From positions 1 to 38,525 of the IMG/VR virus record IMGVR_UViG_3300010430_000212: a stretch of DNA of 38,525 nucleotides, one strand, 5' to 3'. Positions within the stretch are counted from its first letter, which is position 1, and every line of letters starts with the position of its first letter. A program made the translations under genes and the position numbers. Shown here piece after piece: positions 1 through 38,525 of this stretch. The notes beneath the pieces were generated by a model. That model saw only the letters and a list, made by a program, of their open reading frames with translations. It was not told the DNA's origin and did not search any database. This stretch comes from a virus.

Positions 1-534
1 AAATGGTGGTCTGAAGCAATTCAAGGTAAAAAGTTTTATCAGGCATTATGGCACATAAATGGTATCATTCAAGCTGTGCTTGTGTATCTGCCAATGCACT
101 TCATATTTGCTAAATCAGCGTTTAGCGAAGAAGTCGATCAATGGGAATATGTTCCTTATCCAGAGGGACCAAGACTCCAAGAGCTACCTAAATGGAAGCA
201 TTGGATAAGCAAAGCAACTTATCCTTCTTATGCTCTACAAATGGTCGGATGGAAATTATATGTAGTAGATGGACTCCCTTTCTTAAAGAGGATTCATCAA
301 GCAGTCTATCGTCCTATGGTAGGCAAGACAAATTATGTACAGAAAATGCTCCTCGGAGTAAAAGGTATTGACAGAGAATTTATTCAGTTCTACCAAGCTA
401 TGAAAGGTGGAAGATGGGGAGGTTACTTGAGTGAACGTAATGATCGTAACATGAGAGTCCTTCTCCCTCAACCGCAATATAATAATGTCGATGTCGATAT
501 TGCAAGAAAGCTGTACAACGAAACTCAACTTTAA
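1..534 (+). CDS. Unidentified protein, 5'-partial at window edge
   Basis: The reading frame is open from base 1, so the gene starts outside the window and only the last 177 residues are visible; the GTG at 76 is not a convincing start. The visible part is rich in aromatic residues (many Trp and Tyr) and begins with a hydrophobic stretch (about GIIQAVLVYLPMHFIFA) that could be a membrane or buried helix. A basic, Arg/Lys-rich second half follows. I recognise no family. It ends with TAA at 532-534, and that stop lies inside the left arm of a 10-bp inverted repeat. It is the first of the rightward genes before tRNA-Gln. Coding is supported by the long open frame and balanced composition; function is unknown. 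Confidence 0.75.
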   Translation, partial: KWWSEAIQGKKFYQALWHINGIIQAVLVYLPMHFIFAKSAFSEEVDQWEYVPYPEGPRLQELPKWKHWISKATYPSYALQMVGWKLYVVDGLPFLKRIHQAVYRPMVGKTNYVQKMLLGVKGIDREFIQFYQAMKGGRWGGYLSERNDRNMRVLLPQPQYNNVDVDIARKLYNETQL

Positions 535-619
535 AGAGAACAAGAGTTGCATTGATGTAAAATTCTTCCTACCATCTATGGGAGACTGCTCTAACTTATC
601 GACGGATAATGTTCTCTTT
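533..619 (+). ncRNA. Candidate structured RNA (multi-branched) upstream of tRNA-Gln
   Basis: A perfect 10-bp inverted repeat (AAAGAGAACA at 533-542, TGTTCTCTTT at 610-619) encloses 67 bases that fold further. AGAG 543-546 pairs with CTCT 589-592. TCTTCC 564-569 pairs with GGGAGA 580-585 (one T.G wobble). TTATC 596-600 pairs with GATAA 605-609 around a 4-base loop. The outer stem runs into TTAAAT, so it could also help end transcription of the preceding gene or act in tRNA processing. It matches no RNA family I can name, and pairings were found by eye only. Confidence 0.4.
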
Positions 620-625
620 TTAAAT

Positions 626-698
626 TGACCTATAGTGTAATTGGTAACACGTCTGACTTTGGTTCAGAAGAGTACAGGTTCGATCCCTGTTAGGTCAT
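626..698 (+). tRNA. trnQ: tRNA-Gln (anticodon UUG)
   Basis: A full cloverleaf can be drawn. The acceptor stem is 626-632/691-697 (7 bp). The D stem is 635-637/648-650 with GG in the loop. The anticodon stem is 652-656/664-668 with loop CTTTGGT, giving anticodon TTG at 659-661. The variable loop has 5 bases. The T stem is 674-678/686-690 with loop TTCGATC. The first pair is U1-A72, typical of bacterial tRNA-Gln. The base at 698 is the discriminator and CCA is not encoded. It reads CAA (and CAG by wobble) and is not a stop-codon suppressor. It lies between the structured element and the HYR genes. Confidence 0.93.
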
Positions 699-737
699 CT
701 AACAATAAATATTTTCTATTAACTAAACCACAAACAA

Positions 738-1301
738 ATGAGAAAACTATTATCTGCTCTGATACTTTCGAGCTTAATTACAAGCTGTTGCTTGTCCCAA
801 ATTCCAACACAGTATGCCTACGTGGATGAAGACTGTAATGCTATTCTTCCTGACTTTCTTCCAATGGTTATCGTAGGTGATAACTGTAATGTAGTGTCAG
901 TTACTCAAATACCCATGTCTGGTATAGTGATCAGTGCTACAACACAAGTTGAAATCGCTGCTATTGATGAAATGGGGAATGAAAAATCTGTATTCTTTGA
1001 CGTAGTAATCATTGATACTATTGCACCTACTATTGAGCTTAATCCTGATTGGGTTGGACATACTACCGAAGAGGTAATGGAAATGTACAAAGTATTTTAC
1101 GGTTGGGTACAAGAGCAGGGAGATTACTACAATGAAACGTATGCTGGAACAATAGACACACTTATTACACCGGACACCACTTTGATATATGCAAACGACA
1201 GCATGAAATATTTCTTTGGAACAATTCCTATTCTTGAATATAGGATTGATGAAGGCTATTGGAGTGGGATAACTCCGGATTTAACTCATGCGTTTCGATG
1301 A
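738..1301 (+). CDS. HYR-domain exported protein, probable lipoprotein
   Basis: This 187-aa protein starts with a basic n-region and a hydrophobic core (MRKLLSALILSSLITSCC). It has a lipobox-like ITSC, so Cys17 is the likely lipidated residue. Residues about 30-100 match the HYR (Ig-like) pattern common in Bacteroidota surface proteins: a Cys pair around LPDF and DNC, a PMSG turn, a strand of the type TQVEIAAIDEMGN, and a closing VVIIDTIAPTI. The C-terminal 85 residues are acidic and aromatic and not recognised. The gene overlaps the next in an ATGA junction (1298-1301), which suggests translational coupling. The next gene is a paralogue over the signal and HYR parts. Known HYR domains mediate adhesion; the role in a phage is inference (host surface change, exclusion or virion attachment). 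Confidence 0.72.
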   Translation: MRKLLSALILSSLITSCCLSQIPTQYAYVDEDCNAILPDFLPMVIVGDNCNVVSVTQIPMSGIVISATTQVEIAAIDEMGNEKSVFFDVVIIDTIAPTIELNPDWVGHTTEEVMEMYKVFYGWVQEQGDYYNETYAGTIDTLITPDTTLIYANDSMKYFFGTIPILEYRIDEGYWSGITPDLTHAFR

Positions 1302-2254
1302 AGAGGATTATCTGTTCTGTTATAACAATTTTCATATCAATCTCTCTGATATGTCAAATACAGACACAATTTTACATCGCCAACGATTCATGTGAATTTT
1401 ACTTACCAGATTATTCTCAAGCAGTATTCATTCTTGACAACTGCTGTGTGGATAGCTTTGGATTCTATCAAACTCCACATTCGGGAACGTTACTTACTCC
1501 CGGTGAGGATGTTGCAGTGACGTTGGTAGGAGGAGATTGTTCAGGAAACACTATAAGTATGCAGTTTGATGTTGTAGTGATTGACTCTATACCACCTACA
1601 TTTTGGTATGACTCTACTCAATTCATTCCAATGGGAATGTATCAGAACGATGAAAGGATATTTAAGCTGTATGTCACGCTTGATACTACTAATACGGATG
1701 ACTTCGGTAATCCTACTACCAAAACCTATTACAGAGACCCAAATGAAGGTCACAGACCTATCCAAACAAATATCTATGATGATCAGTTTCAAGTTTCACA
1801 CTTAGACCATCCTGATGATTGGAGAGCACAAATCTTTCGAGCAAATGGAAACTTCTTCTTAACGCAGATTAGATTAAAGCTGTACCGTACAGGATATGAC
1901 CGTTATCAAGATATAATTGTAGAACTTTATGAGATAGGTGGAGATCAGAATCCTGTAGGTCCTGCACTGAGTCAAGGTAGAAAACCAAGCAGAGAGCTAT
2001 ATAGTGATGAAGAAGGAGCTTGGTACACTATCCCTATGCGAAAAACTACCATTTATCACCAACAATCTTATGCAATAGTTGTAAGATTGAGTCGTGCTGA
2101 TGCAGACGCTAAAATTGAGTGGAGAACCAATGAAGGAGGTTATTCTCAAGGTTTTGCTATCTGGACAAATAATGGTGCAGAAGAAACCGGACTATGGCAA
2201 AGAAATTGGGATGTAGATCGTTTATTCGAAATTTGGGGTAAACCTATTATATAG
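1298..2254 (+). CDS. HYR-domain exported protein with C-terminal beta-sandwich
   Basis: I choose the ATG at 1298, which overlaps the TGA of the previous gene, because it opens directly with a signal peptide (MKRIICSVITIFISISLIC). An in-frame start at 1259 would add 13 residues that spoil the signal. The product is 318 aa. Residues about 25-105 repeat the HYR pattern of the upstream gene (Cys, LPDY, DNCC, TPHSG, VVVIDSIPPTF). After a linker, residues about 170-318 look like a jelly-roll or carbohydrate-binding type sandwich: alternating strands such as QIRLKLYRTGY and DIIVELYEIGG, a surface-loop PVGPALSQG, and a final FEIWG. Such C-terminal domains occur in Bacteroidota secreted proteins. The likely location is periplasm or cell surface. 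Binding partner unknown. Confidence 0.72.
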   Translation: MKRIICSVITIFISISLICQIQTQFYIANDSCEFYLPDYSQAVFILDNCCVDSFGFYQTPHSGTLLTPGEDVAVTLVGGDCSGNTISMQFDVVVIDSIPPTFWYDSTQFIPMGMYQNDERIFKLYVTLDTTNTDDFGNPTTKTYYRDPNEGHRPIQTNIYDDQFQVSHLDHPDDWRAQIFRANGNFFLTQIRLKLYRTGYDRYQDIIVELYEIGGDQNPVGPALSQGRKPSRELYSDEEGAWYTIPMRKTTIYHQQSYAIVVRLSRADADAKIEWRTNEGGYSQGFAIWTNNGAEETGLWQRNWDVDRLFEIWGKPII

Positions 2255-2311
2255 GGATTGTAGTATCGTCAAAAATTGTTATATTGGTTGTGTGTGAGGA
2301 GGATTCAAATT

Positions 2312-2542
2312 ATGGGAGATAATCGTGGAGGATCGACAATAGCATATCATTCACGTATCTGTACGTGCTGTGTGTGCAGTAGTTCGAGAGGAGAACACAA
2401 AGGAGAGAAATCCTATCGCTACAAGGAACGAGTGGAAAAAATTTGTGAATGTGGGTGTGGTACAACCTTTATGTGTAAGCATGACTCTAAAAAAAGATTT
2501 GTAATCGGTCACAACATGAAAACAAACAATGCAACTGAATAA
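2312..2542 (+). CDS. Small Cys-rich zinc-knuckle protein
   Basis: The ATG at 2312 is preceded by a strong ribosome binding site (GAGGAGG about 2296-2302), so I prefer it over an upstream in-frame start at 2276. The 76-aa product has two cysteine clusters, CTCCVC and CECGCG, the second followed by a Phe, a KH and an RFVIGHN end. This CxCGCG...F..GHN arrangement is seen beside HNH and NUMOD-type domains in phage homing endonucleases, and the first half (SRGEHKGE) also resembles NUMOD-like segments. No nuclease catalytic motif is visible. It may be a DNA- or RNA-binding zinc protein or a remnant of a homing endonuclease. The reading frame overlaps the next gene by 14 bases. Confidence 0.65.
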   Translation: MGDNRGGSTIAYHSRICTCCVCSSSRGEHKGEKSYRYKERVEKICECGCGTTFMCKHDSKKRFVIGHNMKTNNATE

Positions 2543-2756
2543 ATTTCCGAAAGGATCGTATGTAAAACTCCGTAGGGGAGGTGGATGGTGGGAAATCGTT
2601 CGCTTTCAAAACAAAGGTAAAGTATGTTTCCTGAAATCAAGTAAGGGTAGCAAAGAAAAAGAAACCTTTAGAGGTTCTGATACTCACGTAACCGATTGGT
2701 TAGTAGGTAGAAACTCTTCACAGTCTACTCTGACACAAACTCCGGACACTATTTAG
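2529..2756 (+). CDS. Small basic protein, possible SH3-like fold
   Basis: This 75-aa protein begins inside the end of the zinc-knuckle gene and ends with TAG. No clear ribosome binding site is visible, so coupling to the upstream gene is likely. The first 55 residues look like a small barrel: KGSYVKLRRG, WWEIVRF, GKVCFLKSS, and a Thr/Asp-rich closing segment. It is very basic, which fits nucleic-acid binding. The last 15 residues are Ser/Thr-rich and probably disordered. It is not matched to a named family, and the fold assignment is a guess from strand pattern. The 127-base gap after it is strongly base-paired. Confidence 0.5.
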   Translation: MQLNKFPKGSYVKLRRGGGWWEIVRFQNKGKVCFLKSSKGSKEKETFRGSDTHVTDWLVGRNSSQSTLTQTPDTI

Positions 2757-2757
2757 C

Positions 2758-2864
2758 GTTGCCGAACGGGTTCTGATTCTTATCAGATGGAGCAGCAACA
2801 GAGAGACTTTCGTTAGGTAGGGATGGTGGTATCTGAGGACGGGGATGAGGCTTCAGCTAACGAA
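2758..2864 (+). ncRNA. Candidate structured RNA / leader between two genes
   Basis: The gap before the winged-helix gene folds into two nested elements. First, GTTGC 2758-2762 pairs with GCAAC 2795-2799, enclosing TCTGAT 2772-2777 / ATCAGA 2782-2787 with a 4-base loop. Second, TTCGTTAG 2809-2816 pairs perfectly with CTAACGAA 2857-2864, and inside it CTGAGG 2833-2838 pairs with CTTCAG 2851-2856 (one wobble), stacked directly on the outer stem. The region 2816-2850 is G-rich with several GG/GGG tracts, and TTTTAAAA follows. It could be a regulatory leader, an RNA processing site or a weak terminator. No known riboswitch class was recognised. Confidence 0.35.
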
Positions 2865-2883
2865 TTTTAAAATCAAATATACT

Positions 2884-3300
2884 ATGACAAGAGAAACATC
2901 AATCGCAGCATATCATGCTGTGGAAGAGAGTGGATTGGTGTCAAGAATGAGACTTGTAGTGCTAAAGATTTTAGCTGAACATGGTCCTTTGACAGCCAAT
3001 GAGTTAAGACGATACGGTAATCCGGAAATCAATTCAGGTATTTACACCACAAGATTCAGTGAACTCAGAAGAATGGGACTGATCTATGAACTTGAACAAC
3101 GTCCTTGTGAGATTACTGGAATCAATGCAATATCATGGGAACTTACAGGTAATACAGTAGCTAAAAAACTTACAAAGGAACCATCTGCAAAAGAGCGTAA
3201 AGAAGAGATTATCAAAGATGTCATAGCGTTAGGAGAAAGACTACCAATGACTTATAAAGGAGACCTTAGAAAGATTTATCACAAATTAAACGATCTGTAG
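2884..3300 (+). CDS. Winged-helix DNA-binding protein
   Basis: The ATG at 2884 gives 138 aa starting MTRETSIAAYHAVEESG, a typical opening for small phage winged-helix proteins. An in-frame ATG at 2845 lies inside the structured gap and is less likely. Residues about 18-45 form the first helices (RLVVLKILAEHGPLTANELR), where GPLTANEL is the helix-turn-helix entry. About 50-70 carry the recognition helix (IYTTRFSELRRMGLIYE), and the wing follows around residue 75-95 (ISWELTG). The C-terminal 40 residues are a charged helical tail. It probably binds DNA as a regulator of phage genes; target unknown. It may control the neighbouring membrane-protein genes, but that rests on position only. Confidence 0.7.
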   Translation: MTRETSIAAYHAVEESGLVSRMRLVVLKILAEHGPLTANELRRYGNPEINSGIYTTRFSELRRMGLIYELEQRPCEITGINAISWELTGNTVAKKLTKEPSAKERKEEIIKDVIALGERLPMTYKGDLRKIYHKLNDL

Positions 3301-3301
3301 C

Positions 3302-3526
3302 ATGGTTAAAATTATTGTTGTTGCCTTCATCTTCCTGATGCTTGTGTACTATATGGATATTATAGTGAGGATCGTTCAGGATGAGAAAGCAAAGAAGATG
3401 CGGTACAAAGGCTTGAAGCTGATTGTACCGTTTGCATATTGGTTATTTCCTTACAAGGAAAAGAAACCAAAGCGAAAAAAGAAAATTAATAATAACTCAA
3501 AACCCAAAAAAGATGAAGCGAAGTAG
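3302..3526 (+). CDS. Small single-pass membrane protein with basic tail
   Basis: This 74-aa protein starts one base after the previous stop (TAG then C then ATG). Residues 3-24 are a hydrophobic membrane segment (IIVVAFIFLMLVYYMDIIV). A second, weaker hydrophobic patch lies around LIVPFAYWLFPY, and the last 25 residues are almost all Lys, Arg, Asn and Pro. The basic tail would sit in the cytoplasm by the positive-inside rule. The end overlaps the start of the SPFH gene by 14 bases, so the two are likely translated together and may act together. No family is recognised. Confidence 0.6.
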   Translation: MVKIIVVAFIFLMLVYYMDIIVRIVQDEKAKKMRYKGLKLIVPFAYWLFPYKEKKPKRKKKINNNSKPKKDEAK

Positions 3527-4679
3527 AATTATGATTATCGTTGTTCTTGTTGTAGGTATCCTCTTATTGATATTTGCTGCAAGACTCTTTGAAACAAACA
3601 ATCAAGGTGAGTATCAGGTGAAACAGGCTTTCATCTCAGGTACAATGACTGCCCGGATGGTTCCCGGAACCTATGGTCAGATGCTCGGTCAGATTGAAAC
3701 CTATCGTGCAAACACCACTGTAGGCTTCGGACAGGAGCAGGAGGGAGACATCTCTGCTAATCTGGACTCTATCCCTGTAATCTTTAATGATGGCTCAAAA
3801 GCGAAAGTTTCAGGTCTTGTGAGGCTTCAGCTTCCACGAACCGAAACGGGAATGGTTAATCTGAAACTTGAATTTGCAGGTGGGTATAGTCATTTCATTG
3901 AAGCAGGTGTGGTTCCTATTGTTGAGAACGCTGTTAAACTTGGAGCTAACCTCCGATCAGCCCAAGATGCTTACACGACTTTGGCTTTATTCCAGCAGTC
4001 TGTTCAGGATCAGCTTGAGAATGGAACTTACGTAACCAAATCAGAACGTAAGGAAATTACTAATGCTACTGGTGACATTGAGGTTCGTCAGGTAACTGTA
4101 ATTGTTGAAGACTCGTCAGGTAATATTTTAAGACAACCTAACAGACTTCAAGAGCTTGGATGTCAAGTAGTTTCCTGTGTAATTGATGTTCCCGGATTCG
4201 ATCAGAGTGTTGAGGATATGATTGCGAAGCGTAAGGATGAAGCCATGAAAACTGAACTTGCTAAACAAGCAGCTCTCAGGGCACAGCAGGACGCTATCAC
4301 CGCAGAGGAACAGGGTAAAGCTGATGTAGCTAAAGCTAAGTATGTCAAAGAGGTTGAGCTTGTTGAAGCTACAACTAAGGCTCGTGAGAAGTTTGAGGTT
4401 GCTGAGTTTGCAGCTAAAGAAGCAGCACAGGCAAAGATTGCTAAGATTCTCGCTGCCGAAGCTGTGAAACAGGAGCTACTGATTGCCGATGGACTGTCAG
4501 CAGCAGCTAAATATCAGATTGATGCTGATGTAAAGCGTGACATAGGTGTTGCAGAACATATGAGTAAGTGGGTTGGACCACAGATTGTCATGTCTGGTGG
4601 AGAAGGATCAAAAGGCTCAGGTATTGAGAACGCTCTGATGATCAAGATGATGAGCGAAATGGTTAAATCTGGTAAATAA
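3513..4679 (+). CDS. SPFH / band-7 family membrane protein
   Basis: The frame opens earlier (3423), but the ATG at 3513 starts directly with MKRSRIMIIVV, a single N-terminal membrane anchor (residues about 6-24), so I take it as the start (388 aa); ATG 3531 is an alternative. Residues about 30-230 fit the band-7 fold: a strand-rich part with VPGTYGQMLGQIETY and NDGSKAKVSGLVRLQLP. A long Ala/Glu/Lys-rich coiled coil follows (about 240-320), then a Gly-rich end (MSGGEGSKGSG) as in stomatin and flotillin relatives. Such proteins form large membrane rings that organise lipid domains or hold proteases. In a phage it might alter the host membrane, protect phage membrane proteins or exclude other phages. 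It overlaps the upstream gene and shares one base with the next (TAATG). Confidence 0.8.
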   Translation: MKRSRIMIIVVLVVGILLLIFAARLFETNNQGEYQVKQAFISGTMTARMVPGTYGQMLGQIETYRANTTVGFGQEQEGDISANLDSIPVIFNDGSKAKVSGLVRLQLPRTETGMVNLKLEFAGGYSHFIEAGVVPIVENAVKLGANLRSAQDAYTTLALFQQSVQDQLENGTYVTKSERKEITNATGDIEVRQVTVIVEDSSGNILRQPNRLQELGCQVVSCVIDVPGFDQSVEDMIAKRKDEAMKTELAKQAALRAQQDAITAEEQGKADVAKAKYVKEVELVEATTKAREKFEVAEFAAKEAAQAKIAKILAAEAVKQELLIADGLSAAAKYQIDADVKRDIGVAEHMSKWVGPQIVMSGGEGSKGSGIENALMIKMMSEMVKSGK

Positions 4680-4909
4680 TGCGTAGAGTATTGACAGACT
4701 TATGGACAATAATAACTCAATCGGTAAGAGAAATGGACGATCCGAACCAAAGGGTTCTCTGGATGCTTGGTGTAGTTTTCGTTTTTTTCGTTGTTGTCCT
4801 GTCTATAACCGCATTAGTGACTGGTTTCATAGAAAATTTGATCGAAATCATTGGTAACACAATTACCCAAACTGTGATAGGAGAGTTTCCTGAAGTAGTT
4901 GAGAAGTAG
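4679..4909 (+). CDS. Small membrane protein downstream of SPFH gene
   Basis: This 76-aa protein has its ATG overlapping the TAA of the SPFH gene by one base, a tight coupling. A soluble N-terminal part (about 28 residues, with MDDPNQRVLW) precedes one strong membrane segment (MLGVVFVFFVVVLSITALVTGF). An amphipathic segment follows (IENLIEIIGNTITQTVIGEF). The layout is that of a small membrane partner, possibly of the SPFH ring, or a holin/spanin-like accessory. No named family is recognised. Confidence 0.6.
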   Translation: MRRVLTDLWTIITQSVREMDDPNQRVLWMLGVVFVFFVVVLSITALVTGFIENLIEIIGNTITQTVIGEFPEVVEK

Positions 4910-4921
4910 TATCTTTACTTT

Positions 4922-5137
4922 ATGGATGGAAAACGAGTAGGATATGTTAAGGTGATAGAGGCTACTGATGTGTACGATCAATTTGTACTCGACATCAATG
5001 CTGCGATTCAAGAAGCCTTTGATTTAGGTATTGGAGTTGCTGATATAAAGTATGTTCTCACAGAAATTCGTGCAGACCCAACCTATTCAGCACTGGTAAT
5101 TTTTGATGATCGTAGGAAGTTGGACCCTCCTGATTAA
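4922..5137 (+). CDS. Small soluble protein of unknown function
   Basis: The 71-aa product is a compact, mostly acidic protein without a signal peptide. It has an N-terminal strand (MDGKRVGYVKVIEA), a helix (VYDQFVLDINAAIQEAFDLG), then a likely strand-helix unit ending LVIFDDRRKLDPPD. I recognise no family. It lies 12 bases after the previous gene and is followed by a promoter-like sequence, so it may be the last gene of the transcript unit before the holin-like gene has its own promoter. Confidence 0.5.
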   Translation: MDGKRVGYVKVIEATDVYDQFVLDINAAIQEAFDLGIGVADIKYVLTEIRADPTYSALVIFDDRRKLDPPD

Positions 5138-5151
5138 ATTTTGTATATTTA
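5120..5151 (+). promoter_or_regulatory. Possible Bacteroidota-type promoter before holin-like gene
   Basis: TTG at 5120-5122 and TATATTTA at 5144-5151 are 21 bases apart. The Bacteroidota consensus is TTTG at -33, then 19-21 bases, then TAnnTTTG at -7; here the last G is A and the first T is missing. A perfect palindrome GTATATAC lies at 5156-5163, just where transcription would start, about 20 bases before the ATG at 5181. AT-rich sequence makes chance matches likely. Confidence 0.35.
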
Positions 5152-5180
5152 TAGCGTATATACATTAAAACTATAACGTT

Positions 5181-5615
5181 ATGAAAACAACAAAAATTAT
5201 GAAGGGAGTGCTGTTATCACTTCTATTGCTATTACCGTTAGGGATGTTGATCGCTCAGGTGGTCGATCCTCCTACGGATGTAGTTGATCTGGTAGTGAAC
5301 TTCAACACCTTTGTTGGATCACTTGCTGGTTACGCAGCAGTTGCCATTTTCCTTACTGGACTGATTAACGGTTGGACCAAGATTGTAAAATCATGGGTTA
5401 AACAAGTTGTCAGTTGGGTAGTTCCGGTTGTTCTCGTATTGCTTGTTAGTCTGTTACTGAAAGCAGGGTTCCTTGCAGGAGAGAGTTTTATTAAGATTCT
5501 GATCTTTGGTCTTGGTGCAGGTTTAATCTCGAATGGTATATTCGATATAGCCTTTGTCAATACTATGGTAAATTGGATCGTAAGTAAAGTCGGAGGAGTG
5601 GTGAAGACAGAATAG
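5181..5615 (+). CDS. Holin-like membrane protein with signal peptide
   Basis: The 144-aa product begins with a classical signal peptide (basic start, then LLSLLLLLPLGMLIAQ; cleavage probably near residue 26). Three further hydrophobic segments follow: about 42-63 (FVGSLAGYAAVAIFLTGLI), 75-93 (VSWVVPVVLVLLVSLLLKAG) and 100-120 (FIKILIFGLGAGLISNGIF). Small size, several membrane spans and position at the end of the rightward arm beside the late genes fit a holin, which would make holes in the inner membrane at lysis. No endolysin gene is visible next to it, so the call rests on topology. A second in-frame Met (residue 7) could also start translation. It ends with TAG, then a hairpin and a terminator. 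Confidence 0.55.
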   Translation: MKTTKIMKGVLLSLLLLLPLGMLIAQVVDPPTDVVDLVVNFNTFVGSLAGYAAVAIFLTGLINGWTKIVKSWVKQVVSWVVPVVLVLLVSLLLKAGFLAGESFIKILIFGLGAGLISNGIFDIAFVNTMVNWIVSKVGGVVKTE

Positions 5616-5628
5616 TAAGATGCGAAAC

Positions 5629-5645
5629 GGTGTTACAACGACACC
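5629..5645 (+). other. Small hairpin before terminator
   Basis: GGTGT (5629-5633) pairs with ACACC (5641-5645) around a 7-base loop, directly after the holin-like gene and ten bases before the main terminator. There is no T tract of its own. It may protect the transcript end or be chance. Confidence 0.3.
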
Positions 5646-5654
5646 TTAGACCAG

Positions 5655-5693
5655 AGAAGGGGGATTCTTAACAGAGTCTCCCTTCTTTTGTTT
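5655..5693 (+). terminator. Rho-independent terminator ending the rightward genes
   Basis: AGAAGGGGGA (5655-5664) pairs with TCTCCCTTCT (5677-5686), 10 bp with one G.T wobble and a 12-base loop. TTTGTTT and an A-tract/T-tract follow. The T-rich tail is on the plus strand only, so it mainly ends the rightward transcript; it sits just past the end of the convergent leftward operon (stop at 5721). Confidence 0.8.
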
Positions 5694-5720
5694 AAAAAAA
5701 ATTTTACAGTTTCCTTGACT

Positions 5721-8700
5721 CTAATTCTCTTTCCTAAACTCCTGTGCTGTAGCACTCTTGAGTTTACCAAGTTGAACTGCTAATGGTACGACACGTCCGA
5801 TGTCTCTACCTAATCTACTTCTACCTTTATCAGGTCCGCTTTGGAGAATGTCTTCTTTACCTTGTAGAATCCTCACGACATCGTTTCCGATCTTCGCAGC
5901 ATCAGTTACCAGAGTGAACGCAGGAATTGCATTTCTTGTCAGTCTTTCAAATGCAATAGGACTTGTGTAGAACCAGATGTCAGTGTTGATCCTACTTATC
6001 TGATTGATTAAGAAGAAGTAAGCAAGTTTCTTATCGTCATCGTCATCATCATCTGAACCAAGTTTCATGAGTAGACCTGTTGCAAGTAGCGTCAGCCATA
6101 CCATAATCTCAGTCATATTCTTACGCATATTAGCAGCATCTACTTCAGTAAATCCTACTCGCTCTTTAGCTTCTGCTCGTTCTTCAAAAGTAGTCTTTTG
6201 CCAACCTACCTTTCTCAGAAGTTGATAGACAATATTGAAGGTATCTTTTATACCTCCTGCAATACCATCACTACTCTTATAGTATGCGATATAACTTCTG
6301 TACCGTCCTTTACGTTTCAAATAATTTGCACCTGTGTTCCTGTCAATTAACTGAGTATCCACTTTGAGACTACCAAAACGCTCCTCAAATCCCTGAAATG
6401 CCCATGTCCGGAACTGACTGAGCAATCTACCAAACATTCTACGCTTAGCTGAGATCGGAGTATCCGGATCATAGTTACCGTGGTTGAGCTTAACCATCTT
6501 GTCGATCCTCTGCTTGAGTTTAAATTCATCTCTGTCAGTAAACTCAATTCCTTCAGGAAGACTGAACTCACCTTCCTCATTTACTTCAAATACATCCCAC
6601 AGACTTTTCTGTTCTGCATCTTCTCCTTCACCTACAGTAACCATTGTTTCCATCATCATAGCAATCATGACCGGAGCTTGGTTAAAGTACTCAGAACGTG
6701 ACTGCAAGTTGAATGGTCTCATCCACTCAAGACGTTTACCTGTTCTCTTAAATAGAGATGCAGCACCGTTAAACTTATAGATTTCATTCTTGGATTCCTT
6801 CAAGGTATCAAAGTGATCCATTGCTGTACGAATCTTTTTCGCATTACCATTGATACCATCCCAACGATTGAACAATGCGTTACGTCCCATAGAGTTCAGG
6901 GTAAGCATCATTGCCTTACGGAATGTTTTCATCTTGTAGTTCCTACCATCAGATGCTTCAACGATGTTTGAGAGTACACCAAATCCAATGTTAGAACCAG
7001 CAGCAAACACGTTCCAACCCATACCTTTTAGCTGGATATACTTGAGGATCATATCTCCTACTTTTGACTTAACTCGCACACCACCAAGAGCTTCCTCTTG
7101 TTCATCAAGTGAAGCCATTTTACCTGCGAATGTTTCCTCGTCAATCTTACCTTCTTCACGAAGTTGTTCCAGAGATTCTCTGGTCTTATCAATATTGTCA
7201 CGTACTATTTTCTCCTGAGAAGTGAGAACTTTCTTCTTGGTTTTTCCTTCAGGAATGTTTGAAGGGTATCCCCAATAGGCTACGTCCAAGAAATCGTCAA
7301 GCATCTTTTTGGTTTGTTCAAGTCCTTCCTTACTAAGAAGCTTTCCCCATTTACTTTTAACTGGTTCTCCTGCAACGTTTTCTCTCTGCTCTACTGCTCT
7401 TTCTAAGATGTCTCTTACAATACGTACCTGATCTTCTATAGAAGCACGATGCTTGTAAGTGACTGCCATTGAGGAAAATGCTTTAACTATACGACCAAGA
7501 TCGAAAGACTTTTCCTCTGCAATAGTGTTCATAATATCTTTTCGGAACTCATCTTTCTCATCTTCATTAGGACTTCTACCTTCCCTTGCAGCAAACTGAA
7601 TACTCTCTAACTCAACATAATCATTGATAGTTTTGGTATGATCAGTAAGCAGGTGGAACTGATGTTCTTTCCTCTCCTCTTCTGCTCCGACAGTTGAGAG
7701 ATCATCCATACGGAGATTCTCTCTGAGATCATCTGTCATTTCACCCATCATAGATTGTATTCCACCTTCAAAAATAGCTTCGATAGTCTTCTTACTTATA
7801 AATGGAATACTGTTCATTTGCATGAACTTCGTTTTGTCAGAGGGTAGATAGTTTCTAACCTTTTTCAGATTAGCAACCATATAATTATGCAATGCAAGAT
7901 ATGAAGGTGTATCTTCGATCTGCTTGAACTTGGAATCATAATACTCTACACCCTCTACATTATCTTTAGGGATAGCTGTAACGTAGTCTCCCATTGGAAC
8001 CATAGGAGTACCTTTGTGAATCTCCTCAAGAAATCCTTTCTCCATGAACTTCGAGAACATATAAGGTGAATGATCTCCTTCCCATGAGGCAACAAGACCT
8101 TCAGCAAGTGCTTGATTGTTAGGATTGTGACCAAAGATATAATCCATATATGAGTCACGATCAAGCTTGTATCGTTCAACGTGTTTCCTATTCTCTTCGT
8201 AAAATTCCTCGTACCCTCTCTCTCCAAGTAGGTCTTTTAGTCGCTTCTCTTCTGCTGCTATTGCTTCGGCTGTCGGAGCTGGTGCGTCAGTATAGTCCGG
8301 ATCGTGAAAGAGAATGTTTGCATCAAATACCTCAGAATTAGCTCTCATGTTTGCTATATACTGAGCATTTTGAATAGCTATCTTCGTAGGATCAGATACC
8401 TTATTGTCCTTACTTAACGCTCGATTGAAGGTATTGTCTCTCTCTTTTTCTGTCTTGATTATCCAATCAAAAAACTTCTGAGAGAAACGGTGTACCATAT
8501 CTCCTGTCTTTCGTTGGTCAGTATTACTGAATGTCTGACGAAAGATATCAAAGTTCTTCAACCCTGTAGCAGCAATCAATTTATCAACATCTCTGGTGAC
8601 AGATTTCATTTCTTTGGTAGCTGCCCAATTTGCTTTCTTGATCCATTCACCTGTAGCCTGAAGCACTACGCTGTTGAGTTCAGTGATGTCAAGTAAGTTT

Positions 8701-9764
8701 TTAACAAAGAAATTTGCATCCTTCAGAGGAGCCTCTAAATCAATCTCAAGACCTTCACCTATAGTTTCCCTGACTTTCTCAGTAAGAATCCGTTTCTCAT
8801 GCTCTATGAGCTTCTGCTCGTATGAATCTGCCATGTGCGCCCACTCAACAAACTTCATGGTAGTTTCCTTGAGACCTTTATCTCGAACATCATACTCACC
8901 GGGATCATAAAAGATGTGCTGGTTATCACCTGAGAAATCTCCTGCTTGTTGCCACACATGAATAATACGTGCAGCGTGTGCAAGATCAGACGGAGAAGGA
9001 TTATCTCTCTTGAATAATTTTTCAAGAGTAGCCATATCCTCTTCAACATACTTGGTGATATCGTCAAGGTTAGTCTTGTCTTCCAGATCATTAATTTGCT
9101 TTCGGACTTCTGTTATCCTACTACTCAGGACAGTTATTTTTTTAGAGAGACTTTTCTTTTTCTCTTTGGTATTAGCTTTCTCCTGTAAATCTTTGAACTT
9201 GTACAGGTCATTGAATAAGACATCTAATTCTCGCTTCTTCTCATTGATAAGTGTCTGAAACTTAGGACGTTTAGCATCACTTACAGCAGCAGGGAACGCT
9301 GATGGTGGAACAAAATCTCCTTCCTCATTGTAATGTCCAGCTTCCTGTTCACTCTCAGAAGGAGTGAAAATGTGCTGACCACCTTCCTTATCTTCAAGGT
9401 TGGTGTAACCAATCATTTTCCTACGTAAGTCTCTGTCAGCTTGACGTTGTAGATTGACAGGAATATAGTTAAGTTGTAAGTCTGCTTTATATGAATTAGA
9501 CTCTCCAATACGTCTGTACACAATACGATGAGAGGTTCCATTCTTCTTATTGAAAGCTCTGATTTTCTTGTTGATACCTATTTGTCTCTCAGGAGAGAAC
9601 GGTCCATTCTGAAGTCCGATAGTACGCTTTAACTCAGTCCGTGGAATTGCATTTGGAATCGTTTGATCGTGAGCAATGTAAGCTCTATATGCCTCAAACT
9701 CACCAACATGATTGACTAAGTTCTTCCACTTCTGGTTGTTTGTATTTGGACACCTGTCTGCCAT
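5721..9764 (-). CDS. Large inner-virion protein (crAss-like ejected protein candidate)
   Basis: The 1,347-aa protein is encoded immediately after the RNA polymerase gene. Its ATG (9764) follows that gene's TAA by one base, and a good ribosome binding site (AAAGGAG) lies inside the end of the polymerase gene. There is no signal peptide. A charged coiled coil lies near residues 165-230 (ELDVLFNDLYKFKDLQEKAN) and another near 830-880. Near the C-terminus a membrane segment (about 1216-1235, EIMVWLTLLATGLLMKLG) is followed by seven consecutive Asp residues (1238-1244) and then more hydrophobic sequence. The preceding part includes FGRLLSQFRTWAFQGFEERF, a pattern I associate with giant virion proteins of short-tailed phages. 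Position and layout suggest a cargo protein delivered with the polymerase that may span the inner membrane. No enzyme motif was found. Confidence 0.7.
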   Translation of the reverse strand: MADRCPNTNNQKWKNLVNHVGEFEAYRAYIAHDQTIPNAIPRTELKRTIGLQNGPFSPERQIGINKKIRAFNKKNGTSHRIVYRRIGESNSYKADLQLNYIPVNLQRQADRDLRRKMIGYTNLEDKEGGQHIFTPSESEQEAGHYNEEGDFVPPSAFPAAVSDAKRPKFQTLINEKKRELDVLFNDLYKFKDLQEKANTKEKKKSLSKKITVLSSRITEVRKQINDLEDKTNLDDITKYVEEDMATLEKLFKRDNPSPSDLAHAARIIHVWQQAGDFSGDNQHIFYDPGEYDVRDKGLKETTMKFVEWAHMADSYEQKLIEHEKRILTEKVRETIGEGLEIDLEAPLKDANFFVKNLLDITELNSVVLQATGEWIKKANWAATKEMKSVTRDVDKLIAATGLKNFDIFRQTFSNTDQRKTGDMVHRFSQKFFDWIIKTEKERDNTFNRALSKDNKVSDPTKIAIQNAQYIANMRANSEVFDANILFHDPDYTDAPAPTAEAIAAEEKRLKDLLGERGYEEFYEENRKHVERYKLDRDSYMDYIFGHNPNNQALAEGLVASWEGDHSPYMFSKFMEKGFLEEIHKGTPMVPMGDYVTAIPKDNVEGVEYYDSKFKQIEDTPSYLALHNYMVANLKKVRNYLPSDKTKFMQMNSIPFISKKTIEAIFEGGIQSMMGEMTDDLRENLRMDDLSTVGAEEERKEHQFHLLTDHTKTINDYVELESIQFAAREGRSPNEDEKDEFRKDIMNTIAEEKSFDLGRIVKAFSSMAVTYKHRASIEDQVRIVRDILERAVEQRENVAGEPVKSKWGKLLSKEGLEQTKKMLDDFLDVAYWGYPSNIPEGKTKKKVLTSQEKIVRDNIDKTRESLEQLREEGKIDEETFAGKMASLDEQEEALGGVRVKSKVGDMILKYIQLKGMGWNVFAAGSNIGFGVLSNIVEASDGRNYKMKTFRKAMMLTLNSMGRNALFNRWDGINGNAKKIRTAMDHFDTLKESKNEIYKFNGAASLFKRTGKRLEWMRPFNLQSRSEYFNQAPVMIAMMMETMVTVGEGEDAEQKSLWDVFEVNEEGEFSLPEGIEFTDRDEFKLKQRIDKMVKLNHGNYDPDTPISAKRRMFGRLLSQFRTWAFQGFEERFGSLKVDTQLIDRNTGANYLKRKGRYRSYIAYYKSSDGIAGGIKDTFNIVYQLLRKVGWQKTTFEERAEAKERVGFTEVDAANMRKNMTEIMVWLTLLATGLLMKLGSDDDDDDDKKLAYFFLINQISRINTDIWFYTSPIAFERLTRNAIPAFTLVTDAAKIGNDVVRILQGKEDILQSGPDKGRSRLGRDIGRVVPLAVQLGKLKSATAQEFRKEN

Positions 9765-9765
9765 A

Positions 9766-12700
9766 TTAGACTCCTTTACATTTTTTCATGAGATCATTAA
9801 CAGTGTTGTCATCTACAATCCTCTGAGGACTGACAGGAGCTACGCTACTTGATGTTAGATTGCCAAAGTTAATAGGATTCACCTCACTTGGAATATCAGC
9901 ATCAGTTATGTACTCGTCAAAACGATCAGTGATCAGATCAAGAGTCTCATATATAGTGTGCTGTAAAATACTTCCTTCAGTGAACTCAAACCCTAAAGCC
10001 TGAAGCAATTTACCCAATCTTTCTTTAAGAGCTTCCCAAAAGGTAGTATCTTTTTTGTACTGAGTACTGTCCAAGATTCTCTGGAAGTCTGGATTCGTAA
10101 GAGCAACGCTCACAAATTCTTTAATGTCAGTAAACCCGTAGAACTTATTAATAGTTGATGCGTCAAGACCGTTCCGAAGAATCAAGTCTTGTACGAACTG
10201 ATCGTACTCAGCACTCTGGACAGGATCAGAACGCATCTTCTTCTTAGCTGCAACCATCAAGTCCTCAATATTCTTAGCTACTTTACGCTCTCTGTCAGTG
10301 AGTTCCTTATAGTTAGGATCAGCTTTAAGCCTGTTCAATGTATTTACTGATTTCGTATCAGTCTTACCTTGTAGAACGTACTGCATAAGCTTATATCCTG
10401 TAAGTCCATGAAGCAGTTCGTGCATATAAATTGAATTAGCATCGTCCTCGTTCATACCTTCTATTTTATTCCGATAGATAGTCATAGTATGAGCAGGATC
10501 AATGGTCTCTTCATAGATATATCTCCACGTAGCTGCATCATTTCCCTGATCAGAAATCTTCACGATCATTGATGAAGGGAGGTTATCCATGTTATTGAAA
10601 ATCTCCTGAGCGAGAACCTTATTATAACCACTTGCTCCGGTCTGAATGATGTTGTTCAGGACAGCTTTACTTTTCTCAATACCATCTTTAAAAATAGTTG
10701 TCTCCTGTTCTCCTGCAATCAACCTATCCATCAGAGGATCATTGTCCACTGTACCAGTAGTCGGATCACGCTGCTCTACTATTTCGTCAGCCTGTCCTTC
10801 GAGAAGAGAAAGATCAGGTTCACCATCAGCGACAGGTCCGTACTCCGGAGTAGTTCCGACAGGTTGCACAGGAGCTACAGGTGTGACTACATTGTTCCTT
10901 CTGATTTTAGACTTCTGAGAAGGACTCTGGAACTTTGCAGTATAATCATACTCAGATGCTCCAAGCTTTCCAAGAACATCTATCTCATAGTATGTAGAAT
11001 CGTAAGGATTATACTTGAAGAGTTTAGCGTTACGAGTAGTCAGCTTTGAATTTATCCTCAAGTAAGGTGGAGCGTAAGGTTTATTCGCAATCACAGTAGC
11101 CAACTTCTGAAATCCATTCTTATTCAGCTTGAAACTACGTGTCTGAGGATCAATACGACCTTTGTACACATCTGCTTTCATATTAACAGCACGAACCTGC
11201 TCAGGATGGTGTTGAAAATACTGCTCTACAAAAGGAGAGATGTTGTAATACTCATTCTTTTTATCTGCAAGTTGAGCAGGGTCCATATTACCAAGTGTCA
11301 ATTCTGCATTTGAGAGATAATTCATGAATGGTAACGTGGTCAGATATGCAGCAGGAACATACTTCACAAACTGTAATGCTTCCTGAATACCACCATTAAT
11401 ATATGTGTACGTTACAAGGTCTTCAGCGAGTTGTCTGAGCGTATAAGATTCTCCCTGAAAGGTTCCAATGACAGGACTTCCTCCGTTTGGACCTGTCTTA
11501 TTAGTGAAAGCATCTGTGAACGCAGCATAGATTTCAGTCTCATCAGTACCCTCTGCGGTAGATGCTCTGTAAGTAACCAGAGATGGATCACCATTTTTCT
11601 GATAGTCGATCTCAAGAAGTTGAAGAAAATTATTCTCTCTACCTAACTTGGTATTCTTGAACCGGACAAGTGCAGAAGCAAGTGACTCTTCTTTCGTTAT
11701 AGGTATTTGCTCTGTTTTCAACTCACCGTTTTCCTCAAACTCCCTGTATTCAAAGCGATCATAAACAAGTCTTTCACGCTCATCCTGAATAGGTTTGGCA
11801 AGTAATCCAAGTGCAGGGTCAGTGAAGATAAAGGATTTCATTTCCTTCCAGAGTTCAAGGCGACGTTCAGACCTGATTTTGGTTGTGACATCAGAAGACT
11901 GTATAGACAACTCTTCAATCTTTCCCATCAACCCTGTAACAGCATCTTCGTGATAGTAGAAATATTTTTTCCAAAGTTTATTATTGGTGATCAGTCCATG
12001 AACCACAGCCTGACCGTTAATAGTGGTAGGTCTGATTGCATACCTGTACTTTCCATTATCACGAATGACCCATCCCTTTGACTCAGGATACTTATTTTCA
12101 GTTCCCGGACTGATCCGTTTAAAATCTCCGAGTAACCTTGTTGCTCCTCTGACAGGAGAACCGTACAGATCAAATACCTGATCCTCTTTAACCTGAGATT
12201 CCATGACTGATTTACCAAGACCAGCACTGTCAGGATTGATTGCAGCTTGAATCTTCTGAATCTCCTTACCTTTATCAGTCAGGTTCTTGAACTTGATAAG
12301 TAACTGTACCTGAGCAGCTTTGTAATTTGCAGCCTTGTCACCCTTCTCAATATATTCTCTGAGTTTTGCGGCAGAGGCTCCTTCTCCTGCAAGTTTTCCA
12401 TCAGGGTCTACCCTCTCAATCTCTTCACCAGAAATCTTATACTTGTCCATATCACGAATAATCCTCATAGCTTCAGTCTCACGATTTCCGTAGAAGTCGG
12501 AGGTTGAACTATTCAGACGTTCAAGAGTCCGTACATAGTCGATGATGATATCCTGAGCGAGGAAGTAAGGTACTTCTTCAGTAAATCCAAGTTGATTCAG
12601 AATCTTGATTACAGAGAAGGTGTGCTTGTTTACATTGATCTTGTCGAGAATCTGTTCCTTCTCATTGTCCACAGCACCGGACTGATAACCTGCAATAATA

Positions 12701-15700
12701 TCTGACTTATATGTTTCACCATCAAGAGCAAGTTCAGGAGATAGTTTTCCAGTGGATTTCACTTCACCAAATTGAACTTCTAAATTCTCCCATCTTCTAT
12801 TTTTCCTAATCTTGTACACAAGGTCTTTTCCTTGAGCGACAGCGTTAAGCATACTATCCTGAGAGAACACACCAACACCAATCTTACCTGCTGCTGCGTT
12901 CTTGAACTTGTCACGCTGATACTTATCAGAGAGACCAGTAAACAGTTTACTATTCTTTTCTACTTGATTCTCAGCAGCTTCCCTATCACTACGAAGGTTG
13001 CTAATGTCTGCTGAAATATCCTTTAGCTTCCAGAATCCAAGTGGATTAGCAATCTGCTCCTGTACTTTAGGATCAGGGTTTCTGTGAATAGCAATGTGAA
13101 TATCCAGAATCCTATTCTGTAAGGTAGCTTTCTTACCAATCTGTATGTTGTTACGCTTCTTGAGAACTCCATCTTCATCCTTATAGGTATTATACATATA
13201 GGTGAAAATCTTGTCCACATCAAAGTCAGAACCCATTTGTACAACGTAATCTTTAGTTGCAATAAACAGGTCTCCGGACGACTCAGGTAAGAATCCTACG
13301 ATCTCAACCCATGACTGAGAGTTAGGTCCCTGATTCGGAATCCTCATACCAAACATCTGACGTACATTCTCAGGGAGCTTGTCAGTATCAATCGAGACAC
13401 GTCCGTTAATTTCTTTAGTGAAGTCACTCATCTTCAGGATAGTCCCGTCTTCATCTCTGAATTTCCACGGTACGATAGCTTGAGCAGGTTTCCGAACACC
13501 ATTCTCTTCACGAGCTGGTTTAAGTCCTGTCTCTCCATCCCAATTATCGGTGAACATGATTCCAGAATCCTCAAACTCTCCTGTTGCCTCGTCAGGGGTA
13601 AGCTTATTGATGAATCCTTCTTCCGATCCTAAGACGTATGATTTTCCGGGGAACTTGAGCTTGATAATCTTATTGGTGACAATAGAGTTTAGCAGAGCTT
13701 CATACTTCTGAGCAGATGGTGCAAAGGGAAGGAAGCGTAGTTCCTTGTCTATTATAAGTAGTTCTCTATCCGAGATAGGATAACTTCTCTCTTTGACTTC
13801 CCGAAGTAGCATTGCTCTTAACTCATCTACATCAATATTCTCAGGATTACCATCTACTGTAATCTCATCGAGCAGAGCTTGTTTCTCAATCTCATGAAGC
13901 TCATTGTAGATGTCATGGTATTTTTTTTGTAACTGTTCTCCTGTATATTTCTCACCGTCAATATCAAAGTCTTTAATCTTTAGCATATTGACAAAGAGGT
14001 TCTTAGAAGCTTGAGTAACTTTATTGACCTCAAATTTCTCAAAGTCATAAGGAACTTTCTGCTGAATCCTGAATCCTTTTCTGTTCAATCTTATCGTTGA
14101 GTTCTTAAACGTTAATTGATCAGGACTCATGATCCTTCCGTTATCATCAAAGATGTTGAAAGGCTCAGTTACGTTACCTACCTTGACTGCTGTACTATAA
14201 GCGACACGAGAAATGTCGTCACGTTCCATAGCAAGTCTAAGGTTTTCAAGGTCTGTGCCTCTTGTAAGCTGAGGGAGCAGTGGAAATGAGGAAGATTTAA
14301 TATATACTCTACGTTCAAATCCACTCTTATCGTCGATAACATTATCCACATAGACAGGTTTCATTGGCTGCATAACCTTTGCAAGAACCTTTGGGTCTAT
14401 ATCATTATCATTGGTGAGTGCATCAAAAGCTTTCTTGTAGAACTCATCAGAAATTTCACCTGACTGACGCATGACATAGAGATGTTCTTGCCATGTGGTA
14501 TATTCCTGAGCATCAGCAGCATCAATAGCATAGTAAGGTGAACTTACGAGCTTCTTTCCTAACAGTTTCTCAATACCTTTGAGTTCTGTAAAGAACTTGC
14601 GTTGGGTGATATCTCCATTGGTAAGCTTCTCCAACAGAGGTTCAACCATATCAAAGGCTTTCTTACCATCAAGGAGTTTTGTGAGTTGGAGAGCTGCAAG
14701 TGAAGCAGTTTTCACATCTGCGATAAACGCTTGAGTATAGTGGTTGTCTGCATCATTAGATGACTCGGCAATCTCATATCCCGGAGCGATGTCAGCAGCA
14801 AGACGTTTCCCGATATTGATGTAAGTTTCCTCTGCATCAGCTACAAAATTGTAGTCGAGATTTACACTACCGTCTTCGTTAAATCTTTCTTTGCGTTTCT
14901 GACCTACTTTATTTTCATCAGCAACCTTGAAATACATTGCAGGATCACCTGTGAAGATTTTTGCTATCTCAGCGTTACCAATAAGATATTGGAATACCAT
15001 ATCAGAAGCAGCACCTCTGACTCTGAAGTTACTATTCACTCTACCTCTGAGTGGATTCTTACGTCCAGCAGTATCACCACGCATGAACTTACTATCAAGT
15101 AGTCTCTGTCCTGCGCCACCGATGTCATTTTCTCCCCAATTATCAACCTTCTCTTGTACAAGGTGTTCAAAGTATCTACGGACCTCGTTTCTCAGGGCAG
15201 CGTGAATCTCTATGCTCGTATCGAAGTTGGGATTGATGTCTCCATTTGCAAGAAACATATCCGGAAGCGTATTGAGAGTAGGGAAGAACAAGAATTGTTC
15301 TGCACCATCAGCATATTCCTTATTGTCAATGGTGTGTCGATCATCCTCAGTATCAAGTCTTTTCTGATCCTGATACGCTTTGATCCTACGCATCTCAGGA
15401 CGTACAATAAATTCAATTAACTTATCTATTGACTGTTCTTCAAGATTTCCTTCTCTGGTTAAGAGAACATCTTGTGCAATAACCCTGAGTCCTACAACGG
15501 TAGTTTTATCAGATGTGGTAGGATAGAGAATCTGAATGACACGATTATTATTTCCGGACACATCTTTATATGCAGATTGTAACATACCAATCTTAATGAC
15601 TTCAATCTCTCCTTCAGATAACTTGTGCATCTCAGTGTTATCCTGACTCTTAGCACCTTTCTTTTTGAGTGGCTCAAGTGAAGCAACCCAATACCCAAGA

Positions 15701-18700
15701 TTCTCTCTAAATGCGTTCTGCTCATTTGCTGGAACCTTCTCCATTAAAGCGTCTACCCATGCAGATACTCCTGAGAAAGGCATACTTGAAAGCTCTTTAA
15801 CCAAACCGTTCTCACCAGTTTCCTCGTCAATTATCTTGAGGTCTCTCAGACGATTGACAAAGAATTTGTTCTGACCAAATGAGTAAACTGTCTTCGATCC
15901 TGAACGGTGTGAGTTGGTAAAGTTGTTAAGTTGATTCTTTGAATCCTCAAGAGCAAGAGACTTTATGATACTGTCATCCAATATCTTACCTGATATAATA
16001 GGAGTGGCTCCGGGACCTGTTACCTTATCATTGAGTATCTTAAATAGTCCATTGCTGGATGTCAAGAGAGCGTACAGGGATTGCTTACGTCCACGATATG
16101 CAAACTCACCTGTCATCAAAGTGTTGAAGGTATCATCAGCGAGAACGATACCAAATGACTCAAGCCACTGTCTCATTTCAGCTTCAGGAGGAAAGACTTT
16201 CTGTTTTCCTTTCAAGTTTACAATCCAATCATCATACTGTTTAGCGAGTTCATCCTTAACATTCTTGAGGAGAACATACTCATCAGGAGCTTCAGCTACA
16301 AAACCAGAGTTGGTAGACTGAATCAAATTCCTGTACCAATTACCTTGAATAACTCGTGCAAGTGCATTTGCATCAGACTCATGCTCAACCAGAGAGAACG
16401 CTTTAGTCTCAGAATCCTGAGAGAACATAATGAATCTCATGTTCACGTAATGGTTGGTCAATCCTGAGACAAATTGATTCTTAATCTGTTGATCTGCACC
16501 ATTGAGTTTGGTGATAATCTCTTCCAGAAACGGGAATGGTTCAGTATGATCTTCCAGTGCAGAGATCATCTGATCATAGTTAGGCTTGATGTTAGGAGTA
16601 AGACGCTGTATAAGCTCATATACTCGCTGATAATCCATGATCTTGTTTGCACCGATATAAGGATCAACCATAGGTACAATGTTCCCATCCTCGTCCCTAC
16701 GAACTTCTGTAATTCCTGAGAGGAATTGCTTAACCTTTGGTGCAATACCATCAGCAGGATTTGTAACAAATGCTTTTACATCACTCCAATTTGCACCTTC
16801 TTTTTCCTGTTCAGCTTGTTCTTCAGTTCCACCCTCTTCAGCTTCGTTCTCTAAATCCTTACGGATCAATCTGATCGAACCAATTCTATCAAGGCTCTCA
16901 GTGGTTAAGGCTGCAAGTTTGTTCCAATTCTTATCAAAGATTTCATACTGAGCTACTTCACGCTCACGTACTTGAATTTCATGTGCATCTCCTTCTTCAA
17001 TCGCATCTGCAAGATCGAGTTTAGCAGCTTCCAAGTCGTCACCAATAATCTCCTTACGAAGATTTTCATACATCTTCTCACGATTGACTGCTTTTTTTGA
17101 TCTGAAAATTACATCTAACGCCCTACCTCTGATGTGCGAAACCATTGATTGCTGCGGACGTACTCCGATTTCAGAGATTATCGTTCCTGTGATCTCTCCA
17201 TCTTCAAGCTTGACCTCAGAAGCAGCTTCCATATCCTCACGCTGCTTCTCTGTCATAGGAACCTTTGCTCCGGATTCAGGATCAATCTCCTGATTGTCTT
17301 GGAAGTTCAATCCACCTTTACGAGGTCTGCGCTTTTTAATGGTAGGAGATTGCTTGTCCTTCTGAATAACGTTACCTGTTTCAGGATCAAAATGTTGTGT
17401 TTTCTTCTTCTCCTGAGTCTGCTCTCTTTGTTCTTCCTCAGTAATCATCTCACCCTCACTATAGTACATCTCGTAGATCAGCTTATCAAGCTCTATCTTA
17501 CGTTCCTCAGTTGTGTCAGGATGTTGTGATTCTCTTACAAGTGCTTTAAAGAGTTCATTCTCAGCAGTCTTCTTCGGATCAGTCATTTCGATCTTGGAGA
17601 AGTCCATTGTGACAACAGGCTGGATCGTATAGACGTAGTTTGGTTTCTCGTCAGTTCCAACATTATGTGAGAGAAATGGAGTAGTAGTCATGGTCTTGAC
17701 ATATTCCTCATACGCCATACCTTCAACCTGATCACTCTCGTTGATTAGAGCGATTTTCTTACCTTGTCCAAGAGTATTCAAATCTACATGAGCAAACACC
17801 CTGTTAAGGTTATCTGTAAGTGTAGCAATAAATTCTTCAAACTTCTCCGGACCCATTCTTTCAAGGTCTCTCTTGTTCATGTAAACATGATTAGCACCTT
17901 TTCCACGACCAATGTCGAAGCGCATATCATTCTCTCCGGGTTTCAGAGTGAATTTAGTCATGTGAACATAAGCATCCTCAGTCTTTTCACTGCTACCATC
18001 ACGACTCAGGTACTCTTCAAGGTCTTCATAACCTTCAGCAATTTTGTAATTATTAAAAAACAACTGCATGAAATCTGAGATACCATCAGCTTCACTGATG
18101 TTGAAGCCTGTTTCCTTCATGATACTATCTACAATATTCCGAGATGCTACATCATCCATATTATAGTAGAAGATACCAAGTGCTCTTTGAATGGTTCTAA
18201 CAACAGCTTGATTATCACCAAGCTTCCTACTCTTCAGAGGAATAGCAATTTTTTTATTCTTTTTGATAGGTAGAACAATATACGCTACACCTTTTCTAAA
18301 CGGTGTATCGTCTGTTTTATTTACAAGGTCTGTTTGGTCAATACCTTTACCCTTAGTACGTTCCAACTTATTGTCATCTGTAGCAATCGTAATCTGAAGA
18401 CCTTTTTCAGGCATTGCATCAGCAGTAATATGGTGTCCATCTGAACTCTTGGATAGATAACCATCAGTCTTATCTGTAATAGTAGTTGTGAACTCTCCTT
18501 CTGCGACAATATGATTACGAATGTCCCTGCTTCGCTGACGATCTGCTTCTACATCACCTGAGACATTTAGTTCTGAAATCCACGGAACCTCATGGAGATA
18601 ACCAATTTTCTGCTCACCTGCATAAACTGCAATAGGAACTTGCTCATTATATTTCTTCCTCCGAGTATCCTCACTCATGTCAGGATCATTCTTCCACATC

Positions 18701-21700
18701 TCTTTCTTGGCTCCCCAAGTAGTAGTCTGGTTAAGACCACTGTCCTCATGATATACGTTAGCATCTTCAAACCCTTCATCCTCAACTACTAACCTGACTT
18801 TAGTTCCGGGACCATATTTGGTAGGATCGTTTATAGTCGGATCAGTCATATTAACGTTCAGAGTGTTAATAGTTTCTTCTCTTGAGAATACACCTTTCTT
18901 AAATACCTGATCGTAAACCCTTGCAAGGTAGGCAAGTATACCTGATCCGGATTCTACTTTGAGGTAGTCGGTAAAAATCTTTTTCTTGCTGTTATTAGCT
19001 CTTACAGTACGTTCAACATTGACGTAATCCTCGTCGATCTGCTTGTCAGTGTCGTTGGTATATTGACCCTTGTTGGTACGCTTATCGACATCTTCCTTGT
19101 CCCTCTTGAATTTCTTCTCTGTGAGACTCAGTTGTAGATACTCATTAAGTGTCTTATTACTAATCACATGGTTAGGATTCGCAAGACCATACACTCTCTC
19201 CAACGTAGGAAATATCTTGGCAAGTTTCTCCACTCCCACATGACCTATGATAGATGCGACAAGATCATCAAAGGACGGATTAGGATTTCCTGTTGCATCA
19301 GAGATGCTTTGAATTATATTCTGAATCCTACCTACATTATCTTGTTCAGCAGTTTGTCCTTCTGCTCCTACAAGCGCAGCACTCACTCCATCATCAGGAG
19401 GAAGCATATTATCAAATAGATCGTCAATCTGATCTTCAGCTTGTTTTTGAGCTGCCTTCTGCTCCGAACTCATTTTCGGTGCATTAGCTTGATTTTTGGT
19501 GACAGGAATATCTTTCTCAGTAATCTGTTCTGCATCCGGACCTTCAGCAGGTTCCTCTGTAGGAGTCACATCAGCAGGTTCTTCTCCTGCAAATACAGTA
19601 ACTTCTTCCTCTGGTTCTGTAACTTGTGTTACATCAACATCTTCTTTTTTCCTACGCTCATCCTCCTTAGCAGCCTCCTCTGTGGTTGCAGCCTGTTCAG
19701 CAGCCTCTTCCTTTACAGTGATATTTTGATTCGTATTCTCAGCCTCTTTCTTAGCGTCAGCAGATTTTCCTTCGTTCTTAGCTTTATTAATTTGCTGCTT
19801 CAAAGTCCTTGCTGATGCTCGATCCTGTGCTTTCTTAGCGTTCTGATATTTTGCACCTGTCATACGCTTGTACGCACGATCCTCTTGCTCAATTTTTTCC
19901 TTTACAGTTGCAAGAGTTCTCTCATAATAATCCTTTGCATCAGTCAGTTCAGGAGCAACAATGTCAGATGCTTCTATTTCAGCATCGGTTGCATCCAATT
20001 CATTCTGAAGAGTTTGACGATCAATGTCAAGTAATCGTCGTGTCTCACGGTTCTTAAATATTTTTGCTTGATCTTCGTAACGAGTAAGACGAGTGTAATT
20101 CTTCTCCATCCTACTAAGCTCTGCAAGTTGCTCTGTGGCTTGTGCTTGATAGTCCTCATCCCATCCATTCTCAAGGCGTTGTTCTTCAGAAACACCTGCT
20201 TCGATTTCCTTCAGACTACGCTCAAGATGTTCAGTAGTCCCTCTCACAAAGTTCTCTGTAACAATGTTTACAAAACCTTTATCTTTCAGAAGTTTGTCAA
20301 GATTATCCTGACCATTCTTGAGTGCAATAGCTCTTGCTGCTTGAAACTCAGCATAGTTACCAAGTTTAGTATTCAGGTATTCCTGATTAGCTTCAATCTG
20401 ACGCTGTTGTTCCTCGTACTTAGCTATGTAGGCTTTCTTGGAGTTAGGTCCAATCTTACCTGTCATTATCTCAGTAAATATACGTTGAGGTCCACCACCG
20501 AACAGACCCATCATACCTTCAAGTAATGCTTGATCTGAAGTAGCAAATTCATATACTCTCTCTGCAAAATCTTCAGGAACATCCCCTGCTTCAAATCCTG
20601 CTTTTCTTAGAGATTGATACTCTCCTTCCATTTGGAGAACGTTCTGTCCAATTTCTTCAGCTCCCTCTTTTCCAGCTTGTAAGAGTAGATTATCTGAAGA
20701 AAGAGTTCCAAGTCGTTTCGCTCCTGCTTTAAGACCTTTCTTATTAAGAAGATTACGAGTGAATCCTTTCCCTTTGTAGAGTCCGTGAAGTCCAATAGCA
20801 TCTGTGACGATAAACGCTTTGTTACGCCTCATGAAAGCATTTGCCTGTTCACCAGCAAATTTTTCAAAATCCTCCATCTTACCACCGTCAAGTTCATCTT
20901 GAGTTCTCTCTGCCGCAATTCTAAGAGCTTCGTCTGTATCTAATTCTGGATTTGTTTCTTGCAATTCCAAGACATTTTCCTCATACAAATTCTGCTTCAT
21001 TTCTTCGAGAGAGTTCTCGAACTGTTCAACAGCCATCATCTTACCTTCACCAAAGTTGGTGACATAAGCAGAGAGACCAGCGTTAATCATTTGTTGAACT
21101 GGTTCAGATGCAGTAATCGCAGATAGATACTTGTCAAGTCTCTTCGCTCTCGTAACAGCTTTTGTACCTCTAAGAGTTGATGTAGCAAGTTTTGCTCCTT
21201 TCTGTACAATTCCTATTCCTTTAGCTGCTGCCATTCCCGGAATCGCAAATCCTACAGCACTGTCGAGGATACCCCTGAAAGATGACCAATAGAATCCCGG
21301 ATCGCTCCAATCGAATACCTCTTGATTTTGTCTGTGGATAGGCATAGCATCATACAAACCTTCTTTCATCTGCTTCATTCCAGCAGAGAAAGCGTTGGTA
21401 TCAACTTGTTCCAATCCTTGTAAACGCTTGATGTTATTGTCAAAGTCGAGAATGTACCCTATATCTTCAGCAGCAGTAAGTACACCTGATGCAATACCTC
21501 CTACAACAGCATTAAAAGCTTTTCCTTCCCACGGTTGATGCAATGCTCTTTCACGTTCAAGGTCTTCTAAATCCTTAACTGTGATGTTGTCATCATACCT
21601 TTTACGTTCACCGATAATATCACCTGCAAAAATAGTAGGCTCCATCCCAAACGTAGATGGTACAGGAGTCAAATCTAATCCTTCAAGACTTGCTTGTTTC

Positions 21701-21759
21701 CGTGGAGTATTAAGACCAGTAATAGGGTCTATGAAACCATCATTGACTTTCTTGCCCAT
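9766..21759 (-). CDS. Giant virion RNA polymerase with C-terminal HExxH metalloprotease domain
   Basis: This 3,997-aa protein contains MGSDFDVDKIF; the three Asp of DFDVD are residues 2845, 2847 and 2849 (bases 13213-13227). This is the metal-binding DxDxD loop of two-barrel RNA polymerases, written DFDID in the crAss-like phage phi14:2 polymerase. The sequence before it (MRIPNQG...VEIVGFLP) also fits that family. The N-terminal ~650 residues, with hydrophobic helices (AVGFAIPGMAAAKGIGI), look like an inner-virion domain. A Lys/Glu/Ala/Pro linker spans about 655-790. A Pro/Val/Gly linker lies near 3618-3660. The C-terminus holds HELLH (residues 3780-3784) and a downstream Glu3881 in KEFVSVALTNPDF, a zincin pattern. 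Known relatives are packaged, injected and transcribe early genes. The gene starts two bases after the previous TAG. It is much longer than the ~2,200 aa of phi14:2 gp66. Confidence 0.88.
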   Translation of the reverse strand: MGKKVNDGFIDPITGLNTPRKQASLEGLDLTPVPSTFGMEPTIFAGDIIGERKRYDDNITVKDLEDLERERALHQPWEGKAFNAVVGGIASGVLTAAEDIGYILDFDNNIKRLQGLEQVDTNAFSAGMKQMKEGLYDAMPIHRQNQEVFDWSDPGFYWSSFRGILDSAVGFAIPGMAAAKGIGIVQKGAKLATSTLRGTKAVTRAKRLDKYLSAITASEPVQQMINAGLSAYVTNFGEGKMMAVEQFENSLEEMKQNLYEENVLELQETNPELDTDEALRIAAERTQDELDGGKMEDFEKFAGEQANAFMRRNKAFIVTDAIGLHGLYKGKGFTRNLLNKKGLKAGAKRLGTLSSDNLLLQAGKEGAEEIGQNVLQMEGEYQSLRKAGFEAGDVPEDFAERVYEFATSDQALLEGMMGLFGGGPQRIFTEIMTGKIGPNSKKAYIAKYEEQQRQIEANQEYLNTKLGNYAEFQAARAIALKNGQDNLDKLLKDKGFVNIVTENFVRGTTEHLERSLKEIEAGVSEEQRLENGWDEDYQAQATEQLAELSRMEKNYTRLTRYEDQAKIFKNRETRRLLDIDRQTLQNELDATDAEIEASDIVAPELTDAKDYYERTLATVKEKIEQEDRAYKRMTGAKYQNAKKAQDRASARTLKQQINKAKNEGKSADAKKEAENTNQNITVKEEAAEQAATTEEAAKEDERRKKEDVDVTQVTEPEEEVTVFAGEEPADVTPTEEPAEGPDAEQITEKDIPVTKNQANAPKMSSEQKAAQKQAEDQIDDLFDNMLPPDDGVSAALVGAEGQTAEQDNVGRIQNIIQSISDATGNPNPSFDDLVASIIGHVGVEKLAKIFPTLERVYGLANPNHVISNKTLNEYLQLSLTEKKFKRDKEDVDKRTNKGQYTNDTDKQIDEDYVNVERTVRANNSKKKIFTDYLKVESGSGILAYLARVYDQVFKKGVFSREETINTLNVNMTDPTINDPTKYGPGTKVRLVVEDEGFEDANVYHEDSGLNQTTTWGAKKEMWKNDPDMSEDTRRKKYNEQVPIAVYAGEQKIGYLHEVPWISELNVSGDVEADRQRSRDIRNHIVAEGEFTTTITDKTDGYLSKSSDGHHITADAMPEKGLQITIATDDNKLERTKGKGIDQTDLVNKTDDTPFRKGVAYIVLPIKKNKKIAIPLKSRKLGDNQAVVRTIQRALGIFYYNMDDVASRNIVDSIMKETGFNISEADGISDFMQLFFNNYKIAEGYEDLEEYLSRDGSSEKTEDAYVHMTKFTLKPGENDMRFDIGRGKGANHVYMNKRDLERMGPEKFEEFIATLTDNLNRVFAHVDLNTLGQGKKIALINESDQVEGMAYEEYVKTMTTTPFLSHNVGTDEKPNYVYTIQPVVTMDFSKIEMTDPKKTAENELFKALVRESQHPDTTEERKIELDKLIYEMYYSEGEMITEEEQREQTQEKKKTQHFDPETGNVIQKDKQSPTIKKRRPRKGGLNFQDNQEIDPESGAKVPMTEKQREDMEAASEVKLEDGEITGTIISEIGVRPQQSMVSHIRGRALDVIFRSKKAVNREKMYENLRKEIIGDDLEAAKLDLADAIEEGDAHEIQVREREVAQYEIFDKNWNKLAALTTESLDRIGSIRLIRKDLENEAEEGGTEEQAEQEKEGANWSDVKAFVTNPADGIAPKVKQFLSGITEVRRDEDGNIVPMVDPYIGANKIMDYQRVYELIQRLTPNIKPNYDQMISALEDHTEPFPFLEEIITKLNGADQQIKNQFVSGLTNHYVNMRFIMFSQDSETKAFSLVEHESDANALARVIQGNWYRNLIQSTNSGFVAEAPDEYVLLKNVKDELAKQYDDWIVNLKGKQKVFPPEAEMRQWLESFGIVLADDTFNTLMTGEFAYRGRKQSLYALLTSSNGLFKILNDKVTGPGATPIISGKILDDSIIKSLALEDSKNQLNNFTNSHRSGSKTVYSFGQNKFFVNRLRDLKIIDEETGENGLVKELSSMPFSGVSAWVDALMEKVPANEQNAFRENLGYWVASLEPLKKKGAKSQDNTEMHKLSEGEIEVIKIGMLQSAYKDVSGNNNRVIQILYPTTSDKTTVVGLRVIAQDVLLTREGNLEEQSIDKLIEFIVRPEMRRIKAYQDQKRLDTEDDRHTIDNKEYADGAEQFLFFPTLNTLPDMFLANGDINPNFDTSIEIHAALRNEVRRYFEHLVQEKVDNWGENDIGGAGQRLLDSKFMRGDTAGRKNPLRGRVNSNFRVRGAASDMVFQYLIGNAEIAKIFTGDPAMYFKVADENKVGQKRKERFNEDGSVNLDYNFVADAEETYINIGKRLAADIAPGYEIAESSNDADNHYTQAFIADVKTASLAALQLTKLLDGKKAFDMVEPLLEKLTNGDITQRKFFTELKGIEKLLGKKLVSSPYYAIDAADAQEYTTWQEHLYVMRQSGEISDEFYKKAFDALTNDNDIDPKVLAKVMQPMKPVYVDNVIDDKSGFERRVYIKSSSFPLLPQLTRGTDLENLRLAMERDDISRVAYSTAVKVGNVTEPFNIFDDNGRIMSPDQLTFKNSTIRLNRKGFRIQQKVPYDFEKFEVNKVTQASKNLFVNMLKIKDFDIDGEKYTGEQLQKKYHDIYNELHEIEKQALLDEITVDGNPENIDVDELRAMLLREVKERSYPISDRELLIIDKELRFLPFAPSAQKYEALLNSIVTNKIIKLKFPGKSYVLGSEEGFINKLTPDEATGEFEDSGIMFTDNWDGETGLKPAREENGVRKPAQAIVPWKFRDEDGTILKMSDFTKEINGRVSIDTDKLPENVRQMFGMRIPNQGPNSQSWVEIVGFLPESSGDLFIATKDYVVQMGSDFDVDKIFTYMYNTYKDEDGVLKKRNNIQIGKKATLQNRILDIHIAIHRNPDPKVQEQIANPLGFWKLKDISADISNLRSDREAAENQVEKNSKLFTGLSDKYQRDKFKNAAAGKIGVGVFSQDSMLNAVAQGKDLVYKIRKNRRWENLEVQFGEVKSTGKLSPELALDGETYKSDIIAGYQSGAVDNEKEQILDKINVNKHTFSVIKILNQLGFTEEVPYFLAQDIIIDYVRTLERLNSSTSDFYGNRETEAMRIIRDMDKYKISGEEIERVDPDGKLAGEGASAAKLREYIEKGDKAANYKAAQVQLLIKFKNLTDKGKEIQKIQAAINPDSAGLGKSVMESQVKEDQVFDLYGSPVRGATRLLGDFKRISPGTENKYPESKGWVIRDNGKYRYAIRPTTINGQAVVHGLITNNKLWKKYFYYHEDAVTGLMGKIEELSIQSSDVTTKIRSERRLELWKEMKSFIFTDPALGLLAKPIQDERERLVYDRFEYREFEENGELKTEQIPITKEESLASALVRFKNTKLGRENNFLQLLEIDYQKNGDPSLVTYRASTAEGTDETEIYAAFTDAFTNKTGPNGGSPVIGTFQGESYTLRQLAEDLVTYTYINGGIQEALQFVKYVPAAYLTTLPFMNYLSNAELTLGNMDPAQLADKKNEYYNISPFVEQYFQHHPEQVRAVNMKADVYKGRIDPQTRSFKLNKNGFQKLATVIANKPYAPPYLRINSKLTTRNAKLFKYNPYDSTYYEIDVLGKLGASEYDYTAKFQSPSQKSKIRRNNVVTPVAPVQPVGTTPEYGPVADGEPDLSLLEGQADEIVEQRDPTTGTVDNDPLMDRLIAGEQETTIFKDGIEKSKAVLNNIIQTGASGYNKVLAQEIFNNMDNLPSSMIVKISDQGNDAATWRYIYEETIDPAHTMTIYRNKIEGMNEDDANSIYMHELLHGLTGYKLMQYVLQGKTDTKSVNTLNRLKADPNYKELTDRERKVAKNIEDLMVAAKKKMRSDPVQSAEYDQFVQDLILRNGLDASTINKFYGFTDIKEFVSVALTNPDFQRILDSTQYKKDTTFWEALKERLGKLLQALGFEFTEGSILQHTIYETLDLITDRFDEYITDADIPSEVNPINFGNLTSSSVAPVSPQRIVDDNTVNDLMKKCKGV

Positions 21760-21761
21760 AC

Positions 21762-23660
21762 CTATTTCAATTTACCGGGATTCCCTAACTTACCCTGAAA
21801 GTTATTATACCTTACATCTACTGTTTGAGCAATTTGTGCCTGAATATCTTCTAATCTCACTACCTTTATTTTATCTGGATGACCTTCTGGTAATTTATAG
21901 TCGGTCATTACAACCACTTTATCGTTATTTCCTTCAAGAATATCAGCATTTCCTATTACAGAAAGTGCGATTCCAGTAGGTCTCCCATCTCTATCAAGAA
22001 GAGGTTTTTCAGCATCTTCTTCTGTTCCATCATACGATTTACCATCGTACATTCGATTGGTTATTATATGTCCAGTACCAATCATATTTCTGGTCTGCTG
22101 ATCGGTTTGAAAATGTAATGTGACAGGTTCACTTTTCTTTGGTTTATTTGGATTAGCAGCAATGGTAAGAGCCATTGATCCATTAAGGAAATCAACTTTT
22201 GGAACAGTTTCTATCTCACCTGCTGTAAATGAATTTACAAAAGTCTGCCAATCTTTATAACCTGTTTTTTCTGCTATATTTTTTCTACCAACAACATCAC
22301 CTGTAGCTGTAACACCATTTACCTCAAAATCAGCTTGAGCAAGGTTACTTACCAGATTACTCTTAATATTTGTAGCAGAGTCTTCGAGCTTCATATTCCA
22401 AGCAAGTGTACTTTGTTCTGACTGAACAGTAATCCAATTTTCATAAGCTGCAAAAGCAGCATCTCTATCCATATCTTTAAGCTGAGGATAATCTTTTGCA
22501 AGTTCCTTATGATACGTATTAAGCTTATCTTCACGTCTTTGCGTTTCTTGTTCAAGTTGAGCTACAGTCAATTCCTGTGGGAAAGTAGGAATTGAAGCAA
22601 GTGGTCCACCTGCTCCGGGAGCACTTGTGCCTCCTACTGGAACATTTCCCAATCTCTTATTATGTTCATCAAGAGCTGTTGATGAAACAGTCTGGAAACT
22701 CTGACGAGTAGCTGATGGAGAATAAGGACCACCTTGAGAAGCAGCAGCGTTACGTGCTGCGTTACCAGCAATGTCACTCAGGTATCTTGGTGTGTCTTGT
22801 CTGAAAGCCTGAGCTTTAATACCACCAAAGATTGTACTTTCAACATTTTCTTTCAGAGAATCTCCAAAGAATCCAGCACGTTCTCTTTGTTGTGGATCAA
22901 GTTCTTCGAAACCTCTACGGAACTCAGGATGTGCTTTTAAGAAAGCAGCCTGTATATCAGGGTCTTGTGAAAGAGCAGCAAGTCTCTCTTCTGTTACAGC
23001 AGATGCCTGTCCCGTCCTTAGATAACCTAATACCTCAGATTGTTCCAGACCATAGGTTTTCCATTTGTCAGGAGTGACGTTTCCGATCAACTCTCTGACA
23101 GTCTGAACATAATCTCCTGCTTCAACAATATCAGGAGTGAAGTCCTCAGCACCTCTGAGATTTCCTTCTTCATCCACTACACTAATTTTCGTAGGATCAT
23201 TGAAGATATATGCGTTAGGACCATATTTAATTTTCAGTTCTTCAGCTTGTTTTCTGAAACGATCAGCTTCCTTTGCTGTGTTCCAGAAAGGATTAGATCG
23301 AACCTGAGTAATCTGTGCTGCTACATCTTTTGCAGCACGACCCCAATCTCCACCATACTTGTCTTTGACAGTGGTGTTCATACCAGCAATGCTCTGATTA
23401 AGAATTTCATTCTTTGCAGCAATATCTTGCATACCAACAAGACTCTGAGCAAGTTGATCTTGTGCAGATAATGCACCTGCATAACCTACATCATATTCCT
23501 GTTGAGATCGAGCAGAACTTTCTATAAGAGATTCTACAGGGATTGGATCGTAAAATGATTGATATTGAAATGCAGCAGGTTGTCTGTTATCATACTGATA
23601 AGTAGACCTTCCACCATATCCACCGTATCCACCTCTACCGTAACCTTGTCCTCGTGGCAT
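21762..23660 (-). CDS. Cargo-type virion protein, 632 aa
   Basis: It starts with a Gly/Tyr/Arg-rich stretch (MPRGQGYGRGGYGGYGGRS), probably disordered. A helical Gln/Ala-rich region follows (LSAQDQLAQSLVGMQDIAAKNEILNQ). A central mixed part carries proline-rich linkers (VGGTSAPGAGGPLASIP), and a more folded C-terminus runs from about residue 470 (VNGVTATGDVVGRKNIAEKTG). A strong ribosome binding site (TAGGAGGG) lies inside the end of the upstream gene, four bases before the ATG. It sits between two other Gly-rich proteins and the RNA polymerase, the place where crAss-like phages encode proteins packaged in the head and tail barrel and ejected with the polymerase. No signal peptide, no enzyme motif. 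The role as cargo is from position and composition. Confidence 0.68.
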   Translation of the reverse strand: MPRGQGYGRGGYGGYGGRSTYQYDNRQPAAFQYQSFYDPIPVESLIESSARSQQEYDVGYAGALSAQDQLAQSLVGMQDIAAKNEILNQSIAGMNTTVKDKYGGDWGRAAKDVAAQITQVRSNPFWNTAKEADRFRKQAEELKIKYGPNAYIFNDPTKISVVDEEGNLRGAEDFTPDIVEAGDYVQTVRELIGNVTPDKWKTYGLEQSEVLGYLRTGQASAVTEERLAALSQDPDIQAAFLKAHPEFRRGFEELDPQQRERAGFFGDSLKENVESTIFGGIKAQAFRQDTPRYLSDIAGNAARNAAASQGGPYSPSATRQSFQTVSSTALDEHNKRLGNVPVGGTSAPGAGGPLASIPTFPQELTVAQLEQETQRREDKLNTYHKELAKDYPQLKDMDRDAAFAAYENWITVQSEQSTLAWNMKLEDSATNIKSNLVSNLAQADFEVNGVTATGDVVGRKNIAEKTGYKDWQTFVNSFTAGEIETVPKVDFLNGSMALTIAANPNKPKKSEPVTLHFQTDQQTRNMIGTGHIITNRMYDGKSYDGTEEDAEKPLLDRDGRPTGIALSVIGNADILEGNNDKVVVMTDYKLPEGHPDKIKVVRLEDIQAQIAQTVDVRYNNFQGKLGNPGKLK

Positions 23661-23663
23661 AAT

Positions 23664-25316
23664 TTACCCTCCTATTTGGTTTATATTTCTCTGTGGACCT
23701 ACATATCGTTTGAACGGATTAGCACTTACACCAAGAAATCTTTTCAGTCCAGTATCACCTTGTTGGAATATAGGATAGTCTTCAGATTCTTCAAGACGAA
23801 GATATCCGGTATCCCTGTTAGCAGCCATCAAATCTCTTCCGTAACCTGTGATAGCACCTGTAACTCCTGCAATCTGGTTCTGTCTGCGCTGAGCATTAAT
23901 GAGAGCATTTTCTCTTTCGTACTGACCACCTATCAGACCTTTACGTTGATTTGCAAGATCAGCTTGTATTTGCTGTTGAGCATTAAACTGAGCAGCTTGA
24001 TTACGAATCTGAGCGTTCCTATTAGCTTGAGCTTCAAGACTTTGGTTAAATGCTGTACCTGCAACTCTCTGAGCAGCAGTTGATCCTGCTATGGTAGACT
24101 GAGTAAGTCCTTGTTGAGTTCCCCTTCCTTTTGCAGCAGCACGTATCTGAGCTTGTGCAAGATCACGCTCACGTTGAGTTTGCTCTCGTCCTCTACTATA
24201 ATCTACGAGTCGTGGAGCAACCCGTTCAGCTTGAATGTCTTCTACACCTTCAATTCCTGTAGAAAGATCAAGTTGTCTGTTTCCAAGTATTGATCCAAGT
24301 CCTGTTGCAGCAGCTCCAAACCACGGTGCTCTGAATTGAAATGGATCACCACCTGCTTGAGCAGCTAAAGCCTCAGCTTGATTTTGTGGTTGTCCACCTT
24401 GCCCTTGAGCAAACGGTAACTGATCATATACTCCGGGATTAAAAGGCATTTGATTACCTATCATATTGTCATAACTCGGACCTCTAAAGATATTTCCGGG
24501 AGCAATATTTCCGGGACCTACATTACCAGCACCTTTAGTTCCACCTCCACCTCCTGTAGGAGCTACTTGTGAAGGAACAACTCCTGTTCCTGTCGATCCT
24601 GTTGCTGCTCTTGTTGAAGGAGCATAAGGATGTCTTTGGTCATCTCGTACATTACCAACTGAAAAACCTTGATTTGCAATATCTTGAAGCGATCCTAATC
24701 CCGGAGAAGTAAATTGACCTTGTGCTTCTCCTCTCCTACCAATATCAAATCCTGCTCTGCCGGGAAATGCTCCACTTCTTTGTGCGCCTTGTTGTAGAGG
24801 ATCAAGTGGACTACGACCTTGAATCAGACCGTACTGTTGATATTGTCTTGCAAGACTTGGGTCCTGAAGCATTTGAGGAGTATAATCAAGAAATGCGTTA
24901 GCAGCATATTGTCCTTGAGGGTATGCCTGTTGTCCATATGGAAACCTTCCTCCACCTTGATACACAGGAAGCTTACCACCTCCTCTAAATCGAGATTGAC
25001 CAGCGATTTGAGGTGGAGCTGCTTGACGACCACCAGCTAATCCGGATGGACCACCTTGAGGTATTCCCGGTTGATCAGGACCTTGATTATTCTGTGCTTG
25101 AAATGTCTGAGACAGTTGTGAGATTTGTTCACCGTTAGCGTTCTCAACCAATTTCTGAACCCTTGCTTTTTCCTGTTCTTGTTGTAGTCCAGTAAGTTCC
25201 TTATTCATAGCCTCCAAAGCAAGTGTATCTCCCTTATCAAATTTCTCTCCAAGACGAGTCTTATACTTATTCATAATACCTTTCGCCCTGTTAGCATATG
25301 TCTGTTTCTTTGCCAT
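23664..25316 (-). CDS. Cargo-type virion protein, 550 aa, Gly/Gln-rich
   Basis: The first ~60 residues are a charged helix (NKYKTRLGEKFDKGDTLALE) of a type I associate with Bacteroidota phage structural operons. Residues 75-330 are low in complexity: Gly, Pro, Gln and Asn with repeated GGG and PG motifs (RGGGKLPVYQGGGRFPYGQ). Residues about 380-480 are a long Ala/Gln/Arg helical region (QAQIRAAAKGRGTQQGLTQS) that could insert in or line a membrane or channel. The ATG follows the previous gene's TAA by four bases. It is probably packaged and ejected with the RNA polymerase, or forms part of the channel. This is inference from neighbours and composition. Confidence 0.68.
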   Translation of the reverse strand: MAKKQTYANRAKGIMNKYKTRLGEKFDKGDTLALEAMNKELTGLQQEQEKARVQKLVENANGEQISQLSQTFQAQNNQGPDQPGIPQGGPSGLAGGRQAAPPQIAGQSRFRGGGKLPVYQGGGRFPYGQQAYPQGQYAANAFLDYTPQMLQDPSLARQYQQYGLIQGRSPLDPLQQGAQRSGAFPGRAGFDIGRRGEAQGQFTSPGLGSLQDIANQGFSVGNVRDDQRHPYAPSTRAATGSTGTGVVPSQVAPTGGGGGTKGAGNVGPGNIAPGNIFRGPSYDNMIGNQMPFNPGVYDQLPFAQGQGGQPQNQAEALAAQAGGDPFQFRAPWFGAAATGLGSILGNRQLDLSTGIEGVEDIQAERVAPRLVDYSRGREQTQRERDLAQAQIRAAAKGRGTQQGLTQSTIAGSTAAQRVAGTAFNQSLEAQANRNAQIRNQAAQFNAQQQIQADLANQRKGLIGGQYERENALINAQRRQNQIAGVTGAITGYGRDLMAANRDTGYLRLEESEDYPIFQQGDTGLKRFLGVSANPFKRYVGPQRNINQIGG

Positions 25317-25320
25317 AGCT

Positions 25321-26715
25321 TTATACGTTTAACTTGTCGCTAAATACATATCCGTTCCAAGTGACCTCACCTTTCTCAGTAAGACCTACAGCAGATTGTC
25401 TACTGACTGCTGAAGGATTTCCCTTTGCGTCTACTGGAACACCACCAACTCCTTGTTGATGGGTATTTGAGTTACCGTCATATCCAACGATGACAGGATT
25501 TTGAGTTGAAGCAGGAAATCCGGATTGTTCTACTAAATCACCTCCTAATTCAAATCCAAAAGTAGCTCCATAACCTGCGTTTCTACTCGGATCATATTGA
25601 GCAGCAAGTCCTTGACTTTGTTCTTGTGCTGCTACTCTATCTTCTTCTCTACTTTCAGCAATTTCTAATTCATCCTCTGCTCTGTTCTTACGGACTCCAC
25701 CTACAATCGCATCTGTAGCATATCCTGCACCAATCAAGATTGGTCCTGCAACCTGTCCGAATACCGGAATTGCACTTACTACTGCTCCTGCACTTTTAAG
25801 AATCTTTCCTGCATTATCTCCAAGCCAACTTCCAAATGAATATTCAGGAAGATAACCAAGCAGGTCTCCTCCATCACCGTATGCAGGAAGATACCCTTCC
25901 TGTTGAGTCTGCGAAAATTCCATTGGTACTCCATACCCTGCTTGAGATGGAAGAATACCACCATCTTGATATTTTCCTCGTGATACAGGTAAAGGTTGAA
26001 TTGTAGGAGCTGGATTTCCTAACTGTCTCTGTCCGAGTGCTTGTATAGATTGACCTGCTCCTGTCTGAGCAACATCAAATGTACCTGAAGAACCACCACC
26101 ACTAAACGCACCAGCTCCTTGTGCTGCACCTAAAGCAGCTCCACCTACATTACTAATAAGACTTCCCCAATCTACATCAGGAGTATCAAGATACTGAAGG
26201 TTTGTAAGGTCTTCGTGTCTCTTACTAAGTTGTTGTGTATTAAAAGTTTGCTCATTTTGACCTTTTCCAAAAGTTCCACTGTACCTATTAGCAGTTTGAG
26301 CAAGTTGTCCTAACATACCACCACCCTGAAAGATGTGTGCAGCGTGTTGTTCAATGGTATGACCCATAGCTTTAGCATCAGCAGCAAAGCTCGATTTGGT
26401 AAGTTGTCCACCATCTTGATGTCGTGCAAGTTTACCTCCACAACCAAACTGAGTCTTTGGTATAGGCTCACTTTCAATAACAGTGTCTTGAATAGGAATC
26501 TCATTGAGTTGCTGATCTAAATATCCTCCGAACTGCTTTTTCCACTTTGCAGCATTACGAGCAAAGTTGGCTTTCTTCACCATAGCAGGAGAATAATTAT
26601 CTGTATTAGCCATAACTTGAGATGCGAATCCTTGAACACTTTTACCACGACTCTTTGCAGCAGCAGTAAAGGTTCCTCGTTTAGAGGGTTTTATATAGAT
26701 GCCTGACTTTGCCAT
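25321..26715 (-). CDS. Cargo-type virion protein, 464 aa, with repeated GGxL motifs
   Basis: Residues 1-60 are a basic domain (SKRGTFTAAAKSRGKSVQGF...NYSPAMVKKANFARN) that I recall from many Bacteroidota phages. After it come seven short GG-x-L/I motifs (near residues 62, 92, 101, 132, 251, 281 and 390) separated by disordered Gly/Gln/Pro sequence. A hydrophobic segment lies at about 310-340 (AVVSAIPVFGQVAGPILIGA). The C-terminus (VGLTEKGEVTWNGYVFSDKL) is a small conserved-looking beta unit. It is the first gene after an 80-base gap holding a promoter-like sequence, so the cargo and polymerase genes may be expressed as their own unit. Likely packaged and ejected; function not proven. Confidence 0.7.
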   Translation of the reverse strand: MAKSGIYIKPSKRGTFTAAAKSRGKSVQGFASQVMANTDNYSPAMVKKANFARNAAKWKKQFGGYLDQQLNEIPIQDTVIESEPIPKTQFGCGGKLARHQDGGQLTKSSFAADAKAMGHTIEQHAAHIFQGGGMLGQLAQTANRYSGTFGKGQNEQTFNTQQLSKRHEDLTNLQYLDTPDVDWGSLISNVGGAALGAAQGAGAFSGGGSSGTFDVAQTGAGQSIQALGQRQLGNPAPTIQPLPVSRGKYQDGGILPSQAGYGVPMEFSQTQQEGYLPAYGDGGDLLGYLPEYSFGSWLGDNAGKILKSAGAVVSAIPVFGQVAGPILIGAGYATDAIVGGVRKNRAEDELEIAESREEDRVAAQEQSQGLAAQYDPSRNAGYGATFGFELGGDLVEQSGFPASTQNPVIVGYDGNSNTHQQGVGGVPVDAKGNPSAVSRQSAVGLTEKGEVTWNGYVFSDKLNV

Positions 26716-26739
26716 AATACTTTTTATTATGTCCTTGTG

Positions 26740-26770
26740 TAAAATTACTCAATGATTTAGAAGAACTCAA
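26740..26770 (-). promoter_or_regulatory. Possible internal promoter of the cargo/RNA polymerase genes
   Basis: On the minus strand TTG (26768-26770) and TAATTTTA (26740-26747) are 20 bases apart, close to the Bacteroidota TTTG-N19-21-TAnnTTTG promoter except for the last base. It lies in the only long gap (80 bases, 26716-26795) of the leftward operon, and a start about 7 bases downstream would leave a short leader before the ATG at 26715. Confidence 0.35.
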
Positions 26771-26795
26771 CAATTCACATTAAAACTTTCTAATA

Positions 26796-29700
26796 CTAAT
26801 TGTTAGATATAGTCACAGAAGTTGTTATGTCATGTATCGTAAATCTTCTGTCAGCAGTATCATTCAGATATGAGAACTTAGCAAATATATGACTGTCACG
26901 CATACGTGCATATCTTTCAGTAAGAGCAGCACCTTGCACTCCCTGTTGAGATTGATACAACGCTCGTGGGACAGTAAATCTCCACTTCCTCATTCTACGC
27001 TTGATGTTACCTCCGACAGTCAAAGGGATCGTTCCTGTATGCTGGTAATCATTCCACATTGTAAGAGACTCCCAAGTGAGAGCTTGATCTACATTGGAAT
27101 CATAAACCTCTGTTAGCCACTCAAAGTTATTGAATATTCCAATGTCACTTACAGCAGGGTTGATGAGAAGAGTCACTGATATTTCTCTATAACTTCCATA
27201 GATGTGACCTCTCGATCCTGCAAAGTCATTATGTCTATGCCACTGATGGAATGAACCACTGGTTCCAAGAACTTTATCAAGATAATTGATTACGTAAAAT
27301 GGTTGATTATCAGTGAAACAGGTATAACCGTTAGTTAGTTCATTATAAATAAGACCGAATTGCTGAGTATTATCTACAAGATAAACTTCACGATATTCCG
27401 GATCATAGAACATATACATAGCTCCGTCAATAGTTCGAGTGAAGTCTTTAGGTTCCAGAATGTTATCCCTAAACCAAGAGTTCATTCCCTTCATCAAAGA
27501 AACCTCTTCAGGACCTTTGGTGAACATGAACATAGATTGATTGATTATGTCAGTCCAATAGAGAGCGTTTGGAGTGAGTAGTAAGTGTCTCCAATGGAAA
27601 CACCCCACATCAGTCTTAGCATAGTCATATCGGTCTAAGATACCACTTATACCAAGAGACAGTTGAGCGATGTCCTGAGTCTGAAGAAGTGCTTGTTCAT
27701 TTACACTCAGAGTTCCGAACGCTTGAGGTTGGAAGAAAGTGAGTTTGTTAGTGACTGTCTTTAGAACTGTCAGGGGACCATACTGCGGATCAACCTCGAT
27801 AAACGCATCAGTTCTGAATTTCAACCAACTATCCTCAACCTCTCCATTGATCTTCTGATCAGATGCATAAACTCGTACATCAAATTTTGTTTGAGCTTCC
27901 CAATCAAAAGGTTTAGGAACGAATAGACGACCAGTATTTTCTTTTGAGTAGACGTTATTATGAAGGTAATAGTCAGTAAGTTGGAGATATTCAATCGTTG
28001 GTGTAGATACATCTGGATCAGTATCCGTATACAATCCTGCAAGATCATGAATGAAACTACTGTCAGTATTGACAAAAACCTTATGGTAGCAATCGTCAAG
28101 ACGATACTCCATATTGATACTTGTCTCAACAGGGAAGTAAATTGCATTTGCCATTACAGCTCCCTTAGTTTCTTGATTCTCATGTGAGTTATATAGGCAA
28201 TCAAAGAACCCAACATATGTATCTCCACCAAAAACGTCAGAGACTATAGGAAAACCTGTCTTATCTTCGATAGGACCAGCAGCTATATATTCATTTAAAG
28301 CTCGTGCATTGTAACTCTGTCCACCAAATCGAGATTCTTTTACTTCACGCCTGTAGTTAAGTAGCTTTATTCCAGCATCATAATCTATACTGTCTGCTTC
28401 CCATGACGCATTTGCACGAATACAGACAAAGTTTATTCCCTTATCTGTTTTATTGGTAGCATTGTTTACAGTATATGTGTGGACACCATTTAGAACAACA
28501 GCAATCGAATCCTGTGTTACAATAGTGCTATCAAGAAATGTTGTAAGGTTATTATCATTGTGTTCGTTTCCAGAGACTAATGCTTCAAGTGCTTGAGGGT
28601 TAAGTAGAGGATCGTAATCCACATATCTTGTTACTTCAAGAGTCAGAGTTCCAAGAGTACCATCAATTTCATCACCTGCTGTAGCAACCACCTGAAGATA
28701 ATCACCAGCATTTGCTACGAGATTCTTGTTAAAAGCTACTTCAGGTGAATGGAACTGGAATGTTTCAGTTACACTTGCAGTCTCTCTCCACCCTTTATGA
28801 AATCTGTCCTGACCTGTACCAGAAGACATATTTCCTATTCCTTGAGCAAGGACGCTTCTATCACTTCCTTCACGCATTACTCGTACAATCTGAAAGCTCT
28901 CAGCTTCGATAGGAATATTATCAACTGTAAATTCGATATACAGAATATGTGCTTCAGTTCTATTCTGTGAAAGATCGGTGCAGAACCTATAATTGTCGGT
29001 AGCAGTATTACTGAATTTTGTACTGATGGAAGGGAATCGAATATCTCCTATCCATTTTACGAATGAACTTCTACCTTTCTCGTCAAAGAATACAATTCCA
29101 AATCGGTAGATTTCATCTCTATGATAACCTACTCTATCTCCTGCGTTCCACGGAGAAGCATATCCCGGATAAGATGGGTTTGCAGCACTCTCATAATTTT
29201 CAGTATAGAATCTGAAAGCATTGTCAGCAGGTTCCTCGTTGATAAAGGTATCTGACATTACAAACTCGTACTTCACATTCGGTCCATCTCCACCGATGGT
29301 TGTACCATCACTTTGGAACATGAATTTATAGTTGTGAGCACCATCACTTGCTAACCAGTTGAAAGGATTTACAGCATCGAAGTCTTCGGGTATATCTGTC
29401 CAATCTCCAATAGGAGTAGAAAGATAATCTTCTACAGTAGGAGGACTTTGAGTTCCATCTATAATATACCAGAAAGCAACACCGTCAGCAAGTATTTCTG
29501 ACGATCTAAGAATGTATGCATTATCAACATAATTGTAATCTGTACCTGTTCGTGAGTTTCCACGAAACCGATAAGCTCTTGCATCATACTCTACATCGAA
29601 GTCATCAATAGTTACGTTCCCTGCAAAGAGAATATTGTTTTTTGTTTCAAGTAATTCTGCACTGAACAATGTAGTTTGAAGCAACCTGATCTCTTCAATC

Positions 29701-30665
29701 GTATAGCTTCCAAGACTCTCTCCTGTATCAGTAAACTCAATGGTTCCACCAGCAGGATCAATTTGTCTTTCTGCTATAATGCGTATTTCCGGATCACCGT
29801 GTAAGGTTGTCCAGTGAACTGCTACAATACGTATCCTACTATAATACAAAGAAGTTATATCAACCTCCATTCGTACTCCTTTATTCGTATTGTCATCAAG
29901 AAAAGAACCAGCAAAGTTTTCAGTATTAGTAGCGTGTACTGATGACTCTGTAAGATTGACAAGATTACTTAATGGACTGAATACTGTTTCTCCACCGTTA
30001 AGTGCATATAACTGATAAGCATATTGAATCCTACCTGAGCGAAGATTTCCACCTACAATAGCATCAAGAGTAGGTTGAGTAAGATCAATATTACCAAGAA
30101 CCTCAAGACGATCTACAGGAAGAGTAGTAAGATCGTTAGTATCAGCATCATAGATAACGTTTAAATATCTAAGTTTATTGTATCCATCCACCCAATAAAC
30201 CTTCTGAATATTTTCTGTCTCGTATCTTGGAATAGCAAGTATAGGATTTTCTGTAGAGAATCCAAGATTCTCTTTATAGATCACATTTCCACCACTCTGA
30301 ACATAAGCAGGGTTTATAGTCTTAAATGATGTTCCTGCAAGATTTTCAATATCTACTATTGGAACTTTTATAATAAAGTCTTCATCAACAGTTGGGTTAG
30401 GAGGACCACTAACATTTTCTGTGAGAAAGATTATAATGTCATCTCTCAGAATACAATACCCTACTATGATAACAGGGTTTGATGATGTTCCAGATAGATC
30501 AAGACGCTTAATTGTGCCTTCCATATCTTCAAGCGCACCACTTGTAATACCATCCTGAGTAAGTATGCGAATATTATTAGCATCGTAATAATGCCTGTTA
30601 TCATACTTATTTTTGGATGAATCCTGATCCATCCCTGCTGAAAACTCGTTTGTAACTTTTCCCAT
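26796..30665 (-). CDS. Tail 'muzzle' / P22 gp10-like stabilization protein
   Basis: The 1,289-aa protein opens with VTNEFSAGMDQDSSKNKYDN and then YYDANNIRILTQDGITSGALEDMEG. This opening is typical of the crAss-like tail stabilization protein, called the muzzle in the crAss001 structure and related to P22 gp10. The rest is mostly beta-rich with no membrane or coiled segments, as expected for a multi-blade or barrel tail-tip protein. It would close the tail tip and open on contact with the host. Its ATG overlaps the previous gene's TAA by one base (TAATG), so the connector protein and the muzzle are likely made in step. It ends with TAG. Family assignment comes from the N-terminal pattern and gene order. 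Confidence 0.82.
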   Translation of the reverse strand: MGKVTNEFSAGMDQDSSKNKYDNRHYYDANNIRILTQDGITSGALEDMEGTIKRLDLSGTSSNPVIIVGYCILRDDIIIFLTENVSGPPNPTVDEDFIIKVPIVDIENLAGTSFKTINPAYVQSGGNVIYKENLGFSTENPILAIPRYETENIQKVYWVDGYNKLRYLNVIYDADTNDLTTLPVDRLEVLGNIDLTQPTLDAIVGGNLRSGRIQYAYQLYALNGGETVFSPLSNLVNLTESSVHATNTENFAGSFLDDNTNKGVRMEVDITSLYYSRIRIVAVHWTTLHGDPEIRIIAERQIDPAGGTIEFTDTGESLGSYTIEEIRLLQTTLFSAELLETKNNILFAGNVTIDDFDVEYDARAYRFRGNSRTGTDYNYVDNAYILRSSEILADGVAFWYIIDGTQSPPTVEDYLSTPIGDWTDIPEDFDAVNPFNWLASDGAHNYKFMFQSDGTTIGGDGPNVKYEFVMSDTFINEEPADNAFRFYTENYESAANPSYPGYASPWNAGDRVGYHRDEIYRFGIVFFDEKGRSSFVKWIGDIRFPSISTKFSNTATDNYRFCTDLSQNRTEAHILYIEFTVDNIPIEAESFQIVRVMREGSDRSVLAQGIGNMSSGTGQDRFHKGWRETASVTETFQFHSPEVAFNKNLVANAGDYLQVVATAGDEIDGTLGTLTLEVTRYVDYDPLLNPQALEALVSGNEHNDNNLTTFLDSTIVTQDSIAVVLNGVHTYTVNNATNKTDKGINFVCIRANASWEADSIDYDAGIKLLNYRREVKESRFGGQSYNARALNEYIAAGPIEDKTGFPIVSDVFGGDTYVGFFDCLYNSHENQETKGAVMANAIYFPVETSINMEYRLDDCYHKVFVNTDSSFIHDLAGLYTDTDPDVSTPTIEYLQLTDYYLHNNVYSKENTGRLFVPKPFDWEAQTKFDVRVYASDQKINGEVEDSWLKFRTDAFIEVDPQYGPLTVLKTVTNKLTFFQPQAFGTLSVNEQALLQTQDIAQLSLGISGILDRYDYAKTDVGCFHWRHLLLTPNALYWTDIINQSMFMFTKGPEEVSLMKGMNSWFRDNILEPKDFTRTIDGAMYMFYDPEYREVYLVDNTQQFGLIYNELTNGYTCFTDNQPFYVINYLDKVLGTSGSFHQWHRHNDFAGSRGHIYGSYREISVTLLINPAVSDIGIFNNFEWLTEVYDSNVDQALTWESLTMWNDYQHTGTIPLTVGGNIKRRMRKWRFTVPRALYQSQQGVQGAALTERYARMRDSHIFAKFSYLNDTADRRFTIHDITTSVTISNN

Positions 30666-31402
30666 TACCGTCCGAGATTATTATGAAGTATAAGTCTTTC
30701 GCTATCAGGAGAATAGATAAATGAAGCATCGTGCAGATCAGTATGAATCCGAAGTCGTAGAAACCTATTCTTGATAGATTCCATTTCATCAATAGAGGGA
30801 ATCTGAGCTTTTGTTCCAGCAGCTCCGATGTACCAAGCTCGATCTACTTCAAGTTTGTTATATTTTCTCTCTGTGAGATGATCCTGCATAAAAAGCCTGA
30901 ATCCTATTCTCTCCGCAATAAATGCCTGTACAGCCATGATGAACTTAATATCATCAGGAACCATTGGCATCCCTAAAGAATTTGTAGGAAATGCTTTATA
31001 ATGCAATTCTACCTGTCCCTCCTCGAAGGATGTGAAGATGTAGTTGTTATTGAGCGTGTACGAGTATTGAGATTCTCGTGAGAACATTTGTTCCATATCC
31101 TTTAAGAAAGAACTTGACTTACAGACCATTGGAAGTTTCGATTCATAATCTCTTGCAAGATAAACTGAATGAACATCGTTTGGTAATTCTCCACGAAAGT
31201 TTACTATATCAATAGGATTAGGCATAGTGTCACTTCCATCAGTAACTTTATCAACCAAAGGTTGAGGAGCACCGATCAGTGACATTACATCCCATATCCA
31301 TTCAATTACTTCATCAAATTTGATCTCAAGATCGAATCCATAATCCCTATAGACACGTTCAATAACATAAGCTACATCAACATATTTGCCTGTTAAGCTC
31401 AT
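30665..31402 (-). CDS. Tail connector / ring protein (P22 gp4-like)
   Basis: The 245-aa protein begins with helices (SLTGKYVDVAYVIERVYRDYGF...VIEWIWDVMSLIGAP). A strand region follows (NFRGELPNDVHSVYLARDY). Then comes the segment YTLNNNYIFTSFEEGQVELH, a pattern I associate with P22 gp4-like and tail-tubular connector proteins (inputs of YxxFxxG and VPDDIKF...AVQAFIAERI). C-terminal helices complete the fold. In short-tailed phages such proteins form a ring below the portal. It lies directly before the muzzle gene with a one-base overlap. Which ring of the crAss001 tail it corresponds to cannot be told from sequence alone. Confidence 0.78.
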   Translation of the reverse strand: MSLTGKYVDVAYVIERVYRDYGFDLEIKFDEVIEWIWDVMSLIGAPQPLVDKVTDGSDTMPNPIDIVNFRGELPNDVHSVYLARDYESKLPMVCKSSSFLKDMEQMFSRESQYSYTLNNNYIFTSFEEGQVELHYKAFPTNSLGMPMVPDDIKFIMAVQAFIAERIGFRLFMQDHLTERKYNKLEVDRAWYIGAAGTKAQIPSIDEMESIKNRFLRLRIHTDLHDASFIYSPDSERLILHNNLGR

Positions 31403-31414
31403 CGTTGAATAATT

Positions 31415-31705
31415 TTACATTGTAGGTGTATCGACAAAGGAGAACATTTTACTCTCATCCTCAGTCGGTTTAACTTCGTCAAAAGGATTCTTGGTAGTGA
31501 CGTACTCTTTACGTTCGTCAATATATTCAGCATCCTCCTCATCTTTGGGTGTTCCGTACTTACTCTCAGTAACGATGTAACCGCCTTCAACCTTGCGTAC
31601 TTCCTTACTGTGACTCAAGCCGTTTTTCTCCCAAGATTTACGAAAAGTGACGGTTGTGTTTCCATCCTTTCCTGTCTCTTTGGTCATATTAAGTCTTTCG
31701 CTCAT
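31415..31705 (-). CDS. Small hydrophilic protein of the tail operon
   Basis: I use the ATG at 31705 (MSERLNMTKETG, 96 aa); an upstream in-frame start at 31750 and a Met at 31687 are alternatives, the last lying one base after the previous gene's TAA. There is no membrane segment. A strand-rich middle (TVTFRKSWEKNG, VRKVEGGYIVTESKYGT) is followed by an acidic, Glu/Lys-rich tail ending SFVDTPTM. The composition suits a small virion or assembly protein. The gene starts inside the end of the 170-aa gene and is 12 bases before the connector gene. No family is recognised. Confidence 0.6.
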   Translation of the reverse strand: MSERLNMTKETGKDGNTTVTFRKSWEKNGLSHSKEVRKVEGGYIVTESKYGTPKDEEDAEYIDERKEYVTTKNPFDEVKPTEDESKMFSFVDTPTM

Positions 31706-32201
31706 GTCGTATTTTTGGTTTTTGTTCGTAAAAATCAACCTCAATATCATCGTCTTGAATAACTCTTGCTAACTCACGCTTGTTAGCTCTGGTCATTACA
31801 AGAGAGTATGCTGTGTTATTTGGAACTGAACAAGTACTCTTGTCCCAAAACCATTTACAGTTGTACCCGTTGAAATGCTTATTCAAATGATATACTAACC
31901 GTTTGGTTTTTTTCGCTACCTCATCTCTTGCCCACAATAACTTTGTTGCTTTCCAATCCGGTCTTAGATATCGTTTGTCGATGTCACCCTCCGGAGTCAT
32001 TGCAACAATTACCTTTTGCTTTCTGATACCAACGCTTCCCAAAGAAGGCATATTAAAGTCTCTACCTTCTAAGATGATACTTTGTATTACTTGTTCTATG
32101 AACGTCATCCAGACACGCTTAAACGTGCGAAAATCGGTAGGTCTGGAAGCACTCTGCTTATAGAACTTAAAGATTTCTTTAATCCCTTGCTTCTCCTGCA
32201 T
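31689..32201 (-). CDS. Conserved crAss-like structural-operon protein (possible HU/IHF-like segment)
   Basis: The 170-aa protein contains IILEGRDFNMPSLGSVGIRK, which resembles the strand-turn (G...P..G...I) of HU/IHF-type proteins, after a helical start (IKEIFKFYKQSASRPTDFRT). The second half (YHLNKHFNGYNCKWFWDKST) followed by YSLVMTRANKRELARVI is a pattern I associate with a conserved gene beside the ring proteins of crAss-like phages. It is basic and aromatic. It may bind DNA in the head-tail connector or be a small virion part. The ATG lies 23 bases inside the end of the upstream ring gene, which suggests coupling. Crassvirales genomes carry genes annotated IHF in this region; whether this is one is unproven. 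Confidence 0.6.
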   Translation of the reverse strand: MQEKQGIKEIFKFYKQSASRPTDFRTFKRVWMTFIEQVIQSIILEGRDFNMPSLGSVGIRKQKVIVAMTPEGDIDKRYLRPDWKATKLLWARDEVAKKTKRLVYHLNKHFNGYNCKWFWDKSTCSVPNNTAYSLVMTRANKRELARVIQDDDIEVDFYEQKPKIRHERKT

Positions 32202-32892
32202 CTAATGTATCAGTTCCATCATTAACGACATCACTCGGAGCTTGAGCTTGTGGAGCAATACGTTCTTTGATGATTAAGTTTTCAATGTCATCTCTCATTG
32301 CTCTACTTATTGGATAGTTTCCATCGTCTGAATACAAGGAATTTCCTGCACTGTCCTTAAACTGTGCAACCTGTGTAGGATTCTGGAACACTCCAATAAC
32401 GTCAATGTATTGAATGGGTTTATGATAGAGACTATTACTGATCAGATAAATCCTGCGATCCAACAGGAAAGCGTAAACTTCATTTCTATTGAAGCGTCCG
32501 TTTCCTGAATGGATTGCACGATCATAACTAACAAGATTGAACTTAGTCGATAATCTATCGGCAGGTCCAATCCTTGTAAAAGTACCTTCATAATTCCTGC
32601 GATCAATACTCTCAGGAATATCAACTGTCGTCTTCAGCATATACTTGCCTGAAGGAATAGTAGGATGTACAGAGGAATCAACTTGCTCAGTCTCAATGCT
32701 TCCAAGAGTTTGCGTGAAGACATCATCTATCACCCTAAGATTCTTGTCAAATTTCTGCTTTAGTAATCTTGCTCTGGTACTATGCACCATGTCCTTGATC
32801 TGATCAATGTCGATATTATCATCATCTCCGACCTTACCCCTGACAGTCTCAAGAATACTATGAGCGATCTGATTTAGTGTTACGTTGTACAT
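32179..32892 (-). CDS. Tail-barrel ring protein (crAss-like)
   Basis: The 237-aa protein opens MYNVTLNQIAHSILETVRGK, continues with an acidic helix (DDDNIDIDQIKDMVHSTRAR) and then LIKQ-like and IDDVFTQTLG segments. The middle has strands of the type KYMLKTTVDIPESIDRR, FTRIGPADRLSTKFNLVSY and GRFNRNEVYAFLLDRRIYL. I associate this order with the ring proteins that stack below the portal in crAss-like phages. No membrane segment or enzyme motif. The last residues (APQAQAPSDVVNDGTD) are disordered. Twelve bases separate it from the preceding 93-aa gene. Which ring it forms is not decided here. Confidence 0.75.
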   Translation of the reverse strand: MYNVTLNQIAHSILETVRGKVGDDDNIDIDQIKDMVHSTRARLLKQKFDKNLRVIDDVFTQTLGSIETEQVDSSVHPTIPSGKYMLKTTVDIPESIDRRNYEGTFTRIGPADRLSTKFNLVSYDRAIHSGNGRFNRNEVYAFLLDRRIYLISNSLYHKPIQYIDVIGVFQNPTQVAQFKDSAGNSLYSDDGNYPISRAMRDDIENLIIKERIAPQAQAPSDVVNDGTDTLDAGEARD

Positions 32893-32904
32893 CTCTAATT
32901 GCTT

Positions 32905-33186
32905 TTAAAAGTCAATCATAAATTCCGTGTGACAAATGTTGTTTATCTGCTGAGCAACATCTCTCGCCTCTTCGGTAGTAAAGAAGTTTACGTTCTCATA
33001 ATCGTCGGAGTCGAAATAATCTATCATAATCCGAACAAGATATCTGAGAACACGTAACTTCATTTCGGGACATTCAAGTTTATCTGTCCCTAACCTCTGA
33101 GCATAAGCAAGATTACTTCCATACTCTACAAACGCTAAGCGTATGTTGTAGAGATAACCATTAATTTCGTCTGCCGTTGCTGCCAT
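32905..33186 (-). CDS. Small helical protein of the structural operon
   Basis: The 93-aa product is mainly helical (NGYLYNIRLAFVEYGSNLAYA, EMKLRVLRYLVRIMIDYFDS) with an acidic loop (DSDDYENVNF) and a short C-terminal helix containing one Cys. No signal, membrane segment or known motif is visible. It is six bases from the 143-aa gene and twelve bases from the ring-protein gene, so it is co-expressed with them and may be a small connector or assembly protein. Family unknown. Confidence 0.6.
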   Translation of the reverse strand: MAATADEINGYLYNIRLAFVEYGSNLAYAQRLGTDKLECPEMKLRVLRYLVRIMIDYFDSDDYENVNFFTTEEARDVAQQINNICHTEFMIDF

Positions 33187-33192
33187 TAGGTT

Positions 33193-33624
33193 TTAAGTGT
33201 TAGGTTGGTCCTTAACCTCTTCAGCCTCCTGAACATCTTCAGGTTCTTTAACAGGTGCAGGTTTTCCGTTTGAAATAATTCCGAGAGCTTTCCAGCTTCT
33301 CATCTCTTTTACAGATACTTTCAAACCTTTCAGTTTGTCGAGTGCGAACGCTGGAAATGTAATGTCTACCTCAACGTCCAAGAGTTTCCGCATTTCTTCT
33401 GTAAATGCTTCAGGGTCAGCGATGCTGAAACGCTCAGGATTTGCAGGATCAGGTTTTCCATTCTCCTTTACGAACTCGTCACGTTTCTTCTGAAACTTGG
33501 TAATAGCCTTCTCGACTTCATCGAAAGATTCTGCAAGGTCCCAAGCAAGTTGAGCATCGTCAAACTTGGTTTCGACCAGTACTTTCAATGCTTCTTCATT
33601 AGCCACTAATACTTCTAATTTCAT
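33193..33624 (-). CDS. Helical assembly-type phage protein, 143 aa
   Basis: The layout is a short strand (MKLEVLVANEEALKVLVE), a long helix pair (AQLAWDLAESFDEVEKAITK and QKKRDEFVKENG), a helix with EAFTEEMRKLLDVEVDI, then VSVKEMRSWKALGII and a Glu-rich tail. This order resembles small phage proteins annotated DUF1617, but I cannot confirm that. It has no membrane segment. A 30-base AT-rich gap separates it from the upstream 107-aa gene. Likely a small virion or assembly protein. Confidence 0.6.
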   Translation of the reverse strand: MKLEVLVANEEALKVLVETKFDDAQLAWDLAESFDEVEKAITKFQKKRDEFVKENGKPDPANPERFSIADPEAFTEEMRKLLDVEVDITFPAFALDKLKGLKVSVKEMRSWKALGIISNGKPAPVKEPEDVQEAEEVKDQPNT

Positions 33625-33654
33625 AATAATTAAATGTTTAAGTTAAAAAATAGA

Positions 33655-33978
33655 TTATTCAAATTTATCACCATAAATCAGATTCAATTCTTCATCTTCC
33701 ATTATGATTGCGTAATCTTCAGACTGTGCTTTCATAGTAGTAGTAGCAAGACCAGAATCAAAGTTTGCTAAAAACGTTGCCTGATCAATACTATACCATG
33801 CTTGTACAGGATTATCCCTGTTTGTTCGTGCTGCTGCATCCTTATAAATATCTACACGAAACCTAAAGTTTGCATCCAGAAAATCAAGGGTGCAGAAATC
33901 GCAAACCAAAATTGCTGATGTCCATACATCACCATACTGATTTGTAACACTTTGACCTCCAATTAATGTCTTTGCCAT
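33655..33978 (-). CDS. Small protein after the fibre gene
   Basis: The 107-aa product is a compact, beta-leaning protein (GGQSVTNQYGDVWTSAILVC, DANFRFRVDIYKDAAARTN, MEDEELNLIYGDKF) with two Cys in CDFC. Its ATG is five bases from the stop of the fibre gene, so it is translated with the fibre and may be a fibre partner, tip or assembly factor. No family is recognised. Confidence 0.55.
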   Translation of the reverse strand: MAKTLIGGQSVTNQYGDVWTSAILVCDFCTLDFLDANFRFRVDIYKDAAARTNRDNPVQAWYSIDQATFLANFDSGLATTTMKAQSEDYAIIMEDEELNLIYGDKFE

Positions 33979-33983
33979 ATCGT

Positions 33984-36900
33984 TTAATTTTTAAGTGATT
34001 CAAGTTCTGCGACCCGTTTTTCGAGCCGTTCAATCTTCTGTTCGTGAGATTCAGTGATCTTATAATGATGCTTAAAAGCATTATGTAAATGTAGTGGAAA
34101 ATAAGTGTCGTTTATGGTAAGAGTCTTCATTTTATCGTCCATAGCGTTTACCATACTTGGCATCAAAGGTTCAATGTCATTTGCAATCCATCCTATCTCA
34201 TTATAAGACGAACCATCCTTTCTGTCGAAAGTCTTAATATCGAGAGAAGTAAGAAATTTAACAGAGTCAAACTCCCACGGTTTGATGTTCTCTTTCAATC
34301 TTATATCAGATGTCTGAGCGTGGATTCTATTTACAGTTTCTCCTGATCCTGTAGTATATCTCATGTATCCACTTCCAGCAGCAGAACCCATATTTCCAAA
34401 GTAGATATATCCAAGAGTATCTATACCAAAGTCATTTGCTGTAGCGAATGATGTTGCTACATTAATGCAGAATCCTCCGCTTGTACCTAATGCACTATCA
34501 TCCCATCCGAAAACCACACGAGTTGATGTTGCCTGTCTCAGGAGATGGGTAATATCCTGACTGGTAGTTTCTGATCTCCAATAGAAAAATGAATTGTAAT
34601 CAAAGGAAAGGAGTGTTATATAGTCGCTTACTCCTGCACCTCGGACTAAAATGTTGAACCTCGAACTCTGATTGGTAGTGGACAGAGATTGACAAGCCAT
34701 AACAACATAAGCATTATGTCCTGATGAACCTCTTGAGTGCATACTTATTGCTGAATAATCGTGCAGTCCATACTGTGAAACATCAGAACTCCTACTAAGA
34801 TGAATAGCTCTATTTGGTAGAGATGTTGGGAAATCTACCCATGCTGCATAAGTATAGTTGGCATAAGTAGTTATACCTCCATCACCTGCATCAGGTTCAA
34901 CCACAAGGGCAACATTAGCGTTAGATGCAACGTTTATTCCTACATTTCCACCAGTGTACGTAATACCGTTTGTATCTGTACTCCACGGTGATGCAGGAAC
35001 GGCTGCAATCGCTGCAAATACCGCAGACGAAGCAGGGATATGATCACTGTCATTGGTGAGGGACGTTTCGATTGTGTCTACTGTGGTCCCGGCAGAAAGA
35101 GCAATTTCCGTAACGTCCAATGTTGTACCATCGAATGTTAAATTAGCCGAATAAAGAAAATCAGTTCCACCCCCGTGCATGTAGGGGATTCGTGACGATG
35201 ATCCGTATGAAGGAATCGCAACTGCTGCAATAGCATCAAATACAGCTCCGGACGTTGGTATGTTGCTATCGTTATTGGATAAGACAGTTTCGATAGTATC
35301 AACAGCACCTCCGGTAGCTAAAGCAAAACTTCCATGTATTGTAAGTTTCTGATTGTAATCAAGAGTCATCCCTATGGTAAGGGTAGAAGTAGTACGAGTC
35401 CAGAACTCAAGATTGGTTGCATCTATATCGGATGCTGTAGTTCCCATTGATCTTGCACGAAGAGTACTTGCAAGTCCAGAACCAAGTGAAGGTCCATTGA
35501 AGAACAGTAATTCTCCAATAATATTATCTCCTGAGATACTTGCTCCACCAATCTGTACTGCTCCAAAATTTGCAGTACCACTATCATAGACGTAGAGTGA
35601 CTTTCCCGGAGCAGTATAAGCTGCTTGACTTGCACCAATGATTACATTATCGGTAAAGAAGGAATCTCCTAATACTCTTAGATTGTATGTAGAACTTGAG
35701 GCAAGATTGATTCCAACGTTTCCTGAACCATAAGTGATTCCATTAGTATCAGTTGTCCACTGACTTGAAGTTACGGCTCCTACAGCACCGAAAACGGCTC
35801 CTGAAGTAGGAAGATGTGTATCATCGTCAGTCAATATTGTCTCAATGGTATCTACTGTTGCTCCTGTCCCTAATTTGAGACTGTCAGATTCCATCAACCC
35901 TGTTACATTAACTCCACCATTTGTTGTAGCAAGTTTAACACCACCGTTATAATACAGGCTTGTAGCAGCATTAGCATACGCTAAGAAGAAGGTGCTGAAA
36001 CCTGTCCATGCTGTTCCATCATCTGAATGATCAAAACGAAGGAATGTATTATCCCATGCAAATCGCATAGCTTCAGCAGAAGTATTTACAAGTTCAATAC
36101 CAGCATCACTATTTCGTGCAGATAGAATATGATTCTGACCTGCTGGTGCATTTACAATAAGATAAGTGCCATCATACTTGAAGTTATCACTGTAATCGAA
36201 ATCCGTTCCACCAGAATTTGAATATGGAACCTGATCATTTGTACCGACTGTTACTCCACCTATACTTGATACTGCTCTCTTTGTAATGAGTCCTGTTGAA
36301 TCATCAATAGCTAAAACGTGATCTTCTGTATCATCAGATCCAAGTCCAGTTATTTCCATTGATCCATCCTCATTGAAATTCCAATAAGCTGTATCATCAG
36401 AATTTCTAACCCTAAGTACTCTTGTTTTAGGAGTAGTTGCAGGATCTTTAATTGTCAGGAAAGTAAAAGAATCAGATGTTATACCTATTCCCATGTATCC
36501 TCCATCAGCAACAATAGAGTACAATAAAAATGAAGTTGGTACTCTAATAGTTCCTGCCGTAGCTGATGTTACCGACATACGCATAGCGACAGAAGAGGTA
36601 ACTGTTAATCTGTACTCACTCGAACTACCACCGTCTACTTCTAAGACTCCATTATCAACATCATAATCCATTCCAGCAGCCTCATCAATGACACTTCCAT
36701 CTCCAATTATGACGTTATGACTACCTGTTGTGAGAGTTCCCCATGACACATCTCCTATTCCTAAACTTGCAACAGACCTCTTACTAACTAATCCTGTAGA
36801 ATCATCTATTGCGAGAATATGATCTTCTGTATCATCAGAACCCAATTCAGGGATTAAAATACCACCATCATCTTGAACAGCAAACGTGTCAGCTCCTACT

Positions 36901-38525
36901 GAATTTAATAGGATCATCGTATTAGCTCTTGGAGTAGCAGAATCATGATCTTTTATTGTCAGCCATGATGTTCCGTGACCCGTATTTCCTATTATTATTG
37001 ACGGATCAGTTCCGGTAGCGTTAATCCATAATCGAGGAGAAAGAGACTGCCAATGTGTTGCTGTTGAATCTACGTTTATGTAAGCGTATGTAGATCCTCC
37101 AACATCAAAACTCATTCTCGCATCATACGTAGCATGATCAATGGTTAAATTCGCTATTAATGATGTGGTTGTAAAAAGAAGTTCTGCACTGGATTCAATA
37201 TCTCCTGCGGATGATCCAAGAACAACATATTTATTGGTGGCTGTTCCCCAAGAAACATCTCCAATACCTAAAGAAGCAACAGACCTTTTTGTAAGCAATC
37301 CTGTGGAATCATCAATTCCTATTATGTGATCTTCAGTATCATCTGAACCAAGCTCCGGTATATGCACAACTCCTGACTGAGACACCCTAAATAATAGAGT
37401 GTTAGTAGCATCCTCTAAAGAGAATAGATATGTCATTGGAGTTGTAACGTCCGCATCCTTTATTCCAAAAAAAGTATTAGTGGGAATATGTCCACCAATC
37501 GCAACATAACTATCATCGTTCTGTGGATCAATCCAAAAATGCCCTTCAGGTCTAAAATATGTGGCTGTAGCTCCCCCTTCAAGTTTGAACACTTTAGTAG
37601 AGCTAATATGAAATTCTATAGAAGCCGTACCTGTAGAATCTATTGTTAATGTTTTGTTGGAATCAACCCAATAAAGAGAACTGTTAGATTCAATAGTTCC
37701 GGGTGAAGAACCAAAAACTATATATTCATTTGTAGCAGTACCCCATGATACATCACCTAAAGAAGCAACTGATCTTTTTGAAAGAACTCCTGTGCTGTCA
37801 TCAATAGCAACTAAATGATCCTCAGTGTCATCTGAGGCAAGATTATACATAGTGACTCCTCCTGTTGAGTCTATCTGCATTTGTATTGTTCCATCTCTGG
37901 TAGTTCTATTTGCTGCTGTATAGAACCGTATTTGTGTAGCTGCATTATAATCAGCACTACCACCACCTATAAAAATGTTATTTTGTGTACTGGAATTAAA
38001 TCCTTGAATTACAAGCATCCCTTCCGGTTCTGCTACTGACTCATATTGTTGAGCTATAATACCTCCCTGCTTATTACCTACAGTTATATGCCCAACCATT
38101 ATATTAGAAACCACACCATCTACTATATGCAAAATTGAGAGAGGAGCCTCTGTTCCAATTCCAACATCTCCATCTGCTGTAATTCTTACTCTTTCTGCAT
38201 CTACAGCAAGACTCGCTCCTGTATCAAACGTAATAGGATTACCAATAAACCTGATTTCTTTAAGGTCTTTACTTACTGAATCTCTATCGACAGTTATAAA
38301 TATTCCTTGACTTGTACTTCCCTGATAGAAAACCTCCATCCCTGTTCCTGTAGTAGGTGCAGAAGAAACCTTATCAGTCATCCTCATTCGACCATAGATT
38401 TCCAATTCACTTACAGGAGCAATACCAATACCTACATATCCAGTAAATATAGCATTTGGAGTACCCGGAGTTGTGATATCCTCTAATCGGAGAGCTTCAG
38501 TCCCCCCTGTAATAAGAGATAGCGT
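33984..38525 (-). CDS. Phage fibre with S74 self-cleaving chaperone, 5'-partial
   Basis: The frame is open to the right edge (1,513 codons visible), and the TTG near 38405 is internal, so the start lies outside the window. The visible start has fibre-type sequence (GYVGIGIAPVSELEIYGRM). Four copies of a ~165-residue repeat carry GSDDTEDHILAIDDSTGL or close versions (near bases 37820, 37335, 36830 and 36330). Three copies of a second unit carry VDTIET...PTSGAVF (near 35845, 35295 and 35070). The last ~108 residues are an S74 domain: TSDIRLKENIKPW, then EIGWIANDIEPLMPSM, then a coiled coil (HEQKIERLEKRVAELESLKN). S74 domains trimerise fibres and cut themselves off before the Ser (codon 34308-34310). 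It may be a tail or head fibre that binds the host. Confidence 0.88.
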   Translation of the reverse strand, partial: TLSLITGGTEALRLEDITTPGTPNAIFTGYVGIGIAPVSELEIYGRMRMTDKVSSAPTTGTGMEVFYQGSTSQGIFITVDRDSVSKDLKEIRFIGNPITFDTGASLAVDAERVRITADGDVGIGTEAPLSILHIVDGVVSNIMVGHITVGNKQGGIIAQQYESVAEPEGMLVIQGFNSSTQNNIFIGGGSADYNAATQIRFYTAANRTTRDGTIQMQIDSTGGVTMYNLASDDTEDHLVAIDDSTGVLSKRSVASLGDVSWGTATNEYIVFGSSPGTIESNSSLYWVDSNKTLTIDSTGTASIEFHISSTKVFKLEGGATATYFRPEGHFWIDPQNDDSYVAIGGHIPTNTFFGIKDADVTTPMTYLFSLEDATNTLLFRVSQSGVVHIPELGSDDTEDHIIGIDDSTGLLTKRSVASLGIGDVSWGTATNKYVVLGSSAGDIESSAELLFTTTSLIANLTIDHATYDARMSFDVGGSTYAYINVDSTATHWQSLSPRLWINATGTDPSIIIGNTGHGTSWLTIKDHDSATPRANTMILLNSVGADTFAVQDDGGILIPELGSDDTEDHILAIDDSTGLVSKRSVASLGIGDVSWGTLTTGSHNVIIGDGSVIDEAAGMDYDVDNGVLEVDGGSSSEYRLTVTSSVAMRMSVTSATAGTIRVPTSFLLYSIVADGGYMGIGITSDSFTFLTIKDPATTPKTRVLRVRNSDDTAYWNFNEDGSMEITGLGSDDTEDHVLAIDDSTGLITKRAVSSIGGVTVGTNDQVPYSNSGGTDFDYSDNFKYDGTYLIVNAPAGQNHILSARNSDAGIELVNTSAEAMRFAWDNTFLRFDHSDDGTAWTGFSTFFLAYANAATSLYYNGGVKLATTNGGVNVTGLMESDSLKLGTGATVDTIETILTDDDTHLPTSGAVFGAVGAVTSSQWTTDTNGITYGSGNVGINLASSSTYNLRVLGDSFFTDNVIIGASQAAYTAPGKSLYVYDSGTANFGAVQIGGASISGDNIIGELLFFNGPSLGSGLASTLRARSMGTTASDIDATNLEFWTRTTSTLTIGMTLDYNQKLTIHGSFALATGGAVDTIETVLSNNDSNIPTSGAVFDAIAAVAIPSYGSSSRIPYMHGGGTDFLYSANLTFDGTTLDVTEIALSAGTTVDTIETSLTNDSDHIPASSAVFAAIAAVPASPWSTDTNGITYTGGNVGINVASNANVALVVEPDAGDGGITTYANYTYAAWVDFPTSLPNRAIHLSRSSDVSQYGLHDYSAISMHSRGSSGHNAYVVMACQSLSTTNQSSRFNILVRGAGVSDYITLLSFDYNSFFYWRSETTSQDITHLLRQATSTRVVFGWDDSALGTSGGFCINVATSFATANDFGIDTLGYIYFGNMGSAAGSGYMRYTTGSGETVNRIHAQTSDIRLKENIKPWEFDSVKFLTSLDIKTFDRKDGSSYNEIGWIANDIEPLMPSMVNAMDDKMKTLTINDTYFPLHLHNAFKHHYKITESHEQKIERLEKRVAELESLKN
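36318..37833 (-). repeat. Four-copy in-frame repeat of about 500 bp within the fibre gene
   Basis: Repeat cores coding for SDDTEDH...DDSTG lie near 37814-37833, 37325-37346, 36819-36838 and 36318-36338, giving periods of about 489, 506 and 501 bases. Each is followed by a KRSVASLG-like linker (KRAVSSIG in the last copy). The copies differ, so they are diverged protein modules and not a recent tandem duplication. Confidence 0.75.

Follow-up and report, generated by a model that had tools for sequence, protein, structure and literature searches.

Comparison of sequences among crAss-like phages indicates that lone cysteines flank every chain break of the module of ejected proteins and are absent at the ends of chains in which the parts are fused. 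The reading towards which we lean, by a little, is that the transcription machinery makes up one covalent thread, whose chains are buttoned to each other by disulfides between terminal cysteines, with fission and fusion of its genes being near-neutral and with a zincin and a swappable payload lying beside the button.

The giant chain of the window and its zincin-like domain

The window, that is, the whole stretch of 38,525 nt that was analysed (IMGVR_UViG_3300010430_000212), carries a giant ORF, to which the residue numbers below refer unless stated otherwise. The features are as follows.

9766–21759, minus strand: giant, putatively ejected chain of 3,997 aa, with an upstream-subunit region, a two-barrel RNA polymerase (RNAP), a zincin and a terminal Cys (ORF call)
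20791–21597, minus strand: residues 55–323, homologous to the separate upstream RNAP-associated subunit of crAss002, CrAssphage ZA and cr128 (blastp, 1e-7 to 2e-5)
12157–14535, minus strand: crAss-like virion RNAP core, residues 2409–3201 (phi14:2 gp77 matches of 1e-26 and 4e-4)
13213–13227, minus strand: DFDVD catalytic motif, residues 2845–2849 (motif and RNAP alignment)
10780–10908, minus strand: modest Pro-rich linker, residues about 3618–3660 (sequence)
9889–10686, minus strand: zincin-like metallopeptidase domain, residues 3692–3957 (profile, AlphaFold model, structural match to N4 vRNAP C1)
10408–10422, minus strand: HELLH, residues 3780–3784 (sequence and alignment)
10117–10119, minus strand: Glu3881, presumed third metal ligand (conservation, see below)
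9778–9780, minus strand: Cys3994, sole Cys of the giant chain, 4 residues from its end (sequence)
9750–9752, minus strand: Cys5 of the next ORF, sole Cys of that ORF (sequence)
5721–9764, minus strand: next chain, a helical tail protein of 1,347 aa related to crAss001 gp49 and phi14:2 gp76 (blastp, 1e-10 to 2e-4; full-length profile)

First pointers to the identity of the giant chain came from tblastn and PHROGs, which led to Flavobacterium phage Fpv3 and N4-type virion RNAP. Fpv3 gp32 matches the window chain strongly, as does gp77 of Cellulophaga phage phi14:2, whose blastp match at 1e-26 spans residues 2409–2857. Because of its DxDxD motif (DFDVD) and the homology to phi14:2 gp77, the window chain is assigned as a crAss-like virion RNA polymerase. 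We infer that it is packaged and ejected, by analogy with its homologues phi14:2 gp77, which was detected by mass spectrometry, and crAss001 gp47/gp50, which are packaged in the virion (PMC10172136). Little came from searching with the domain of the window by itself, and window segments scanned against viral contigs gave no relatives before the RNAP motif alignment (A1), which brought in 80 environmental relatives. It is to be noted that the relatives are metagenomic contigs, perhaps incomplete, with ORF starts called mechanically.

A preliminary description of this DNA had proposed that an HExxH metalloprotease domain is fused to the polymerase after a Pro-rich linker, marked by the HELLH motif and a downstream Glu. 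Both lie where it placed them in the ORF translation: HELLH is the sole HExxH in the chain (0.04 expected from the chain composition), and Glu3881 follows 97 residues past His3784, within KEFVSVALTNPDF. The linker is present as well, but it is only modest. A profile of the HExxH domain built from 59 relatives, with the window excluded, matched window residues 3692–3957 at an E-value of 5.6e-45, and it also matched Fpv3 (1.6e-37), phi14:2 gp76 (2.6e-21), a T7-like internal protein (1.3e-18), an N4-like vRNAP (1e-12) and CrAssphage ZA (2e-8). HExxH is retained in about nine of ten homologues. The third residue is Glu in 53 and Asp in six of the 60 aligned sequences (either of them in 59) and is followed by Phe in 56, and this downstream position played no part in the selection of the relatives. 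Seven relatives retain the domain with the first His replaced, six having EExxH and one KExxH, and such homologues were found in five fused chains.

When an alignment of the domain (A2) was compared with PDB sequences, matches were obtained to an internal virion protein (9sfn, 1.4e-16), to residues 2127–2320 of N4 vRNAP (3e-7) and to a tetrameric ejection protein (8vb2, 5.5e-7). In the AlphaFold model the core is predicted with confidence (pLDDT above 90) and has HELLH on a helix; the HExxH and Glu3881 are placed on two helices behind a three-stranded sheet, with strands 91–95, 104–107 and 117–121 (model numbering) preceding the HExxH helix and the Glu3881 helix C-terminal. A Foldseek search of this model against PDB gave no match below 0.001. 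Among its PDB candidates, the top structural match was N4 gp50 2124–2351 (Z 7.3, 173 residues, 4.8 Å), and small zincins came next with Z of 4–5. Since a Z of 7 is weak by itself, the kinship with N4 C1 is argued from the sequence match to the same residues. Predicted viral structures that matched were internal core proteins, polyvalent proteins, a Vibrio phage vRNAP and phi14:2 gp76. The SprT-like profile (PF10263) matched 18 of 44 relatives at E up to 0.1 (best 2.3e-6), with no match in the window. A clan-level structural comparison of the domain gave no decisive match, and the third residue comes about 100 residues after the motif, so that the term 'gluzincin' of the preliminary description is unsupported as it was stated.

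Thus, on the profile, the model and the conserved residues, the domain is assigned as a true zincin-like metallopeptidase-type domain, belonging to a family of injected phage proteins that includes N4 vRNAP C1 and T7-type internal proteins. The early suggestion of kinship with domains of large polyvalent phage proteins is borne out by the profile, PDB and structure matches, and the zincin-like fold and the conservation of the His and Glu residues, for which checks had been proposed, were both found. The domain type itself is already known: the zincin-like metallopeptidase of injected proteins was described by Iyer et al. (PMC5512222), the N4 structure names the corresponding zincin domain C1 (PMC12633501), and the zincin of a crAss-like module was previously annotated in CrAssphage ZA. 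N4 gp50 (PDB 9pnr, 9pnt; PMC12633501; PMC5512222) resembles the window chain in that the homologous HExxH zincin directly follows the polymerase in a giant ejected chain, whereas its polymerase is of T7 type and it is one uncut chain without breaks; no relationship was detectable between N4 C2 and the crAss-like tail chain. T7-like internal virion or ejection proteins (PDB 9sfn, 8vb2) have the homologous zincin in an ejected protein, but in a chain without polymerase. In gp96 of Thermus phage P23-45, a two-barrel virion RNAP and a metallopeptidase domain are likewise put together in one giant virion chain (PMC10770324), which is, unlike the window chain, a tape-measure protein; the likeness drawn here concerns the presence of the peptidase.

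Movable borders and the payload slot

The usual order of the module is upstream subunit, RNAP, zincin, optional payload and tail protein, with movable ORF borders; this string of about 5,000–6,000 residues is encoded as one, two, three or four chains, depending on the phage. Yutin et al. noted shifting protein boundaries between relatives within one phage group (PMC7886860). The zincin closes the RNAP chain of the window and of Fpv3, lies close to the beginning of the following chain in phi14:2, cr53, cr4 and cr114, and closes the upstream subunit in bajarodcaudo virus 1 (L006 4588–12603), which is closely related to crAss001. The window tail protein is without the N-terminal zincin carried by crAss001 gp49 and phi14:2 gp76. 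Phi14:2, with gp78, gp77 (RNAP) and gp76, shares the module order and the zincin family with the window, but it has three chains, and its zincin is at the start of gp76 and not at the end of the RNAP chain. The 'putative RNAP associated protein fused to zincinprotease' of CrAssphage ZA is again a zincin in an ejected RNAP module, while, unlike in the window, the zincin is on the upstream subunit and RNAP is fused with the tail protein. In crAss001 and cr128, a different HExxH stretch (YHEAFH), without a profile match, is found at the end of the upstream subunit, and it is possible that bajarodcaudo virus 1 and these two phages differ by a swap of one zincin for another. That the zincin is needed only by fused strings, or only by split ones, is ruled out by its presence in both.

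Between the zincin and the chain end, many phages have an additional enzyme: a RecD-like helicase, NADAR, RNase H, histidine phosphatase, cpYpsA or a stretch like 2OG-Fe(II) oxygenase. Such enzymes were seen in thirteen relatives, and the window has no payload at this site. Payloads are found in 23 of 37 split but in one of 19 apparently fused chains (p 4e-5, kinship uncorrected), and the sole payload-bearing 'fused' chain, that of L099, proved split. The slot enzymes look like takeover or counter-defence cargo and appear swappable. Does the zincin, then, belong to such cargo? It may serve as an effector that cleaves a host protein once injected, the RNAP chain being only its way in, as would be suggested by the adjoining slot and by injected proteins that carry the same domain with an unrelated polymerase or none. 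No target is known, however, and most relatives keep the domain next to the RNAP/tail border, which is more than a free effector would need; we regard this explanation as doubtful, yet as one to be taken seriously.

Cysteines at the breaks

What marks the places where the string is broken? If a Cys is sought within the final 5 residues of the leading chain and at residue 3–6 of the one that follows, for which the chance expectations are 0.11 and 0.19, all 48 pairs of split RNAP/tail neighbours have it at both ends (40/40 for non-redundant pairs), and L094 and L099, which join the split set after correct reading of their stop code, bring the count to 50/50. Terminal Cys is found in none of 22 fused chains, 17 of which have no interior Cys either. 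The Cys content inside split RNAP chains is 0.02%, 50-fold lower than the 1.05% of 88 other ORFs on the same contigs, three of which end and nine of which begin with a Cys. In the window, Cys3994 and Cys5 are the sole cysteines in the 5,344 residues of both ORFs, and the break between them comes just after the zincin.

The upstream junction follows the same rule, with three upstream chains having their Cys 9–15 residues from the end, and so do unusual break points in four relatives. In ten phages RNAP itself is broken about 265 residues ahead of DFDxD and its two genes are separated by a 160-aa gene; Cys is present at both broken ends. Phi14:2 has such pairs at both of its breaks: C1797 is the sole Cys of gp78, C3 and C2179 are the only ones of gp77, and C3 is the only one of gp76. 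In crAss001, gp47 has C2339 and gp49 has C5 as the sole Cys. A prediction was made and then came true in L101, in which a short tail chain ends with NICEHLPF and the next ORF starts with MANDCKTYV. Apparent exceptions could be traced: the true starts are later in crAss002 and CrAssphage ZA (MSCTPS and MSCGN), two relatives have displaced tail genes with Cys at the start, and in two others a domain of 130–170 residues is appended after SKCGG or EKCGG.

The upstream subunit of crAss001 is encoded on the other strand, and therefore the rule acts on proteins. DNA-level causes, namely a ribosome-binding site, a shared repeat or translational coupling, are ruled out since the rule holds with genes apart, on opposite strands, or with other genes between them. 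The last codons of the giant ORF (window 9766–9785, TGTAAAGGAGTCTAA) contain AAAGGAG, a ribosome-site-like stretch right before the next ATG, and this stretch is no explanation of the terminal Cys. Split inteins are also ruled out, because the chains stop 1–5 residues past the Cys or, more exactly, with it.

On the RNAP tree, the fused/split state changes at least 9 times at the tail border and at least 14 times at the upstream border. Tree-based sign tests were not significant because there are few fused/split contrasts on strongly supported branches, and residues at fused borders could not be aligned to those at split borders. Some gut members have interior cysteines, and those with recoded stops have more of them. 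An N4-like vRNAP, the single chain of 3,693 residues of phiA41 (L004 1–11082), and two T7-like internal proteins (L005 1836–8931; 1,576 and 782 aa) have no Cys at all. The phiA41 chain resembles the window module in this respect, and Cys avoidance may be general among ejected proteins. A literature search, with the phi14:2 structure paper outside its reach, gave no report of the cysteine rule, whose novelty is thus uncertain.

A proposed covalent thread and the possible work of the zincin

How can such cysteines serve an ejected module? What we infer is that, in the oxidised virion, the Cys ends of neighbouring chains would form a disulfide, so that the linked chains could pass from the head down the narrow tail as a single covalent thread, and that reduction in the host cytoplasm would then free them. 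The zincin, if active, would work after entry, its cut being made either in cis, next to the payload slot, or in a host protein. The disulfide is supported by the crAss001 virion, whose tail is held by disulfides and whose cargo must partly unfold past constrictions under 50 Å (PMC10172136), and the beads-on-a-string model put forward for N4 vRNAP accords with such a thread of linked beads (PMC12633501). The proposal taken as a whole, with an N4-C1-type zincin bead in a Cys-poor string, disulfides between terminal cysteines, and release and zincin action after entry, stands for us at an even balance.

The terminal cysteines could act otherwise than by a mutual bond, for instance by binding a metal, a cofactor or another virion protein, or as an assembly tag. 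Against this, there are exactly two cysteines per break, none at the outer ends and none in fused chains. A metal site in particular is unlikely because the chain ends lack further ligands, with almost no His or second Cys near them. We therefore consider a role without mutual bonding unlikely, and the disulfide is kept as the preferred reading of these cysteines.

Is catalysis by the zincin required at all? The domain might be mainly structural or regulatory, as a spacer or an inhibitor of RNAP with dispensable catalysis. Such a role would suit the seven domain-bearing relatives with EExxH or KExxH, and the C-terminal part of N4 vRNAP including C1 represses the N4 RNAP (PMC12633501). But about nine in ten homologues have HExxH, and 59 of 60 retain the third residue, which makes a mainly structural role quite improbable. 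The proposal that the zincin acts during assembly and cleaves the polymerase from other parts of the giant chain, which the preliminary description had raised, draws on zincins of polyvalent proteins that are thought to process their own chains, with P1 DdrB cut before packaging (PMC5512222), and on the ORF borders that move around the domain, yet it is unsupported as stated and deserves the least credence, since a cut would undo the peptide bond or Cys pair that holds the chains together in every relative, the EExxH and KExxH homologues occur in fused chains, and N4 vRNAP is packaged uncut (PMC5512222).

Provided that the join is important, no cut by the zincin would be expected there before ejection. 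Since a peptide bond or a Cys pair links the chain with RNAP and zincin to the part that follows, the comparative evidence argues against a cut at this border before ejection. Action of the zincin after entry is favoured here, whether as a cut in cis or, as the preliminary description also raised, on a host protein.

In the human gut, no viruses are more abundant than the crAss-like phages, and how megadalton amounts of folded enzyme exit through tail constrictions under 50 Å is an open question. The zincin connects the crAss-like ejected module to N4 and T7-type injection proteins. The cysteine rule points to joint travel of several proteins in a single covalent thread, and this is directly testable in cultured phages.
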